Assembly (NCBI RefSeq): GCF_020005365.1
Contig: NZ_JACNML010000010.1
Location: 1-64,000 of the forward strand
Direction: 5' to 3'
DNA length: 64,000 nucleotides
DNA from: Kangiella shandongensis
GTDB taxonomy: Bacteria; Pseudomonadota; Gammaproteobacteria; Enterobacterales; Kangiellaceae
Positions 1-64,000 of this stretch are shown here, piece after piece. The notes beneath the pieces were generated by a model. That model was not told where the DNA came from, searched no databases, and saw nothing but the letters and a program-made list of their open reading frames with translations. Position numbers and translations under genes: made by a program. Every line of letters starts with the position of its first letter. Position 1 is the first letter of the stretch.

Positions 1-64
1 CGCTTTCTGTAATGTGCTTGACGGCCTGAATTTTAAATTCTTCGGTATATCGCTTGGATGACAT
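1..64 (-). CDS. IS3-family transposase OrfA, N-terminal fragment
   Basis: The 21 visible residues start MSSKRYTEEFKIQAVKHI, the typical beginning of the helix-turn-helix OrfA protein that binds the IS ends. An AGAGGAG ribosome site lies a few bases upstream of the ATG at 64. The frame is open to the window edge, so the gene is cut by the window and is not visibly broken. OrfA normally acts with an overlapping OrfB (DDE integrase) made by frameshifting, which would lie to the left. Confidence 0.75.
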   Translation of the reverse strand, partial: MSSKRYTEEFKIQAVKHITES

Positions 65-127
65 TTCATTCTCCTCTTTAGCTTCATTGTATAGCTAAAA
101 AGTGTCTAGGAATATCGGGGCGATTCA
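1..127 (-). mobile_element. 5' end of an IS3-family insertion sequence (partial)
   Basis: Read on the minus strand, the element appears to begin near 127 with TGAATCGCCCCGATATTCC, a terminus of the type seen in the IS3 family. A ribosome site and a transposase OrfA start follow. The element runs off the left edge of the window, so the other end and the target duplication cannot be seen. The plus-strand reading frame to its right is open right up to the junction, which suggests insertion into a gene. The family call rests on the OrfA N-terminus and the terminus; the subgroup is not resolved. Confidence 0.7.
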
Positions 128-481
128 GATGGCGTAGCAACTTTTATGTATTATGAGCTTGTAAGCTATTCATTTAGCGTTACTCCTCAAACAAATAGTA
201 AGTCACATAAAAAAACAGTGGATAATCTCAATACTATCCTTGGGGCGTTAAAGCCAGAAGCAAAAGAAGGGAGGGTTCTAGCCATGCATTACCTTGGTAG
301 AACTTACTTTGCTTTATGGGACTACCCTAAGGCCTTTGCATGGTTTACAGTAGCAGCAAAAAAGGGGCATGCTCCTTCTGGAGTCTATCAAAAAATGACA
401 CTTCAGTTTGTCGAGAAAGAGGAACTATTCGAACAGTCTATAAAAGAGCTAAACAAGGTTATAGAGTTCACTGGAAATTAG
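128..481 (+). pseudogene. C-terminal remnant of a Sel1/TPR-like repeat protein cut by the IS
   Basis: The frame is open from the IS junction at about 128 (Asp-Gly-Val-Ala-Thr-Phe before the first Met at 146) to the stop at 481. Residues around LGRTYFALWDYPKAFAWFTVAAKKG look like one Sel1 or TPR helix pair: a Leu-Gly start, a Tyr-Pro-Lys-Ala turn and an Ala-Ala-Lys-Lys-Gly end. No ribosome site precedes the Met at 146, and a single repeat is too little for a working member. I read it as the 3' part of a gene whose front lies beyond the IS. A small independent gene is possible but less likely. Confidence 0.55.
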
Positions 482-529
482 TAGATAAAGCAGGCTTGAG
501 CTGTAAACGAATATACTACTCCCAGAGTC

Positions 530-555
530 AAAAAGGCACCCGAAGGTGCCTTTTT
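530..555 (-). terminator. Bidirectional intrinsic terminator after rplI
   Basis: AAAAAGGCACC and GGTGCCTTTTT form an 11-bp stem with a CGAA tetraloop. The T-run on the minus strand would end the rpsF-rpsR-rplI transcript 24 bases past the rplI stop, and the T-run on the plus strand could end transcripts from the left. Confidence 0.9.
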
Positions 556-578
556 CTTAACGCTTTTAGCTTAACTGA

Positions 579-1043
579 TTAAGCTTGAGCTTCGTCGAAT
601 TCACCAACAACAACAACTTTGATGCTAGCTTCAACTTCTGGGTGTAAATGTACTTCGAAAGTATATTCGCCCGTTTGACGGATAGCGCCTTCTGGCATAC
701 GAACTTCTTTCTTCTCTAATTCAACACCTTGCTCAACTACCGCTTCAGCGATGTCAGCTGTACCAACTGAACCGAAAAGCTTACCTTCGTCACCAGCGTT
801 AGCAGCGATAGTAACTTCTAGACCAGCCAGTTTATCAGCGCGCTCTTGAGCTGCTTTAAGAACTTCAGCAGCTTTCGCTTCTAGCTCAGCACGACGCTCT
901 TCGAAGTGCTTGATATTTTCTTTTGTCGCAGGGACTGCTTTACCGTTAGGGATAAGGAAGTTACGACCATAGCCAGCAGCTACAGTTACAGTATCACCTA
1001 AATCACCAAGGTTGCGACGTTTTTCAAGTAAAATGACGTTCAT
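579..1043 (-). CDS. rplI: 50S ribosomal protein L9
   Basis: L9 binds 23S rRNA near the base of the L1 stalk and helps maintain reading frame. The protein is 154 residues, close to the family's usual 148-150. The N-terminal rRNA-binding domain holds the signature [14 protein letters not shown] at residues 24-37. A long charged connecting helix runs from about 42 to 75 ([15 protein letters not shown]). The C-terminal domain contains [16 protein letters not shown]. It is the last gene of the rpsF-rpsR-rplI operon and is followed by a strong terminator. The identification is secure. Confidence 0.98.
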
Positions 1044-1067
1044 CGTTATACCCTCTCAAAATGCCGC

Positions 1068-1295
1068 TTATTCGTGGCTATCAGTGTATGGCAAAAGAGC
1101 CAAGAAGCGTGCACGCTTTACAGCGCCAGCTAGTTGACGTTGGTATTTTGCGCTCGTACCGGTAATACGGCTAGGAACAATTTTACCAGTTTCAGTGATG
1201 TAGTTTTTCAGTGTAGCAATATCTTTATAATCGATCTCAGTTACACCTTCAGCCGAGAAACGGCAGAACTTACGACGACGGTTAAAACGTGCCAT
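1068..1295 (-). CDS. rpsR: 30S ribosomal protein S18
   Basis: S18 pairs with S6 on the platform of the small subunit. The 75-residue protein has the basic N-terminus [13 protein letters not shown], the central [23 protein letters not shown] and the end [16 protein letters not shown], all diagnostic. It lies 14 bases after rpsF and 24 bases before rplI. The priB gene found between rpsF and rpsR in enterics is absent here. Confidence 0.98.
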
Positions 1296-1309
1296 GATAT
1301 GTCTCCTTA

Positions 1310-1705
1310 TTACTCAGCCGCAGCTTCAGTTGATTCTTCTTTCTTAGCCTCTTCTTTCGCTGGCTTTTCGTCACGAGTAGGTTTCTCGTCTTTCTTAGCC
1401 ATTGGAGAAGCTTCCGTGACAGCTTCCTTACGACGCATGATCATATTACGTAGAACAGCATCGTTATAACGGAAAGTGTCTTCTAATTCTTCGATAGTTT
1501 CACCAGTCGCCTCAACGTTCATAAGTACGTAGTGCGCTTTGTGAAGCTTATTGATTGGGTATGCAAGCTGACGACGGCCCCAGTCTTCTAGACGGTGAAC
1601 TGTACCAGCAGCATCAGTGATCATCTTGCTGTAACGCTCGATCATGCCTGGAACTTGGTCAGACTGATCCGGGTGCACCAAGAATACGATTTCGTAGTGT
1701 CTCAT
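1310..1705 (-). CDS. rpsF: 30S ribosomal protein S6
   Basis: The protein opens [21 protein letters not shown], and residues 1-100 match the S6 ferredoxin-like fold ([24 protein letters not shown]). The last 30 residues form a Lys/Glu/Ala-rich tail. S6 from many proteobacteria ends in an acidic tail, in some species modified with glutamate by RimK; no rimK is seen in this window. It is the first gene of the operon. An AAGGAG site lies 7 bases upstream of the ATG and takes part in the leader structure described separately. Confidence 0.98.
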
Positions 1706-1766
1706 TTAAAGTCTCCTTTCGGTTTCCAGTCACCTATGGCTAAGGAACCATAAGCAACAAGGAGTA
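1706..1766 (-). promoter_or_regulatory. Candidate S6:S18-binding autoregulatory leader of rpsF
   Basis: In the leader RNA, CUCCUU (complement of 1759-1764) can pair perfectly with AAGGAG, the rpsF ribosome site (complement of 1713-1718). Inside this stem, UUAUGG and CCAUAG close a second hairpin. A CCG triplet (complement of 1720-1722) lies in the asymmetric internal loop beside the ribosome site. The published S6:S18 leader motif has two stems separated by an internal loop with a conserved CCG. Binding of the S6:S18 complex would hide the ribosome site. The match is by eye only. Confidence 0.55.
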
Positions 1767-1772
1767 AACCTG

Positions 1773-1801
1773 ATTGTAAAAAGCTTGGCCACAACGACCA
1801 A
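1773..1801 (-). promoter_or_regulatory. Predicted sigma-70 promoter of rpsF-rpsR-rplI
   Basis: On the minus strand TTGGTC (complement of 1796-1801) is followed after exactly 17 bases by TACAAT (complement of 1773-1778). Both hexamers are close to consensus. The predicted start near 1766 gives a leader of about 60 bases. Confidence 0.6.
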
Positions 1802-1907
1802 GGGCGCGTATTTTAAGGGCTTTCGGCCCGATGATCAAGCCAATTTGACCTTCCGGTCTCTCCTGTATTAATATTTCTGCCACAGGAAAAGGAAAAACGA
1901 TAAGATA

Positions 1908-2387
1908 TTGGATCCTCTATTTAAACGCCACCGCCGTAATTTCGGTAAAAATCTGTTTAAAAACAACTGGTTAGCTTTAGAGCTAATTGCCGTGCTATGC
2001 CTCATCTGTTTGTTATTGGTCAGTTTTCTGCAAGTTATCCCACAGTATTTCTATAAAACCTCGGCGACAGAGCCTCTGTCACAATACCCCATCAACGCTC
2101 GAGTCAGGCAACAAGAACATTATGCCTGGCATGGGGCTTTTGATGAAAAGCCTCCCAGCGCATCGATATCCAAAAGTACTGTCGGTGAAACGGTAATGCT
2201 CTCAGGGGGCAGCACGACAAGCATCACCACCAAGAGCTATAAACAGCTGCCCGAAACAAGTTACCAGATCGAGCTGATACCAATATCCGGTTCGCTCATC
2301 ATGCCTCAGTGCACCAGCACGGAAACCGAACACCGTTATTTACTACCTTACATCTGCAAACTACAAAACCAACACTTCTATGAATAA
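1908..2387 (+). CDS. Unrecognised single-pass membrane protein, first gene of a pilin operon
   Basis: I do not recognise this 159-residue protein. The start is TTG at 1908; no upstream ATG fits. A basic N-terminus (FKRHRRNFGKNLFKNNW) is followed by one membrane segment at about residues 23-45 and a periplasmic remainder of about 110 residues with two Cys (PQCTSTE and PYICKLQ) that could form a disulfide. Its end overlaps the next gene by 8 bases, which points to translational coupling with a GspF-like protein and a pilin. Topology is like the small assembly proteins of type II secretion or type IV pili (GspM, PilN/O types), but no sequence motif proves this. Confidence 0.6.
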   Translation: MDPLFKRHRRNFGKNLFKNNWLALELIAVLCLICLLLVSFLQVIPQYFYKTSATEPLSQYPINARVRQQEHYAWHGAFDEKPPSASISKSTVGETVMLSGGSTTSITTKSYKQLPETSYQIELIPISGSLIMPQCTSTETEHRYLLPYICKLQNQHFYE

Positions 2388-3342
2388 TCACTTATTTTAT
2401 CTACGCCAACTGTCCCATTTACTGGGCAAGGGAACCGAAACAGGGGAGGCGCTGGAGCAAATCACCCAGCAAACAGTATCCTGGCAGCCCGTTCTACAAC
2501 ATTATCAGCAGTCGCAAGACTTACTGGCTTCGCTGGAGCAATTAAACGATAGCGACATGTCGAGCTTCATCGAAAACCTCAAAGCTGGGCGTGAACTTGG
2601 CCTCAACGACAGAGACCTTTTGCTCCATATCGAATCATCAACCTCGTCCAGTCTACAAATCAACACTATTATCAAAGCCCGCTTAGTACGTTCGCTCGGT
2701 TATGCCGCACTGGTTGCAGGTATCGCCCTTATCGTGCTGGCAATTTTCTACCTGTACGTCCTGCCAGTTTATCAAACCGTTATTTACGACCAGATGACGC
2801 AGTCGAAGTCCTTAATGGCTCACATAGATGCTCTGACCTTTAATTCCTGGCGCTCGCTGTACATTTATTTACCGCCAGTTATCATTATCGTCATTTTCGC
2901 GAGCATAGCCTTTACGCCGACTAAAGCCCTTCCTCAGAGTCGCCTGCTATCTTTTATTCCAATGATGAAAGGTTTACCCAGACACAGTGCAAGAGTGGCT
3001 TTAATCCATCAACTTAATGATTTTTATGTTTTTTTATCTCGCGACAAAGACACATTTAAACAACAGCTGAACTCAAATTTTTTCACCTCACAATCTCGCT
3101 GGGACTTCACTCAGTTATTTAGCGCAAAAGAACGTGAAACCATTATGGCGTTGCATCAGTTAGATACTTTCCATCAGGAGTCCGGAAACTTAGTGACTCA
3201 AGTTGAAAGTGATGCCATAGAAAGTATTTCCAGCCAAACCAATATTCTGGCAGTCATTTTCCATATTGCCATTATTATTATCGTTGCCCAGATCGTGATG
3301 TCGATCTATCAACCCATCTTCCAACTAGGAGCAGGATTCTAA
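2380..3342 (+). CDS. GspF/PilC-like inner-membrane protein (divergent)
   Basis: The 320-residue protein has a soluble helical N-terminal part (about 1-105), a membrane segment near 107-133, a pair of hydrophobic stretches at about 155-182 and a last one near 290-310. Helical soluble parts lie between them. This is the layout of GspF/PilC platform proteins, which anchor pilus assembly ATPases, but the usual length is about 400. No clear family motif is seen, so the call rests on topology and on the pilin gene that begins at its stop codon. It overlaps the genes on both sides. No assembly ATPase or prepilin peptidase is found in the window. Confidence 0.55.
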
Positions 3343-3821
3343 TGACAAAAAATAATCACGGCTTTACCCTTATCGAACTTATGATCGTTGTCGCTATTAT
3401 TGGTATTTTAGCGGCCATCGCCCTGCCCGCTTATCAGGATTACACTGTTCGCGCCAAAATTGCGGAAAGCATCAGTCTCGCCAGCGAAATACAAGGTTCA
3501 GTAAAAGAATATTATAAATACCACACCAAGTTCCCCAGCGATAACCATGAAGCCGGTGTACCGAAAGCTAAACACTTAATGGGTAATTACGTCAGTTCAA
3601 TCCAAGTCGAGCAAGGCGCTATTCATGTCACTTTGGGTAACAAGGTTAATGCCCCGGTAAAAGGGAAGATATTATCTCTTCGCCCTATCTATGTAGAAGC
3701 AAGCCCAACGAGCCCAATTTCATGGGTCTGTGGTGGAGACGCTCCACCTGAAGGAATGCTTGCATCTGGTGAAGATAAAACAAATATTGAACCAAAATAT
3801 TTACCTGCGAGCTGTCGTTAA
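3342..3821 (+). CDS. Type IV pilin (major-pilin-like)
   Basis: The class III signal is clear: a short basic leader MTKNNHG is cut before [20 protein letters not shown], giving N-methyl-Phe at mature position 1 and Glu at position 5. The N-terminal helix continues with [20 protein letters not shown] as in PilA of Pseudomonas and relatives. The mature protein has Cys near the end (WVCGG and PASCR), the spacing of a D-region disulfide loop. Total length 159 is normal for a major pilin. ATG shares one base with the preceding stop codon. Pilin secretion, maturation and assembly would need pil genes elsewhere in the genome. Confidence 0.9.
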
Positions 3822-3864
3822 TAACTTATTGACAGCAATATCTAATCAAGATAATCTCAAGCTC

Positions 3865-3927
3865 ATGAATAATTTTTACACAACAACCACGACCACAACG
3901 ATTTTCCTGACGGAGGTCGCTGGCTAG
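3865..3927 (+). CDS. thrL: thr operon leader peptide
   Basis: A 20-residue ORF has seven Thr codons in a row (residues 6-12) followed by Ile and, later, one more Thr. It ends just ahead of a strong terminator and 106 bases before thrA. This is the hallmark of a threonine attenuator as in enteric thrL. A perfect TTGACA lies at 3829-3834, but it would put the start of transcription almost at the ATG, so the true promoter may be elsewhere. There is no terminator between the pilin gene and this leader. Confidence 0.9.
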   Translation: MNNFYTTTTTTTIFLTEVAG

Positions 3928-3957
3928 TTATTGTGTGAAGAAAGTACAGAACGCTTA

Positions 3958-3991
3958 AGCCCGAGGCCTCAAAACCTCGGGCTTTTTTTTG
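3958..3991 (+). terminator. thr attenuator terminator
   Basis: AGCCCGAGG (3958-3966) and CCTCGGGCT (3975-3983) form a 9-bp GC-rich stem followed by a run of T. The leader segment 3913-3925, GAGGTCGCTGGCT, can pair at 11 of 13 positions with 3958-3970, AGCCCGAGGCCTC, and so forms an antiterminator that includes the left arm. A ribosome stalled on the Thr codons leaves 3913-3925 free; one that reaches the thrL stop covers it and lets the terminator form. Confidence 0.88.
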
Positions 3992-4033
3992 CTTTAAATT
4001 TATCAACCATAAACCAATAAACAGGAAAACGTT

Positions 4034-6478
4034 ATGAAAGTACTAAAATTCGGTGGTTCCTCGCTGGCGGACAGCGCAGGGTTTCGCAATGTTGCTCAGA
4101 TTATTACTGCCCAGGCGACCCGCAGTATTATCACAGTATCAGCAACTGCGACCACCACCGATACGTTACACCTGTTTATCGAAACAGCAGACAAAGCCGA
4201 AGCACATCAGTTATTGTCTGCACTTTTTGAGAGACATCAACAACTTGTCGATGCGTTAGATCTTAACGACAGCGGACAGTTATTGATGCAGTTCAACCAG
4301 CTGCAGCAACAGCTTCAACAACACTGGCAAGCTCGTCACAGTTCATCTTTGTTGGATCCGCACCGGCTTAGCGAGATTCTCTCCGCAGGTGAACTCTTAA
4401 GTTCTTATATATTATATGCGCTGCTGAAAAGCATGGGCTATGCCAGTCATTGGCTGGACAGTCGAGAAGTTATACATGCGAGCGGGCCAGTCCTCGAGTC
4501 ACAGGCTGATCTTATCGCCAGTCAGGAAGCGTGGAACTCTCTACAGCTACCCTCTAATGTCCATTACATCATTGTCCCTGGCTTTATGGCATCGGATAAC
4601 GCTCAAGCAACCTGCTTGCTAGGCCGAAATGGTTCAGATTATTCGGCGGCTATATTTGCAAACTTAAGTCATGCCGATAGCTTGGAAATATGGACTGATG
4701 TTTCAGGAATTTATAGTGCTGACCCCAGGAAAATATCCCAGGCTCAGTTGATTAAAAGCATTTCTTACCGTGAAGCGATGGAGTTAGCACATCATGGCAC
4801 GGGCGTTATTCACCCCAAAACCATAGGCCCTGTTCGCCAAAAAGGCATTCCATTAATAGTAAAGAACAGCTTCCAACCCAATGACGCAGGAACGGTTATT
4901 ACTCCCAGCTGCTCCAATCCAGCTAAGGTAAAAGCAATATCGAGTCAGAGTCGAATGAGCTTAGTCAGTATCAGCGGCAGTTACCTCTGTGATACTTCTG
5001 GTGCTGCTGAGCGAATCTTTGGTTGCCTGGCACAACAGCATATCTCCATCATACTCATCAGCCAGTCATCTTCAGAGTACAGCGTTTGCTTTGCTATCCG
5101 TCAGCAAGATGAACAAATCGCCAAAGCGGCCCTTAAGGCAGAGTTTTCCAGCGAACTGCAACAGCAAGTGCTTGATCCAATTGATATCAGATCGCACCGC
5201 TCCATTTTGACCGTGGTTGGTAAAGGACTGATTGACGAGAAAGGCATTTCCTCTAAGTTTTTAAGCGCTATCTCTGCTGGCGGAGCAAATATCGAAGCCA
5301 TTGCGCAAGGTTCTTCGGAGCTTTCGATCTCAGCAGTAATAAAAGACCAGCATTTATCTTCTGCTTATCGCAGAGTCTACGCTGAGTTTTTTGATCGCAA
5401 ACGTCAGGTTGACCTGTTCATTCTCGGTTGTGGTAACGTTGGCACTGAGCTTATCCGGCAAGTACAGTCGCAACAGGACTACCTTCATAACAAAGGTATT
5501 CGTGCGAATGTTCGCTTAATTGCCAACTCAAAATACTATTGTGATGATGAGCAGCTGGAACAACAGGACTGGCGTCCACTACTCGAACAAAGTCACCAGA
5601 CTCTTAGCAATAAACAACTTCAGGGACTTATTGAGTCAGGCCATTACGTCAACCCAACCATTGTCGACTGCACTTGTTCAGAAGAAGTCAGCGCTAATTA
5701 TGCCGACTATCTCGATATGGGGTTCAACTTAGTGACGGCCAACAAAAAAGCTAACTCCAGCGATATGGCAACATACCGTCGTATCCGCCAATCTGCTTCA
5801 CGCCGATTCCGCCACTTTTTTTACGAAACTAACGTTGGTGCCGGACTCCCTATTCTGAAAACACTGGACTCACTTCTATGTTCAGGTGATACAGTGCAAA
5901 ATATTTCAGGGATACTATCAGGCTCACTCTCCTATATTTTAGGACTGGTTGAAGATGGTCTGCCAATGTCACAGGCTGTTGCTCAGGCAAAAGAGCAAGG
6001 TTTTACCGAACCGGACCCACGGGACGATTTGAGTGGTATGGATGTCGCCAGAAAGATTTTAATTTTAGCCCGCGAGTTAGGTGCTGAATTAGAGCTATCC
6101 GACATTCGCTTAAACTCGTTATTACCAAATGAGTTTGACTCGAGTGGTTCAGTTGCAGACTTTATGCAGTCCTTACCGCAAACGGATGCTTATTTTGAAG
6201 AACTATTCGCCAAAGCAAAATCACAACATGCCACATTAAAATATGTTGCGAGTTTTGAAGATGGGCAATTAAGCGTAGGATTACAGCAAGTATCGGAAAC
6301 CGAACCGTTATACCCGATTAAAGGTGGCGAAAATGCTATTGCCGTTTATAGCGAATACTATTCTCCAATCCCTTTTGTGATTAAGGGTTATGGTGCTGGC
6401 GCATCGGTTACGGCCTCCGGTATTTTTTCAAACATACTGCAAACCTTACCGCATCGCGAACAGGAGTTAGCGTCATGA
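4034..6478 (+). CDS. thrA: Bifunctional aspartokinase / homoserine dehydrogenase I
   Basis: The enzyme phosphorylates aspartate and, after the intermediate step by Asd, reduces aspartate semialdehyde to homoserine. The 814-residue length is that of ThrA. The kinase domain begins with KFGGSSLAD at residues 5-13. Paired ACT domains (about 310-450) hold the allosteric sites for threonine. The dehydrogenase part begins near 460 with the Rossmann motif LGCGNVGTEL and has TANKKANS near 568 and the KGGENAIAVYSEYYSPIPFVIKGYGAG region at the end. AGGAAAA precedes the ATG. It is the first gene of thrABC, under the attenuator upstream. Confidence 0.97.
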   Translation: MKVLKFGGSSLADSAGFRNVAQIITAQATRSIITVSATATTTDTLHLFIETADKAEAHQLLSALFERHQQLVDALDLNDSGQLLMQFNQLQQQLQQHWQARHSSSLLDPHRLSEILSAGELLSSYILYALLKSMGYASHWLDSREVIHASGPVLESQADLIASQEAWNSLQLPSNVHYIIVPGFMASDNAQATCLLGRNGSDYSAAIFANLSHADSLEIWTDVSGIYSADPRKISQAQLIKSISYREAMELAHHGTGVIHPKTIGPVRQKGIPLIVKNSFQPNDAGTVITPSCSNPAKVKAISSQSRMSLVSISGSYLCDTSGAAERIFGCLAQQHISIILISQSSSEYSVCFAIRQQDEQIAKAALKAEFSSELQQQVLDPIDIRSHRSILTVVGKGLIDEKGISSKFLSAISAGGANIEAIAQGSSELSISAVIKDQHLSSAYRRVYAEFFDRKRQVDLFILGCGNVGTELIRQVQSQQDYLHNKGIRANVRLIANSKYYCDDEQLEQQDWRPLLEQSHQTLSNKQLQGLIESGHYVNPTIVDCTCSEEVSANYADYLDMGFNLVTANKKANSSDMATYRRIRQSASRRFRHFFYETNVGAGLPILKTLDSLLCSGDTVQNISGILSGSLSYILGLVEDGLPMSQAVAQAKEQGFTEPDPRDDLSGMDVARKILILARELGAELELSDIRLNSLLPNEFDSSGSVADFMQSLPQTDAYFEELFAKAKSQHATLKYVASFEDGQLSVGLQQVSETEPLYPIKGGENAIAVYSEYYSPIPFVIKGYGAGASVTASGIFSNILQTLPHREQELAS

Positions 6479-7446
6479 GCATCAAGATTTTTGCACCAGC
6501 ATCCATCGGTAATTTTTCTGTGGGCTATGATCTTCTGGGAGCAGCTATTAGACCAATAGATGGCTCGCTGTTAGGAGATGTTGTAGCAGTTAAAGCTAGT
6601 GATAATTATGAGCTGATAACGGATGGGCGCTTTGCATCACAGCTACCAGGCCATCCTGACGACAATATTATTCATCACTGCCATGAACTTTTTCAACAAC
6701 AACTTTCTGAAAAAGCTATGCAAACACAACCAGTATTAATCACACTGTCTAAGAACTTACCGGTAGGCAGTGGCCTGGGGTCGAGTAGCAGTTCGATTGT
6801 TGCTGCTTTCGTCGCGTTAAACCAGTGGTACGATTGTCCATTCTCGGAGCAGGAGCTGTTACTTATGATGGGGCAAATGGAAGCACAAATTAGCGGCAGT
6901 CTGCACTATGACAATATAGCCCCGTGCTTCATCGGTGGTTTGCAGCTGATGACTAATGATAACCACATTTGCCAGTCACTACCTTGGTTCAATGATTGGT
7001 ATATCGTTATTGCCAACCCGGGTATCAACATCCTGACCAAAGCAGCGCGGGATGCCATACCTAAAGCGATAAAACTTTCTAGAGCCACCGAGTATGCTCA
7101 AAACCTGGCAGGATTTGTTCAGGCACTATATCGTCAAGATAAAAGTAGCGTTGCTCACCACTTAAAAGATGTTATCGCCGAACCTTATCGTTACACACTG
7201 ATGCCAAACTTTAAGCAACATAAAGCAAAGCTTCTCCGGATGGGTGCACATGCCATGGGTATTTCTGGTTCAGGCCCAACTATTTTTGCAGTTTGTTCGA
7301 ATCGTGATATTGCAGATGAAGTTCATCACTACCTGCAAAAACACTACAACGAAAACGAATGCGCATTCAGTTACGTATGTAAACTTAGCGGACAGGGCGC
7401 ACAACAGCTAAAAGAAGAATCAGAGGGCGTAGCATGTCATTCATAA
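6475..7446 (+). CDS. thrB: Homoserine kinase
   Basis: This GHMP-family kinase makes O-phosphohomoserine. The ATP-binding motif PVGSGLGSSSSSIVAA lies near residues 95-110, and the C-terminal GHMP motif is MGISGSGPTIFAV. The N-terminus IKIFAPASIGNFSVGYDLLGAAI is typical of ThrB. Length 323 is usual. The start overlaps the thrA stop (ATGA), and the end overlaps thrC by 13 bases, which implies coupled translation. Confidence 0.97.
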   Translation: MSIKIFAPASIGNFSVGYDLLGAAIRPIDGSLLGDVVAVKASDNYELITDGRFASQLPGHPDDNIIHHCHELFQQQLSEKAMQTQPVLITLSKNLPVGSGLGSSSSSIVAAFVALNQWYDCPFSEQELLLMMGQMEAQISGSLHYDNIAPCFIGGLQLMTNDNHICQSLPWFNDWYIVIANPGINILTKAARDAIPKAIKLSRATEYAQNLAGFVQALYRQDKSSVAHHLKDVIAEPYRYTLMPNFKQHKAKLLRMGAHAMGISGSGPTIFAVCSNRDIADEVHHYLQKHYNENECAFSYVCKLSGQGAQQLKEESEGVACHS

Positions 7447-8708
7447 ATATTGCACAGCAAAAACAAATCGTTTCTTTTAAAGAAGCTGTACTCAACCCTA
7501 TTGGCGACAATAAAGGGATTTATTTTCCCAGAGAAATAAAAAAGCTCGATAGTAATGTTTTTGCAAGTAAAGACTTCAATCACATTGCAGTAGAAACCTT
7601 GTACAACCTGACCTGTGGTGAAATTCCAAAAGTTCAGCTACAGCATATGGTTGGCCGTGCTTTTAATTTCCCATTGAGCGTTCACTCGTTAAATCCTCAA
7701 CTCCACGTCTTAGAGCTTTTTCATGGCCCGACTTTGGCCTTTAAAGATTTTGGCGCCAGATTTTTAGCCGAATGTTTAGCCAGCTTTAATAAAAAGCAAG
7801 CGACTATCATCACTGCGACTTCCGGAGATACTGGAGCAGCAGTAGCCCATGCTTTTCATGGTAAGTCAGATATTGATGTCGTCATTCTCTATCCGAAAGG
7901 GAAAATATCGAAAGAACAGGAGCAACTGTTCTGTACTTTAGGCGATAATATTCATACGGTTAAAGTCGATGGTGACTTCGATGCATGTCAGAATCTGGTT
8001 AAACAGGCGTTTAATGATAATGACATCAAGCAAGCTCACAACCTTAACTCCGCCAACTCAATTAATGTGGCTCGCCTGGTGGCCCAGGTCTGTTATTACA
8101 ATGCACTACCTGCGCTTCTGGACAAACCTATCGATAAGTTGGTCGTGCCCAGTGGAAATTTTGGTAACCTGACCGCGGCCATGATAGCCAAAGCCATGGG
8201 CGCTCCTATTGACCATTTAGTAGCAGCAACCAATATTAATGATACGGTACCCCGTTTCTTTATGGATAAGACTTGGCGCCCGAAAGAAACTCAACGTACT
8301 CTATCCAATGCCATGGATGTATCACAACCTAATAACTTTTCACGCATTCTCTATTGTTACCAGAAAAACTTAGAGACTCTGTTTGATGATATGAGCGCTA
8401 TGAGTATAACCGATGAAGAAACTCAGGAAATTATAAAGCAACAAGCACAACAGGGTTATCAGGTTGACCCGCACACAGCTGTTGGCTTAAAGGCGATACA
8501 AGATCGCCAGCCGACTTTCGGATCAAATAATAATTTAGTCGTCTCCACAGCTCACCCGGCCAAGTTCGCTGATGTATTAGAAGATATTCTGCAACAACCA
8601 ATGGAGCTTCCATCAGCAATAACCGAAGCTTTGCATAAACCAAACTTGTCGAAGCCATTGAGTAATGACTTTGATGATTTCAAAGACTATCTGTTAGCTA
8701 TGAGTTAA
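7434..8708 (+). CDS. thrC: Threonine synthase
   Basis: This PLP enzyme converts O-phosphohomoserine to threonine. The cofactor lysine is K104 in HGPTLAFKDFGARF, followed by TATSGDTGAAVAHAF and the phosphate-binding loop PSGNFGNLTAA. Length 424 matches the enteric type. The gene ends the thr operon; its stop abuts the stop of asnC on the other strand, and no terminator hairpin is evident between them. Confidence 0.97.
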   Translation: MSFINIAQQKQIVSFKEAVLNPIGDNKGIYFPREIKKLDSNVFASKDFNHIAVETLYNLTCGEIPKVQLQHMVGRAFNFPLSVHSLNPQLHVLELFHGPTLAFKDFGARFLAECLASFNKKQATIITATSGDTGAAVAHAFHGKSDIDVVILYPKGKISKEQEQLFCTLGDNIHTVKVDGDFDACQNLVKQAFNDNDIKQAHNLNSANSINVARLVAQVCYYNALPALLDKPIDKLVVPSGNFGNLTAAMIAKAMGAPIDHLVAATNINDTVPRFFMDKTWRPKETQRTLSNAMDVSQPNNFSRILYCYQKNLETLFDDMSAMSITDEETQEIIKQQAQQGYQVDPHTAVGLKAIQDRQPTFGSNNNLVVSTAHPAKFADVLEDILQQPMELPSAITEALHKPNLSKPLSNDFDDFKDYLLAMS

Positions 8709-9176
8709 CTACACCAACAGGCCATCAATATCCCTGTAAATTGGATTTTGCAGGGATATTAACGTCTCCGTCGAGCGCACCTGTTCGATCGACTGCAGCT
8801 TATTGATAAGAATGTCCTGAAAATGATCAATGTCCGGTGCGATTACTTTGATCAAAACACTGTATTGCCCGGTGGTATAGTAAGCTTCAATAACTTCAGG
8901 GATCTCGATTAGCTGCTCTTTCACCGGATGATAGTCCTTGGCTGATTTAAGATAAACTCCAACAAAGCAGCACACATCATAGCCCAGCGCCTTGGGTTCG
9001 ATTTTAACTTTAGTACCTTTGATGACTCCAGCCTGACGCATTTTCTCTATCCTGACATGAATGGTACCGGCACTCACTCCGACATTCTCTGCAATTTTGG
9101 CGTAAGGAGTACGAGCTTCCTGCAGTAAATGAGCCAATATCTTTTTATCCAAATTATCGATTTCATAATTTTTCAT
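8709..9176 (-). CDS. asnC: AsnC/Lrp-family transcriptional regulator
   Basis: The 155-residue protein has an N-terminal winged helix (LDKKILAHLLQEARTPYAKIA, with GVSAGTIHVRIEKMRQAGVI as the recognition part) and a C-terminal RAM ligand-binding domain from about residue 70. The sequence resembles AsnC of E. coli, and the divergent asnA gene 154 bases away is the classical AsnC target, so control of asnA in response to asparagine is likely. The 9177-9330 interval is AT-rich and probably holds both promoters and AsnC sites, but no clean palindrome was picked out. Confidence 0.9.
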   Translation of the reverse strand: MKNYEIDNLDKKILAHLLQEARTPYAKIAENVGVSAGTIHVRIEKMRQAGVIKGTKVKIEPKALGYDVCCFVGVYLKSAKDYHPVKEQLIEIPEVIEAYYTTGQYSVLIKVIAPDIDHFQDILINKLQSIEQVRSTETLISLQNPIYRDIDGLLV

Positions 9177-9330
9177 CTGCTAACCCACGCATTCTGAATA
9201 CAATCTAAAACAACAAGCTGCAATTAGACAATATATAGCATGCAAAGCATTTTATTAAACAAATATTGACCAAAATGCCAAATAAATTATAAAAATACTA
9301 ACAAGACAATAACTTCACCGAGACAGACTA

Positions 9331-10323
9331 ATGAAAAAATTACCAAAAGAAGCCTTTATTCAAGATCAAAGGCTGATCCAGAGAACCAAATCTTTTTTTA
9401 TGGATAAACTGAGCCAGGAGCTTTCACTGCTAGAAATTCAAGCCCCTATTTTGACCTATCAGGGGGATGGCGTTCAGGATGATCTTAACGGTATTGAGAA
9501 GCCGGTTGCGGTGCAAAGCCAGACGTTGAACAGATCTCTGGAAATCGTTCAGTCGCTGGCCAAATGGAAAAGACAGCTTTTAGCCAGAAGTGACTTTGAC
9601 ATTGATAGCGGTATCGTCACTCAAATGCGAGCCATTCGTCCCGACGAGGAATTCTTAAGCGAGCGGCACTCATTGTATGTTGATCAATGGGACTGGGAAA
9701 AAGTCATCGGTACAGAAGACCGCCATTTAGATTATTTAAAAGAAACGGTCGAAAAAATTTATAAAGCATTGCTCGAAACCGACCAAATCGTGGCTCATGC
9801 AACATTGCGCGACACCTTGCTACCACCAGAGATTACCTTTATTCACACCGAGGAGCTGCTCAAACGCTATCCCGAACTCACACCAAAACAGCGTGAACAC
9901 GAAGCCTGTAAAGAGTACGGGGCTATTTTCCTGAGCGGTATTGGCGGAGAGCTAAGCGATGGCTCCATTCATGATGGACGCGCCCCCGACTATGACGACT
10001 GGAGTACCCCAACAGAAAGTGGTTGTTATGGTCTAAATGGCGACATTCTGCTGTGGAACCCAGCTTTGAAAGATGCTTTTGAAATTTCCTCCATGGGAAT
10101 TCGGGTATCACCGGAAATAATGCAGCAGCAGCTTCAAATCCGTGGCTGTGAACATCGCTTAAACTATCTTTGGCATCAGCAGTTAATGGCAGGTCACCTA
10201 CCACAAACCATCGGCGGTGGTATCGGTCAGTCACGACTATTAATGTTTATGCTACAGAAAGAGCACATAGGCCAAGTCCAGTTCAGCGTTTGGCCAGAAG
10301 AACTGGAAATTGAAGTATTATAA
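9331..10323 (+). CDS. asnA: Aspartate--ammonia ligase (AMP-forming asparagine synthetase A)
   Basis: AsnA makes asparagine from aspartate, ammonia and ATP and is related to class II aminoacyl-tRNA synthetases. The 330-residue protein has the family features LEIQAPILTYQGDGVQDDLNG, QMRAIRPDEEFLSERHSLYVDQWDWEKVI and the C-terminal motif 3 region GGGIGQSRLLMFML with the ATP-binding Arg. It is divergent from asnC. A bidirectional terminator follows 11 bases after the stop. Confidence 0.97.
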   Translation: MKKLPKEAFIQDQRLIQRTKSFFMDKLSQELSLLEIQAPILTYQGDGVQDDLNGIEKPVAVQSQTLNRSLEIVQSLAKWKRQLLARSDFDIDSGIVTQMRAIRPDEEFLSERHSLYVDQWDWEKVIGTEDRHLDYLKETVEKIYKALLETDQIVAHATLRDTLLPPEITFIHTEELLKRYPELTPKQREHEACKEYGAIFLSGIGGELSDGSIHDGRAPDYDDWSTPTESGCYGLNGDILLWNPALKDAFEISSMGIRVSPEIMQQQLQIRGCEHRLNYLWHQQLMAGHLPQTIGGGIGQSRLLMFMLQKEHIGQVQFSVWPEELEIEVL

Positions 10324-10334
10324 TTAATGAAAAG

Positions 10335-10358
10335 AAGGCTCGTAGCAATACGAGCCTT
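10335..10358. terminator. Bidirectional terminator between asnA and the convergent gene
   Basis: AAGGCTCGTA and TACGAGCCTT form a 10-bp stem with a GCAA loop between two convergent genes. The flanking T and A runs are short. Confidence 0.75.
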
Positions 10359-10368
10359 CCAGAGGTAT

Positions 10369-11073
10369 TTAGCCTTCGGAATCCGGGCGCTCTATATAAA
10401 TATATACGTTATTTGATTCATCGTCATGATGAGATGAACTCAAGTAATCTTTGAATTGCTCATCCTCACGAAGCATTTGCGAGAATTCAAAGTAGGCTCC
10501 AATTCTTGCCCCCACTCCTTCCTGTAATGGCGTTACCGAGACTCGACAACTGCTCGTTTTACAGGTGACCTCATTCACACTCATTCTTGCCAACAGCTCA
10601 GAATCACTAATCACATCATTGAGGTCATCTTGCGTAGGGTAAGCCCACTCTTGGTTAACAGCTTCATTTTCAAAAAGCGCTATTCTTCTATTCTGATCTT
10701 CCTTTAACTCTTCAACAGTTTTTTCGCCCTTACTTTTCTTTGGCTTATCATTACTTGCGACTTCTTCAGGACTGTTGTCCACAGTAGTTCTGTCCTCTTC
10801 TAGGCTTGCTATTTTACTCTCGAGCTCCTGATTCTTTTTTTTCAAACTTTCGACAAGTGAACGTGACTGAAGTAATTTTTCATTCAGATCCTGAATAATG
10901 GTATCTGTCTCTGAATGGTTATCTGCCGGCTTAATCTCAACGACTTCAGCCACAGCACTTTGACCTTCAGATTGCTTAACCTCCGGCTTCTGAGGCTGGC
11001 CGCTATGATCAAACAAAAGATAAGCATTGCCTACAACTGAGGCGACTAATAGTGGGACGAGTAGTTTATTCAT
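10369..11073 (-). CDS. Exported coiled-coil protein of unknown function
   Basis: I do not recognise a named family. The 234-residue protein starts with a signal or anchor segment (LLVPLLVASVVGNAYLLF, about residues 4-21). A long Glu/Lys-rich coiled coil follows at about 60-100 (LVESLKKKNQELESKIASLEE), then a charged linker and a C-terminal domain of about 100 residues. That domain contains VTCKTSSCRVSV, two Cys five apart that could form a disulfide in the periplasm, and an alpha/beta-looking remainder. It is a single gene convergent with asnA. A role in the cell envelope is an inference from the signal segment only. Confidence 0.75.
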   Translation of the reverse strand: MNKLLVPLLVASVVGNAYLLFDHSGQPQKPEVKQSEGQSAVAEVVEIKPADNHSETDTIIQDLNEKLLQSRSLVESLKKKNQELESKIASLEEDRTTVDNSPEEVASNDKPKKSKGEKTVEELKEDQNRRIALFENEAVNQEWAYPTQDDLNDVISDSELLARMSVNEVTCKTSSCRVSVTPLQEGVGARIGAYFEFSQMLREDEQFKDYLSSSHHDDESNNVYIYIERPDSEG

Positions 11074-11198
11074 TTTAACTCCATGTTTTTCATATTTTTC
11101 GTCGGTAGTTATAGCGGATTAGTTATAACAAGGCAAATTATTGCGGGACTCAGCAATTATCTGTAACCTCATAACAAAACAGAACTAAAGTCCTTACT

Positions 11199-12416
11199 AT
11201 GGCAAAATTTAAACTCTCCATTGGGCCTGCGGCATTAGTGGCAGCAGCCTTTATCGGTCCAGGAACTGTGACTATGGCAACCAAGGCCGGTGCAGGCTTT
11301 GGCTTCAGCCTGCTGTGGGCATTACTTTTTTCCATTATCGCGACCATGATATTAAAGGAAATGACCGCTCGGCTTGGCGTGGTTGGACAGAAGGGGCTTG
11401 GCGAAGCCATCCGCGAACTGATAAAAAATCCCATCATAAAAGCATTCTCAATCTTACTGGTCGTTAGTGCCATTATCATCGGTAATGCCGCCTATGAAGG
11501 AGGGAACATCGCCGGTGCAACATTAGGTATACAGGCAGTTTGGGATTATACCGAACTCGGTGGTTTCGATTTTACAGCCGTGATTATCGGGGTCGTTGCT
11601 TTTATTATTTTATGGACAGGCAGTTATCGGTTTATCGAAAAAGCCCTCATCGCTGTCGTTATTTTGATGAGCATTGCCTTTCTTGTAACTTTCTTTATGA
11701 CGAAACCCGACTGGAGTGAATTATTTACAGGGTTATTCGTTCCATCGTTACCCGATGGTTCTACATTAACGGTTATCGCTTTAATCGGTACCACAGTGGT
11801 CCCTTACAATTTGTTCCTTCACTCCTCCAGCGCAAAAAAGAAGTGGAGTACTCCTGAAGAACTGCCGCAGGCAAGAAAAGATATTTACATTGCCATTCCC
11901 TTTGGCGGGTTAATTTCGATAGCCATCGTATCAACAGCGGCCAGCGCCTTTTTTGGCAGCCAGCTGGAAATCAGCAACGCCGCAGACATGGCAAAAAGCA
12001 TCGAACCGGCCTTTGGTAACCTGGCCAAGTATATGATTGCTGTCGGGCTATTTGCTGCCGGTATATCCTCAGCGATTACTGCACCTCTTGCCTCAGCTTA
12101 TGCCTTAACCGGCCTGTTAAATATTCCAGAAGACTTGAAATCATTTCAGTTCCGAGCTATCTGGATCATTATTTTAGTCATTGGCGTCACCGCGGCATCG
12201 TTAGGCCTAAAACCAATATCTGTGATTTGGTTTGCCCAGGTTGCTAATGGACTGTTACTACCTATCATTGTCATATTTTTATTATGGGCCATGAACCAGA
12301 GCTTTCTTGGAAACTATCGCAATAACTGGTGGAAAAACTTATTGGGCATGATCGTCGTGATGGTGTCGATCATTCTCGGTGGCAAGAGTCTACTTGCTGC
12401 ATTCGAGTTGTTATAA
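11199..12416 (+). CDS. NRAMP-family transporter without canonical metal ligands, linked to 5-oxoprolinase
   Basis: The 405-residue protein has about 11 membrane segments and an NRAMP-type start (IGPAALVAAAFIGPGTVTM). In metal-carrying NRAMPs the first segment carries Asp-Pro-Gly-Asn; here residues 20-23 are Gly-Pro-Gly-Thr. The sixth segment normally has Met-Pro-His; here V201-P202-Y203. The metal ligands are therefore missing. B. subtilis YcsG, an NRAMP homologue, is also encoded beside the PxpA homologue YcsF. The gene ends 7 bases before pxpA, so a role in uptake of 5-oxoproline or a related solute is a reasonable inference, not a proven one. Confidence 0.8.
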   Translation: MAKFKLSIGPAALVAAAFIGPGTVTMATKAGAGFGFSLLWALLFSIIATMILKEMTARLGVVGQKGLGEAIRELIKNPIIKAFSILLVVSAIIIGNAAYEGGNIAGATLGIQAVWDYTELGGFDFTAVIIGVVAFIILWTGSYRFIEKALIAVVILMSIAFLVTFFMTKPDWSELFTGLFVPSLPDGSTLTVIALIGTTVVPYNLFLHSSSAKKKWSTPEELPQARKDIYIAIPFGGLISIAIVSTAASAFFGSQLEISNAADMAKSIEPAFGNLAKYMIAVGLFAAGISSAITAPLASAYALTGLLNIPEDLKSFQFRAIWIIILVIGVTAASLGLKPISVIWFAQVANGLLLPIIVIFLLWAMNQSFLGNYRNNWWKNLLGMIVVMVSIILGGKSLLAAFELL

Positions 12417-12423
12417 TCGGCAC

Positions 12424-13185
12424 ATGACTATGACGATTGATATTAACTGTGATCTTGGTGAAAGCACTGAACCTGAACAATGGGAGCGGGATGCTTTATT
12501 GATGCCTTATATTTCGTCTTGCAATATTGCTTGTGGCGGACACGCTGGTAATAAAAGAAGTATTGAGGTCTCTGTCAGAAATGCTTTTTCACACAGCCTT
12601 GCTATAGGTGCGCACCCTTCTTACCCAGATAAGGTAAATTTTGGTCGTCGCTCGATAGCGATCGATAATAAAAGCTTAAGGCAAACCATTTCGGAGCAAA
12701 TATCACAGGTACTCGAAGCCTGTGAGTCACAACGGACCAGTCTTCGCCATGTCAAACCCCATGGCGCCTTATACAATGATGCTGCCAAAGATCTGGAACT
12801 GTCAACGTTAGTTGCAGAAGAAATCGCACAAATTTCTCCTGACATAAAGCTGATGGGGCTCGCCGAATCAGCAATGTATGAAGCGGCTCAAAAGGTTGGT
12901 ATCGATTTTATTCACGAAGGCTTTATGGATCGAAACTACCAGACTGATAAAACTTTAATCCCTAGGACACAACAATATGCTTTGCATAACTCACTCGAAG
13001 ATAGCCTCAACCAGGCCCTTAATTTTGCACTGAGTAAACCCATTAGTACACCAGATAACGTTGAATTAAAAATCATCGTCGATTCAATTTGTCTGCACGG
13101 CGATAATCCCAATGCATTATCGATAGCCAAACAACTGTACGAGAGATTACAAGAGCATGAGTTCAGGGTAAGGGCTCCAATTTAA
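12424..13185 (+). CDS. pxpA: 5-oxoprolinase subunit A (LamB/YcsF family)
   Basis: PxpA works with PxpBC to open 5-oxoproline to glutamate at the cost of ATP. The protein has IDINCDLGES near the N-terminus, then ISSCNIACGGHAGN, IGAHPSYPD and VKPHGALYNDA, the conserved acid and His motifs of the family. I chose the ATG at 12424 (MTMTIDIN), giving 253 residues, because the longer frame from 12379 reaches into the transporter gene and adds residues unlike the family. The stop is directly followed by pxpB. Confidence 0.95.
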   Translation: MTMTIDINCDLGESTEPEQWERDALLMPYISSCNIACGGHAGNKRSIEVSVRNAFSHSLAIGAHPSYPDKVNFGRRSIAIDNKSLRQTISEQISQVLEACESQRTSLRHVKPHGALYNDAAKDLELSTLVAEEIAQISPDIKLMGLAESAMYEAAQKVGIDFIHEGFMDRNYQTDKTLIPRTQQYALHNSLEDSLNQALNFALSKPISTPDNVELKIIVDSICLHGDNPNALSIAKQLYERLQEHEFRVRAPI

Positions 13186-13866
13186 ATGTCACAGCCAGAG
13201 CTTTTCATTAACAGCGATAATTCGATTATTATAGAGTTTGATGATGCCATTAGTCTCAAACTGACGCGGTATATTCTCGGCGTAAAATTATCCATTGAAA
13301 AAGCCAAGCTCGAAGGTTTTGTAGAAGCAGTTCCGGCTTACGACAGTTTACTTATTCTATTTGATGCAGAAACTTTTCACCCGGAACGTCATTGGCAGCA
13401 ACTCCATTCGATAGTCAAGACAGCACAACCCATTGATAACAGAGACAGTCAGCGCTATGTCATTCCAGTTTGCTATGATCTTGAAGTAGCACCAGATCTA
13501 CCGTTTGTAGCTGACCATGCTGGGCTTACCACCGACGACGTAATTCAACTGCACAGTGAGCAGGATTATCCCGTTTACATGCTTGGCTTCCTTCCCGGCT
13601 TCCTCTATTTAGGCGAGCTGAAGAGTCAACTGCACTGCCCCAGGCGCTCAGCTCCCAGAGCAAAAATCGAAGCGGGCTCTGTTGCCATTGGCGGCAGTCA
13701 AACCGGGATATACCCAATCGATAGTCCAGGCGGGTGGCATATTATCGGCAAAACACCAATGAAAATGCTGGACGTTTCTGCCAGTAACCCCGCTATTGCC
13801 AAGCCTTTAGATATCATCACCTTTAAACCGATCGGCCTGGAGGAGTTTAAGCAATATGAGCATTAA
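13186..13866 (+). CDS. pxpB: 5-oxoprolinase subunit B (KipI-like)
   Basis: The 226-residue protein is the carboxyltransferase subdomain C/D type (KipI family). Diagnostic stretches are PVCYDLEVAPDL, YMLGFLPGFLYLGEL and the GSVAIGGSQTGIYPIDSPGGWHIIGKTP segment. The start codon immediately follows the pxpA stop, and the end overlaps pxpC by 11 bases. The three subunits are expected to form one complex in the cytoplasm. Confidence 0.95.
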   Translation: MSQPELFINSDNSIIIEFDDAISLKLTRYILGVKLSIEKAKLEGFVEAVPAYDSLLILFDAETFHPERHWQQLHSIVKTAQPIDNRDSQRYVIPVCYDLEVAPDLPFVADHAGLTTDDVIQLHSEQDYPVYMLGFLPGFLYLGELKSQLHCPRRSAPRAKIEAGSVAIGGSQTGIYPIDSPGGWHIIGKTPMKMLDVSASNPAIAKPLDIITFKPIGLEEFKQYEH

Positions 13867-14800
13867 CGTCCTGAAAGCCGGTTTACAAACAACGATTCAA
13901 GATTCAGGCCGCGAAGGCTTCCGAGAATACGGTATAGCCAGCAATGGCGCACTCGATGAATACAGTCAGAGAATGGCCAATTGGCTGGTTGGGAAAAGTG
14001 CTGGAGAAACCACGTTAGAAATCACCCAGATTGGTCCAACGCTAGAGTTTGAAGCGGATATGACGATCGGCGTTACCGGTGCCAACTTTGAAATTCTGGT
14101 GAACGACCAACCTCAAACAACAAACAAAACGCTACAGCTTAAGGCTGGGGACGTTGTAAAATTCGGAAAACTTTACTCAGGAGCAAGAGCCTATCTGGCT
14201 TTTTCGGGTCAACTGACAACTGACACCATTATGGGTAGCCAATCGACAAACCTCTTGGCAGGTTTCGGCGGTAACCGGGGCTTGGCTCTAAAGGATGGCG
14301 ACAGGCTAAACGTCGTTTCAGAAATATTCAATCAAACCCGCCAGATACCCGAAGCATTACAGCAGGAACATCATCATAACCTGCAGCAGCACCACTTAAT
14401 TGTTCGCTTCACTCAAGGCAGAGAGTTTGACTTATTATCCGATGAAAGCAGAAACGTTTTCCTACAAACGAATTATCAGGTCAGCAGCTCAAGTAGCCGT
14501 ATGGCTGTCACCTTAGAGGGTGAGAATCTCGCTTTGGGAGATGACCTCTCAATGACCACAGTCCCCATCGTTGCCGGAACCGTACAGCTCCCCTCTCATG
14601 GCCAGCCCATCATCACTTTAGCCGATGGACAAACGACCGGTGGCTATCCAAGAATAGGACAAGTGATTAGCGCCGACCTGAGTTTGCTTGCTCAGCTGAA
14701 ACCGAACGACTCCGTATCTTTTTATCCGGCAACTATCGCGCAAGCGCACAAGGCACTTATGCAAAAGGAACAATATCTTAAAACGTTATTAACGGAATAA
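13856..14800 (+). CDS. pxpC: 5-oxoprolinase subunit C (KipA-like)
   Basis: The 314-residue protein is the KipA-type partner of PxpB. It has INVLKAGLQTTIQDSGREGF at the N-terminus, the substrate-site stretch GIASNGALDEYSQRMANWLVG and the C-terminal LADGQTTGGYPRIGQVISADL. It is the last gene of the set. Its stop lies two bases from the stop of rlmB on the other strand, and no hairpin separates them. Confidence 0.95.
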   Translation: MSINVLKAGLQTTIQDSGREGFREYGIASNGALDEYSQRMANWLVGKSAGETTLEITQIGPTLEFEADMTIGVTGANFEILVNDQPQTTNKTLQLKAGDVVKFGKLYSGARAYLAFSGQLTTDTIMGSQSTNLLAGFGGNRGLALKDGDRLNVVSEIFNQTRQIPEALQQEHHHNLQQHHLIVRFTQGREFDLLSDESRNVFLQTNYQVSSSSSRMAVTLEGENLALGDDLSMTTVPIVAGTVQLPSHGQPIITLADGQTTGGYPRIGQVISADLSLLAQLKPNDSVSFYPATIAQAHKALMQKEQYLKTLLTE

Positions 14801-14802
14801 GG

Positions 14803-15543
14803 TTATTGATTTCTCTGCCTGACAGCTTCAAACAATGTGACACCAGTAGCAACCGAAACGTTCAAACTGGATACTTCACCCGCCATTGGAATCTTAATCA
14901 GAAAGTCACAGTTTTCTCGAGTTAGTCTTCTCATTCCATCGCCTTCTGCTCCCATGACGATGGCAAGCCCACCTTTCAAATTGGCTTGATAAATATCCTG
15001 TTCTGCTTCGCCTGCCGTGCCAGCAATCCAGACATTCCTTTCCTGCAATAACTTCATGGTTCGAACCAGGTTGGTCACTGGAATAAATGGAACAGACTCT
15101 GCCGCACCGCATGCCACTTTACGCACAACATCAGTAATGCTGGCAGCGTTATCTTTAGGAGCAATAACCATATGAACACCTGCCGCATCCGCACTTCGCA
15201 GGCAAGCTCCAAGGTTATGCGGGTCGGTCACACCATCCAGGATCAGAATAAAGGGGGCTTCTTCTAAAGCATCCAGCAGATCAGGAATATGCTTTTCATG
15301 ATATTGCTTTTCTTTTAGCTGATGGCATTGAGCAATCACACCCTGGTGACGCTGCTGAGTCATTTCATCAAGCTCAACACGCTCTTTTTGTTCCACTGTA
15401 ATATTCTTAGCTTGTGCGAGCTTTACTAATTTGTGGACACGCTGATCATGACGATTTCTCTGTACGTATAAACGTTGGACGCTATCGCTATTTCTTTTCA
15501 ACAACACTTCAACGGCGTGAACACCATAAACTAATTCAGACAT
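14803..15543 (-). CDS. rlmB: 23S rRNA (guanosine-2'-O-)-methyltransferase
   Basis: RlmB methylates G2251 (E. coli numbering) in the peptidyl-transferase region. The 246-residue protein has the small N-terminal substrate-binding domain (VYGVHAVEVLLKRN) and a SPOUT catalytic domain with the three knot motifs: ILDGVTDPHNLGACLRSADAAG, VMGAEGDGMRRL and IPMAGEVSSLNVSVATGVTLFE. It is 31 bases downstream of rnr on the same strand, the same order as in enterics. Confidence 0.96.
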   Translation of the reverse strand: MSELVYGVHAVEVLLKRNSDSVQRLYVQRNRHDQRVHKLVKLAQAKNITVEQKERVELDEMTQQRHQGVIAQCHQLKEKQYHEKHIPDLLDALEEAPFILILDGVTDPHNLGACLRSADAAGVHMVIAPKDNAASITDVVRKVACGAAESVPFIPVTNLVRTMKLLQERNVWIAGTAGEAEQDIYQANLKGGLAIVMGAEGDGMRRLTRENCDFLIKIPMAGEVSSLNVSVATGVTLFEAVRQRNQ

Positions 15544-15574
15544 AATAACCTAGTATTTAAATATTAAGAGTGTA

Positions 15575-17944
15575 TTAACGGCGGCTTTTCTTGCCGCTTT
15601 TACCGCGTTTTTTCTTACTGTTTTTAGCGCCTTTGCCTGCGCTGCCTTTCTTCCCTTTAAAGCCAGCCTTGTCACCTTTTTTGGCGACTGAACCCGAGCG
15701 CTTGGCTTTTTCAAATAATTTTTTTCGTTCAGAACCGCGAACTTTTTCACGCTTTACTTTGTCGCGCTCAAGCAATTCAAAGTCGATATTACGTTGTTCT
15801 AAATCAACTTGGCTTACCTTGATCTTAACGCGGTCACCGACTCTAAAGGTTTGGTGAGTTCGTTCACCGACAAGTCGCATTTTGGTTGCATCAAAGTGGT
15901 AATAATCATCACCAAGCTCGCTGATATGAACCAGACCCTCAACATACAGCTCGTCCAGCGCAATAAAAATACCGAAACTGGTAACTGACGATAGCGTCCC
16001 CCAGTATTCATCGCCCACTCGAGTCAGCATATATTCGCACTTCAACCAGTCGACAACATCTCGTGTAGCCAGATCGGCACGGCGCTCCGTCATCGAACTG
16101 TGCTCAGCGAGCTGAACTAATTCCTGTTCATTGTACTTGCGCCCACCTTCCGTTCCGATCAGCTCACTCGACTTCAGTAGTGCTTTTATAATGCGGTGTA
16201 CCAGAAGATCGGGGTAACGACGAATAGGCGAAGTGAAGTGGGTATAAGAGTCAAACGCTAAACCAAAGTGCCCTTCATTTTCTGGAGTATAAACTGCCTG
16301 CATCATTGAGCGCAGCATCATGGTTTGTATTAACTCATAATCAGGTCGCTCCTTGATCGCATCATGTAATTCCCGGTAATGATTCGGCTCTGGTTTATCC
16401 CCCCCAAAAAGGAAAATTCCCAGCTCACCGAGAAAAGCTCTGAATTTTTCCAGGCGCTCTTCAGACGGGCCTTCGTGTACGCGGAAAATACCCGGCAATT
16501 TACTTTGTTCGATAAATTCTGCCGCAGCGACATTGGCGCAAATCATGCACTCTTCAATAATCTTATGAGCATCATTACGTTGACTCGCAACGATATCTTT
16601 AATCTTACGGTTTTCATCAAACACGATTTGAGTTTCAGTCGTCTCAAACTCGATTGCGCCACGTTTATTCTTTAGGGCCAGACGAGTTTTAAATAACTCA
16701 TACAGTTCTTCCAATTCTGGCACACGCTCTGAGTACTCTTGACGTAACTTCTCATCACCATTCAATATGGCCCAGACTTTGTCATAAGTAAAACGAGCAT
16801 GCGAATGCATCACCGCAGGATAAAACTGACTATCAATAACATTGCCGTCGGCATCCAGCTCCATTTCAGAAACCATGCACAAACGATCAACATCCGGGTT
16901 TAGCGAGCACAATCCATTGGATAGGATCTCAGGCAACATTGGCACCACATACTCAGGGAAATAAACCGAGTTACCTCGCTCAATAGCTTCCTTATCCAGA
17001 GCGCTTTCAGGTCGTACATAGTGACTGACATCGGCAATGGCTACCCACAACTTCCAGCCACCTTTTGCCTGCTTCTCACAATAAACAGCATCATCAAAAT
17101 CGCGAGCATCAGCCCCGTCAATCGTCACCAATGGTAACTGGCGCAAATCAACACGCCCCTGCCAATCTTTATCCGTCACCTCTACTGGTAGGTCGGTTAC
17201 TTCCGAATTAACCTCTTTCGGCCATTCATGCGGGATCTGATGGTTGCGGATAGCAATTTCGATTTCCATCCCTGCTGACAGGTGATCACCAAGCACTTCG
17301 GTGATGATGCCGTGAGCATGACGGTTCTTTTGGGGGCGCTGTGTAATCTCAGCAACCACAACCTGCCCCTTTTTCGCACCTAGAGTGTCATCAGAAGATA
17401 TTATCAGGTCATGCAGAATCCTCGGATCTTCGGACGACACAAAAAGCATTCCGCTTTCTTCAAGCAAACGGCCTACGATGTGGCTTGTTGAACCATCGAG
17501 AATTTCGACAATAGCGCCTTCCGTTCGTCCTCTGCGATCAATATTTTTAACTCGAGCCAGTACCTTGTCACCATGAAAAACACTATGCATTTCACGCGGT
17601 GATAAATACCAGTCGTCTCCACCTTCTTCAAGCGCCAGGTACCCATAACCGTCGCGATGGGCTAACACTTTTCCTCGCTTTAAATCCGTAGCATCCACCA
17701 AACAATATCGCCCTTTACGATTACAGATTAGCTGGCCATCACGCTCCATGGCGTTAAGGCGCTTATGCAGTGCTCGTTTCTGCTCGGACTCTTCGATGCT
17801 TGATTTCTTTGCAATAGTATCAAATGATACCGGCTCACCAGCTTCTTCCAGCAACTGTAAGATAAATTGGCGGCTGGCAATGGGGTTGTCGTAGCGCTGA
17901 GCTTCGAGCTCAGCCTGTGGATCGTGCTTGGTCTTCTTCGGCAT
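15575..17944 (-). CDS. rnr: Ribonuclease R
   Basis: RNase R is a 3'-5' exoribonuclease able to digest structured RNA. The 789-residue protein has an N-terminal winged helix and cold-shock domains (about 1-240), the RNB catalytic domain beginning near 260 with DARDFDDAVYCE (metal-binding Asp residues near 280), and a C-terminal S1 domain around 640-725 (YWGTLSSVTSFGIFIALDELYVEGLVH). It ends in a Lys/Gly/Ser-rich basic tail typical of RNase R rather than RNase II. A frame inside its 3' end (15550-15750) is a shadow. Confidence 0.96.
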   Translation of the reverse strand: MPKKTKHDPQAELEAQRYDNPIASRQFILQLLEEAGEPVSFDTIAKKSSIEESEQKRALHKRLNAMERDGQLICNRKGRYCLVDATDLKRGKVLAHRDGYGYLALEEGGDDWYLSPREMHSVFHGDKVLARVKNIDRRGRTEGAIVEILDGSTSHIVGRLLEESGMLFVSSEDPRILHDLIISSDDTLGAKKGQVVVAEITQRPQKNRHAHGIITEVLGDHLSAGMEIEIAIRNHQIPHEWPKEVNSEVTDLPVEVTDKDWQGRVDLRQLPLVTIDGADARDFDDAVYCEKQAKGGWKLWVAIADVSHYVRPESALDKEAIERGNSVYFPEYVVPMLPEILSNGLCSLNPDVDRLCMVSEMELDADGNVIDSQFYPAVMHSHARFTYDKVWAILNGDEKLRQEYSERVPELEELYELFKTRLALKNKRGAIEFETTETQIVFDENRKIKDIVASQRNDAHKIIEECMICANVAAAEFIEQSKLPGIFRVHEGPSEERLEKFRAFLGELGIFLFGGDKPEPNHYRELHDAIKERPDYELIQTMMLRSMMQAVYTPENEGHFGLAFDSYTHFTSPIRRYPDLLVHRIIKALLKSSELIGTEGGRKYNEQELVQLAEHSSMTERRADLATRDVVDWLKCEYMLTRVGDEYWGTLSSVTSFGIFIALDELYVEGLVHISELGDDYYHFDATKMRLVGERTHQTFRVGDRVKIKVSQVDLEQRNIDFELLERDKVKREKVRGSERKKLFEKAKRSGSVAKKGDKAGFKGKKGSAGKGAKNSKKKRGKSGKKSRR

Positions 17945-18029
17945 ATATTCATCCTAATTTTTTATTATTGTATCGGTTATCACCCCCTGTCACCAAGCCT
18001 AATTAGAGAATAAGTCCTCTGACAGTAAA

Positions 18030-18051
18030 AAAGCGGCATAAACGCCGCTTT
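18030..18051 (-). terminator. Terminator after the small lipoprotein gene
   Basis: AAAGCGGC and GCCGCTTT form an 8-bp stem with a six-base loop. On the minus strand a T-run follows, so it most likely ends transcription of the lipoprotein gene and insulates rnr. Confidence 0.8.
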
Positions 18052-18073
18052 ATTTGATGACTCAAGGGTTTTA

Positions 18074-18364
18074 TTAACCTTTTCGTGACTCTCTGATGTA
18101 GTAGCGTGCCTTTTCTGCGTTGTTAACACAGGCATCGTAGCTTTCAAAAGTTTGATTGGTTTTGGCCGCGGTTAACAAGCTGGCGGCCTTGGTATAGTTA
18201 ACCGTACCAGCAAAACCTTCACTCTTGGCAAAACTCAGCTCGTCATAAGCCGTATCGAGAGCTTGTCGACATTGAGCTGCGTTATATCCTTTGCGGGAAC
18301 CAGCACAAGAAGCCAATACCAACACTGTCACACTCAACAGTAAAAACATTGTAACTTTTTTCAT
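18074..18364 (-). CDS. Small helical outer-membrane lipoprotein, unknown function
   Basis: The 96-residue precursor has a lipoprotein signal peptide with the lipobox Leu-Ala-Ser-Cys at residues 17-20, giving a 77-residue mature protein. The residue after the Cys is Ala, not Asp, so sorting to the outer membrane is expected. The mature part looks all-helical (CRQALDTAYDELSFAKSEGF, YTKAASLLTAAK, ACVNNAEKARYYIRE), with two further Cys that may be paired. The Ala-rich, coiled repeats recall DUF4398-type lipoproteins, but I cannot place it in a family with confidence. AGG lies upstream of the ATG, and a terminator follows. Confidence 0.8.
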   Translation of the reverse strand: MKKVTMFLLLSVTVLVLASCAGSRKGYNAAQCRQALDTAYDELSFAKSEGFAGTVNYTKAASLLTAAKTNQTFESYDACVNNAEKARYYIRESRKG

Positions 18365-18509
18365 AATTTACCTCCGGCGATAAGCCTTTTATGGTCACAG
18401 TTTACCGCCAAACCCATTGATATAACACAAAATACCTCTCAACTCTTACATCACTCAGGGTAACACGCTATCATTAACACACACTTAATATATTCATTGA
18501 GTAGATGGT

Positions 18510-19931
18510 TTGAACTTAAATCTTCCAAAATTTAACAAAGCAAGAGTACTGGTAATTGGCGATATCATGCTGGATCGCTATTGGCATGGTGATACCTCAC
18601 GCGTATCGCCTGAAGCCCCTGTCCCCGTGGTCAATGTCAGTCAAACAGAAGATCGGGCTGGTGGCGCAGGTAACGTTGCCTTAAACATAGCAGTACTCGG
18701 CTGTCAGGTGACATTATGTGGCGTCACAGGTGATGATGAAGCGGCTCAAAGTCTGGAAGAAATTCTTAACCACCACCAAGTCTCCTGTGAATTCGAAAAG
18801 CGCAATCATCACCAAACCATCACCAAACTGCGTTTAATGAGCCGAAGCCAACAACTTCTGAGAGCAGACTTTGAACAGGAATTTTCACTCAATAATGGCA
18901 TTTCCATGGAAGCCGTTAACCGCTTAGTTGAAGAACACGACGTCATCGTACTGTCTGACTATGGTAAAGGCACTTTGCAGGATCCACAGCCCATTATTCA
19001 GGCGGCAGTAGTACACCAAAAACCGGTCATCGTCGATCCCAAAGGGAGCGACTTCAGCAAGTATCGTCAGGCCACCCTGATCACGCCGAATCAATCTGAG
19101 TTTGATACCATTGCCGGTAAATCGGTAAACGAAGACGAATTCCTGGACAAAGCTCAAAAAATACGCCAACAACTGAGTATTGATAGCCTGCTGGTGACGC
19201 GTAGCGAAAAAGGCATGGCGCTATTTTCCGCTAACTGCGAACCCTACTTACAGGCAACTCAGGCACAGGAAGTTTATGATGTTACCGGTGCCGGTGACAC
19301 AGTGGTGGCGACGCTCGCCAGCGCCATGGCGGCTGGTGCTTCATTACAAGAATCGGTACAGATAGCAAATCTTGCAGCCGGTATTGTGGTTGGTAAGTTG
19401 GGTACGGCTACCGTCACCACGCAGGAGCTTCACCACGCCATGCTCAGTCATCAACCACTGCAACAGGGTGTGGTATCAGAGCTGACGTTATTGGAGCTCA
19501 TTGCGCAGGCTAAAGCCTCCGGGGAAACGATCGTGATGACCAACGGTTGCTTCGATATTCTGCATTCAGGCCATGTTAGCTACCTGAAACAGGCAGCGGA
19601 ATTGGGTGATAGACTCATCGTTGCCGTTAACAGCGACGACTCGGTCAAACGCCTCAAGGGCGACAGCCGCCCACTCAACCCTTGCCAACAACGCATGCTG
19701 GTATTATCAGAATTATCCAGCGTCGACTGGGTGGTAGAGTTTACCGAAGATACGCCTCAGCGCTTGATAGAAGCAATGCGACCAGACGTATTAGTCAAAG
19801 GGGGCGACTATAAAGTGGAGGAAATCGCTGGTTCCAGTAGCGTCATAAGCAATGGCGGTGATGTGGTCATACTCGACTTTGTCGATGGTGTTTCAACCAC
19901 CAATATCATTAATAAAGCCAAAACACATTAA
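18510..19931 (+). CDS. hldE: Bifunctional heptose-7-phosphate kinase / heptose-1-phosphate adenylyltransferase
   Basis: HldE makes the ADP-heptose precursor of the LPS inner core. The N-terminal ribokinase-type domain (1 to about 320) has IGDIMLDRYWHGDTSRVSPE and the catalytic DVTGAGDTVVA near residue 260. The C-terminal nucleotidyltransferase has TNGCFDILHSGHVSYL with the HxGH motif and VNSDDSVKRLKGDSRP. Length 473 matches the family. The start is TTG at 18510: the ATG five bases upstream runs into a stop at once, and the encoded NLNLPKF is the usual beginning. Confidence 0.96.
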   Translation: MNLNLPKFNKARVLVIGDIMLDRYWHGDTSRVSPEAPVPVVNVSQTEDRAGGAGNVALNIAVLGCQVTLCGVTGDDEAAQSLEEILNHHQVSCEFEKRNHHQTITKLRLMSRSQQLLRADFEQEFSLNNGISMEAVNRLVEEHDVIVLSDYGKGTLQDPQPIIQAAVVHQKPVIVDPKGSDFSKYRQATLITPNQSEFDTIAGKSVNEDEFLDKAQKIRQQLSIDSLLVTRSEKGMALFSANCEPYLQATQAQEVYDVTGAGDTVVATLASAMAAGASLQESVQIANLAAGIVVGKLGTATVTTQELHHAMLSHQPLQQGVVSELTLLELIAQAKASGETIVMTNGCFDILHSGHVSYLKQAAELGDRLIVAVNSDDSVKRLKGDSRPLNPCQQRMLVLSELSSVDWVVEFTEDTPQRLIEAMRPDVLVKGGDYKVEEIAGSSSVISNGGDVVILDFVDGVSTTNIINKAKTH

Positions 19932-19945
19932 AAGCAAACCCTAAC

Positions 19946-19972
19946 AAAAGCCTCAATTAATCGAGGCTTTTT
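19946..19972 (+). terminator. Terminator after hldE
   Basis: AAAGCCTC and GAGGCTTT form an 8-bp stem with an 8-base loop followed by TT, 15 bases past the hldE stop. It may also serve the convergent Yip1 gene. Confidence 0.75.
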
Positions 19973-19989
19973 AAAACCTGTGTCAGTAC

Positions 19990-20592
19990 TTAGCGAGTAA
20001 ATACCGGACCGACACCATGTGCCCAGAAGAGTACGCTCATGGCCAGGGCCGCAACCACTAACACCAGACCGACCGTAATAATCGAGTTTGAGAAGAAGAA
20101 AGCCTTTTCACTGTTAATGCCCATCATGATAGGCGTACCCAGGAACAGCAGCCTGACGGAGAAAGCCACGGCCACTAGGGTCAGCAACATATCTAACCAC
20201 AGTATCGGATAAGCGCTGAAGACACTGACTAAGAATAATGGAATACACGAATAAACCACCAACGCAAAGCAGTCAGACAGGCTTGCATCAGAACCATAAG
20301 TTTTCGCCATCCAGTGAATTAAATGAGAGAAGATATAAGCACCCACCAGAATAGCCAAATAGGCGGTAATGGAAATACTTAAAGCGCTTTGCCAGGTGAG
20401 TTTAACCGGTTCTTCGTTGCCAATCCTCCAGCCACTGTAAACGGCCCCAATAAAAGCAAACAATGGCGGCAATAACGCCATCACTATCAAGACCCGAACA
20501 TACACCTGAGAAACACTAAAGTTTTTTTCTTTAATGTGCTTCCAGGTGTCGACCGGACTGTACAAAATATTAAAACGATTTTTCATACCCAC
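19990..20592 (-). CDS. Yip1-family inner-membrane protein
   Basis: The 200-residue protein has five hydrophobic stretches and the family start FNILYSPVDTWKHIKEKNFS, with a short cytoplasmic N-terminus. Motifs such as YSCIPLFLVSVFSAYPILW match bacterial Yip1-domain proteins, whose function is not established. It begins 18 bases after fnr on the same strand and may be cotranscribed, but no link to the oxidase cluster can be shown. Confidence 0.8.
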   Translation of the reverse strand: MGMKNRFNILYSPVDTWKHIKEKNFSVSQVYVRVLIVMALLPPLFAFIGAVYSGWRIGNEEPVKLTWQSALSISITAYLAILVGAYIFSHLIHWMAKTYGSDASLSDCFALVVYSCIPLFLVSVFSAYPILWLDMLLTLVAVAFSVRLLFLGTPIMMGINSEKAFFFSNSIITVGLVLVVAALAMSVLFWAHGVGPVFTR

Positions 20593-20610
20593 CCCTCCGC
20601 ATCAAATGGT

Positions 20611-21318
20611 TTAGTGGCAACGAGCACCTGCCAGCTCGCTCATTGCCTGAAAATCCACTATGGTAATTTCCTTTTCTTTAACTGAAATCAGCGACTTTTG
20701 TTGTAATTTTGAAAAGAGCCTACTGACCGTTTCGACGGCCAGGCCAAGATAGTTGGCAATATCGCTTCGTGTCATGGTGAGGTTAAAGCAGGTTTTCGAC
20801 AGCCCTCTGCTGGCAAACCGGCTCGACATATTCATTAAAAAAGCTGCCAAACGCTCATCCGCACTCTTCTTACTTAGTAACAGAAGTAGCTCTTGGTCGT
20901 CGTGAATTTCCCGACTCATCACTCGCAATAGCTGTTGGCGCAGACCTGGGATTTCTCCAGACAACATTTCTAACTTAGCGAAAGGAATGGTACAGACGGA
21001 AGAGGTTTCTATCGCTTTCGCCATACTCGGGTGCTTTTGCCGATTAATGGCATCGAGACCGATAATTTCACCCGGCAGATGAAATCCGGTGATCTGCTCC
21101 TCACCACTTTCGGAAATGGTATAGGACTTAATGCAACCCGAGCGTACCGCATAAATGGCTTTAAACTCATCGCCAGCGTGAAACATCATCTCACCTTTTT
21201 TCAACGGACGTCGCCGTTGAATGATACTATCCAAGTGTTCGACTTCAGCTTCAACCAGCATCACCGGAAGGCATAACTGGTTAATACTACAGCTCTGACA
21301 TTTAACCGAAGGCAGCAT
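20611..21318 (-). CDS. fnr: Oxygen-sensing transcription factor Fnr/Anr
   Basis: Cysteines C7, C10, C16 and C109 have the same spacing as the four ligands of the oxygen-labile [4Fe-4S] cluster of E. coli FNR (20, 23, 29, 122). The cAMP-type sensor domain and dimer helix follow, and the recognition helix contains ETVSRLFSK with the Glu, Ser and Arg that read TTGAT half sites. The protein has 235 residues. Two perfect TTGAT-N4-ATCAA boxes lie upstream of hemN and ccoN in this window. It sits directly downstream of hemN. Confidence 0.95.
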
Positions 21319-21373
21319 ATCTTAGTCCCTAATTTTCAAACGTTACTCAAGTATAAAGGTTAATTTATTTAAG

Positions 21374-22747
21374 TTAAATGGCTTTTGAATAAATCTGTAA
21401 TGCCTTTAACTCTTTGAAATATTCATCGAAGGTCATACAAATATTTCTAATGAGTAAACGCCCATTTTCCGTTACCTCGATCCCCTTATCATCCAATATC
21501 AGAAGCCCATCCGACTCCATGCCCTTAAGTTCTTCAAGCTCACTAGCAAAATGCTCTTTAAAGTCAATATGATAAGCCGCTTCAATGCTCTTATAATCCA
21601 AGCGAAATAAACAAATAAGCTGCATAATCACATCGTGACGTAATCTATCCTCCAACGTCGATTCATAGCCTCTCCATAGGGCATATTTATCATTCTCCAC
21701 GCATTCATAATACGCATTTAAGTCACGCTGGCTTTGGATGTAACAGTCGCCAACTTGACTGATCGACGATACACCCAAACCAATCAAGTCACAGTCAGCT
21801 TTGGTGGTATAGCCCTGGAAATTTCGATGCAAATCGCCCGTCTGTTGCGCATGGGTTAACTCATCATGCGGCAGGGCAAAATGATCCATGCCGATATACA
21901 CATAACCTGCTTCGGTAAGCTTACGAATGGTCATTTCAAGAATGGCCAACTTTTCCTTGGGTGATGGTAAATCAGCGGCTTCAATTCGACGCTGTGGCTT
22001 AAAGCGGTGTGGTAAGTGCGCGTAATTGAAGACGGAAAGGCGATCCGGCGCCATCTCAATAATTTTATCCACGGTTTCGGCAAAGCTTTCTTCGCTTTGG
22101 AATGGCAAACCGTAAATCAGATCCACATTGATCGACTCGAAACCATACTTTCTTGCGTTAATCAGTACATTGCGGGTCATTGCTTCTGGCTGGATGCGGT
22201 TAACCGCTTTCTGCACCTGTTCATCAAAGTCTTGCACGCCCAGGCTGATCCGATTAAAGCCCAGCTTTGCCAATTCCGGCAATGTTTGGTGATCCATACG
22301 TCTCGGGTCAATCTCAATCGAGTAGTCACCCTCTTCTGCAAAATCAAAATACTCTTTTAAAGTATCCACCACCTCGGCAATTTCATCATTATTCAGGAAG
22401 GTTGGCGTACCACCACCCCAATGCATCTGCTCAACCTGACGCCCTTTGACATGCTCTGCAATACGCTTTGCTTCTCGCAGTAAAGCCGCTATATAGCGTT
22501 TAGTCTTACTTCTATCCTTGGTAATGACCTTGTTACAGGCACAGTAGTAACAAATGTTTTCACAAAACGGGATATGAATATAGATCGACAGCGGCTTGCT
22601 TGATTTACCCTGCTCTAACACCTCCACCAGACGCTCGGCGGTAAAACCTTCTTCAAACTGTAGAGCCGTTGGATAGGAGGTGTAACGCGGCCCAGAGATA
22701 CTGTATTTCTCGATTAAAGAGCCATCCCATAAAACCTTTGTGTTCAT
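21374..22747 (-). CDS. hemN: Oxygen-independent coproporphyrinogen III oxidase (radical SAM)
   Basis: HemN makes protoporphyrinogen IX without oxygen. The 457-residue protein has IHIPFCENICYYCACNK, with C62, C66 and C69 as radical SAM cluster ligands and C71 as the extra Cys typical of HemN. GGGTPTFL (SAM binding) follows. The full length and C-terminal HemN domain set it apart from HemW. Control by Fnr is likely: a perfect FNR box sits 58 bases upstream of the start, at class II spacing from a TATCCT -10 element. Confidence 0.96.
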   Translation of the reverse strand: MNTKVLWDGSLIEKYSISGPRYTSYPTALQFEEGFTAERLVEVLEQGKSSKPLSIYIHIPFCENICYYCACNKVITKDRSKTKRYIAALLREAKRIAEHVKGRQVEQMHWGGGTPTFLNNDEIAEVVDTLKEYFDFAEEGDYSIEIDPRRMDHQTLPELAKLGFNRISLGVQDFDEQVQKAVNRIQPEAMTRNVLINARKYGFESINVDLIYGLPFQSEESFAETVDKIIEMAPDRLSVFNYAHLPHRFKPQRRIEAADLPSPKEKLAILEMTIRKLTEAGYVYIGMDHFALPHDELTHAQQTGDLHRNFQGYTTKADCDLIGLGVSSISQVGDCYIQSQRDLNAYYECVENDKYALWRGYESTLEDRLRHDVIMQLICLFRLDYKSIEAAYHIDFKEHFASELEELKGMESDGLLILDDKGIEVTENGRLLIRNICMTFDEYFKELKALQIYSKAI

Positions 22748-22804
22748 AACCAGGTAGAGTTAATGATTGATAGGGTAAGGATAGTGGAGTAAGGGTTCAG
22801 TCAC

Positions 22805-22818
22805 TTGATCTGGATCAA
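22805..22818 (-). promoter_or_regulatory. FNR box of the hemN promoter
   Basis: TTGATCTGGATCAA is a perfect match to TTGAT-N4-ATCAA. On the minus strand, TATCCT starts 22 bases after the box, which places the box near -41.5, as in class II activation. It is identical to the box before ccoN. Confidence 0.85.
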
Positions 22819-22849
22819 TATAGTTGTCTGCAGATCACATAAATCGGTG

Positions 22850-23545
22850 TTAATGATGTAGGTGATGCGCCACTGGAGCCTGGGCCACAAAGACGATGGC
22901 ATAGAGCTGATAGCCACCCCATACGATAAAAATGGCACCGATGAGATTTCTTACCCATTGGCGGCGGAAGAACTGGATCAAGTGTCTGGCAAACAATCCG
23001 GTAATATAGAGTGCCGGCAAGGTACCCAAGCCAAAAGCCAGCATGGTAATAACACCTTCTAGTGCGCCGCCGCTGGCCGCAGCCATGGCTAACGCACTGT
23101 AGACTAAGCCACATGGCAACAATCCCCATAAGAGACCAATTGGAATGGCTTGTGATGCTTTGCGTAGCGGCAAAAAGCGTTTTTGGAAGGGCTGGATAAG
23201 CCGCCACAAACGACTGCCCTGCTTTTCAAGGTAAGTTAGCAGGTTCCAGCTTCCCATCAGATACAACCCCATCATGATCAGTAAGATGCTGGCAAACAGC
23301 ATCAAAATGGGAAACTCGGTCCAGCGCCCGATAACGGCTCCAACTAAGCCAACCACAGCTCCCAAAATGGCATAACTGATGACTCGACACAGCTGATATA
23401 TTAAGGATAGATAGGCTTGTTTCTGAGGTTCACAACCGGAACTGAGTGCGACCGTAATACCACCGCACATTCCCATGCAGTGCGTACTGCCGAGCAACCC
23501 CATCATAAATGCCGGTAACCAAATCACAGAAAACTCAGTCACCAC
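22850..23545 (-). CDS. SafE/TauE-like membrane protein of the cbb3 cluster
   Basis: The 231-residue protein has six or seven membrane segments. It begins with PAFMMGLLGSTHCMGMCGGIT, a Met/Cys/His-rich stretch typical of the COG2836 group often named sulfite exporter. Members of this group commonly sit beside ccoS and ccoI, so a role in copper handling or oxidase assembly is more plausible here than sulfite export. Evidence for function is contextual. The gene starts 1 base after ccoS ends and is the last cbb3-linked gene before hemN. Confidence 0.85.
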   Translation of the reverse strand: MVTEFSVIWLPAFMMGLLGSTHCMGMCGGITVALSSGCEPQKQAYLSLIYQLCRVISYAILGAVVGLVGAVIGRWTEFPILMLFASILLIMMGLYLMGSWNLLTYLEKQGSRLWRLIQPFQKRFLPLRKASQAIPIGLLWGLLPCGLVYSALAMAAASGGALEGVITMLAFGLGTLPALYITGLFARHLIQFFRRQWVRNLIGAIFIVWGGYQLYAIVFVAQAPVAHHLHH

Positions 23546-23546
23546 G

Positions 23547-23756
23547 CTAGCCTCCTGACTCTGTATCGTCGTCCGCCCTGGTGCCGTTGTCTGATTCTGC
23601 CTGCTCTTTCTGAGGAGATTCCTTATCGAATAAGATCCGGTGTGCTTCTTTATCCAGATCCGAGTACTGATCCGAATTCACGGCCCAGAAGAATACGGCA
23701 ACTGCCACAATCAGCAGTACCACAGTTATCGGAATTAACAAATAGATAGCATCCAT
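23547..23756 (-). CDS. ccoS: cbb3 oxidase maturation protein CcoS
   Basis: The 69-residue protein has one N-terminal membrane segment (IYLLIPITVVLLIVAVAVFFWAV) followed by a short charged tail with SDQYSDLDKEAHRILFD, the CcoS signature. CcoS is needed for cofactor insertion into cbb3 oxidase. It lies 6 bases after ccoI. Confidence 0.93.
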   Translation of the reverse strand: MDAIYLLIPITVVLLIVAVAVFFWAVNSDQYSDLDKEAHRILFDKESPQKEQAESDNGTRADDDTESGG

Positions 23757-23762
23757 GATGCG

Positions 23763-26177
23763 TTATTTCTTTAACCTCAACGAATTAATGACGACCACTA
23801 CCGAACTGAAAGACATTCCCAGTGCCGCCAAATACGGCGGGATATATCCCATCGCAGCCACTGGGATCATGGTCGCATTATATAGCAAGGCCCACAACAG
23901 GTTTTGTTTAATAATCCGCTGCGTATGTTTCGATTTAGCTAACGCAAAATCGATATCCGCGAGTTTATCCGACAACAAATAACAGTCTGCCGATACTCGG
24001 GTAATATCGGCAGCATCGGCCATGGCCATAGAAGCATTGGCCACGCTCATCACGGGAGCATCGTTGACACCATCCCCCACCATAAGAACTTTGCTACCTT
24101 GCGCCTGTAAGGTTTTCACATATTCGAATTTATCTTCTGGCTGCGCATTATTTTTCCACTGGTCCAGTTGCAACTGCCGACTCACCTCTCCGACCTGCGA
24201 CGAAGGATCACCGCTGAGTAAATGCAACCGATACCCCTGCACCTTAAGCTTGGCACAGACATCAAACGCCGACTCCCGCAGAGTGTCATTCAAAGTGACT
24301 TTCGCTACGGGCCGCTGCTCCTGTAATAGCCATAAGGCATCGAGATCAGAACGCTTCTCAATATAAGATTCTTCCACACCCTGTATACAGTCCGCATTAC
24401 CGAAAGTATAGATTGTCTGCTCCACCTCGCCGGTCACCCCTTTAAAAGGAAAAAAGTGTACATTGGTAGCGAGACACTGTGAGGTCTCAAACGACTTAAA
24501 GGCTTGTCCAATAGGATGCTCCGACTGGGCCTCAAGAGCAGCAATAATCTGTAGTGCTTTTTCTTTTTTGAATGAACCAAAGGTTTCGATGTCATCAACC
24601 GATAAAACGCCTTGTGTCAGGGTCCCGGTTTTATCAAAAACAATGTCCGTAATTTCACTCGAGGCCTGCAGGAACGACTGGCCTTTAATTAAGATATTGC
24701 GTTGATTATAAGCTAGCGTTCCACAGGTCATGGCAATAGGTGTCGCTAAGGATAGAGCACAGGGGCAGCTCACCACCAGAACTGATAAAGTAATCCCGAG
24801 CGCATCTTCCGAGCCAGCATTAAGCCAGTAAAATGCAACGCCGGTCGCAATCAATAAAATGGTTGCGACAAAATAGCGTGCCACTTTATCGGCCAATAAA
24901 CCAATCTTTGGCTTATCCAGTAATGCAGCTTCCTGCAATCTCAACAGTTTCTGCCAATAACTCCCCTGTTCGCTGATACGCGCGCGCATCACAAAGGGTT
25001 GATGGTTATTCACGCTACCGGCCAACACAGACTGCCCATGACGGACTTTCGACGGTAAAAATTCACCATTAAGCATGGAAACGTTGAGTTCAGCCTGCTC
25101 ACTGACCAGCTCGCCGTCAACAGTGACACTCTTGCCGGCCCGTACCAATAATAAATCACCGTCCTGTATCGCTTTAACAGCTATTGGAGTTGTGTCTCCC
25201 GTCTTGGCATCATACTGCTCAGCATAATTAGGTTTTCGTGCGCTGCCTTTGTAGATCCGCTCACTGATTTGTTGTCTGACTCGAAACTCGATATAGCGGC
25301 CGATTAATAAAAAGAACACAAACATGGTGACCGAATCAAAATAGACTTCACCGCCAGCAGAAAACAGCGCCCAGATGCTGGTGCCGTAAGCAATAAACAG
25401 AGCCAATGTAATGGGGACGTCCATATTGAGCTGCTTATTTCGTAACGAAGCCAGGCCACTCGAATAAAACGGATAACCGGAGTAGAAAAGCACCGGCGTT
25501 GCAATCAAGAAACTGACCCAGCGAATGAGGCCCTGATACTCCTGCGCCATGCCATTAAAAGCGCCGAGGTAAAGCGCTACCGCAAACATCATCACCTGCA
25601 TCATGCCGAGGCCAGCCATACCTAATCGTTTAAGCCAGCCCTTCTGTGCTACTTTCTGCTGGATAACAGTTTCTTCCGGCTTGTAAGGCGTTGCACTGTA
25701 GCCCAGACTGTGCAGCTCTTTTAAGATACGACTCAGCGCAATGGTTTCTGGATTCCATTTCAGATGGATAATTTGTGATGTCACATTCACTTGAAGCGAG
25801 CTCACCCCCGACAGTTTATTCAGACGGCGCTCAATAAGCCAGGCGCAGGCACTGCAACGGATCTGCTCTGAGAAAAGTAACACGCTTTTCTCGGTTTCTG
25901 ATGTGATATCCAGTAAATAATCTTCCTGGACCTGTTGCTGATCGTAGGCCGCCAACTCAGATTCCAGTTGTTTAACGTTATCGGGTCTATCCGCGGTCTC
26001 GGTTCGAAACTTATAATAATCATCCAGCTCGCTACTGACGATCATATCAGCAACGGCGTAACATCCTTCACAACAAAAAAAGCGTTCCTCCCCTAAAACT
26101 CTAAGGGATTTTATATAGTCATCGGGGATCGGCAGGCCGCAATGGTAACAGTCGTTGCCGCGGTAACGCTGTTCCAT
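23763..26177 (-). CDS. ccoI: Copper-exporting P-type ATPase of cbb3 maturation
   Basis: CcoI (FixI) moves copper across the inner membrane for the CuB site of CcoN. The 804-residue protein starts with a Cys cluster (CYHCGLPIPDDY, FFCCEGCYAV), then a degenerate heavy-metal domain with RCSACAWLIE, and eight predicted membrane helices. It has the metal-binding CPC motif in SCPCALSLATP near residue 470, the phosphorylation site DKTGTLTQG near 512 and MVGDGVNDAPVM near the end. It directly follows ccoH. Confidence 0.95.
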   Translation of the reverse strand: MEQRYRGNDCYHCGLPIPDDYIKSLRVLGEERFFCCEGCYAVADMIVSSELDDYYKFRTETADRPDNVKQLESELAAYDQQQVQEDYLLDITSETEKSVLLFSEQIRCSACAWLIERRLNKLSGVSSLQVNVTSQIIHLKWNPETIALSRILKELHSLGYSATPYKPEETVIQQKVAQKGWLKRLGMAGLGMMQVMMFAVALYLGAFNGMAQEYQGLIRWVSFLIATPVLFYSGYPFYSSGLASLRNKQLNMDVPITLALFIAYGTSIWALFSAGGEVYFDSVTMFVFFLLIGRYIEFRVRQQISERIYKGSARKPNYAEQYDAKTGDTTPIAVKAIQDGDLLLVRAGKSVTVDGELVSEQAELNVSMLNGEFLPSKVRHGQSVLAGSVNNHQPFVMRARISEQGSYWQKLLRLQEAALLDKPKIGLLADKVARYFVATILLIATGVAFYWLNAGSEDALGITLSVLVVSCPCALSLATPIAMTCGTLAYNQRNILIKGQSFLQASSEITDIVFDKTGTLTQGVLSVDDIETFGSFKKEKALQIIAALEAQSEHPIGQAFKSFETSQCLATNVHFFPFKGVTGEVEQTIYTFGNADCIQGVEESYIEKRSDLDALWLLQEQRPVAKVTLNDTLRESAFDVCAKLKVQGYRLHLLSGDPSSQVGEVSRQLQLDQWKNNAQPEDKFEYVKTLQAQGSKVLMVGDGVNDAPVMSVANASMAMADAADITRVSADCYLLSDKLADIDFALAKSKHTQRIIKQNLLWALLYNATMIPVAAMGYIPPYLAALGMSFSSVVVVINSLRLKK

Positions 26178-26666
26178 CTAATAACCTAGTCTCACTTTCG
26201 TCTTACTGGGTAGAATGACTTTTCTTTCAATCTCCCAGCTTTCTTGATAAGGATACAAACGGATAAACCAACTACCATCAATCTCATGTTGTAATTGTGA
26301 ATAATATTGACCTTTGCCGTCTTTCGTTAACGCAACTTTGAAGTCTCGGGTCGATAGCGTTGCATGTTGGAAATTAACAAATAGACTATCGTTAACAGTT
26401 GCTTCCGAATCCAGTTCAACAATGACCTTATCCTGCTCAAAGGAGAGTGTCGCCTGAATGCCTAGTTGCTTCGCTTTTTCCTGCTTCGCCAGAGATTCGT
26501 TAATGGCCAGCCCATCTTTGTAATAATCATCCACCACCATACTATCGGTGGTATTGTTAGCAATGATCACCGTGCTGATGCCAGCGATAACCGACGACAA
26601 AGGTAAAGCAATTAAAAACCAGGGCCAAAACTGCTTATACCATGGTTTATTATCTTGTTGTTGCAT
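26178..26666 (-). CDS. ccoH: cbb3 oxidase assembly protein CcoH (FixH family)
   Basis: The protein has one N-terminal membrane segment (WFLIALPLSSVIAGISTVIIAN) followed by VVDDYYKDGLAINESLAKQEKA, the signature of FixH/CcoH, and a periplasmic beta domain. I chose the ATG at 26666 (MQQQDNKPWYKQFWPW), which gives 162 residues and starts 4 bases after the ccoG stop. The longer frame from 26699 would overlap ccoG by 29 bases and adds residues not seen in the family. Confidence 0.92.
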   Translation of the reverse strand: MQQQDNKPWYKQFWPWFLIALPLSSVIAGISTVIIANNTTDSMVVDDYYKDGLAINESLAKQEKAKQLGIQATLSFEQDKVIVELDSEATVNDSLFVNFQHATLSTRDFKVALTKDGKGQYYSQLQHEIDGSWFIRLYPYQESWEIERKVILPSKTKVRLGY

Positions 26667-26670
26667 AACA

Positions 26671-28083
26671 CTAACGCCCTCTACGCTGAACGGGACCAAT
26701 AAAACTGGCCGGCTGAGTCACTTCGATGGACTCATCGTCAATACTTCTCAGTTGAAATGCAATATCCACGCTGGTGGTCTTTAATAAGAAAGGATCAATC
26801 TCAACTCGTACCGGAACTTCTTTTATCGACTCAGGTTGCAAAGTCACCTGCTGAGGGCCTTCATATTCAATTCCATCAAAACCGCTGGCTGAAATGGCAT
26901 AAGTATGTACATGTTGATCTTTGTTCAAAATCCGTAATTTATAAATATTAACAATAAAACCTTCCGAGTTGGTTAGATACAGACGGTTTCGGTCTTTGAT
27001 AATATCCAGCTCCAGCGGAGTTCGCATCCACACCGATACCACAAAGGCTGCCGAAATAATTGCTAATGCAATCCCGTAACCAATCGTCTTAGGACGGAAA
27101 GGATTCAACTTACCGCCGGCATCATGAGTTTCCGAGGTATAACGAATCAGGTTTTGCTCATAACCCATCTTGTCCATGACATCGTTACAGGCATCGATAC
27201 AAGCTGCACAGGCAATGCACTCATACTGCAGACCATCACGAATATCGATTCCTGTCGGACAGACATGAACGCACTGCATACAATCAATACAATCACCCAG
27301 ACCTTCACTTTGGTACTCTTCCTTACTTAATGATTTTTTCCTCGCGCCTCTATCTTCACCACGTTTTTCGTCATAAGCAATGATCAATGTATCCTTATCA
27401 AACATGGAGCTCTGGAAACGGGCGTAAGGGCACATGTAAATACAGACCTGTTCGCGTAACAAGCCGGCGTTACCCCAGGTGGCAAAACTATAAAAGAGAA
27501 TCCAGAACCACTCCCAACCGCTGAAGGAAAGTGTCCATAATGAACCGGTCAGCTCACAAATGGGCGTGAAATATCCGACAAAGGTATAGCCGGTAAACAG
27601 GGCAAAAACTATCCATAAGGAGTGCTTAGTAAAACGCAGTCGAAACTTACGGAAACTCCATGGCTCCTTATCCAGTTTAATCTGCTTATTACGGTCCCCT
27701 TCGACCAGTCGCTCCATCCACAAAAAAGCCTCGGTCCATACCGTCTGCGGGCAGGCGTAACCACACCATAAACGCCCGGCAACGGCGGTAAAGAAGAAGA
27801 GTGCTAATGCTGCAATAATCAACAACATACTTAAAAATATGAAGTCCTGCGGCCAGAAAGTCAGGCCAAAAATTTGAAACTTACGAGCGGGCAAATCAAA
27901 GAGCACAGCCTGCTGCCCGTTCCAGGTGACCCACGGCATGCCATAATATAGTCCCAATAACAGCCAGGCCGACAAGACCCGTAAATTATTAAATTTTCCG
28001 GAAACAATCTTAGGGAAAATTTTGCGGCGTTTTTGGTAGAGGCTTTTTTCATCCCCTACCACATAAACATTTTCATCAGACAT
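26671..28083 (-). CDS. ccoG: cbb3 oxidase accessory protein CcoG (FixG/RdxA)
   Basis: The 470-residue membrane protein has four to six helices and two [4Fe-4S] motifs of ferredoxin type (CIDCMQCVHVCPTGID and CIACAACIDACNDVMD), plus YACPQTVWTEAFLWMERLVEGDRN. The C-terminal part is a periplasmic Ig-like domain. CcoG is reported to act as a copper reductase in oxidase assembly. It is 18 bases downstream of ccoP, in the same minus-strand run. Confidence 0.95.
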   Translation of the reverse strand: MSDENVYVVGDEKSLYQKRRKIFPKIVSGKFNNLRVLSAWLLLGLYYGMPWVTWNGQQAVLFDLPARKFQIFGLTFWPQDFIFLSMLLIIAALALFFFTAVAGRLWCGYACPQTVWTEAFLWMERLVEGDRNKQIKLDKEPWSFRKFRLRFTKHSLWIVFALFTGYTFVGYFTPICELTGSLWTLSFSGWEWFWILFYSFATWGNAGLLREQVCIYMCPYARFQSSMFDKDTLIIAYDEKRGEDRGARKKSLSKEEYQSEGLGDCIDCMQCVHVCPTGIDIRDGLQYECIACAACIDACNDVMDKMGYEQNLIRYTSETHDAGGKLNPFRPKTIGYGIALAIISAAFVVSVWMRTPLELDIIKDRNRLYLTNSEGFIVNIYKLRILNKDQHVHTYAISASGFDGIEYEGPQQVTLQPESIKEVPVRVEIDPFLLKTTSVDIAFQLRSIDDESIEVTQPASFIGPVQRRGR

Positions 28084-28101
28084 TAGATGATCACCTAACC
28101 T

Positions 28102-29010
28102 CTAGTTCGACTGCTCTTCATCTCCATGAGAAAGACTGTAAACGTAAGCCGCCACTAAGTGGATCTTATGTTTACCCAAGATTTTATCGTGCGGTGGCAT
28201 ATTGGCGTTAACACCGTTACGAATTGTATTTTTAATCATACTGATAGAGCCGCCGTGTAACCAGACGTCATCTTTTAAGTTCGGAGCCCCCATCGCTGGA
28301 TTGCCGCTTAAGTCTTCTGCATGACATGCTTTACAGTAAGTCTGGTAAGTAGTTCTACCTTCCTCGACCAATTCTTCGCGGTAGGTCCGCTCAACTTCAT
28401 TTTCACTCAGAACATAGTGAAGAACCGCCGATAATTTTTCTTCACCAAGGGTCTCACCCCACGGCGGCATGGCACCCTGACGACCTTCAGTAATCGAGTA
28501 AACGATGTCATCTGGAGTGCCTCCATAAATCCACTCATCATCAGTTAAATTTGGGAAACCAATGCCACCACGACCATCCGCACCATGACAGCCGAAACAG
28601 GTGTTGGCAAAAATAGACTGCCCCATATCAAGTGCTTCCGGTTCGTTCTGTAAATCCTCAATACTCATCGCAGAGTACTGTTCAAAAAGAGGTAAATATT
28701 TTTCATCCGCAGTCGCGACTTCCTCTTCGTATTGCTTAGTTTGAGTCCAGCCCAAAACACCTTCAAACTTACCCAGGCCGGGATACAGGATCAAATAGAT
28801 CACAGAGAAAATAATGGTGATATAAAACATCCATAACCACCAACGCGGTAATGGGTTATCATACTCTTCAATGCCATCATATACGTGACCGGTTGTTTCA
28901 TTCTCTTCCGCGCCAGATTTTTTTCGGCGAGTAAAGAAAAGTAATGCTGCACAACCAATAATATTGATCGCGATAATTGCTATTATGTAGCCACTCCAAA
29001 AATCACTCAT
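28102..29010 (-). CDS. ccoP: cbb3 oxidase di-heme cytochrome c subunit III
   Basis: CcoP carries two covalent hemes c. The 302-residue protein has N-terminal membrane segments at about 6-26 and 57-77, and heme motifs CFGCH at 138-142 and CKACH at 226-230. Distal Met candidates lie in GAMPPWG and NANMPPHD. The N-terminus overlaps ccoQ by 8 bases. It receives electrons from soluble cytochromes and feeds CcoO/CcoN. Confidence 0.97.
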   Translation of the reverse strand: MSDFWSGYIIAIIAINIIGCAALLFFTRRKKSGAEENETTGHVYDGIEEYDNPLPRWWLWMFYITIIFSVIYLILYPGLGKFEGVLGWTQTKQYEEEVATADEKYLPLFEQYSAMSIEDLQNEPEALDMGQSIFANTCFGCHGADGRGGIGFPNLTDDEWIYGGTPDDIVYSITEGRQGAMPPWGETLGEEKLSAVLHYVLSENEVERTYREELVEEGRTTYQTYCKACHAEDLSGNPAMGAPNLKDDVWLHGGSISMIKNTIRNGVNANMPPHDKILGKHKIHLVAAYVYSLSHGDEEQSN

Positions 29011-29176
29011 CGCGGTTTACCTCTTTATTCTTTGCTGAAACGCCCCCATCCAAAGCCATTTTGGCGGCTTCCTCATATTGTGATTTGCGCTTCTTAGAAA
29101 AGACCCAAAAACAAAGCCCAACAAACAGAATCAATAGCACGACAGTTAATATGCCTCGAATTAAATTAATATCCAT
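29003..29176 (-). CDS. ccoQ: cbb3 oxidase small subunit CcoQ
   Basis: This 57-residue protein has one membrane segment (IRGILTVVLLILFVGLCFWVF) followed by the basic stretch SKKRKSQYEEAAKMAL, the usual FixQ/CcoQ pattern. The ATG at 29176 is 2 bases past the ccoO stop, and the TGA overlaps the ccoP start by 8 bases. CcoQ stabilises the complex. Position between ccoO and ccoP confirms it. Confidence 0.93.
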   Translation of the reverse strand: MDINLIRGILTVVLLILFVGLCFWVFSKKRKSQYEEAAKMALDGGVSAKNKEVNRDE

Positions 29177-29178
29177 GA

Positions 29179-29826
29179 CTATTGCTCCTCTGCTGCGTTA
29201 GCGGTTCCAGAGTTTGCCGAAGTGTGTTCACGCCCCAGTGACTGCAAGTACTCAATCAAAGCATCCATTTCTGTAACACCCTTAACCTGCTCGGCAGCAC
29301 TGGCAATTTGTTCATCGGTATAAGGTACGCCGAGCGTTTGCATCGCCTTCATCTTCTTTACCGTGTCTTCACCGGTTAGTACGTTTTCGGCCAACCAGGG
29401 AAACGCCGGCATATTCGACTCCGGAACCGGCACTCGTGGATCCATCAGGTGCGTATAATGCCAGTCGTCAGAATAGCGGCCACCGACGCGCGATAAGTCA
29501 GGACCGGTGCGCTTTGAGCCCCAAAGGAAAGGACGCTCGTATACATCTTCACCGGCTACCGAGTAATGACCATAGCGCTCAGTTTCGGCACGGAAAGGAC
29601 GCACCATCTGGGTGTGACAAACGTGGCAACCTTCACGAATATAGATATCACGCCCTTCCAACTCGACAGGCGAATAAGGTTCCAATGTCGCCATAGGCTC
29701 GGTTGTATCCTTTAAGAAGAACAGCGGAACAATCTCTGCCAAACCTCCAAAGCTGATAGCAACCACGATTAGAATTCCCATCAACCCAATGTTCTTTTCT
29801 ACCTTTTCATGTTTCATCGTCATCAA
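29179..29826 (-). CDS. ccoO: cbb3 oxidase mono-heme cytochrome c subunit II
   Basis: The 215-residue protein has an N-terminal membrane anchor (about 13-38, [25 protein letters not shown]) and the heme motif CHVCH at 67-71, followed by [22 protein letters not shown] and [24 protein letters not shown], all typical of CcoO/FixO. A distal Met lies in [10 protein letters not shown]. Two Met codons near the start (residues 1 and 2) leave the exact start open by one codon. Confidence 0.97.
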
Positions 29827-29829
29827 CTC

Positions 29830-31260
29830 CTAATGTGCTGGCTGTGGGATCTTAGTGTCAGCTTTACCAGGGTTGCTGATGGTCTTAATCACGTTATAAG
29901 CCATCACAAACATGCCCGCTAAGAAGATAAAGCCACCGAGTAAACGAATACCGTAGTATGGATAAGTCGCTTCCAGACTCTGTACAAAGGTATAAGTCAA
30001 AGTGCCGTCAGGGTTTGTCGCTCGCCACATCAAACCTTGTGTGACCCCCGCAATCCACATCGACGCGATATAAAGCACAACGCCAATGGTCGATAACCAG
30101 AAGTGCAGGTTAATCAGACTGATGCTGTACATTTTTGCTTTTCCGAAAACACTTGGAATCATCGCGTACAAAGCACCAATCGATACCATCGCGACCCAGC
30201 CCAGGGCACCAGAGTGGACGTGGCCAATGGTCCAGTCCGTATTGTGGGATAGTGCATTGACGGTCTTAATCGACATCATCGGACCTTCAAAAGTCGACAT
30301 GCCGTAGAACGAGAGCGACACGATCAAGAACTTGATAATCGGGTCCGTTCTTAATTTATGCCAGGCACCTGACAGCGTCATGATGCCGTTGATCATGCCG
30401 CCCCAGGATGGCGCTAACAGAATGATTGAGAACACCATACCCGCAGACTGCGCCCAGTCTGGCAGCGAACTGTAGTGTAAGTGGTGAGGACCCGCCCACA
30501 TGTAAACGGCGATCAATGCCCAAAAATGCACAATAGATAAACGATAAGAATATACCGGACGCTCAGCCTGCTTCGGCACAAAGTAATACATGATGCCGAG
30601 GAAACCCGCTGTCAAATAGAAGCCAACCGCGTTATGACCGTACCACCACTGAACCATGGCGTCGATAGCACCGGCGTAGGCGGAGTAGGACTTAAAGGAC
30701 GTCCAGTCTATCGGTAAGGCTGCGCTATTGACCACGTGTAGAATAGCGATGGTGATAATAAAGGCGCCGAAAAACCAGTTAGCCACATAGATATGCGACA
30801 CCTTGCGCTTGATGATGGTACCGAAGAACACAATAGCGTATGCAATCCAGACAATGGCGATGAGGATATCAATCGGCCACTCCAGTTCGGCATACTCTTT
30901 GGTCGAGGTTAACCCCATGGGTAAGGTAATGACCGCCGCAACAATCACGGCCTGCCAGCCCCAGAAAACAAAGGCCGCCAGTTTATCGCTGATAAGCCTG
31001 GCGTAACTGGTACGCTGCACACAGTAAAAGGAGGTTCCCATCAAGACACAGCCACCAAATGCAAAAATCACGGCATTGGTATGCAGTGGACGCAATCGAC
31101 CAAAGCTAAGCCAGGCTGTATCAAAATTCAGAGCCGGAAACATTAATTGCGCCGCAATCCACACCCCGATCGCCATGCCGACGATACCCCAAACTACGGA
31201 CATAACAGCAAATTGCCTGATGACCTTGTAGTTGTAGTTGTGTTCTTTTAATTCACTCAT
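29830..31260 (-). CDS. ccoN: cbb3 oxidase catalytic subunit I
   Basis: CcoN is the heme-copper subunit with 12 membrane helices, low-spin heme b and the heme b3-CuB oxygen site. Expected His residues are seen in [64 protein letters not shown] and [15 protein letters not shown] chose ATG at 31260 ([14 protein letters not shown]), preceded by AAGGTGAGG, rather than the GTG three codons upstream. This gives 476 residues. A perfect FNR box lies upstream, and the gene heads ccoNOQP. Confidence 0.97.
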
Positions 31261-31338
31261 TGACCTCACCTTAGATAAGAGACTTAAAACACTCGTATTT
31301 TTATACAGTGCATCTTAAGTAAGCCCCGCTCTTATCAC

Positions 31339-31352
31339 TTGATCTGGATCAA
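31339..31352 (-). promoter_or_regulatory. FNR box of the ccoN promoter
   Basis: TTGATCTGGATCAA matches TTGAT-N4-ATCAA perfectly and is identical to the hemN box. On the minus strand a TAAGAT -10-like element begins about 22 bases after the box, class II spacing. The remainder of 31270-31525 is AT-rich and shows no gene. Confidence 0.87.
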
Positions 31353-31525
31353 TCTTTTTAGCGATAAATGGCTATCCACAGCGAAAACTTTTACCTTGTG
31401 AAAAATGCACTATAAAACAACCACTTACAAGAAAAGCTGGATTTATCACAAGTCCGCTTTAACTTATAAATTCTAATCCGTCCAAAATCATCATACATGG
31501 CGTTGATTATTTTTTCATCAGCTCT

Positions 31526-32833
31526 TTAGGTTAAAGCTTTTAAACGAGTCTCAATTTCACTTAACTGTAAATTGCCACAAGCTCCCGGTGACTGTCGTTG
31601 CTCGATGGACGCCTTCGCCTTACGCTGCTCCAGCTCACCATAATTACTTTTTATGTGACGATAGGCATCGCGAAAAGCCATCCTCTCCTCAATAACCAGC
31701 TCCACGGCTTTATCGGTTGCAAACATTGCAGCCTCGACCGCCTGTTCGCTCTGCTGCAGATTGATGGTTAATGACTGCAGCAAAGCGGGTACCAAGGATA
31801 AACATTGCAACGAGGAGGAAGTTCCTTTCAATAAAGCTTCCTTAGTATTTTGCAGATCACGTTGATAACCACCGGGCAGCGATAACAAAGACTCCAGCTC
31901 GTTGTAACACCCCACTAACTTGGCATATTCCGCCCGCATTAACTCAACCGCATCAGGGTTGTGTTTATTGGGCATAATGGATGAGCCGGTACTGAAGTCA
32001 TCCCCAACCTCGACAAAATTATATTCTGCGGTTGAGAATAAGCTCAGGTCCCAGGCCATACGGCGCAAATCCAATAACGCATTTTTAAAACACCCCAGCA
32101 CCTGTAGCTCAATCTTGCCACGACTGTTCTGCACGTACATCGGATTAATCTGCTGACGGTTAAAACCCAAAGCCCGGGTCGTATGCTCTCTGTCCAGTTC
32201 CAGATTCACCCCATAGCCAGCTGCAGTGCCCAGTGGGTTACTGTTGATTAATTCAAACGTCTGCGCGGCAGCCATGGCGTTATCACAGAAAGCCTCGGCA
32301 AACGAGGCAAACCACAATCCCCAGCTGGAAACGACGGCACGTTGTAAATGGGTATAGCCTGGCAGAACATCGAACTCATGTTTTTTGGCCAGCTCTAAAC
32401 AAGTGCTGGCGATGTCCAGGCAACTTATCTTCAACTGCTTTAATGACTCGCGACAATATAGTCTTGTGGCGACAGAAACCTGATCATTCCGACTACGGCC
32501 TGTGTGAATTTTCTTTCCTACTTCCCCCAACTGCTCAGTCAAATACCACTCAATCGCTGAGTGCCCATCCTCAAACCGCGTATCGAGAACAAACACTCCC
32601 TGCTCAAAATCATCACTTAACTGCTGTAGACAGTTTATAATCTGTTGCAACTCATCCTTCTCTAAAACACCTATATGGTGCAACCCTTCCGCATGGGCTT
32701 TACTGGCCTGTATATCGAATAGCAAAATTTGTTGATCGAGAATAACGTCACGACCGGACATAAACTGATTAATTTTTGATTGTAAATCAGATGTGTTTTG
32801 TTGAGACTTTTTACTCCAAAGAGGCTGTGTCAT
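31526..32833 (-). CDS. argH: Argininosuccinate lyase
   Basis: ArgH splits argininosuccinate to arginine and fumarate. The protein of 435 residues has the family stretches LPGYTHLQRAVVSSWGLWF, the signature GSSIMPNKHNPDAVELMRAEYAK with the mobile catalytic Ser loop, and GRSRNDQVSVATRLYCRE. ATG at 32833 (MTQPLW) is preferred over the GTG at 32842, as AGGTGGG sits just upstream. It is the last gene of the arginine operon. No terminator hairpin is obvious after it. Confidence 0.95.
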   Translation of the reverse strand: MTQPLWSKKSQQNTSDLQSKINQFMSGRDVILDQQILLFDIQASKAHAEGLHHIGVLEKDELQQIINCLQQLSDDFEQGVFVLDTRFEDGHSAIEWYLTEQLGEVGKKIHTGRSRNDQVSVATRLYCRESLKQLKISCLDIASTCLELAKKHEFDVLPGYTHLQRAVVSSWGLWFASFAEAFCDNAMAAAQTFELINSNPLGTAAGYGVNLELDREHTTRALGFNRQQINPMYVQNSRGKIELQVLGCFKNALLDLRRMAWDLSLFSTAEYNFVEVGDDFSTGSSIMPNKHNPDAVELMRAEYAKLVGCYNELESLLSLPGGYQRDLQNTKEALLKGTSSSLQCLSLVPALLQSLTINLQQSEQAVEAAMFATDKAVELVIEERMAFRDAYRHIKSNYGELEQRKAKASIEQRQSPGACGNLQLSEIETRLKALT

Positions 32834-32842
32834 TTTACCCAC

Positions 32843-33775
32843 CTATTGCAAGTCAATGCCTGCCAGCAGAGGAAGCTGGAAAGCTAAATTAATGTTTTGT
32901 ATCGCCTGCGTCGCCGCACCCTTGAGTAAATTATCCAAAGAGCAGTTTAAAGCTAAGTGTCGTCCATCTTTTGACAGCTCCCAGCCGCCGACAATGGCGG
33001 AATGTTGGTGCGCTACCTGGCTGATCTGAGGTACATCTTTTTGTACAGCAATCAAATCCTTATCCTGATAAAATTTCTGATATATTTTTTCGACCGCAGT
33101 TAGGTCTAGACGCGCCTTCAGCGGTATATGACTGGTCAGGCTGATCCCACGAAAAAAACCGGCGACATGAGGAGAAAACTTGATGCCCGTATCCAAGTGT
33201 CTCGACACCTCTTGCTCATGCAGATGCTCAGCGAGTTTGTACGGCATAATATTATTGACCAACAGTAACGGATTATTCTTATCCGAAGGTGTGGTACCGG
33301 CCCCGCTATAACCAGAGATACCAAAGCAACTGATCTGTCCATCGATAAGCTCCCTGACAGGAGCAATACTCAGCTGCATTGCCGTAGCATAACAACCTGG
33401 GTTGCTGATGCGTTTTGAAGTTTGATGACCGTATACTTCAGGCAGTCCATAACACCAGTTGTCATCAAACCGATTGTCAGCACTCAAATCGAGCACAACC
33501 GTTTCTGGACAATGCTGCTCAACTGCATCAACAAATTTATGCGACAAACCGTTCGGTAAAGCCAGCACCACCACATCGGGTTTCAGTTCGATCACTTCAT
33601 CAACCGATAACTGCTGATAGGCAAGTGGAAACTTGTGATATCCTTCAATCTTCTGTCCAGCTAACTCCCGTGAACTGGCTGCGGCCAAATCAACCGCAGG
33701 ATGGTTGGATAACATACTGATAAGTTCATGCCCAACATAACCTCTCGCTCCGATTAACACAGCTTTAATTGACAT
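32843..33775 (-). CDS. argC: N-acetyl-gamma-glutamyl-phosphate reductase
   Basis: ArgC reduces N-acetylglutamyl phosphate. It has the Rossmann start AVLIGARGYVGHELISML, the catalytic Cys in ISNPGCYATAMQLSIAP and SGYSGAGTTPSDKNN. ATG at 33775 gives 310 residues and is preferred to the ATG at 33784 because AGAGGA then lies about 8 bases upstream. Either start overlaps the 3' end of the kinase/synthase gene, which points to translational coupling. Confidence 0.95.
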   Translation of the reverse strand: MSIKAVLIGARGYVGHELISMLSNHPAVDLAAASSRELAGQKIEGYHKFPLAYQQLSVDEVIELKPDVVVLALPNGLSHKFVDAVEQHCPETVVLDLSADNRFDDNWCYGLPEVYGHQTSKRISNPGCYATAMQLSIAPVRELIDGQISCFGISGYSGAGTTPSDKNNPLLLVNNIMPYKLAEHLHEQEVSRHLDTGIKFSPHVAGFFRGISLTSHIPLKARLDLTAVEKIYQKFYQDKDLIAVQKDVPQISQVAHQHSAIVGGWELSKDGRHLALNCSLDNLLKGAATQAIQNINLAFQLPLLAGIDLQ

Positions 33776-35096
33776 TACTAGCATCCTCTTCTACCAACGT
33801 TTTACCTCTGCTCGAAGCAGCCTCAACACAAGACTTAATTTCGTCGTAATCAGTAAGCCCTGTCCAATAGACATTCCAGTGACCAGACTTAATAAAGCCA
33901 TCGGCTACCACGGCGTAAAATTTATTAATGGGATTGGTGATATAGGCACGCCAGAATAACTTTTTATGGTTCCTCACCACCTTGTCCCATAAAGCTCGAC
34001 CAACACCCTCACCTTTTGCTTTTTGGCTGACAACAAACTTATCCAGATAAGGGACTTCATCATCACCGGATAACACAATGGCTGCACGATAGCATTCGGT
34101 AACGTAAACTTTATGCAGGTTAAAATCACTGAAATAATTCGGTACCAAAGACCGTCCAAAAGATGATTCAATTAATGCTCTAAGTTTATCCCTATCGATC
34201 AGGCTCCACTTATCTGCAACGATGGCTTTTTCCCCCATATTGACCAGAGTACCGGAGCCTTTATCGGTAAATAATTCTTTTGCTAATAATTGCGGCTTAG
34301 TGATTGAGACTGAAGTTGCCGCAGGTAAAGCCTCTAAAATATCTTTAATCATCTCCAACTTTAATTTCATACCAGAATGAACCCAGCTTCGTTTGATCAA
34401 GTAAGAATAGTTATTAACGATACTGATATTGGGAATAACCTGATTGTCTTGATCTAACACGCCACCCGTTTCTGTTAGGAAAATAATCTTATATGGCTGA
34501 ACCGTTTTAGCCAGACTGAAGGTTGCCACATCGGCATTGAGGTTAACTATCTGCCCTTCTTCGGTTTCACCCAAAGGACTGACGACCGGCACTCGTCCCT
34601 TGCCGACAGCTTTCAGAAGCTGTTCGACAACAACCGACGTGACACTTCCAACAAGACCAAGTTGCTTTTCATCTTGTAGTTCACAATTAAAAACGCCGGA
34701 ATAGAATGACGTCGCATCGACTCCAGTTTCTTTTAAGCGAGAGGTCAGATTATGATTTTCATCGATAAAAACTTCACGCGCGGCTTTTAACACTTTCGGG
34801 GAGGTGACCCGGTGACCATCTACAAAATCTGAATCAATACTATGCTCTTTCAAGTATTGATTTAACTGTGGGCCTGCGCCATGTACCACTATCGGTGTTA
34901 AGCCAACCTGCTTTAAAAAGGATAGTGACGTTACCAGATTATCCATTTCCTCTTTTAGAATTTCCCCACCAACTTTTATGACGGCAAACTTTAATCCTTC
35001 TTCCGAAGAGAACCGTTTCAAATACTTACGGATCTGGGTTTCGCTATCGATGACGCTCAATAATTTATAAACGGTATCTTTGACTTGACTACTCAT
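33765..35096 (-). CDS. argB: Bifunctional N-acetylglutamate kinase / N-acetylglutamate synthase
   Basis: The 443-residue protein joins an acetylglutamate kinase domain (about 30-285: FAVIKVGGEILKEEMD, PIVVHGAGPQLNQYL, VVSPLGETEEGQIVNLNAD) to a C-terminal GNAT domain (about 300-435: YRAAIVLSGDDEVPYLDKFVV and AKGEGVGRALW, the acetyl-CoA loop). This is the NAGS/K fusion known from Xanthomonas and Maricaulis, which does the first two steps and is feedback-inhibited by arginine. It explains why no separate argA is present in the operon. It overlaps both neighbours. Confidence 0.93.
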   Translation of the reverse strand: MSSQVKDTVYKLLSVIDSETQIRKYLKRFSSEEGLKFAVIKVGGEILKEEMDNLVTSLSFLKQVGLTPIVVHGAGPQLNQYLKEHSIDSDFVDGHRVTSPKVLKAAREVFIDENHNLTSRLKETGVDATSFYSGVFNCELQDEKQLGLVGSVTSVVVEQLLKAVGKGRVPVVSPLGETEEGQIVNLNADVATFSLAKTVQPYKIIFLTETGGVLDQDNQVIPNISIVNNYSYLIKRSWVHSGMKLKLEMIKDILEALPAATSVSITKPQLLAKELFTDKGSGTLVNMGEKAIVADKWSLIDRDKLRALIESSFGRSLVPNYFSDFNLHKVYVTECYRAAIVLSGDDEVPYLDKFVVSQKAKGEGVGRALWDKVVRNHKKLFWRAYITNPINKFYAVVADGFIKSGHWNVYWTGLTDYDEIKSCVEAASSRGKTLVEEDASNVN

Positions 35097-36168
35097 GACT
35101 CAATATTCTCCAGTAGTGCCCAAGCACTTGCTCTAGCTCATCGATTGCAACCCACTCATTCGCCGTATGAGCTTGCTCGATAGATCCTGGGCCGAAAACG
35201 ATGACCGGATAATCGGCAGCGGAAAATAACGCCGCCTCCGTCCAGAAGTTAACCGGCGGACTGATATCCAGACCCAGTTTCTTCGCCAGTTTTTCATTTT
35301 TACCCAAGTTGTTATGACTCGGTAAGGATGGCGCATTAAATCCTTCCGTAACCTGTTCAAGGTTAAGACCTGTTGCAGCAACAAGCTCGTGAAGTAATCT
35401 GGAGGTATCGACCTCAGGCAAAGGCCTTAAGCCGAACTTTATATCAGTCTGAGGAGCAATCACATTGGGTTTGATTCCACCCTGCAAGTGACCAATGTTG
35501 AAACAGGTTCCCTGTAAGCAATCGTATGTATCTGCCAACTTATCTTCCGCCCAACGAATCGCTTTGCTCATCCAGCTTGCTGCCTGATGATTAGCATTCT
35601 CTTTTAACGCTCTTGGCTCAGAACTATGGCCGCTTTGCGCCGCAAAGGAGACGCTGGCGGTAACGATACCGCGATGCGCCAATACCGCTTTTGCCTGCGT
35701 CGGTTCGGCAACGATCACCCCCTGGTAATTGTGAGACTGTTTTAAAAACGATTTAATACAAAGGCTGCTGCCATGCTCTTCATCCGATGAAAACAGTACG
35801 GCGTAATCATCCGCCCCAGCTTCGATACAGGCCAACATACAGGCTGCCGCCCCTTTAATGTCGCACGCTCCAAGAGCCACCAGCTTTCCATCACTTTGAT
35901 GTAACGTGAACGGATCGGTTTGCCAGCCATCGGTGACCGGCACTGTATCGATATGATAGTTAAATAAATATTCAGGCTGACCTTTTGTCGCCAGAACATT
36001 GATCGAACCATCGCCATAGTCCGTAACCTTGATATCGGCTCCTGGAAGGCACTCCTGTAAGTATTCAACAATCCCCGAGTCTTTAATTTGTCTCGGGGGG
36101 TTGGTGGTATTAAACGACACCAGACTCTGCAAATGTTTTTTAACTTGTTCAATATTCGGCTTTGTCAT
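35089..36168 (-). CDS. argE: Acetylcitrulline / acetylornithine deacetylase (M20 family)
   Basis: The 359-residue enzyme is an M20 zinc peptidase. It has FNYHIDTVPVTDGW (His-Asp zinc and catalytic pair), GACDIKGAAACMLA, LFSSDEEHGSSLC (Glu residues) and the dimerisation region with VTASVSFAAQSGHSSEPRALKENANHQA. Because the operon encodes an acetylornithine carbamoyltransferase, the likely substrate is N-acetylcitrulline, as for Xanthomonas ArgE'. The substrate is inferred from context. The ATG overlaps the argG stop. Confidence 0.9.
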   Translation of the reverse strand: MTKPNIEQVKKHLQSLVSFNTTNPPRQIKDSGIVEYLQECLPGADIKVTDYGDGSINVLATKGQPEYLFNYHIDTVPVTDGWQTDPFTLHQSDGKLVALGACDIKGAAACMLACIEAGADDYAVLFSSDEEHGSSLCIKSFLKQSHNYQGVIVAEPTQAKAVLAHRGIVTASVSFAAQSGHSSEPRALKENANHQAASWMSKAIRWAEDKLADTYDCLQGTCFNIGHLQGGIKPNVIAPQTDIKFGLRPLPEVDTSRLLHELVAATGLNLEQVTEGFNAPSLPSHNNLGKNEKLAKKLGLDISPPVNFWTEAALFSAADYPVIVFGPGSIEQAHTANEWVAIDELEQVLGHYWRILSHE

Positions 36169-37382
36169 GACACACCTTCCTGCTGATGTACCGAAGCCCA
36201 GGTTGCTGTGCTTTGGCCGAGCAACTTAATAAAGCCACTCGCTTCTTCAATACCCCAGGGCGCTTTCTGCGCATACTCAACATCACTTGATACCAGCATA
36301 GCCGGAGCAGTCACCGCCACAGCTTCCACCTGTCCAGGACTTAGTTTTAGCGTCACCTGGCCCGTCACATTCTGCTGTGATGATGCTAGATAACTGTGCA
36401 AGTCATGAGCTAAAGGATCAAAATAGAACCCCTGATAAACCAGCTCGATCCATTTTTTAGCGACAAGCGGTTTAAAGTGATTTTGCTGCTGGGTAGTCAC
36501 CACTTCCTCTAACGCTTTATGCGCTTTCAGTAACCCAATTAGCGCAGGGGCTTCGAAAACAATCCGTCCTTTTAAGCCGATAATGGTATCGCCAGTGTAA
36601 ATATCCCGGCCGATACCAAAACTCCCTAATTGTTTATTTAATGTTTGCATTAGGGTTACGCCGGGCATGATTTCTTCATTAATACTGACTAACTCGCCCT
36701 GCTTAAATTCCAAGGTGATTTTTTCTGATGCTTTATTGATTGACTCAGTGGGCTGAGTTAACACATAAGTATCATTCTTTGGCTCCTGCCATTTATCGAT
36801 CTCACCACCAGAAATGGTGACACCCAATAAGTTTTCATTAATGCTATAACTCTTATGCACGACAGAGACTTCATGTCCTTTCTGGCTTAAATAATCGATC
36901 TCGTATTGCCGGACATCGGTAATGTCTTTCTGAATATCCCGAATCGGTGAAAGGATGGTGTAATCACCCAATGCCTTAATCGACAGATCAAAACGCACCT
37001 GATCGTTGCCCATACCGGTACAACCATGTGCCACAAACTTTGTGCCCAGTTTTTGACACAGCTGCACAGCTTCCTGAGCAATTAAATAACGATCAGCGCA
37101 TAGCACTGGATACTGATCCTGATACATCGAATTACCCCAGACCAGAGGTTTGATAATGGTTTGCCACAGGGCTTTCTGGGCATCGATAGTCCAGTGCTTT
37201 TCTGCTCCGAGAGAAAGTGCCGTTTGCTCAATCTGCTCGACCTGCTTATGAGGAACGCCGCCGGTATTCACAAAAAGCGTATGAACCTCAAAGCCTTTAT
37301 CAATCAGGTACGGCACACAGAAGCTGGTATCCAGGCCACCGGAAAATGCTAAAACTACTTTATCTTTATTCACAACAGTCAC
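36165..37382 (-). CDS. argG: Argininosuccinate synthase
   Basis: ArgG joins citrulline and aspartate with ATP. The 405-residue protein has KVVLAFSGGLDTSFCVPYL (P-loop of the PP-ATPase fold) and VAHGCTGMGNDQVRFDLSI. The sequence belongs to the group found with Xanthomonas-type arginine operons rather than the enteric ArgG. It begins 1 base after the carbamoyltransferase stop and overlaps the deacetylase gene by 4 bases. Confidence 0.95.
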   Translation of the reverse strand: MTVVNKDKVVLAFSGGLDTSFCVPYLIDKGFEVHTLFVNTGGVPHKQVEQIEQTALSLGAEKHWTIDAQKALWQTIIKPLVWGNSMYQDQYPVLCADRYLIAQEAVQLCQKLGTKFVAHGCTGMGNDQVRFDLSIKALGDYTILSPIRDIQKDITDVRQYEIDYLSQKGHEVSVVHKSYSINENLLGVTISGGEIDKWQEPKNDTYVLTQPTESINKASEKITLEFKQGELVSINEEIMPGVTLMQTLNKQLGSFGIGRDIYTGDTIIGLKGRIVFEAPALIGLLKAHKALEEVVTTQQQNHFKPLVAKKWIELVYQGFYFDPLAHDLHSYLASSQQNVTGQVTLKLSPGQVEAVAVTAPAMLVSSDVEYAQKAPWGIEEASGFIKLLGQSTATWASVHQQEGVS

Positions 37383-37383
37383 C

Positions 37384-38385
37384 CTAAACTTTATTCATTA
37401 ATGTATTCATAATCGATTTTTGTACGTGCAAACGATTCTCCGCTTCCTGAATCGCAATACAGTTTTCGGAATCCACCACGCCATCGGTGGCTTTAATATT
37501 TCTTCTCAATGGTAGACAGTGACTGAATAAGGCATTGTTGGTCTTTGCCATTTTCGCTTCGTCTACCATAAAGTGTTTGTATTGATCACGAATGGGCTTT
37601 TCTTTTTCCCATTGACCGAAATAAGGCAGTGCGCCCCAGCTTTTGGCGTAAACGACGTCGGCCCCCTCGTAGGCAGTATCAATGTCATGCGTTACCGTCA
37701 GCTCCTGTCCATGGGCCTGACTGTAAGACTGTCCCAGTTGCATATAGTGAGGATCCAACAAGTACTCTTCGGTTGGACATAACAGGGTCACGTCCATACC
37801 GAACTTCGTCGCGATCAATAATGACGAGTTAGCCACGGCAGTATTTAAAGGTTTGGGGTGATAGGTCCAGGTCAGCACATACTTCTTACCTTGCAAGTCG
37901 CCCAGCTGTTCCTGCAGCGCCATGACATGCGCCAACTCCTGACACGGATGCGTAATGGTTTCCATGTTAATGACAGGTACCGAGGCATAGTTGGCCAAGG
38001 CCGTTATCAGCTTATCCTGCCGATCATCCTGCCAATTGTGGAATTTTGGAAATGCCCGCACGGCAATCATGTCACAATAGGCTGACAGCACCTGTGCGAC
38101 TTCACTGATGTGTTCTTCGGCTTCGCCATCCATAACGGAGCCAAGCTCAAACTCAATCGGCCAGGCATCTTTGCCCGGCTGAAGAACAACGACTTGTCCA
38201 CCCAGTTGATGCACACCCAGCTCAAAACTGGTACGAGTCCGCAATGACGGATTAAAAAACAGTAGCGCAACAGACTTTTCTTTCAGCAAAGGCTGAAACT
38301 TGTGCTTCTTTAAACTTCTAGCAAAGTCGACCATCTCCTGCAGTGATGATTGCGACCAATGCTCCGTCGTTAAAAAATGTTTCAT
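37384..38385 (-). CDS. argF': N-acetylornithine carbamoyltransferase
   Basis: The 333-residue enzyme carbamoylates N-acetylornithine to N-acetylcitrulline. It has the carbamoyl phosphate motif as FFNPSLRTRTSFELG, then HPCQELAHVMALQEQ, the AOTCase stretch TWTYHPKPLNTAVANS and HCLPLRRNIKATDGV with the Lys known to be carboxylated in the Xanthomonas enzyme. These differ from ordinary ornithine carbamoyltransferase (SxRTRxxFE with a DxxxSMG loop). It is the first structural gene after the attenuator, and ACAGGTAAC precedes its ATG. Confidence 0.95.
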   Translation of the reverse strand: MKHFLTTEHWSQSSLQEMVDFARSLKKHKFQPLLKEKSVALLFFNPSLRTRTSFELGVHQLGGQVVVLQPGKDAWPIEFELGSVMDGEAEEHISEVAQVLSAYCDMIAVRAFPKFHNWQDDRQDKLITALANYASVPVINMETITHPCQELAHVMALQEQLGDLQGKKYVLTWTYHPKPLNTAVANSSLLIATKFGMDVTLLCPTEEYLLDPHYMQLGQSYSQAHGQELTVTHDIDTAYEGADVVYAKSWGALPYFGQWEKEKPIRDQYKHFMVDEAKMAKTNNALFSHCLPLRRNIKATDGVVDSENCIAIQEAENRLHVQKSIMNTLMNKV

Positions 38386-38435
38386 GGCAGTTACCTGTCG
38401 GTCATGCCATCGGAAGGGGGATTTTAGACAAGCAT

Positions 38436-38463
38436 AAAAAAACCCAGCCGATGGCTGGGTTTT
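38436..38463 (-). terminator. Attenuator terminator of the arginine operon
   Basis: On the minus strand, AAAACCCAGCC and GGCTGGGTTTT form an 11-bp stem with a 3-base loop, followed by a run of seven T. It lies 28 bases after the leader peptide stop and 50 bases before the first structural gene. A copy of its right-arm sequence, GGCTGGG, occurs upstream at 38500-38506 and can pair with the left arm to form an antiterminator. Confidence 0.9.
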
Positions 38464-38490
38464 AAATTCTTTAGTGAGTTTCTTAAGGCA

Positions 38491-38580
38491 CTAACAATTC
38501 CCAGCCGGCATAATTCGGCTGCGACGTCGTTGTTGTACTGAGTTGCTAGCGGCAACTACTGTTAATGTCTTAAAATTCAT
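38491..38580 (-). CDS. Putative arginine leader peptide
   Basis: A 29-residue ORF opens with ATG at 38580 and ends with TAG at 38491. It carries Arg codons CGA, CGT and CGC at residues 18-20 and CGA at residue 22 (Arg-Arg-Arg-Ser-Arg), a density not expected by chance. The ORF stops 28 bases before an intrinsic terminator ahead of the arginine operon. The segment 38516-38520 (AGCCG on the minus strand) can pair with 38503-38507 (CGGCT), and 38500-38506 (GGCTGGG) can pair with the left arm of the terminator. This is the arrangement of classical attenuators. The ribosome site is weak (GAAGAG, rather far upstream). Confidence 0.8.
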   Translation of the reverse strand: MNFKTLTVVAASNSVQQRRRSRIMPAGNC

Positions 38581-38610
38581 GTTTGCGTGAAACTCTTCGA
38601 CTAAAAATGT

Positions 38611-38653
38611 TCAGTTCGATTGTGAATTTACAGGCTAATTTTCAGCCTGTAAA
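38611..38653 (-). promoter_or_regulatory. Candidate promoter of the arginine operon with a 10-bp inverted repeat
   Basis: On the minus strand TTTACA (38653-38648) is followed after 17 bases by TAAATT, a possible promoter about 40 bases upstream of the leader start. A perfect inverted repeat, TTTACAGGCT at 38627-38636 and AGCCTGTAAA at 38644-38653, overlaps the -35 and spacer. It does not match the ArgR box consensus and could be an operator for another factor. Promoter strength and role are unproven. Confidence 0.4.
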
Positions 38654-38782
38654 GCCTTTATAAGAAAATATTCTAAAGAAATTTTTCAGAGCTATGATGC
38701 TAACCAACCGGCATAGCTGTCATCACAGTGTCATATAAAAAGCAGATAATTAATCCAACCTGTTGGTAAATATAGAGAAAGT

Positions 38783-40531
38783 ATGAACCCTTCAAAGCAC
38801 AAACTAGTAGCCTTGTTTGCTATTCACAGCGCCATGCTCTCGGCATGTAAAACTACGTCTTCCTATACGAATCCGGACAACCAGCTGAAAATGGAGCTGG
38901 TGGCCCGTTACACCTCCGGCCAATTCGGGGAAGGCGCGGCCGAAGTACTAGCATATGATAAACAGCGACAATCGCTGTATGTGGTTAACGGTGCGGCTAA
39001 GGCTATTGATATTATTCCGCTGTCTAAAATGCCGACCACTAAGTTATCACTGCCTTACACCGGTAGTAACCTCGCCAGTCAGCGACTGGAACTACCCATA
39101 TCTATTAGTACAGCAACTCAACAGGACATTGCGCTGGGCAGTCCTAATTCGCTGGCGATTCACGATAATACGCTAGCGGTAGCAGTAGAAAATAAAAACA
39201 AGCAAAAACAAGGCGTTGTACTATTTTACTCGCTCAGCGGTGGGCAACCAGCATTGAGCAAAGCGGTTTCCGTTGGCGCACTACCGGATATGGTCACCTT
39301 CTCTCATGACGGCAGCAAGGTCCTGGTTGCGAATGAAGGCGAACCAAGCAAAGACTATAAGCAGGATCCTGAAGGCTCAGTGAGTATCATCATGACGGCA
39401 CCAAGAATTGCTAACGAAGCAATCACGCTTGGCTTTACCGCCTTCAACTCACAACGCGACAACCTGATGGCAACCGGCGTTAAATTTGCTTGCCCGCAAA
39501 CGACCACAGTTGCTCAGGATCTGGAACCAGAATACATCACAATAAGTCCCGATGATTCCACAGCCTTTGTCAGCCTGCAGGAAAACAATGCCATGGCCGT
39601 GGTCGACCTGCAATCCTTCTCTATCAAGTCGGTAAAAGGGTTAGGTTATAAAGATTGGAACCAGTACTCGATTGATGTCAGCAATAAAGATGGCATTAAC
39701 TTAAGCCGCTACGAAAACTTATACGGTCTTTATCAGCCAGACTCTTTAGCCAGCTATCAGGTCAACGGCAAGACTTACATCTTGAGTGCAAACGAAGGCG
39801 ATGCACGCGAGTATATTTATGAGGCTACTGAGGCTGAATGTAAAGCGGCCGGCCATAAGTACGACGATGAAGATGGTTGTATCAGCTACACGGAAGAGTT
39901 TCGCGCGAAAAAACTTTCTATCAAATCACCGTCCATTATTGATTCCTATTACCAGAAAGACGGTATTGGTCGTTTAAAAGTCACCAATGTTTTAGGCGAT
40001 GAGGACGGCGATGGCCTCTACGAAAAACTCTACAGCTTCGGTGCTCGCTCGTTCAGTATCTGGTCACCCGATGCCGAACTGGTCTATGACAGTGGCGATG
40101 AGTTCGACCGAATTCTGCTGGAACATCATGGCGATAACTTCAACAATAACGAGTCTGAAAATAAAGGCGATAACCGTTCTGACGACAAAGGTTCTGAGCC
40201 GGAAGCAATCACCGTTGGCCAAATCAATGGCCGCCCTTATGCTTTTATCGGACTTGAACGCCAGGGCGGCATTATGGCCTACGACATCGGCCAACCGCAT
40301 GCTCCTAAATTTTCTGGCTATACCATTAACCGGAACTTCGATCTGGAGTTTGAAATAGACGACGATACCAGCCCGGTCTCGTTATCAGGAGACTATACCA
40401 AGGTAGGAGATCTGGCGCCTGAAGGACTGACCTTTATTGACGCAGAAACGAGTCCAAATGGTCAGCCATTGTTAGCTGTAGCTAATGAAGTGAGTGGCAG
40501 CGTTTCTATTTATCAACTATCGGCCCCTTAA
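38783..40531 (+). CDS. Choice-of-anchor I family lipoprotein (beta-propeller-like)
   Basis: The 582-residue precursor has a lipoprotein signal with Cys at residue 22 (LSACKT). The body resembles choice-of-anchor I proteins of marine bacteria, with repeats like KQRQSLYVVNGAAKAIDII, DMVTFSHDGSKVLVANEGEPSKDY and EYITISPDDSTAFVSLQENNAMAVV, each a blade-like YVTN-type repeat, and a conserved ILSANEGDAREY. A hydrophilic Asn/Asp/Lys-rich linker lies near residues 454-473. The biochemical role is unknown; homologues are often named alkaline phosphatase-like. It is a single gene, divergent from the arginine operon. Confidence 0.8.
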   Translation: MNPSKHKLVALFAIHSAMLSACKTTSSYTNPDNQLKMELVARYTSGQFGEGAAEVLAYDKQRQSLYVVNGAAKAIDIIPLSKMPTTKLSLPYTGSNLASQRLELPISISTATQQDIALGSPNSLAIHDNTLAVAVENKNKQKQGVVLFYSLSGGQPALSKAVSVGALPDMVTFSHDGSKVLVANEGEPSKDYKQDPEGSVSIIMTAPRIANEAITLGFTAFNSQRDNLMATGVKFACPQTTTVAQDLEPEYITISPDDSTAFVSLQENNAMAVVDLQSFSIKSVKGLGYKDWNQYSIDVSNKDGINLSRYENLYGLYQPDSLASYQVNGKTYILSANEGDAREYIYEATEAECKAAGHKYDDEDGCISYTEEFRAKKLSIKSPSIIDSYYQKDGIGRLKVTNVLGDEDGDGLYEKLYSFGARSFSIWSPDAELVYDSGDEFDRILLEHHGDNFNNNESENKGDNRSDDKGSEPEAITVGQINGRPYAFIGLERQGGIMAYDIGQPHAPKFSGYTINRNFDLEFEIDDDTSPVSLSGDYTKVGDLAPEGLTFIDAETSPNGQPLLAVANEVSGSVSIYQLSAP

Positions 40532-40595
40532 GTCCCGCTATACTTTTTCGCAAAGACTGGTTAACCTGAATTGTTAGTCGTTCTTTGCGGAGATA

Positions 40596-40904
40596 GTGTT
40601 GAGACAATTGTTATTGATAATTTGCTTATTACTTATCAGCAGTCAGCTGGCCGCTCACGGTGGCCGGACCAATAGTGAAGGCTGTCATAACAACCGCAAA
40701 ACCGGCGATTACCATTGCCATAATGGCAGCTCAACACCAAAAAAGATTTCTCCGATAAAACTGCAAAACCCAAAGTGTGGTCAAAAGTATTATTGCAAAG
40801 AAATGACCAGCTGTTCAGAGGCCCAGTTTTATTACCGGCAGTGCAAGCTGTATAAACTCGACGGTGATAACGACGGCATTCCTTGTGAGAATGTTTGTCA
40901 GTAA
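40596..40904 (+). CDS. Excalibur-type calcium-binding secreted protein
   Basis: The 102-residue precursor starts GTG (TTG at 40599 is an alternative). It has a signal peptide (LLLIICLLLISSQLAAHG), a Cys/His-rich segment HGGRTNSEGCHNNRKTGDYHCHNG, which is the YHYH-like motif seen in some secreted nucleases, and an Excalibur domain at the end with CKLYKLDGDNDGIPCENVC, where Asp residues form a calcium loop. Six Cys in the mature part suggest disulfides. No nuclease catalytic motif is present. Confidence 0.85.
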   Translation: MLRQLLLIICLLLISSQLAAHGGRTNSEGCHNNRKTGDYHCHNGSSTPKKISPIKLQNPKCGQKYYCKEMTSCSEAQFYYRQCKLYKLDGDNDGIPCENVCQ

Positions 40905-40998
40905 TGTTTTCTTACATCTCACACCTTTGTCCGCCGCTAATAACTTGATAACCTCTACAATTCCGTAAAAACCGCTCAAATTTTATTGGGGAGACTCC

Positions 40999-42501
40999 AT
41001 GAAACAGCTTGCCTACTCTGCCCTGTTAGCAGTCAGCCTGGCGCTAACGCCACTGGCACAAGCCGACGAACAGAAAGATAAATCGCCAAACCCATATCCA
41101 GAAGAGAAAACGGTGGTCACCGAACATTCAACGAAAGTTGGTGGTGACACCATAAAATACAAAGCAACCACCGGTAACTCCTTCGTATATAACGATAAAA
41201 ATGAAGTGATCGGCTCGATTTTCTTCACTGCGTACACCAAGAAAGGGGCCAACCCGAAAAAGCGTCCGATAACTTTTGCCTATAATGGCGGGCCAGGTTC
41301 AGCCTCAGTCTGGCTGCATATGGGAGCTCTGGGTCCCAAACGTGTCGAGATAGATAAAGAAGGGTTTCCATTAAAGCCACCTTTTAACATGATCGACAAT
41401 GAATACTCGCTTCTGGATCTCACCGATATCGTGTTTATCGATCCGGTGGGCACAGGTTATAGCCGCGCTCATGACAAAGGTAGCGATAAAGATTTCCATG
41501 GCGTGTGGGAAGATATCAGCACCGTGTCAGAGTTTATTCGTCTCTACATGACTCGCAACGAACGCTGGAGCTCACCTAAATTTTTGGTCGGTGAAAGCTA
41601 TGGTACCACTCGCTCTGCGGGTATCGCTTATCATATGGGCCAAAACCATGGTGTTTACTTCAATGGCATCATGCTGATTTCAAGCGTACTGGATTTCCGA
41701 CTGGACGACTTCAATGACCAAAACGGTGTGCTGGCGCCAATTACCATGTTGCCTAGCTACACTGCCGCGGCCTGGTACCATAAAAAACTCAATGCAACTT
41801 TAAGCAACGACCTTCAAGGCTCTATCCAGCAGGCGAAAGAGTTCGCCATGAACGATTATGCCTTAGCACTGCTACAGGGTGATGAGCTGGAGCCACGTCG
41901 AAAATTAGCGATTGCTGAGCGCGTTGCCGACTTTACCGGCCTGTCCGTGGATCTGGTATTAGAAAAAGATTTACGAATCACCCTTAACGACTTCCTGCAT
42001 AATATTAAACGTGATGAAGGCGAAACCGTTGGCCGCCTTGATAGCCGCTTCACTACACCAGAACTCGATGCCATGAATAAGCGTGGTTACCGCGATCCAA
42101 GCTACATGGCGATCCATGGTACCTACACTGAAACCTTAATGACGTATCTCTCAAAAGAGTTAAATTATAAATCTGATCTGCCATATCATATTCTGGGTGG
42201 CGGTGTTAAAAGCTGGAACTATGAAGACTTCAACCGTCAGAGTAATGACATCAGTGACAAGTTAACCGCTGCCATGCTACGTAACCCAGATATGCAGGTT
42301 TATGTGGGTAATGGTTACTACGACTTCGCAACGCCATTCTTTGCCACAGAGTATACCTTCTCGCACATGGGACTACCGAAAGAGCTTAAAGATAATGTTC
42401 ATATGTCTTACTACGAGTCAGGCCACATGATGTATATTCGTGAGCATGATTTGATTAAATTGAAGAAGGATCTGACCGAGTTTTTTAAGAAGTCGTTATA
42501 G
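40999..42501 (+). CDS. S10-family serine carboxypeptidase, secreted
   Basis: The 500-residue precursor has a signal peptide (LAYSALLAVSLALTPLAQA). Then come the oxyanion region ITFAYNGGPGSASVWLHMGALGP, a VFIDPVGTGYSRA stretch, the nucleophile Ser200 in GESYGTTRSAG, and the acid and His in VGNGYYDFATPFFATE and YESGHMMYI. It is the bacterial S10 group without the vacuolar propeptide. A role in peptide digestion outside the cytoplasm follows from this. Confidence 0.9.
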   Translation: MKQLAYSALLAVSLALTPLAQADEQKDKSPNPYPEEKTVVTEHSTKVGGDTIKYKATTGNSFVYNDKNEVIGSIFFTAYTKKGANPKKRPITFAYNGGPGSASVWLHMGALGPKRVEIDKEGFPLKPPFNMIDNEYSLLDLTDIVFIDPVGTGYSRAHDKGSDKDFHGVWEDISTVSEFIRLYMTRNERWSSPKFLVGESYGTTRSAGIAYHMGQNHGVYFNGIMLISSVLDFRLDDFNDQNGVLAPITMLPSYTAAAWYHKKLNATLSNDLQGSIQQAKEFAMNDYALALLQGDELEPRRKLAIAERVADFTGLSVDLVLEKDLRITLNDFLHNIKRDEGETVGRLDSRFTTPELDAMNKRGYRDPSYMAIHGTYTETLMTYLSKELNYKSDLPYHILGGGVKSWNYEDFNRQSNDISDKLTAAMLRNPDMQVYVGNGYYDFATPFFATEYTFSHMGLPKELKDNVHMSYYESGHMMYIREHDLIKLKKDLTEFFKKSL

Positions 42502-42537
42502 GCTCTCGCTAACCTTATCCTCAATAGTTCTTTTTAT

Positions 42538-42693
42538 GTTCCTTTTCTTGCTTGCCCAAGAAAAGGAACCAAAAGAAAGGCACCCCTGTCGTTAGTCCCT
42601 TCGGGCTACCTTCACTCCTTAAAGTTACTAACGCGCCGTCAAACGAAACCTCCTGTTTCGTTTTGACTAAATTGGGCTATCCCTGCCCAATTT
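42538..42693. repeat. Structured intergenic element with four hairpins
   Basis: Four inverted repeats follow one another. H1 is GTTCCTTTTCTTG/CAAGAAAAGGAAC (42538-42550 and 42557-42569), 13 bp perfect. H2 is CGTTAGT/ACTAACG (42590-42596 and 42627-42633), enclosing CCC-TTC-GGG. H3 is AAACGAAAC/GTTTCGTTT (42641-42649 and 42655-42663). H4 is AAATTGGGC/GCCCAATTT (42669-42677 and 42685-42693). The rest of the 42502-42820 gap shows no gene. A hairpin like H1 lies at 61531. A frame reading PKKRNQKKGTP crosses H1; similar spurious frames are, from memory, common in other genomes, so this is likely a dispersed element. Confidence 0.6.
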
Positions 42694-42820
42694 ACGCTAT
42701 AACTTTAATTTTTTCAGCTAACTCCAAAGGGGCTCAATTACACATTCCTTCGTTTTTAACTATTCCAAATAGCCGCGGTTCCTCATAGAATGGCTACAGC
42801 TTAAATTACAGGAAAGAACA

Positions 42821-43390
42821 ATGGCAAAAGCTAGTGATATCAAAAGAAACATGGCCGTTGAGCATAACGGTAAGTTATTAGTGGTTAAAAATATTGAAGT
42901 CAGCAGCCCAAGCGCTCGCGGCGCCGCGACCTTATACAAAATGCGTTTTACTGACGTTCAAGCAGGTAGCAAAGTTGAGCAGACCTTCAAAGGCGATGAC
43001 CAACTGACTCTGGTCGATCTGACCAAACGTGCGGCAACCTACTCTTATGATGAAGGTGACAACATCATCTTCATGGACAGCGAAGACTATAGCCAGTACA
43101 CCTTCAACCGCGAAGATATTGAAGACGAATTATTATTCATCACCGATGAAATCCAGGACTTAAAAGTCGTGATTGCCGATGAAAAAGTTGTAGGTTTAGA
43201 ACTGCCTCAATCCGTCGAAATGGTCATCGAACAAACTGACCCATCCATCAAAGGTGCCTCCGCCACCGCCCGCACCAAACCCGCCGAGTTCGCCACTGGC
43301 TTAACCATTCAGGTCCCTGAATATATTTCGACTGGCGAAAAAGTAAAGATTAACGTCGAAGAAAAGAAATTTATGAGCCGCGCGGATTAA
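42821..43390 (+). CDS. efpL: Elongation factor P-like protein EfpL (YeiP)
   Basis: The 189-residue protein has the KOW-like N-terminal domain and two OB domains of the EF-P family. The tip loop is SPSARGAATLYK, with Arg in place of the Lys that carries the EF-P modification, which is the mark of EfpL. The C-terminal domain ends VPEYISTGEKVKINVEEKKFMSRAD. EfpL relieves ribosome stalling at proline-containing motifs with a spectrum different from EF-P. Confidence 0.93.
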   Translation: MAKASDIKRNMAVEHNGKLLVVKNIEVSSPSARGAATLYKMRFTDVQAGSKVEQTFKGDDQLTLVDLTKRAATYSYDEGDNIIFMDSEDYSQYTFNREDIEDELLFITDEIQDLKVVIADEKVVGLELPQSVEMVIEQTDPSIKGASATARTKPAEFATGLTIQVPEYISTGEKVKINVEEKKFMSRAD

Positions 43391-43408
43391 AAGTAACTTT
43401 CTATAATT

Positions 43409-44545
43409 ATGAAGAAAGTCATCATACTTGGAGGTTATGGTAACTTCGGTAAACGAATTGTTGAGGAACTTTTAGATCTTCAAGCAGTGACTTTATATAT
43501 TACGGGACGTAACAAAAAGAAAGCCGACCTGCTGAGAGATAAGCTTCAAAACAAAGCTAACGCAGTTTTAAAAACAACCGTTATAGATATAAACGCTCCA
43601 ACCTTTAAAGAAAAACTGAAGTCGATATCTCCTGATATTGTGATACATACCAGTGGCCCTTTTCAGGGCCAAATGCCACATGTACCACAAGCTTGCCTTG
43701 ATGTAGGTGCCCACTATATCGATCTATCCGATGACCGAAGCTTTGTATGCGGTATCAAGCAGCTCAATCAAATGGCAAAAGATAAAAATCTGCTATTGGT
43801 CAGCGGAGCCAGTTCAGTTCCCGGACTATCCTCAGCTGTCATTGAGCACTATAAAGGACAATTCAAAGAATTGGAGTCTATTGATATAGCCATAGCTCCT
43901 GGCAATAAAGCAGAAAGAGGGGAGGCGACCATTCGAGGAATTCTGTCCTATATCGGCCGCCCTTTTAAAGTTTACAGCAATAGTAAATGGGAAGAGCTTT
44001 ATGGATGGATGTCACCGCGAAAGTTAGATTTTGGAGGTGTCGTTGGTAAACGATGGTTAGCTAACATTGATGTTCCTGACTTAGCACTATTTCCCAAGCA
44101 TTACGCAGTAAAAAATACAGTAACCTTTCAAGCTGGACTCGAATTACCTTTTTTGCATTGGTTTATGGTATTGATGGCCTACTTCACCAAAATAGGGTTA
44201 GTAAAAAACTGGGCGCCACTAACTAAGCCGATTGTAAAAGTCAGCAACCTGTTTAAGTCTTTGGGTACCGATATTGGTGGTATGCGTGTAGAAATAAACG
44301 GTAAGTCTCATAATAAAACCAATAAGAAAATACATTGGACACTATTTGCTGACAAAGGTGTTGGCCCCTATATTCCGACCATATCGGCGGTAATCATAGC
44401 CAGAAAATTGTTGGCTGGCGAACTCAAAGATACTGGTGCGACACCGTGTATTGGATTATATCAGCTAGATGACTTTGCTCCCTACGCAGAAAAGTTACAA
44501 CTCGACTATAAGGAAGAGACTGTTGAACAGCTACTTAACCCTTAA
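43409..44545 (+). CDS. Saccharopine dehydrogenase-like NAD(P)-binding protein
   Basis: The 378-residue protein opens with a Rossmann motif IILGGYGNFGKRIVEEL and has ARNKKKADLL-type second strand residues (TGRNKKKADL), then IVIHTSGPFQGQ and CLDVGAHYIDLSDD as in saccharopine-dehydrogenase-like reductases. The C-terminal half is hydrophobic in places (ELPFLHWFMVLMAYFTKIGL). The substrate is unknown; the true lysine enzyme is not implied. It starts 18 bases after efpL, and its end overlaps the next gene, so the three small genes after efpL are probably one operon. Confidence 0.85.
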   Translation: MKKVIILGGYGNFGKRIVEELLDLQAVTLYITGRNKKKADLLRDKLQNKANAVLKTTVIDINAPTFKEKLKSISPDIVIHTSGPFQGQMPHVPQACLDVGAHYIDLSDDRSFVCGIKQLNQMAKDKNLLLVSGASSVPGLSSAVIEHYKGQFKELESIDIAIAPGNKAERGEATIRGILSYIGRPFKVYSNSKWEELYGWMSPRKLDFGGVVGKRWLANIDVPDLALFPKHYAVKNTVTFQAGLELPFLHWFMVLMAYFTKIGLVKNWAPLTKPIVKVSNLFKSLGTDIGGMRVEINGKSHNKTNKKIHWTLFADKGVGPYIPTISAVIIARKLLAGELKDTGATPCIGLYQLDDFAPYAEKLQLDYKEETVEQLLNP

Positions 44546-44996
44546 ATTACTGCATATTTTATCAGCTGTTGTGGTCGCCGGCACAGGTACAGGCTTAGCC
44601 TTTTTTATGTTTATGGCAAACCGCTCAGATAGTCACGAAGCGATAAAAGTAACAGCTAAAAATGTCATATTGGGTGACTGGATTTTCACATTACCGGGAG
44701 TGATCACATTAATTATTACCGGCCCCCTCCTCATGCTGAAATTAGGGTACTCTTTCCATTCCCCGTGGTTTTACTGGGTAAGTGGGTTGTTTATTTTCAT
44801 CGGAGCATGCTGGATACCTGTATTGCGAATTCAGTACAAACTTTATGGATTATCAAAAAGCATTGAGCATGACAGCGACGCCCTCCTTCAGTTTAAGAAA
44901 CTTATGAAGTACTGGACACTACTTGGCGCTGCGGCTTTCAGCGCTATTTTGGTTATCTTCTGGCTCATGATTTTCAAACCTATTTCTGTAGTTTAA
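44523..44996 (+). CDS. DUF2269-family membrane protein
   Basis: The protein has four membrane segments and the start NSYLTLKLLHILSAVVVAGTG typical of DUF2269 proteins. I chose TTG at 44523 because GGAAGAG lies just upstream and the homologous start is there; this gives 157 residues and overlaps the preceding gene by 23 bases. The frame from 44469 adds residues encoded wholly within the neighbouring gene. Function is unknown. Confidence 0.8.
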   Translation: MNSYLTLKLLHILSAVVVAGTGTGLAFFMFMANRSDSHEAIKVTAKNVILGDWIFTLPGVITLIITGPLLMLKLGYSFHSPWFYWVSGLFIFIGACWIPVLRIQYKLYGLSKSIEHDSDALLQFKKLMKYWTLLGAAAFSAILVIFWLMIFKPISVV

Positions 44997-44998
44997 CC

Positions 44999-45382
44999 AT
45001 GAACTTATCAGTCAAATTTCTATTACTCACCAGCAAACTCACATTAGCCGCGCTGTGGATTTTTACCGGGTTAACATCTGTCTTTTTCTACCCGGAACTA
45101 GGCTTTAATATTATTACTGAAGCTGGCTTCGAGCCGAACACAGCAGAACTGTTGATTTATTGTGGTAGTACTGCAGATATAGCAGTTGGAGTATGGGTAT
45201 TGTCTTCTTGGAAGGTAAGGTTTTGTAGTTTTGTGCAAGTTGGCTTCATCATTACTTACACCATTTTGCTAACGCTATTTGATGCTTCCTACTGGCTCCA
45301 CCCTTTCGGACCAATAACTAAGAACTTCCCCATATTAGTTTTAATATTGATAACCTTAAAACTTCAGGATACTAAAAGGTAG
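44999..45382 (+). CDS. DoxX-like family membrane protein
   Basis: The 127-residue protein has four hydrophobic segments, with the N-terminal LTLAALWIFTGLTSVFFYPELG and a middle AVGVWVLSSWKVRFCSFVQVGFIITYTILLT. This pattern fits DoxX-like proteins (SURF4 fold). It begins 2 bases after the DUF2269 stop and is the last gene of this set. Its biochemical role is not known. Confidence 0.75.
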   Translation: MNLSVKFLLLTSKLTLAALWIFTGLTSVFFYPELGFNIITEAGFEPNTAELLIYCGSTADIAVGVWVLSSWKVRFCSFVQVGFIITYTILLTLFDASYWLHPFGPITKNFPILVLILITLKLQDTKR

Positions 45383-45413
45383 GATGGGTTAGCTTTGCTA
45401 AGCGTAACCCATC
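45383..45413. repeat. Inverted repeat between convergent genes
   Basis: GATGGGTTA (45383-45391) and TAACCCATC (45405-45413) form a 9-bp stem around a 13-base loop that itself contains AGC and GCT. It begins at the DoxX stop codon. There is no good T-run on either side, so it is at best a weak terminator. The GATGGGTTA/TAACCCATC core resembles dispersed repeats seen in many gammaproteobacteria (from memory). Confidence 0.55.
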
Positions 45414-45426
45414 AATTTAACCAGTT

Positions 45427-46617
45427 TTACTTAGCCGCCCACTCATAACCTTTACGCCAAACGGCTTCTAATGGTCCGCGTTTGAAATACTTAAACCAAA
45501 CAACGACAAATAATAACTGGAAAGCCCAAATCGCAAGTGTATAGAGCCACAGTTCACTGCGACTGACTTGTCCAAATAAATCCAAACCATAGCCATAAAA
45601 CAACCAACCACAGATCACACTTTGCATAATGTACAGGGTAAATGCCATACGTCCGGCTTTCGCCAATAGATTCTGCAGCGGTTTTAGAACGCTAGTTTGT
45701 CCCCACAGCATGACTCCACCTAAATAACCTAGAGCTAACACGATACTGCCAATATAAAACCCTAAACTATTGATACCAACAAATACTAGGTATTGAAAAC
45801 CTGAATCGACAAAACACCAGGTTGCTCCAAGCGATATGACTAAACCCAATAATAGTCCCCATACGGCAAAGTGCTTAAGCGTTCGAGGTGATGTTAACGC
45901 ACCTAACTTCCATAGCCCCATACCGAGCATCATTAGTCCGCAACAGCGCCATAAGGTGAAATAAATAAAATCTAAAGACTGTCTGCCCCAAGCTGCCGCA
46001 ACTCTGTCCGGCGTCAACTCCCACCAAGAGCCTTGATACTGCTGTAACGCCGCCTGTTGTGCAGTAACCGCGTCAGGGCTCCACTGCTCTGGAATCTCTG
46101 GTGGATGTATCATGGCCTGAATCGCACCCCACATATCTGGAGAAACAACACCAACGGCCATGAGCAACCCAAGCACTATCAACCATCCAGCAGCCAATCC
46201 TCGAAGCCACAAGACAATTAATCCACACAATGCATAGGCAACCAGAATATCGCCATCCCAGATCAAGTAGGCGTGAGCTAGACCAAACAGCAACAGAAAA
46301 AGGGAGCGAAAGACGAAAGGTTTCGTCGGGCTGGTTTTTAATCTTTCATATTTAGCCACGAATAGCATAATGCCAACGCCATACAGTAACGCCAGCAAGG
46401 TCATAAACCGTTGTTTAATCAGCCCATACTCAAATAACCACACCCACTGATCGAGTGGGGTAAACTCACCATAGGCTAAGGGGTTATAGCGAATAAGGCT
46501 GGGCGTCGAAAAATAGTTAATATTGATAATGAGGATAGCCAGAATCACAACCCCACGAAGGACATCTAAATTACCAAGGCGCTGGCTTTTCATCTCCATA
46601 GCTTCTAATGCTGCCAC
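45427..46617 (-). CDS. DUF418 membrane protein
   Basis: The 396-residue protein has about nine membrane segments. The N-terminal LDVLRGVVILAILIININYFS is typical of DUF418/YeiB proteins, and the C-terminal DUF418 block is seen in KAGRMAFTLYIMQSVICGWLFYGYGLDLFG and FKRGPLEAVWRKGYEW. GTG at 46617 is the start used here, with AGGA upstream; ATG codons at 46599 or 46593 are alternatives. Function is not established. Confidence 0.88.
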   Translation of the reverse strand: MAALEAMEMKSQRLGNLDVLRGVVILAILIININYFSTPSLIRYNPLAYGEFTPLDQWVWLFEYGLIKQRFMTLLALLYGVGIMLFVAKYERLKTSPTKPFVFRSLFLLLFGLAHAYLIWDGDILVAYALCGLIVLWLRGLAAGWLIVLGLLMAVGVVSPDMWGAIQAMIHPPEIPEQWSPDAVTAQQAALQQYQGSWWELTPDRVAAAWGRQSLDFIYFTLWRCCGLMMLGMGLWKLGALTSPRTLKHFAVWGLLLGLVISLGATWCFVDSGFQYLVFVGINSLGFYIGSIVLALGYLGGVMLWGQTSVLKPLQNLLAKAGRMAFTLYIMQSVICGWLFYGYGLDLFGQVSRSELWLYTLAIWAFQLLFVVVWFKYFKRGPLEAVWRKGYEWAAK

Positions 46618-46676
46618 GGCTTATATCCTATTATTTTTTTAATGAGTCGATACTATACATTTTCCACCGACACAAA

Positions 46677-46700
46677 AAAAGCGACCCGAAGGTCGCTTTT
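46677..46700 (-). terminator. Terminator after purA
   Basis: AAAAGCGACC and GGTCGCTTTT form a 10-bp stem with a CGAA tetraloop. On the minus strand seven T follow, 21 bases after the purA stop. Confidence 0.9.
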
Positions 46701-46720
46701 ATAACTTAGAAAGTTAACTC

Positions 46721-48037
<1,317 letters not shown>

Positions 48038-48221
48038 CTACTTTTGTAGATGAATCGTTCGTTGTCCTATGTGGACACCAAACCGCGCATTTTACCGAGA
48101 ATAACAGTGAAAATCCCCCTTTTTTTATAAAAAAGCTCAAATTTCCAACAACTATTTATGTCACTCAGTTATGCGGGCTCAAGATCAACAAGTTAACGTA
48201 AAAATCTATACTCGACTTTAA

Positions 48222-48410
48222 TTAACGAATCAGGAAAACCCAGCCCATGCCTAACAGCATCAATACCAGCCCAATGAGCCGCAATTGACTATCCGGTCTG
48301 GTTACCATCTCACTCACTGCTTTCTTCCAGGCTTTTGGAGCCAGAGTTGGAATCAAACCTTCCAAAATTAAGACCAAACCTAACGCGATTAACCACTCTT
48401 CTGCCATCAT
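48222..48410 (-). CDS. DUF2065 small membrane protein
   Basis: The 62-residue protein has two membrane segments (WLIALGLVLILEGLIPTLAP and LRLIGLVLMLLGMGWVFLIR). It matches DUF2065 (YjeT of E. coli), also found between hflC and purA. I chose ATG at 48410 (MMAEEW) because the longer frame from 48431 reaches the hairpin of the preceding terminator. The function is unknown. Confidence 0.85.
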   Translation of the reverse strand: MMAEEWLIALGLVLILEGLIPTLAPKAWKKAVSEMVTRPDSQLRLIGLVLMLLGMGWVFLIR

Positions 48411-48439
48411 CTTCACCAAAACATTACGCACAATTAAAA

Positions 48440-48460
48440 AAGGCCAGCTAAGCTGGCCTT
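48440..48460 (-). terminator. Terminator after hflC
   Basis: AAGGCCAGC and GCTGGCCTT form a 9-bp stem with a 3-base loop, followed on the minus strand by TTTTTT. It ends the hfl transcript and separates it from the DUF2065 gene. Confidence 0.85.
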
Positions 48461-48476
48461 AATCAATAACTTGCGA

Positions 48477-49367
48477 TTAATTTACCCCTTCAGCGTCTTT
48501 AAAGTATTTAAAGAACTCGCTTTCAGGTTTAATCACTAACACGTCATCCGAATCTTTAAACGACTCACGGTAAGCGTCCAAACTGCGTAAGAAAGCATAA
48601 AACTCAGGGTTTTGGTTATAAGTTTCAGCATAAATTTTCGCTGCTTCGGCGTCCGCATCACCTCGTATTTCACGCGCCTTCCTGTCAGCTCCTGCTAAAA
48701 TTTGCTGTACAGTAAAATCAGTTTCAGCAAAGATGATCCTCTTATCTTTTTCACCTTCGGCCCGATGCTTGTTGGCAATTTTTACACGCTCATTACGCAT
48801 ACGGTTATAAATCGCTTCGCTCACTTCATTTGGCAGGTTAATGGTTTTGACTCGAATATCAACGACCTCAATACCTAAGTCCGGAGCGATCTTCTGGGTT
48901 TCACTCAGCATCAACCCCATGACTTCTTCGCGCTCACCTGATACCACCTGTGTACGGGTACGCTGACCAAACTCATCCCTCAGTGCGTTCTCAATCGTAT
49001 CATCAAGACGGCTTTCCGCGATCCGGTGGTTAGCATTGGTTTTGCGATAAAATTGACCAAAATCTTTGATACGCCACTTAATGTAACTATCAACGATTAA
49101 ATCTTTTTGTTCAGAGGTAGCGATTCGATCAGATTCGCCATCAAAGGTTTGGATACGCTTATCCATAATGATGGCCTTATCAGCAATCGGCCAACGGAAA
49201 TGTAAGCCGCGTCCATATAGTTTAGCTTTACCATTATCATCTACTTTGATATCACCAAACTGCAAAACAATCGCCGTTTCCCACTCTTTGACTTTAAAAG
49301 TACAGGTCCAGAATACCGCTAAAATGACCAGAAGAATGACCACAGTACTAATTAACTTATTCATCAT
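48477..49367 (-). CDS. hflC: FtsH protease modulator HflC
   Basis: HflC forms with HflK an SPFH complex around the FtsH protease. The 296-residue protein has an N-terminal membrane anchor (LISTVVILLVILAVFWTC), then FKVKEWETAIVLQFGDI and RNALRDEFGQRT-type SPFH residues (ENALRDEFGQRT), and a C-terminal coiled region with EAAKIYAETYNQNPEFYAFLRSLDAYR. It starts 8 bases after hflK. Confidence 0.96.
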   Translation of the reverse strand: MMNKLISTVVILLVILAVFWTCTFKVKEWETAIVLQFGDIKVDDNGKAKLYGRGLHFRWPIADKAIIMDKRIQTFDGESDRIATSEQKDLIVDSYIKWRIKDFGQFYRKTNANHRIAESRLDDTIENALRDEFGQRTRTQVVSGEREEVMGLMLSETQKIAPDLGIEVVDIRVKTINLPNEVSEAIYNRMRNERVKIANKHRAEGEKDKRIIFAETDFTVQQILAGADRKAREIRGDADAEAAKIYAETYNQNPEFYAFLRSLDAYRESFKDSDDVLVIKPESEFFKYFKDAEGVN

Positions 49368-49375
49368 TGGCCTCC

Positions 49376-50425
49376 TTATTGGTTCTTATTGTTTGATTGA
49401 GACGAGTTGCTCTTATTTCGCTGCATAATTTTATCCAACGGAATGTAAGTCATGTTATTGCCACCCTCTGTATCAAGCACCACTTTCGATGTTTTGCTTA
49501 ATACCTCCTCAAGGGTTTCTAGATATAGACGCTTGCGTGTTACTTCCGGCGCGGCATTATATTCCGGTAATAGCGCTTTAAATCGAGCCACTTCACCGTG
49601 TGCTTTTTCGACTACTCGAGCACGATAGGATTCAGCTTCTTGAATCACTTTCTCTGCATTACCTTCTGCCAATGGAATTTTCTGGCTACGATAAGCATTA
49701 CCCTGTTCCTTATATGCGCGTTGGTCCTCTTCTGCCTTAATCGCATCATCAAATGCAGGCTTTACTGACGCAGGAACATCAACGTTACCAACCAAATTCA
49801 CACGAAATATTTCCAAACCAGTATTATATGGTTTCAGAATAGAAGCGATTTCATTCTGCACATTTTGTCGCACGGCTTCTTTCTTATTGGTACGGGCATC
49901 TTGTAAAAGCGTATGTCCAATTACTTGACGCAGCGCAGCTTCCGTCGCATGTTTTAACGTTTGAACAGGATCAACGACATTAAACTGATAATCCAGCGCA
50001 TTATCAACACGATACTGGACTTTCACTCTAACCGTTGCAACATTATCATCTTTGGTCAGCATCAAACCTTCTACTTCAATATCTTTAATGCTTTCGACAT
50101 CAACAAAATAAACTTGTTGAACCGGTGCGAAAGCAAAATGAAGACCAGCATTATCGGTACGAGTATGTTCACCAAAGGTCAATACAATTGCCTGCTCTTT
50201 CTCATTAACGGTATAAGCTGACTTAAATAAATAAACGGCTATCAACACTAATAGACCAATGATAATAACGATACTATTACCACCGCCTTTGCCGCTGCCG
50301 CCACCAAAAATTCCACCGATTTTCTCGCCAGCTTTTTTGATTAAATCATCCAGATCATCATTTTTATTTGGGCGTTTCTTACCCCATGGGTCTTGATTGT
50401 TATTACCCGGTTCATTCCAGGCCAT
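49376..50425 (-). CDS. hflK: FtsH protease modulator HflK
   Basis: The 349-residue protein has a Gly-rich N-terminus (WNEPGNNNQDPWGKKRP and GGIFGGGSGKGGGN), a membrane segment at about 50-67 (SIVIIIGLLVLIAVYLF) and the SPFH domain beginning SAYTVNEKEQAIVLTFGEH. It is the partner of HflC. It lies about 100 bases downstream of hflX, and a long transcript from miaA/hfq through hflC is likely. Confidence 0.96.
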   Translation of the reverse strand: MAWNEPGNNNQDPWGKKRPNKNDDLDDLIKKAGEKIGGIFGGGSGKGGGNSIVIIIGLLVLIAVYLFKSAYTVNEKEQAIVLTFGEHTRTDNAGLHFAFAPVQQVYFVDVESIKDIEVEGLMLTKDDNVATVRVKVQYRVDNALDYQFNVVDPVQTLKHATEAALRQVIGHTLLQDARTNKKEAVRQNVQNEIASILKPYNTGLEIFRVNLVGNVDVPASVKPAFDDAIKAEEDQRAYKEQGNAYRSQKIPLAEGNAEKVIQEAESYRARVVEKAHGEVARFKALLPEYNAAPEVTRKRLYLETLEEVLSKTSKVVLDTEGGNNMTYIPLDKIMQRNKSNSSQSNNKNQ

Positions 50426-50527
50426 ATAGACTTCTCCAGTTTTAAACTATGAATTCACAAGCTTATACAAATTATGGGCTCAAACACCCACATATAACCA
50501 GTATCGCTACTTCAGACACTTATAGTA

Positions 50528-51841
50528 TCACGAACTCAGCACGAACTGGTTTAAATCTTTTTCCAACTGCCGTCCGAGGCGAATCCAGTCAGACTCGTCC
50601 AGACGGACCTCTAAAATCATATCGCCATCACCATCGCTATCTTCGTTTTCGACAGCCTGTAGTTCGTACAACAAGCCACGCAAACGGCCTTCCTGTGGTG
50701 GTAATCTCAGTGTTGCCTGGAATTGCTTTTCTTCCGCCAGCTCTTCTATTGCCTGAAGTAAAAGGTCAATACCTTTATTCTCCACCGCAGAAGTCCACAC
50801 CCGAATAGGCAACCCGTCTCCATCCCTGTCGATCCGAGGTTCTGCCCCATCAATCATATCAATTTTATTGTACACTTCTAAAGTGCGGATCTCGTCTGCA
50901 CCGATGTCTGTCAAAACTTCCATGACCTGCTCGATATTCTCATCGCGTCGCTCGCTGGCAGCATCAATCACATGCAACAGAATATCCGCCTCCACCGACT
51001 CTTCAAGTGTCGCCCGGAAAGCTGCCACCAGTTCGTGCGGCAAATGACGAATAAAGCCTACGGTATCGGCCAAAATTACATCGCTACCCTGAGGCAGAGA
51101 CACTCTGCGCAAGATCGGATCCAGTGTCGCGAACAGTTTATCTGCAGCCAAGACTTTGGCTTCGGTCAGCCGGTTGAATAAGGTAGACTTGCCGGCATTG
51201 GTATAACCGACGATAGATACGGTTTTAATGTTAGCCCGCTTTCGCGAACGTCTTCCCTGTTCGCGCTGCTTACCGACTTTATCCAGGCGCTTTTCAATAT
51301 ACTTGATTCGATCGCGCACCAGTCGTCTATCGGTCTCGAGCTGCGTTTCACCCGGCCCCCGCATACCGATACCGCCCTTTTGGCGCTCAAGGTGGGTCCA
51401 GCCTCGCACCAACCGGGTCGACAAGTGTCGCAACTGGGCTAGCTCTACCTGTAACTTACCTTCAAAGGTAAAAGCGCGCTGAGCAAAAATATCCAGAATC
51501 AACCCAATTCTGTCAATCACTCGACATTTAACTACCTGCTCAATATTACGTTCTTGTGCGGGAGATAAGTTGTGATTAAAAATGACGACATTGGCATCTG
51601 TTGCACCACGGGCACTTCCTTTGATCGCCTGCTTAGCGCTGAGAATTTCATCGATTTTACCCTTGCCAATAAAGAATTTAGGATCTGGTGTATGCCGCTT
51701 GGCAGTGACGATATCCATGACCTTGAGCCCCGCGGAACGCACTAGCTCAACAAATTCCTGTAAATCTTCTTGATTGGCTTCTTGGTCAAAATCAATGTGT
51801 ACTAGAATGGCGGACTCGCCACCACTGTGTCGATCAAACAA
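50528..51841 (-). CDS. hflX: Ribosome-splitting GTPase HflX
   Basis: HflX binds the 50S subunit and splits stalled ribosomes. The 437-residue protein has the N-terminal nucleotide-binding HflX domain (SAGLKVMDIVTAKRHTPDPKFFIGKGKIDEI), the coiled linker with MRGPGETQLETDRRLVRDRI, and the G domain with GYTNAGKSTLFNRLT, DTVGFIRHLPH and YNKIDMID. It lies between hfq and hflK. Confidence 0.97.
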   Translation of the reverse strand: MFDRHSGGESAILVHIDFDQEANQEDLQEFVELVRSAGLKVMDIVTAKRHTPDPKFFIGKGKIDEILSAKQAIKGSARGATDANVVIFNHNLSPAQERNIEQVVKCRVIDRIGLILDIFAQRAFTFEGKLQVELAQLRHLSTRLVRGWTHLERQKGGIGMRGPGETQLETDRRLVRDRIKYIEKRLDKVGKQREQGRRSRKRANIKTVSIVGYTNAGKSTLFNRLTEAKVLAADKLFATLDPILRRVSLPQGSDVILADTVGFIRHLPHELVAAFRATLEESVEADILLHVIDAASERRDENIEQVMEVLTDIGADEIRTLEVYNKIDMIDGAEPRIDRDGDGLPIRVWTSAVENKGIDLLLQAIEELAEEKQFQATLRLPPQEGRLRGLLYELQAVENEDSDGDGDMILEVRLDESDWIRLGRQLEKDLNQFVLSS

Positions 51842-51949
51842 TCATTAACCTCAGATTGGATCTCTCTTAGGAAAAGAATAGTGTAATGCTACCTGCCGGA
51901 ATAAGCCAGCAAGTAGCAAAATTCTTTTTACTGTATTCAGGGTAGAGTG

Positions 51950-52297
51950 TTACAGACCGCCCATTGGACCGCCAGTATAACCACCACCATTACCGCCAGA
52001 CATAGGACCACCCATTCCTGGGCCACCCATACCGCTTTGACTGCCCTGATCTTCACGCTGTCCGCCGTTATCATTATTTTGGTAATGACCACGTACATTG
52101 CGAATCGGAACTACTGTCGATATAGCGTGCTTATAAACCATCTGGCTTACCGTATTTTTCAACAAGATGACAAACTGATCGAATGACTCAATTTGTCCCT
52201 GTAACTTTATACCATTAACCAAATAGATTGAAACGGGAACTTTCTCACGTCGAAGTGCGTTCAAGAAAGGGTCTTGTAATGATTGCCCTTTTGACAT
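51950..52297 (-). CDS. hfq: RNA chaperone Hfq
   Basis: The Sm-fold core (about 1-70) is seen in [41 protein letters not shown] and KHAISTVVP, the diagnostic Sm2 motif. The C-terminal 40 residues are a disordered Gly/Met-rich tail. Total length 115 is a little longer than E. coli Hfq. It is 179 bases downstream of miaA. Confidence 0.98.
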
Positions 52298-52335
52298 TAC
52301 TCTCTCCTGTTATTTATAAAATTTATCATTTTGGC

Positions 52336-52374
52336 ATTAGCTTTTTTTATTAAAAGTTCGACACCAAAGCTAAT
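52336..52374. repeat. Inverted repeat upstream of hfq
   Basis: ATTAGCTTT (52336-52344) and AAAGCTAAT (52366-52374) form a perfect 9-bp inverted repeat separated by 21 bases, ahead of the hfq start at 52297. It could be part of a promoter-operator region or a weak hairpin after miaA. The role is unknown. Confidence 0.35.
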
Positions 52375-52476
52375 ATTCTTTTATTACTTCTACAAATCTT
52401 ATTGGAACTAATTCCACTTTGAAGTGTACATGATTTAATCAAGGAGATCGAGATATATCAATGAGATAGAATGACT

Positions 52477-53418
52477 TTAGTGCAATTTTAATAATTGCGT
52501 CACGTCTTGATAAATCTCAGATAAAGAAGCTTGAGAATTTACCCAATGTAGGTTAGGCCAGCTCCGAAGCCAAGTAAACTGGCGTTTAGCCAGCTGCCGT
52601 GTGGCAATAACTCCTCGCTCCACCGCTTCTTCTAAACTTAACTCACCTTCGAGATACTGCCATAGCTGGCGGTAACCGACGGAACGAATCGCAGGCAACT
52701 CAGAATTCAGGTCGCCTCGTTGATATAACCTCTCGACTTCCTGCAGAAAACCTTGCTCCATCATCAGCTTAAAACGCTGCTCGATTCTCTGGTGTAAAAA
52801 CTTCCTGTCTTCCGGTGCCAGAGCAATCTGCGTCACGTCATAAGGAAACTCTTCCTGCTGCTGTTCCTGATGCAATGTCGATAACGGCTTTCCGGTAATG
52901 TAATAAACTTCCAGCGCACGTAGTGTTCTTTGGGGATCATTCTCATGAATACGCTGCGCAGCCTTGGGATCCACCCGTTTGAGCTCATCGTGTAATACGT
53001 TCAAACCTTCTTTATCCATTCGCCGCTGCAAAGTGCTACGAACCTTGGGATCCGAATCTGGTAAATTACTCATACCCTCGAGCAGCGCTTTGTAATAGAG
53101 CATGGTGCCGCCAACCAATAAAGGCGTTTTGCCTGACTCGGTGATATCGAACATTTCACGCAGAGCATCCTGTCGGAACTGAGCTGCCGAATAGGGTTCA
53201 CTGGGATCACAGATATCGATTAAACGGTGAGGCGCCTGCGCCAGCTCCTGCGGCGAGGGCTTGGCAGATCCTATATCCATACCTTTGTACACCATCGCCG
53301 AATCAACACTGATGATTTCGCAGCGATGGTCCTGCACCAAGCGCATTGCTAAGTCCGTTTTGCCCGATGCTGTTGGCCCCATCAAAAATATAGCTTTGGG
53401 CTTAACCTCTTCACTCAT
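52477..53418 (-). CDS. miaA: tRNA dimethylallyltransferase
   Basis: MiaA adds a dimethylallyl group to A37 of tRNAs reading UNN codons. The 313-residue protein has the P-loop [15 protein letters not shown] (residues 11-25), [19 protein letters not shown], and the C-terminal [19 protein letters not shown]. Its start overlaps the mutL stop by one base. Confidence 0.97.
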
Positions 53419-55199
53419 TAATCACATGATCCTGTATACGTTTGCCGTAGCTGACTCTGTTTTTTATGAGATGACAGCCAAGTTGCAATATCATCAACGC
53501 TAAGTTGTTGACAAAATTCCGAATCCTGCCATTTATGCGGCTGCAAAAATTCTAACCAATTAACCTCAGATTGCGGTAACCAGTGTTGTTCCATACGCAC
53601 CACCAGCTCCTGCCTCAATTTATCTTCACCCCAGCCCTGCTGAACATAGTCATACAGCGCTTGTTGCAGCCAGGGCTTAATGGCCACATGCTGTAAAGCC
53701 GATGGCACCCTTCTCAAGGCAACGGAGTGCGGTCCGGTCTGATTGATATCGAAGCCTAAGCTCTGAAGTAGTGTAACTTGCTCTTCTGTGAGCTGCTTTT
53801 CAGGCACGCCAAGGCGCTCTGGAATCAATAATGGTCGCTGCTTGACCTCTCCCGTTTGCCATTCTTTTTCCAGTAACTGCCGCAAATAGTGAAGCCAAAA
53901 ACTTTTTATATCCAATAATACCGCGCCAGAACCAGACGGCTGCATCAAATAACGCTCAGCAATCATAATATAATCGCCGGCTTTAGCTGATGACTTGGGA
54001 GCATAAGACTGATAATGACGCTCACGAACAACTTGTTGCGTAGAACCAATACTGCCAGTGTCCGCCGAAGACTGTTTGACTCCTGCGGCTAAGCGCGGAT
54101 GGTAATATTCGTCTCGTTGCGTATTAGTCTGCGGTTGATAATGCCCCTTTATTTCTTCGACTTGTCGCAACTCGGACGCGTCATGTATGGTTTCCTGAGG
54201 CTGTAAACACTCACTAACACTTCGGGTAATAAAATCGTGCACCATACGAGCATCCGAGAAGCGAACCTCGTGCTTGGTCGGGTGTACATTCACATCCACC
54301 TGTTCAGCGTCTAACTCCAAGTATAAAACATAAGCTGGGACCCGACCCGTCGGCAGTAAGTCCTGATAAGCCTGACGTATAGCATGGTTCAGGGTACGAT
54401 CACGAACGGCCCTGCCATTAACGAAAACATACTGGCTGAGATTTGAGTTATGATGACGCTCCGGACTGGATAGCCAGCCCCATAAGTGTAAGCTGTCAAT
54501 ACTGGTATCGAGCAGTAACGCATCCACTAAAAAGTTATGACTGACTATCGAGCCGACGCGTTGTTTTTGTTGCTCTTCAGATTGTGCAGCAGGAATACGC
54601 TTAGTCACTTTGCCGTTATGCTTCAGGGTAAAAGCTATGCCTGGCGAGGCCAAAGCGACCCGTTTAATGGTTTCTTCGATATGAACGTATTCGGTGCGTT
54701 CTGCGCGTAAAAACTTCTGTCGAGCCGGGGTATTAAAGAATAAGTCTCTAACTTCGACGATAGTGCCTGTCGGCATCGCCCTTGGCTGAATCTCAACTGC
54801 CATATCCTGTCCTTTGGCAATGGCAGACCAGCCACTCGTCTCGTCATTCGCCGAATGAGCTTTGGAACTTAAGGTCAGCTTTGCTACGGAGCTGATACTG
54901 GCTAGCGCCTCACCGCGAAAACCCAGCGTATGAATGGCTTTTAAGTCTTGGGTTTGTTCAATCTTGCTGGTGGCATGTCGTGCCAGCGCTAATTCCAGCT
55001 GCGTCCGCTCAATGCCTGCACCATCATCCGTCACCCGGATTAGCCGAGTGCCGCCCCGTTCTATATCAACCTGAATTCGTTGAGCACCGGCATCAACCGC
55101 GTTCTCTAATAACTCTTTCACCACCGAGGAAGGTCGTTCAACGACCTCACCGGCAGCAATCTGGTTCGCTAACAGTGGAGAAAGTTTTTTAATTTGCAT
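53418..55199 (-). CDS. mutL: DNA mismatch repair protein MutL
   Basis: The GHL ATPase domain is seen in [32 protein letters not shown] and [15 protein letters not shown]. The C-terminal dimerisation domain lacks the DQHAxxExxxxE endonuclease motif, as in MutH-using bacteria; mutH is not in the window. I chose ATG at 55199 ([13 protein letters not shown]), giving 593 residues, since the longer frame from 55235 runs into amiC. It ends one base into miaA. Confidence 0.96.
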
Positions 55200-55203
55200 T
55201 GAA

Positions 55204-56520
55204 CTAGCTGCTTGGGATAACCAGCTTCTGACCAATTCGAACCGTATTCGATGTCATTTTATTAACTTTTTTGATCTTACTGACACTGGTATTAAAACGT
55301 CGCGCTACTTTAATCAGGCTATCACCACGCTTTACATGATAGATGTTTTTCCGATACAGGTTGGCGAACTTGGTGCCGTCTGGCGCATGGTGCTTAAAAT
55401 ATTCAACAATACCACTTTTGACCGCTGTCGCCAGTTTGCGACGATAGGCAGAGGTTTTCAGCAGGCGCTCTTCCTGTGGATTTGATATAAACCCAGACTC
55501 TACCAGTATGGATGGAATATCGGGATTTTTCAAAACCACAAAACCTGCTTCTTCAACGTGCTTTTTGTGCATTTTCGGCGCCACGCCAGACATATGCCCA
55601 TGAACCCTTTTGCCCAGGGTCAGGCTAGCCTGTATGGAGTGTTCCATTTGTAAATCCAAAATCACCTGAGCCACTGGCTTTTCATACACTGACAAGTCTA
55701 AGTTAGTATCAACCCCCCCTAACAGCTCGGACTCTGTTTCCTGCTTTCTTAACCAACGAGCCAGCTCAGAGCGAGCTCCTCGAGTCGATAGAATCCAAAC
55801 GGAAGCGCCTCGAGCCTTACTATTTTTAAAGCTATCAGCATGGATTGATACAAATAGGTCCGCACGGTGCTGTCGAGCAATAGCAGTTCGTTTCCTCAAC
55901 GATAAATAAAAGTCTGTTTTACGCGTCAATACTGCCTTAAGACCATTGACGGCATTTATCTGCTTTGCCAGCTCTTTCGCTAACTTTAACGTAATATTCT
56001 TTTCTTTTTGCCCCGTAGGACCACGAGCGCCAGGATCCTCCCCTCCATGTCCCGCATCAATCGCCACGACAATATCACGGTTGCTATTACCATCAACGAC
56101 CGGCGGCTTAATCACTTTACGCTTTTTATCGACTAAATCGATTACTAAACGATCGCCATATTCCTGGTAGGGTTTGAGGGAGAAACTATTAGGTTCGGCT
56201 TTCTTGGTTAAGTCTAAAACCAAACGTAAAACGCCTTCCCGGGGCGGTTTGCTTTGGCGCACCCGTTTGACTAAATCACTTTTTATATCGAGCTGACTCA
56301 GATCAACGGTTACTCGTGAATCCGGAATATCGATAACGATTCGATCGGGATTTTTCAGGACAGACAGCTCATGCTCAACGGGCGAGGTTAAATCAAAAAC
56401 CACTCGCGTTGATTCCGGAGACTGCCAAAACCTCATGCTTTTGATGACCGCAGCCTGTGCAGTCAAGCCGAGCAATAAGGTTGAAGCCAGTAAGAGTTTG
56501 ATCAGTTGTTTTGTTATCAT
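55204..56520 (-). CDS. amiC: N-acetylmuramoyl-L-alanine amidase (AMIN + Amidase_3 + LysM)
   Basis: The enzyme cuts the stem peptide from muramic acid during septum splitting. The precursor has a signal peptide (LIKLLLASTLLLGLTAQA), an AMIN domain (about 25-125), the zinc amidase domain with AIDAGHGGEDPGARG, ADLFVSIHADSF and ILVESGFISNPQEE, and a C-terminal LysM (YHVKRGDSLIKVARRFNTS). ATG at 56520 is used; GTG two codons upstream is possible. Domain order resembles AmiB/AmiC; amiB is the enteric gene at this place, and LysM at the end is more AmiB-like. Confidence 0.9.
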   Translation of the reverse strand: MITKQLIKLLLASTLLLGLTAQAAVIKSMRFWQSPESTRVVFDLTSPVEHELSVLKNPDRIVIDIPDSRVTVDLSQLDIKSDLVKRVRQSKPPREGVLRLVLDLTKKAEPNSFSLKPYQEYGDRLVIDLVDKKRKVIKPPVVDGNSNRDIVVAIDAGHGGEDPGARGPTGQKEKNITLKLAKELAKQINAVNGLKAVLTRKTDFYLSLRKRTAIARQHRADLFVSIHADSFKNSKARGASVWILSTRGARSELARWLRKQETESELLGGVDTNLDLSVYEKPVAQVILDLQMEHSIQASLTLGKRVHGHMSGVAPKMHKKHVEEAGFVVLKNPDIPSILVESGFISNPQEERLLKTSAYRRKLATAVKSGIVEYFKHHAPDGTKFANLYRKNIYHVKRGDSLIKVARRFNTSVSKIKKVNKMTSNTVRIGQKLVIPSS

Positions 56521-56562
56521 TGTCACGCCGTAGTTACTGCTCCCTAGTGATTTTGGCACAAT

Positions 56563-57084
56563 TTAAAGTGTATTGGCTAGTGTTTCACGGATTTTTTGGA
56601 GCTCAAGCTTTCGACTCCCTGCCGCGGTTAACTGTAATCCAGCAAGTCTGGCTTCACCGTCATAAGTTAAAGAAGCGATTAAATCAGCCTCTGGAATCAT
56701 ACCTTCACCTTTATCCGGCCATTCAAATATTAATAATGAGTCGTCGTCCTGATACTCACGAATACCGATGAACTCCAACTCTTCTGGATCAGACAAACGG
56801 TACAGATCGAAGTGATAGACGTTTAATGAATCAAATTCATATGGCTCAACTAAAGTATAGGTAGGGCTTTTTACCGCGCCGCTATGTCCAAAGCCCTGTA
56901 GCAGTCCGCGAACCAGAGTCGTTTTACCCGCCCCTAGCTCACCATAAAGGTAAATCACAAAAGGTGCGGAAATAGCTTTTGATAACGCCCTCCCCAAAGC
57001 TACCGTATCGGCTTCTGCCTCCAAAACAACGGACAGGTGAGTCCCTTTATGTTCGCTCTTGGCTTCATCACTCAGTTTTATCAT
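56563..57084 (-). CDS. tsaE: tRNA threonylcarbamoyladenosine biosynthesis ATPase TsaE
   Basis: TsaE acts with TsaB and TsaD to make t6A37 in tRNA. The 173-residue protein has the Walker A motif GELGAGKTT at residues 48-56, SPTYTLVEPYEF and VYHFDLYRLSDPEELEFIG. It starts directly after nnr on the same strand. Confidence 0.97.
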   Translation of the reverse strand: MIKLSDEAKSEHKGTHLSVVLEAEADTVALGRALSKAISAPFVIYLYGELGAGKTTLVRGLLQGFGHSGAVKSPTYTLVEPYEFDSLNVYHFDLYRLSDPEELEFIGIREYQDDDSLLIFEWPDKGEGMIPEADLIASLTYDGEARLAGLQLTAAGSRKLELQKIRETLANTL

Positions 57085-58692
57085 TTACTCTTTATCCAAC
57101 TGATTAATTAACACATTCAATTCGTCACTGACTTCTGAAGCCAAAACACCTCGGTCTCGTGCTCCAGCGGCACTTTGGCCGGCAGCAAAGTGTAACTCAC
57201 TCGACAGCAAAGCCGCTTCCATCAATTCAACGCCTTGCGCCAATAAACTGCCCATAAGTCCCGTCAGCACATCACCTAAGCCAGCTGTTGACATGGCCGG
57301 GTGCGCGCCGGCAGTAATATAAGTTTCTGTACCATTCGAAATAATGGTTGCCGCTCCCTTGAGCAGGCAAATGCTATTATATTTACGCGCCAGGTTTTCG
57401 GCGACTTTTATTCGATTCTGCTCGACGTAAGCTGTATCTACGCTTAACTGCGGCTCGATCCGTCCCGAAGCCAGAACATCCTGCTCCTGAGCGTTCAAAA
57501 GCCTGACCCCTTCCCCTGCATGCGGTGTGAGCACACTATTTGCTGGCAGCTGATAATCGCCTTTAGCCAACCAATATAAGCCATCGGCATCGACCACCAA
57601 CGGAACGTCTCTGTCCTTAATTGTGTATAAAACCTGCTCAAACCTCCGCCTCGCCGTCTCACCTCGTCCCAAACCCGGGCCAATGGCGATTGCCTGAAAC
57701 CGGGTTAGCTGCGCACTCAACTCGGCAGCCATATCTTCGGTCTCAGTAAAGCCACGCCACATCACCTCTGGACAAGAAGCCAGAGCTGCCGTTTGATTGT
57801 CTTGCGATAACCAACAGGAGACCATACCCGCTCCGGTCTTGATGGCGCTAGTTGCACTTAAAATGGCGGCGCCGCCTAAATGCTCTCCGCCGCCGATGAG
57901 CAGGAAGTGACCACAGTCAAACTTTGAGCTCGTCATACTGCGTTGCGGTATTAACGACTGTATTTGCGACAGGCTTAGTTTCCAGGCTTCTGCGTCCTGT
58001 CCATAAGATAGTGAGTCTCTGACGCCTAAAGACTCCAGCACCAGCTTCCCCTGATATTGCAGAGCATCATTCATAGCCTGACCGGTTTTCAGGGCAACAA
58101 AACTCACGGTTAAATCGGCCCAAAATGCTGTCGGCCGCCCTTCGTATTCAGCAACACCGCCGGAATCAGCATATATCCCTGTAGGAATATCCAGCGCCAC
58201 CTTGACCGCCTTGATATGATTGAGGGCAGTGATGGCCTCTCGATAATCCTCACGCAATACACCTTCAACACCAGTCCCCAATAAAGCATCAACCACGACA
58301 TCAAAAGGTTGCTGGTGCTCCTCAAAAGCGGCCAGCTGCACAATCTCAAACTGCTGGTGAGCAGACGTTTTCTGAACTTGCTGCTGTAGGGCCGACCAGG
58401 CACGAACAGGATCACCGGAAAACTCAGCGTAGGGCTTTAAAGCCAACAGAGTGACATTAAAGCCTGCCTGCAAAGCAAGCCGCGCCACCACCAATCCATC
58501 ACCCGCATTATTGCCAGCACCCGTTGCGATAAGCCAGTCGCCCGTTCCATTGGTATGCTTCTGAATCTGAGCAAAAGCGCTGGCACCCGCTCGCTCCATC
58601 AACTCATACAGCTCCATGCCCTGTCGCTGTACGTAAGCCGCTTCAATAGCCTTAATGCTGTCGACACTGAACAGTGGCTGCGGACTCATCAC
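57085..58692 (-). CDS. nnr: Bifunctional NAD(P)H-hydrate epimerase / dehydratase
   Basis: This enzyme repairs hydrated NAD(P)H. The 535-residue protein has the N-terminal YjeF epimerase domain (about 1-220) with TGAGNNAGDGLVVARL and VVDALLGTGVEG, and the C-terminal ribokinase-like dehydratase domain (about 230-530) with AIGPGLGRG, VVDADGLYWLA, LTPHAGEGVRLL and MSTAGLGDVLTGLMGSLLAQG. It lies between orn and tsaE; the queG gene usually found here is absent. Confidence 0.97.
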   Translation of the reverse strand: MMSPQPLFSVDSIKAIEAAYVQRQGMELYELMERAGASAFAQIQKHTNGTGDWLIATGAGNNAGDGLVVARLALQAGFNVTLLALKPYAEFSGDPVRAWSALQQQVQKTSAHQQFEIVQLAAFEEHQQPFDVVVDALLGTGVEGVLREDYREAITALNHIKAVKVALDIPTGIYADSGGVAEYEGRPTAFWADLTVSFVALKTGQAMNDALQYQGKLVLESLGVRDSLSYGQDAEAWKLSLSQIQSLIPQRSMTSSKFDCGHFLLIGGGEHLGGAAILSATSAIKTGAGMVSCWLSQDNQTAALASCPEVMWRGFTETEDMAAELSAQLTRFQAIAIGPGLGRGETARRRFEQVLYTIKDRDVPLVVDADGLYWLAKGDYQLPANSVLTPHAGEGVRLLNAQEQDVLASGRIEPQLSVDTAYVEQNRIKVAENLARKYNSICLLKGAATIISNGTETYITAGAHPAMSTAGLGDVLTGLMGSLLAQGVELMEAALLSSELHFAAGQSAAGARDRGVLASEVSDELNVLINQLDKE

Positions 58693-59250
58693 TCACCCTG
58701 CTTTGGTTAAATCGATGAAGTGCTCACGGTAATAGGCACACTCGGCGATAGACTCTCGAATATCATCCAGCGCCAGGTGAGTTGCGCTCTTGGTAAAGCC
58801 TGGCAGAATATCCGGCTTCCAACGACGCGCCAGCTCTTTCAAGGTACTGACATCAATATGACGATAGTGGAAGTAGGCTTCCAGCTCCGGCATATGCTTA
58901 ACCATAAAGCGTCGATCCTGGCAGATGGTATTACCACACATGGGAGACTTCCCTTGCGGTACCCACTGTTTCAAAAACTCAATGGTCTGCCGACTCGCTT
59001 CTTTTTCATCAATATCACTGTCTTTAACGCGCTGCGTCAGGCCTGATTTACCATGCTGCTCGACACACCACTCATTCATGTATTTCAGCGTCTCGTCATC
59101 CTGGTGAATCGCCAGAACTGGCCCCTCCGCTAAAATATTCAGATCTTTATCCGTCACGATGGTCGCGATCTCTATGACTTTGTCAGTTTCCGGATCGAGA
59201 CCTGTCATCTCAAGATCAATCCAAATTAAATTGTCCGCTTGTTGCGTCAC
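58693..59250 (-). CDS. orn: Oligoribonuclease
   Basis: Orn digests 2-5 nt RNAs to mononucleotides. The 185-residue protein is a DEDDh exonuclease with [20 protein letters not shown] (D12 and E14), [21 protein letters not shown] and [13 protein letters not shown] (His-Asp of the third motif). It stops 1 base before nnr begins, and lies divergent from phhB. Confidence 0.98.
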
Positions 59251-59357
59251 AAAGCACTCCTCTTTGTTGAGTTTTGCTAAAAAAAACAGTTCGTTTCGGT
59301 TATTATAGACACAATTTTAAACACATGCAGATCAAAGCAACGAATTTTGGAGTATTT

Positions 59358-59726
59358 ATGGAACAGTTAGCATCACAGCAATGTGTACATAGCGACGACT
59401 CAAAAAAGCCGCTGGACGATAATACACGTGACTCGTTACTCAAAGAGCAGCTACCACAATGGAACTACGATGCGGATAAAGGCGAAGTATCGCGTAAGTT
59501 TAAGTTCAAAAACTATTACCACACCATGGCTTTTGTTAATGCCGTGGCCTGGATTGCCAATAAACAGGCACACCATCCAGACTTGGAAGTCAGCTATGGA
59601 CACTGTCTTGTTCGTTATACCACGCATGATGCGGGCAACAGCCTATGTCTGAACGACCTGATCTGCGCAGCACATATTGATGCCCTCGAAGGCAACGGCA
59701 ACTTTGGACCGAACTTTCAAGACTAA
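59358..59726 (+). CDS. phhB: Pterin-4a-carbinolamine dehydratase
   Basis: The enzyme recycles the pterin cofactor of aromatic amino acid hydroxylases. Motifs are KQAHHPDLEVSYGHCLVRYTTHDAG and LNDLICAAHIDAL; the His-His-Pro and Thr-Thr-His are the catalytic residues of the PCD family. I chose ATG at 59358 (GGAG seven bases upstream), giving 122 residues; the frame from 59274 is longer than any family member. Confidence 0.93.
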   Translation: MEQLASQQCVHSDDSKKPLDDNTRDSLLKEQLPQWNYDADKGEVSRKFKFKNYYHTMAFVNAVAWIANKQAHHPDLEVSYGHCLVRYTTHDAGNSLCLNDLICAAHIDALEGNGNFGPNFQD

Positions 59727-59764
59727 ACTGACAACCATTCCAGAAAACGACAATAGGCCAGACT

Positions 59765-60745
59765 TTGGGAAAAAAACGAAAACAAAAACATCAGAAGCGC
59801 AAACCGTCTGAAAACGTAGCGCCTGACATCAACACCGAAAGTCTTGGCCCTGAAGAAGAAGGCATTGTCATCAGCCGATTTGGTCAGCAGGTCGACATTG
59901 CTGACCAGAACTTCGAAACCATCCGCTGCTTTCTGCGTCGCTCTAACGAAGTCCCGGTAGTTGGCGATAGAGCCAAATTCAAACGCCAGGAAAAATTAAA
60001 AACTGGCGTTTTGGTCGAACTGGAAGAACGCAAATCATTACTAAAGCGTCCGACGCCGCACCACGGCATTAAACCGGTCGCAGCCAATATCGATCTTATT
60101 GCCCTACTGCTAGCACCAGAGCTTGGCTTCTCAGAGATGCTACTGGATCGATATTTAGTAGCTGCCGAATCGAGCAGTATCCCGGTGTGGCTGATATTCA
60201 ATAAATGGGATTTACTTAACGAGCAGCAAAAAGCTGAAATCGAGAATAGATTACAAACCTACAAAGACATTGGTTACCCGATCTATTACATCAGCGCTAA
60301 GCATGGTGAGCAGGTCGATCAACTGGTCGAAGACTTACGCGGCAAACAGTTGTTATTAGCAGGTCAATCGGGTGTCGGAAAATCAACGCTCATCAAATAC
60401 CTGTTTCCAGATTTAGAAATCACCACGGCCGATATTTCTGAAACTTCTGGTCTTGGCACTCACACCACCACAGCCTCTCGTTTGTATAAGCTGGATGAAG
60501 ACACCTTTCTGGTCGACTCACCGGGGGTTAGAGAATTCGGCCTGTGGCATCTCGAAGACAGTGATATTCAACAGGGCTTTGTTGAGATTTATAAACTAGC
60601 CGAAAACTGCAAATTCCGCGACTGTAAACACATAAAAGAACCGGGCTGCGCCGTTCTTGCTGCCGCTAAAAATGGCGAAATTGCTGAATCACGCATGAAA
60701 AATTATCATCACCTGATCCAGCATTATGATCAGCAGTTTAGTTAA
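59765..60745 (+). CDS. rsgA: Small ribosomal subunit biogenesis GTPase RsgA
   Basis: RsgA assists maturation of the 30S subunit. The 326-residue protein has a basic start (GKKRKQKHQKRKPSEN), an OB domain, a circularly permuted G domain in the order G4 (FNKWDLL), G1 (GQSGVGKSTLIKYLFP) and G3 (DSPGVREFG), and a C-terminal zinc motif with Cys and His in CKFRDCKHIKEPGCAV. The start is TTG at 59765, followed by the usual Met-Gly-Lys-Lys-Arg region. Confidence 0.95.
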   Translation: MGKKRKQKHQKRKPSENVAPDINTESLGPEEEGIVISRFGQQVDIADQNFETIRCFLRRSNEVPVVGDRAKFKRQEKLKTGVLVELEERKSLLKRPTPHHGIKPVAANIDLIALLLAPELGFSEMLLDRYLVAAESSSIPVWLIFNKWDLLNEQQKAEIENRLQTYKDIGYPIYYISAKHGEQVDQLVEDLRGKQLLLAGQSGVGKSTLIKYLFPDLEITTADISETSGLGTHTTTASRLYKLDEDTFLVDSPGVREFGLWHLEDSDIQQGFVEIYKLAENCKFRDCKHIKEPGCAVLAAAKNGEIAESRMKNYHHLIQHYDQQFS

Positions 60746-60774
60746 CAAAGGTGTTTACAATCACGCTGCCTGTC

Positions 60775-60975
60775 TTAATTCTCTAACTCTTTTTTATTTG
60801 CTAATAAGAATAATGAAATTAAGCTTATAGGGGGGATAAACCCTAAAAAGAAATTAGCTACAACAGTAAGCGCTAGGCTTTTAACTCTCGTCTTTGCCAA
60901 AAAGTACGCGACCAAAGTGGCAACCACGACCCATAAAAACACAAAATTAATAACAACAGTGGCGTTAAGATCCAT
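60775..60975 (-). CDS. Small two-helix membrane protein of unknown function
   Basis: The 66-residue protein has two hydrophobic segments (VVINFVFLWVVVATLVAYFLA and LALTVVANFFLGFIPPISLISLFLLAN) and a short charged tail, and it is convergent with rsgA. AGGGAGA lies just upstream of the ATG (minus strand). No family is recognised. Coding use looks plausible but the evidence is limited to the frame, the ribosome site and the helices. Confidence 0.6.
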   Translation of the reverse strand: MDLNATVVINFVFLWVVVATLVAYFLAKTRVKSLALTVVANFFLGFIPPISLISLFLLANKKELEN

Positions 60976-61031
60976 ACTATAAGTCTCCCTTTGAATAAAG
61001 GTGAATTAAGAAGTTTAACGAGCACCAGCTG

Positions 61032-61059
61032 AGCTGGCGAAAATGATTTTCCGCCAGCT
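61032..61059. repeat. Hairpin in the rsgA-psd gap
   Basis: AGCTGGCGAAAA and TTTTCCGCCAGCT pair over 12 bp with one G-T pair around a short loop. No T-run follows on either strand. It may be the terminator remnant of the truncated gene to its right, or a repeat of its own. Confidence 0.5.
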
Positions 61060-61121
61060 AATTATTAAATAGCTTAAACAAACCTGCAAAACTAATTAGT
61101 ACTGGCTATAATAAACTTTCT

Positions 61122-61150
61122 TGTGTAGTGGTCAACAAAACCCGGACACC
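61122..61150. mobile_element. Solitary IS-like terminus
   Basis: TGTGTAGTGGTCAACAAAAC followed by CCGGACACC resembles a terminal inverted repeat of an insertion sequence of the IS3 or IS481 type (GGTGTCCGGGTTTTGTTGACC on the other strand). No second end or transposase lies nearby. It is a likely scar of an IS-driven deletion. Family recognition is from memory. Confidence 0.4.
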
Positions 61151-61206
61151 TTATTAGCTATTATAAAGAGAAGTAAAGCACTTGCTAATTTAACAACCTT
61201 TTTCAT
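61132..61206 (-). pseudogene. 5' fragment of a secreted-protein gene cut at an IS-like end
   Basis: After a strong AAGGAAGG ribosome site, an ATG at 61206 opens a frame with a clean signal peptide (KKVVKLASALLLFIIANK). It runs into the IS-like terminus at about 61150 and stops 6 codons later. The product has 24 residues and no mature domain, so the gene is broken. Confidence 0.5.
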
Positions 61207-61530
61207 TTATATATTTCCTTCCTTTTTAGTTTGTGATTAAGCTCTATTGTGATAGAGCATAGAAAATTGTAATCAGAAACAACACATTGTCAATTGAAGT
61301 TATATATAAACAAAAAAGTCGATAGCCTTAAACTATAAAAACTAAGTGGCGAAATAGATTTAAATATCCGTTATAGAATTACATAAGCACGACATATAAC
61401 GACCAAAATATTGAATAACTTTGACTAACTCCTAGAGCTGAAGAGAATGTTACAGAAGCAGATACTTAAAGAGTTCCTTGTGAGTGTTGATATTCATTCT
61501 TTGCATAACCATGATATCCGAGCGTTCTTC

Positions 61531-61572
61531 TTTTATTTCCTTTGCTTGACCATGCAAGCAAAGGAAATAAAA
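61531..61572. repeat. 18-bp perfect hairpin related to the 42538 element
   Basis: TTTTATTTCCTTTGCTTG (61531-61548) and CAAGCAAAGGAAATAAAA (61555-61572) form a perfect 18-bp stem with a six-base loop. The CCTTT-CTTG/CAAG-AAAGG core matches hairpin H1 at 42538-42569. The remainder of 60976-61648 shows no credible gene: the 60-residue frame at 61447-61629 crosses this hairpin and has no ribosome site. Confidence 0.75.
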
Positions 61573-61648
61573 CTTGGAATATTGAGAATAGTTATACACC
61601 AATATTTAAGTTACAATTCAATTAATTAACTTTACATCAACAATCACC

Positions 61649-62500
61649 ATGGCCGATAAACTCAAAGTCTTATTACAGTATTTAATCCCACAACATGGGA
61701 TTTCTCTTCTTATGGGGAAAATCGCGGAAAGCAAAAACCCGACCATTAAAAATACCTTTGCCAAATGGTTTATTAAAAAGTACGGCATCGACATGAGTCT
61801 GGCCGAACGCGAAAATCCTGAAGACTACGAAACCTTTAATGACTTTTTTACCCGTAGCCTGAAACCTGAGTTACGTCCTATTGCTGAAGGCGAAGACGTT
61901 CTGGTCAACCCTGCAGATGGTAAAATCAGTCAGCGCGGTAAAATTGAAGAAGGTTTTATTTTCCAGGCCAAAGGGCACCGTTTTAGTGCCAAGACATTAC
62001 TCGGTGGCGATGCAGAATTAGCCAAACCTTTCGAAAATGGCGAGTTTGCCACCATCTACCTGTCACCAAAAGATTATCACCGGGTCCATATGCCAGTAAC
62101 TGGCAAGCTGACCAGGATGCTGCACGTACCGGGCAAACTGTTTAGTGTTAATCCGTTGACAGCGCGCAATGTTCCGAATCTATTTGCTCGCAACGAGCGT
62201 GTAGTGGCCATGTTTGATACCGATATAGGCCCAGTCGCCATGGTATTAGTTGGCGCTACCATTGTCGGAAGCATTGAAACCGTGTGGGAAGGTACCATTA
62301 CCCCACCGACACGGGATGAGATTAAGGTTTGGGATTACGATGGTAAGGACATTTGTCTCAACAAAGGCGATGAGATGGGACGGTTTAAACTTGGCTCGAC
62401 CGTTGTTTTACTATTTCCTGAAAATACGGTCAGCTGGGAAAAAGGGATGAAAGCAAATGCTTCAACCATCATGGGCACTCCTTTAGCCTCCAAAAGTTAG
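61649..62500 (+). CDS. psd: Phosphatidylserine decarboxylase
   Basis: Psd makes phosphatidylethanolamine at the inner membrane. The 283-residue proenzyme has FNDFFTRSLKPELRPI, VNPADGKISQRG, DYHRVHMPVTGKL and the self-cleavage motif LGST at residues 248-251, where Ser250 becomes the pyruvoyl group. Length and motif are those of the gammaproteobacterial type I enzyme. Confidence 0.97.
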   Translation: MADKLKVLLQYLIPQHGISLLMGKIAESKNPTIKNTFAKWFIKKYGIDMSLAERENPEDYETFNDFFTRSLKPELRPIAEGEDVLVNPADGKISQRGKIEEGFIFQAKGHRFSAKTLLGGDAELAKPFENGEFATIYLSPKDYHRVHMPVTGKLTRMLHVPGKLFSVNPLTARNVPNLFARNERVVAMFDTDIGPVAMVLVGATIVGSIETVWEGTITPPTRDEIKVWDYDGKDICLNKGDEMGRFKLGSTVVLLFPENTVSWEKGMKANASTIMGTPLASKS

Positions 62501-62604
62501 CTCTCAAAATCAGGGCAAGGTACAAGTGTCGCCTTGCCTTCCTTAAATGAATCTGCCATTCTTTAAGCCAACCAGTTAATAAATAACATAATTAGGAGAG
62601 CAAG

Positions 62605-63156
62605 ATGGCAGTAGCACCTGCAACCACTAAATACAGCATAACTATGCGTCTGCTGCATTGGCTTATCGCTATTCTTATTCTGGGGATGATAGTGTCAGGT
62701 TGGTACATGCACGGACTGCCTGATGAAGAACCGTTAAAAGAAGAGTTATACGGCTTGCATAAATCGTTTGGCATAACGCTCCTGCCATTGGTGATTATCC
62801 GACTTCTAGCCCGTTTCTCCAGCCCTATTCCTGAGCTTCCGGCTCAGATGTCCTGGTGGGAAAAAGTGCTATCGAAATTAACGCATTTCCTGTTGTATCT
62901 GTTGATGTTTGCAATACCTTTATCGGGGATTATCATGATGGACTACCTGGGAATTTTCCCGCTGGAATGGTTTGGCGTATTTACCATGCCAGACTTAATA
63001 CCGGATGACATGGATATGTTCGAGCAGCTTGAAGAAGTTCATGAAATCCTGGCCTATTCGCTGCTAGCTCTGATTATTTTGCATTTTGTTGGTGCTTTAA
63101 AACACCGTTTCCTGGATAAAGGAAAAGATACCGACGTGCTAAAACGGATCATTTAA
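62605..63156 (+). CDS. Cytochrome b561-type membrane protein
   Basis: The 183-residue protein has four membrane segments with His candidates for two hemes b (MRLLHWLIAILI, YGLHKSFGITLL, LTHFLLYLLMFAIPLSG and LEEVHEILAYSLLALIILHFVGALKH), the layout of CybB/b561 proteins. It may shuttle electrons between quinol and a periplasmic partner. AGGAG precedes the ATG. Confidence 0.9.
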   Translation: MAVAPATTKYSITMRLLHWLIAILILGMIVSGWYMHGLPDEEPLKEELYGLHKSFGITLLPLVIIRLLARFSSPIPELPAQMSWWEKVLSKLTHFLLYLLMFAIPLSGIIMMDYLGIFPLEWFGVFTMPDLIPDDMDMFEQLEEVHEILAYSLLALIILHFVGALKHRFLDKGKDTDVLKRII

Positions 63157-63160
63157 CCGC

Positions 63161-63192
63161 AAAAAGGCCCTGCTTAATTCAGGGCCTTTTTT
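63161..63192. terminator. Bidirectional terminator between cytochrome b561 and DUF937 genes
   Basis: AAAAAGGCCCTG and CAGGGCCTTTTT form a 12-bp stem with a 7-base loop and T-runs on both sides, shared by two convergent genes. Confidence 0.92.
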
Positions 63193-63200
63193 GTAATTTT

Positions 63201-63719
63201 TTAAAACAGCTTCCCAATAATTCCTGCCGCATCATCCAATACTGAATTATCGTTATCCATATCCAGCACTTGGTGCAAAAAACTCCTTTCTTCATCCTGC
63301 GACTGAGTTTCTTTGCTCAATGAACCCATCAACAAATTTGCTGCTAAGGGTAACATCTGCTTTAACACACCGCTGTCAAACCCCGTTTGATTAGCAGCCT
63401 GTTCGGCAACTTTGCGACTGGTGTTTTTACTGCCAAGCAGGTGACCAAGGATAGCATTGCCGTTGTCCACCGCGCCCTGCTCAACGATACGCTCAGGTTT
63501 CTCAATATACTGCTCATTCCTGCCGTCCGATAAGGCTCTCTGTAAAGCCTCCATACCATTTTGCTGCTGAGAGTTTTGATGCATCCCCTGCTGCAATGAT
63601 GGCAACAGATGCTGCAAAGCCCGTGTCGTTTCCTGCGTGCCCAGATTGAACTTCTTTCCGATTTGCTCAACGGCATCCGAGTTTCTATCTCCCAGCACCA
63701 TATTTAACAAGTCCTGCAT
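63201..63719 (-). CDS. DUF937 (YidB-like) protein
   Basis: The 172-residue protein has LLNMVLGDRNSDAVEQIGKKFNLGTQETTRALQHLLPSLQQGM at the N-terminus and a second repeat NQTGFDSGVLKQMLPLAANLLMGSL, the bacterial DUF937 pattern. It is cytoplasmic, mostly helical and Gln-rich, and its function is not known. The gene is alone on this strand. Confidence 0.85.
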   Translation of the reverse strand: MQDLLNMVLGDRNSDAVEQIGKKFNLGTQETTRALQHLLPSLQQGMHQNSQQQNGMEALQRALSDGRNEQYIEKPERIVEQGAVDNGNAILGHLLGSKNTSRKVAEQAANQTGFDSGVLKQMLPLAANLLMGSLSKETQSQDEERSFLHQVLDMDNDNSVLDDAAGIIGKLF

Positions 63720-63853
63720 ACCATGCTCCTCTATATTTCCTATAGGTATTGGATTAACTATACGCCCTGCTTAATTTATAGGCAAAAAAGCTGTGGTAAA
63801 CTTTAACTTTATTTACCTTCTTAACTGATACAAGTGCAAGTACAGGTGATGCC

Positions 63854-64000
63854 ATGAGCTCCAATATGGAACATTTTCGTCAACAGGTGTATTTCTGGGT
63901 CAAACAGATACCCAAAGGACAAGTGACCAGTTACGGCACTATCGCCAAACTGGCGGGTTTTCCTCGCCATGCACGCCATGTCAGTAAAGCACTGGGCAGT
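63854..64000 (+). CDS. MGMT-family (alkyltransferase-like) protein, N-terminal part
   Basis: The visible 49 residues are MEHFRQQVYFWVKQIPKGQV followed by TSYGTIAKLAGFPRHARHV and SKALGS, the DNA-binding helix-turn-helix start of the O6-methylguanine methyltransferase family. The short N-terminus before this domain points to an alkyltransferase-like protein (Atl/YbaZ type) rather than Ogt. The frame runs off the right edge, so the active-site region (PCHR or PWHR) cannot be checked. Confidence 0.85.
   Translation, partial: MSSNMEHFRQQVYFWVKQIPKGQVTSYGTIAKLAGFPRHARHVSKALGS

What the first reader, a model, noticed from the sequence alone, without database searches (positions are those of the whole stretch)
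38436..38580. Putative ribosome-mediated arginine attenuator ahead of the acetylcitrulline operon
Seen: a 29-codon ORF with Arg codons at positions 18, 19, 20 and 22 (CGA CGT CGC AGC CGA), then a stop, then an 11-bp GC-rich hairpin with seven T, then the operon. Segment 38500-38506 on the minus strand (GGCTGGG) repeats the right arm of the terminator and can pair with the left arm, and 38516-38520 can pair with 38503-38507 to compete. A ribosome stalled on the Arg codons would cover 38516-38520, free the GGCTGGG segment and form the antiterminator; a ribosome that finishes would allow termination. Known: gammaproteobacterial arg genes are normally controlled by ArgR; attenuators of this type are well known for thr, his, leu, ilv, trp and phe. 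An arginine version in this clade would be new to my knowledge.
Basis: partly seen in the sequence, partly recalled or inferred. Interest (0 to 1): 0.88.

Follow-up and report, generated by a model that had tools for sequence, protein, structure and literature searches.

The report
Arginine attenuator replacing the ArgR repressor
Ahead of the arginine-making genes of the marine bacterium Kangiella lies a tiny arginine-rich gene and an RNA switch, kept in relatives and in xanthomonads, that very probably lets the ribosome itself sense arginine shortage, in bacteria that mostly lack the usual arginine repressor.

Summary
On the minus strand, 38580-38491 is a 29-codon leader ORF with Arg codons 18, 19, 20 and 22. 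Behind it lie region 2 (38506-38500), region 3 (38461-38453) and an 11-bp terminator with seven T, then argF'-argG-argE-argB-argC-argH. The same layout precedes argF' (AOTCase) in the 23 genomes of 61 relatives that have it. A second form, peptide ...GMTSRARRP...AG, precedes it in 65 of 80 contig loci, mostly Xanthomonadales. In both forms antiterminator and terminator survive compensatory changes, and the Arg codons sit where a stalled ribosome frees region 2. Leader Arg codons are almost only CGU, CGC, CGA. ArgR is found in 1 of 61 attenuator-bearing genomes tested, but in 8 of 8 class-sample genomes with a distant AOTCase-family gene and no attenuator. Kangiella his leaders have the same layout with His codons. 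Rfam's "sRNA Xoo5" overlaps the xanthomonad leader. My searches found no printed arginine-biosynthesis attenuator of this type; Salmonella speF/orf34 is a known Arg-codon leader that works otherwise. I found no expression data for Kangiella; sensing of charged tRNA-Arg is inferred.

The parts
38625..38653 (-). Predicted promoter TTTACA-17-TAAATT
   Evidence: 9 of 12 matches; TTTAC motif in the corresponding place in 12 of 12 Kangiella loci (pattern chosen after seeing the sequences); no mapped start
38491..38580 (-). Leader ORF, 29 codons, MNFKTLTVVAASNSVQQRRRSRIMPAGNC
   Evidence: equivalents
38515..38529 (-). Regulatory Arg codons CGA CGT CGC (AGC) CGA
   Evidence: Arg run in all 24 K-type leaders
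38516..38521 (-). Region 1, CAGCCG, can pair with 38507-38502
   Evidence: not supported by covariation in the family
38500..38506 (-). Region 2, GGCTGGG (codons Ala-Gly), left arm of antiterminator
38453..38506 (-). Antiterminator hairpin: GGCTGGG with CCCAGCC (38459-38453), inner stem TTAGTG 38494-38489 with CACTAA 38476-38471
   Evidence: folding; covariation of the outer stem (K-type; X-type)
38453..38461 (-). Region 3, AACCCAGCC, shared by antiterminator and terminator
38436..38463 (-). Intrinsic terminator: 11-bp stem 38463-38439 and seven T 38442-38436
   Evidence: covariation
37384..38385 (-). argF', N-acetylornithine carbamoyltransferase (AOTCase), first gene of the operon
   Evidence: NF003384 572.3 bits against a cut-off of 288
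31526..37382 (-). Rest of the operon: argG 36165-37382, argE 35089-36168, argB (acetylglutamate kinase family, PRK04531) 33765-35096, argC 32843-33784, argH 31526-32842

Best explanation
It is a ribosome-mediated transcription attenuator that responds to arginine. Transcription starts upstream of 38580 and the leader ORF is translated as it is made. With enough charged tRNA-Arg the ribosome passes the Arg codons and reaches the stop next to region 2; region 2 is masked, or pairs behind the ribosome with region 1, so 3:4 forms and transcription stops at about 38436. When charged tRNA-Arg is short the ribosome stalls on codons 18-20; region 1 is covered, region 2 is free and pairs with region 3 before region 4 is made, and the operon is transcribed. 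Shown by sequence: the parts, their conservation, mutually exclusive helices with compensatory changes, geometry, absence of an ArgR match. Inferred: transcription start, translation in Kangiella, stalling, termination and the signal (charged tRNA-Arg).
For: Conservation: model R1 scores 57 bits or more in exactly the 23 genomes of 61 that have AOTCase and at most 44.7 bits in the others; 22 of R1's 24 rows come from these genomes, so the added information is that no other genome scores as high. One leader-plus-terminator test passes 24 of 24 K-type loci, 63 of 65 X-type loci and 0 of 6 AOTCase loci without a called leader. Covariation: 2:3 helix 95.8% of cells paired in 24 K-type leaders with 3 pairs changed on both sides, 89.6% in 63 X-type leaders with 15 double-change cells, reached by 0 of 500 shuffles; 3:4 helix 100% in both, 12 and 37 double-change cells. 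Geometry: with an Arg codon in the A site the free downstream RNA forms 2:3 with P > 0.5 in 24 of 24 K-type and 59 of 64 X-type leaders (4 not evaluable, 1 failed). Specificity: leader Arg codons 101 of 101 (K) and 194 of 196 (X) are CGU/CGC/CGA. Ten R1 matches of 33-45 bits fetched from other Kangiella are all leaders with 4-6 His codons (hisG downstream verified in L170). No ArgR match: 23 of 23, 33 of 34, 4 of 4. The upstream neighbour at 38783 is divergent, so the terminator has no obvious upstream gene to serve.
Against: No expression data for Kangiella. At equilibrium the full leader folds into the terminator whatever the ribosome position (P 0.99), so antitermination must be kinetic. 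When RNA behind the ribosome was also allowed to pair, the antiterminator had P of 0.02, 0.00, 0.64 and 0.06 at codons 18, 19, 20 and 22; only the usual treatment with downstream RNA alone gives the clean result. With no ribosome at all, 2:3 still has P > 0.5 in 7 of 24 K-type and 40 of 60 X-type leaders, so an untranslated leader is not predicted to terminate in most X-type cases. The low P at the stop codon follows largely by construction; in 6 of 24 K-type leaders the stop is 18-21 nt beyond region 2, at or past the edge of what a ribosome covers, and in 11 of 60 X-type leaders the stop comes 8-17 nt before the end of region 2. Two stricter covariation measures (number of pairs or of pair types) do not clearly exceed shuffles for 2:3 (41 and 452 of 500; 340 and 322 of 500). 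Helix 1:2 is not better than shuffles. The leader has no obvious Shine-Dalgarno sequence. L052's genome has both attenuator and ArgR (a 5.9-Mb metagenome bin).
Confidence: 0.9

Rival explanations
1. Nascent-peptide arrest: the leader peptide itself, not only tRNA charging, makes the ribosome stall, perhaps with arginine or an intermediate as ligand, and the attenuator reads that stall.
For: In 62 distinct X-type leaders A..A.GMTSRARR is held at the amino-acid level (one exception, a His for the second Arg) while synonymous sites vary outside the Arg block (Thr 62 of 62 with all four codons): pN/pS 0.018 for SRARR, 0.32 for the nine codons before, 0.98 and 1.2 in flanking blocks.
Against: Stalling with free arginine would favour the antiterminator in excess, the wrong sign for a biosynthetic operon, unless stalling needs low arginine. 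In K-type leaders the N-terminal peptide varies and the Arg run is kept. Nucleotide constraint acts on the same codons: synonymous change is also low in SRARR (pS 0.19 against 0.46-0.48 around it).
Confidence: 0.2
2. A protein repressor or another signal at the promoter is the main control and the leader only sets basal level.
For: A 9-bp inverted repeat TTACAGGCT-GAAAATT-AGCCTGTAA overlaps the predicted promoter at 38653-38625 (by eye).
Against: No ArgR match in the genome. None of 11 ARG-box-like sites with up to 3 mismatches in the window lies near the promoter (consensus recalled). The outer arms of the repeat are not kept in the other Kangiella loci (by eye). It would not explain the conserved Arg codons.
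Confidence: 0.12
3. The leader RNA is mainly a trans-acting small RNA, as the xanthomonad form is filed (RF02242 Xoo5).
For: sRNA-Xoo5 was cloned, 5'-RACE mapped and seen on Northern blots in X. oryzae (PMC3039613 passages). Rfam lists it as 'Gene; sRNA'.
Against: The RNA lies on the leader ORF, whose peptide is constrained, and region 2 covaries with region 3. The 6 matches lie ahead of argF', but in loci that were chosen for argF', so this last point is weak.
Confidence: 0.04
4. An ordinary terminator and a chance Arg-rich ORF.
For: Terminators with such stems are common (one search lists many weak matches).
Against: No upstream gene apparent on this strand; 0 of 200 random windows; present in 23 of 23 AOTCase relatives.
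Confidence: 0.01

Closest known systems
his operon attenuator (and thr, leu, ilv, trp, phe leaders) of proteobacteria
   Same: Leader ORF with cognate codons, region 2 near the stop, 2:3 antiterminator against 3:4 terminator; ten fetched Kangiella his leaders with 4-6 His codons have the same layout.
   Different: Cognate amino acid is arginine, and it stands where ArgR is missing. Rfam leader families do not match (best Phe_leader 23.3 bits against a gathering score of 55).
Salmonella speF leader, orf34 (PMC6386406, abstract and passages)
   Same: A gammaproteobacterial leader ORF whose consecutive Arg codons sense low arginine by ribosome pausing.
   Different: It controls ornithine decarboxylase, not arginine synthesis; it works through Rho and RNase G, the paper found no intrinsic terminator, and it uses AGG CGG codons.
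Rfam RF02242, Xanthomonadaceae sRNA Xoo5 (PMC3039613, passages)
   Same: It overlaps the xanthomonad form of this leader: 6 of 15 X-type loci tested pass the gathering score.
   Different: Filed as an sRNA gene. Its 3' end, carried over to L093 (5870), lies 28 nt before the first T of the terminator tract. No match in the window or in the 2 Kangiella loci tested.
ArgR repressor and ARG boxes
   Same: Control of the same genes by arginine in most gammaproteobacteria.
   Different: No ArgR match in 60 of 61 attenuator-bearing genomes tested.
carA leader of Pseudomonas aeruginosa (as cited in PMC4997734, passages)
   Same: A leader peptide and possible attenuation ahead of a gene shared by arginine and pyrimidine synthesis.
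   Different: Attenuation there is ascribed to pyrimidines; arginine acts through ArgR at the transcriptional level.
Arginine T-boxes (named in PMC1262725, passages)
   Same: RNA control that reads tRNA-Arg charging.
   Different: T-boxes bind the tRNA directly without a leader peptide (general knowledge); no T-box family hit here.

Membership tests
Ribosome-mediated transcription attenuator | Short ORF with cognate codons of the operon's end product | tested here: met
   4 Arg codons in the window, runs of 3-5 in the 24 K-type leaders; arginine operon
Ribosome-mediated transcription attenuator | Two mutually exclusive hairpins, antiterminator and intrinsic terminator, kept by compensatory change | tested here: met
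   two stricter measures do not exceed shuffles for 2:3
Ribosome-mediated transcription attenuator | Stall position frees region 2, completed translation masks it | tested here: met
   in silico only, downstream RNA alone; exceptions 6 of 24 K-type and 11 of 60 X-type for the stop position
Ribosome-mediated transcription attenuator | Pause/protector helix 1:2 | tested here: inconclusive
   present in window; 74.3% of cells, not beyond shuffles
Ribosome-mediated transcription attenuator | Leader ORF is translated | tested here: inconclusive
   X-type: pN/pS 0.018 in SRARR; K-type: Arg kept with varying third bases; no ribosome profiling
Ribosome-mediated transcription attenuator | Transcription starts upstream of the leader and terminates at the attenuator in excess | not testable with these tools
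   TTTAC motif 12 of 12 Kangiella; 5' RACE in X. oryzae from a paper
Rfam amino-acid leader families (Phe_leader and others) | Score over gathering threshold | tested here: not met
   best 23.3 against 55
RF02242 Xoo5 | Score over gathering threshold | tested here: not met
   not met in the window nor in L028, L042; met in 6 of 15 X-type loci
ArgR regulon | ArgR encoded in the genome | tested here: not met
   no PF02863 match in G000; control rings in 8 of 14 genomes
speF orf34 leader | Ahead of ornithine decarboxylase, Rho and RNase G dependent, no intrinsic terminator | tested here: not met
   ahead of argF' with intrinsic terminator; Rho and RNase G not testable

The most novel reading that the evidence does not exclude
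Two gammaproteobacterial lineages with the acetylcitrulline pathway have given up ArgR and put arginine synthesis under an arginine attenuator of one architecture with two kinds of leader. In Kangiellaceae it is a plain run of CGU/CGC/CGA codons read by one tRNA-Arg, while in Kangiella the operon's own genes shift to CGG, AGA and AGG so that they can be translated when that tRNA is empty. In Xanthomonadales it is a conserved peptide, GMTSRARRP, that adds nascent-chain stalling, on a nearly leaderless RNA now filed as sRNA Xoo5.
Probability: 0.3. Interest if true: 0.82.

Novelty: new variant of a known kind. Interest (0 to 1): 0.7.

Why it matters
Arginine synthesis in gammaproteobacteria is the textbook case of control by the ArgR repressor. 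Here is what looks like a natural replacement of a DNA-binding repressor by a translation-sensing RNA switch, with both states found in genomes that carry AOTCase-family genes. It would add arginine to the amino acids that drive classical attenuation of their own synthesis, explain an orphan xanthomonad RNA (Xoo5), and offer a test of the selective-charging theory of leader codons (PMC1183508, passages) in a six-codon family with three isoacceptors.

Tried and rejected
T-box, riboswitch or other Rfam family: none over threshold. An Arg leader at carA: 30 loci scanned, 1 (L206) unresolved; Arg-run ORFs turned up in 10, mostly at -79, which I take for carA's own coding start because my script chose a late Met; they were not tested for terminators. 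Spread across the class by R1: in 369 genomes only the window scores high; the rest are 38.9 bits or lower. One of these, G465 at 35.5 bits, proved to be a true X-type leader ahead of argF', and the three other X-type genomes of the sample were not among the listed matches, so R1 is nearly blind to X-type. A model of X-type was not built. Helix 1:2 as a conserved part: not supported. Codon avoidance in the arg operon: holds in the window (34 of 67 against 181 of 655 Arg codons are CGG/AGA/AGG, p = 2e-4) and in 6 of 6 other Kangiella loci tested, but in none of 10 Xanthomonadales loci tested (of 65), where the sign is opposite (5 of 10 at p < 0.05), so it is not a general feature. An automated best-score sigma-70 scan gave no common promoter within or outside the genus; the TTTAC motif was chosen after seeing the sequences. 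In the window's own genome the two further R1 matches that I fetched (L177, L178) are not his leaders and look like plain terminators; its his leader was not examined.

Literature: nine searches of the open library, six of them aimed at arginine attenuation, showed no arginine-biosynthesis attenuator in the listings. I saw passages only, by word search, of PMC2965389 (main text holds 'arginine' 0 times; its supplements were not seen), PMC5343134, PMC4997734, PMC8632094, PMC3039613, PMC7694677 (no hit for Xoo5, arginine, attenuat, leader peptide or ornithine; 35), PMC1865377, PMC1183508, PMC1262725, PMC6386406 and PMC6000758. Vitreschak et al. 2004 on proteobacterial attenuators is not held (recalled; seen only as a reference) and was not read. 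Most subscription papers are outside this library.

Full report
What is there. The window lies in a genome whose closest AOTCase loci are from Kangiella (genome G000, 2.80 Mb). On the minus strand, six genes for arginine by way of acetylcitrulline run from 38385 to 31526: argF' (NF003384, 572 bits), argG, argE, argB (acetylglutamate kinase family PRK04531), argC, argH. The upstream neighbour at 38783 is divergent, so no minus-strand gene is apparent whose end the terminator could serve. The leader folds far better than shuffles (z = -5.74). One ORF in the window has three Arg codons in a row followed by a terminator; 0 of 200 first-order Markov windows have one.

Conservation in the family. 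AOTCase is present in 23 of 61 relatives, the window's genome included. In the 22 of these whose upstream region is held, an Arg-run leader precedes the gene, usually by 100-200 nt, in L022 by about 430 nt. In G012 the gene sits at a contig end and the leader at another contig end (C42). A covariance model R1 of 24 leaders (the window, 21 relatives, L035 and L052) scores 57 bits or more in exactly the 23 AOTCase genomes and at most 44.7 bits elsewhere. I call these K-type: RRRS in Kangiella, RRRR or RRRRR in most others, followed within a few codons by region 2 (GGCTGGG, Ala-Gly, or a variant) and a stop. Third bases of the Arg codons vary.

A second form. Of the 80 best AOTCase loci in genome contigs (of 235 found), 7 are Kangiella that duplicate loci (L029 cut off), 2 more are K-type (L035, L052), 65 carry another leader with the peptide ...SARMAAGMTSRARRP....AG or a close variant (X-type; 64 extracted by script plus L090, whose terminator that script missed), and 6 have none (L037, L039, L044, L047, L085, L087; planctomycetes and alphaproteobacteria by title). 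One common leader-plus-terminator test passes 24 of 24 K-type, 63 of 65 X-type (not L056, L083) and 0 of the 6. X-type loci are mostly Xanthomonadales by title; others are bins without a genus, and L068 is labelled Rhizobium. On an AOTCase tree of 58 proteins (18 K, 34 of the 65 X, the 6 without) K and X each form one clade (support 97/88 and 99/98; midpoint root).

Structure. In A1 (24 K-type) the 2:3 helix has 95.8% of cells paired, 3 pairs and 6 cells changed on both sides; the 3:4 helix 100%, 12 double-change cells. In A2 (63 distinct X-type) 2:3 has 89.6% and 15 double-change cells; 3:4 has 100% and 37. Double-change cells are reached by 0 of 500 shuffles in all four. The number of double-change pairs and of pair types is not clearly above shuffles for 2:3 (41 and 452 of 500; 340 and 322 of 500) and only marginally for 3:4 in A2 (27 and 27 of 500; in A1 83 and 500). 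Sliding the partner by 1-3 columns lowers paired cells to 14-67%. So region 3 is held to pair with two partners. Helix 1:2 is not beyond shuffles. In the window the antiterminator is worth -16.0 and the terminator -16.5 kcal/mol.

Ribosome positions. Folding only the RNA downstream of a ribosome whose A site is on an Arg codon, before region 4 exists, gives P(2:3) > 0.5 in 24 of 24 K-type and 59 of 64 X-type leaders (4 not evaluable by the script, L041 failed). The low value at the stop codon is largely by construction; the stop lies 18-21 nt past region 2 in 6 of 24 K-type and 8-17 nt before its end in 11 of 60 X-type leaders. With no ribosome, 2:3 keeps P > 0.5 in 7 of 24 K-type and 40 of 60 X-type leaders, so these are not predicted to terminate untranslated. 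When upstream RNA may pair too, the picture in the window is mixed, and at equilibrium the complete leader is always terminated; the mechanism needs the usual kinetic reading.

The signal. Arg codons in the first six codons from the run are CGC, CGT or CGA in 101 of 101 (K; the run was found by a CGN pattern, so AGR in its first three codons is excluded by selection, CGG is not) and 194 of 196 (X; 2 CGG). The genome has tRNA-Arg with anticodons ACG, CCG and TCT among the 30 tRNA loci scanned, of 37 tRNA matches; by general knowledge ACG (inosine) reads CGU, CGC and CGA. The leader would therefore report one isoacceptor. In Kangiella the operon's genes lean to the other two: 34 of 67 against 181 of 655 (p = 2e-4) in the window and the same in 6 of 6 further loci (p 4e-7 to 3e-3), but not in 10 Xanthomonadales loci, where the sign is opposite. 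Selective charging of isoacceptors is the published theory for such choices (PMC1183508, passages). The operon is also poor in Arg, 2.9% against 4.7% in 35 other window ORFs.

What replaced what. ArgR (PF02863) matches in 24 of 61 relatives and in none of the 23 AOTCase ones (p = 2.4e-7). Among 40 genomes chosen from my other loci, it is in 1 of 34 attenuator-bearing ones (L052's, a 5.9-Mb metagenome bin) and 1 of 6 without. In an evenly drawn class sample of 369 genomes, NF003384 matches 13: the window, 4 X-type not seen before (L241-L244), and 8 more distant family members in which I found no Arg-rich ORF with a terminator (the first script, missed 7 of the 8). ArgR is in 0 of the 4 and 8 of the 8. 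In all: 1 of 61 with, 9 of 14 without the attenuator (p = 1.5e-7; species are related and many are bins of unknown completeness, so p overstates). The 7 Kangiella genomes without an AOTCase match have neither ArgR nor a strong R1 match; K. profundi is reported to lack the arg cluster and to need arginine (PMC6000758, passages).

An internal comparison. Ten R1 matches of 33-45 bits that I fetched from other Kangiella are leaders with 4-6 His codons; the downstream gene looks alike in all and was verified as hisG in L170. Related genomes thus use the classical his attenuator with the same layout, and the arginine one differs by its codons. In the window's own genome the two further matches fetched are not his leaders.

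The xanthomonad RNA. Rfam RF02242, 'sRNA Xoo5', matches 6 of 15 X-type loci tested on the leader. In X. oryzae it was mapped as 124 nt (5' end by RACE, 3' end by the clone), with Northern bands of about 130 and 100 nt (PMC3039613, passages). Carried over to L093 its 5' end falls 2 nt before the leader AUG, so the leader mRNA there would be nearly leaderless. Its 3' end falls 28 nt before the first T of the tract, and an RNA ended at the tract would be about 157 nt, so Xoo5 is not a direct map of the terminated end; a trimmed product or a short clone would explain it. That Xoo5 lies ahead of argF' in X. oryzae itself I infer from the matches.

The X-type peptide. Over 62 distinct leaders A..A.GMTSRARR is kept (one His for the second Arg) although Thr uses all four codons: pN/pS 0.018 (SRARR), 0.32 (nine codons before), 0.98 and 1.2 on either side; pS itself is reduced in SRARR (0.19 against 0.46-0.48), so the RNA is constrained too. 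That argues for translation and hints at a part for the nascent chain.

Verdict. The missing piece is an experiment.

Noticed in passing
L169-L176, L179, L180 (middle of each locus): His-operon leaders of Kangiella with 4-6 His codons, same layout as the arginine leader; hisG verified downstream in L170.
   Followed up: partly
window 38625-38653: A 9-bp inverted repeat TTACAGGCT-GAAAATT-AGCCTGTAA overlaps the predicted promoter; its outer arms are not kept in other Kangiella.
   Followed up: partly
window 31526-38385: The arg operon shifts its Arg codons to CGG, AGA and AGG and is poor in Arg; same codon shift in 6 other Kangiella loci, opposite sign in 10 Xanthomonadales loci.
   Followed up: yes
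L093 5747-5870: Rfam sRNA Xoo5 overlaps the xanthomonad argF' leader; its 5' end is 2 nt before the leader AUG, its 3' end 28 nt before the terminator's T tract.
   Followed up: yes
L052 (genome G094): The only attenuator-bearing genome found with ArgR, a 5.9-Mb metagenome bin; could be mixed.
   Followed up: no
L068: A contig labelled Rhizobium whose AOTCase groups with Arenimonas and carries the X-type leader; likely a binning error.
   Followed up: no
L246-L253 (genomes G140, G386, G373, G117, G466, G218, G333, G266): Distant AOTCase-family genes with an ArgR match within about 5 kb in each.
   Followed up: partly
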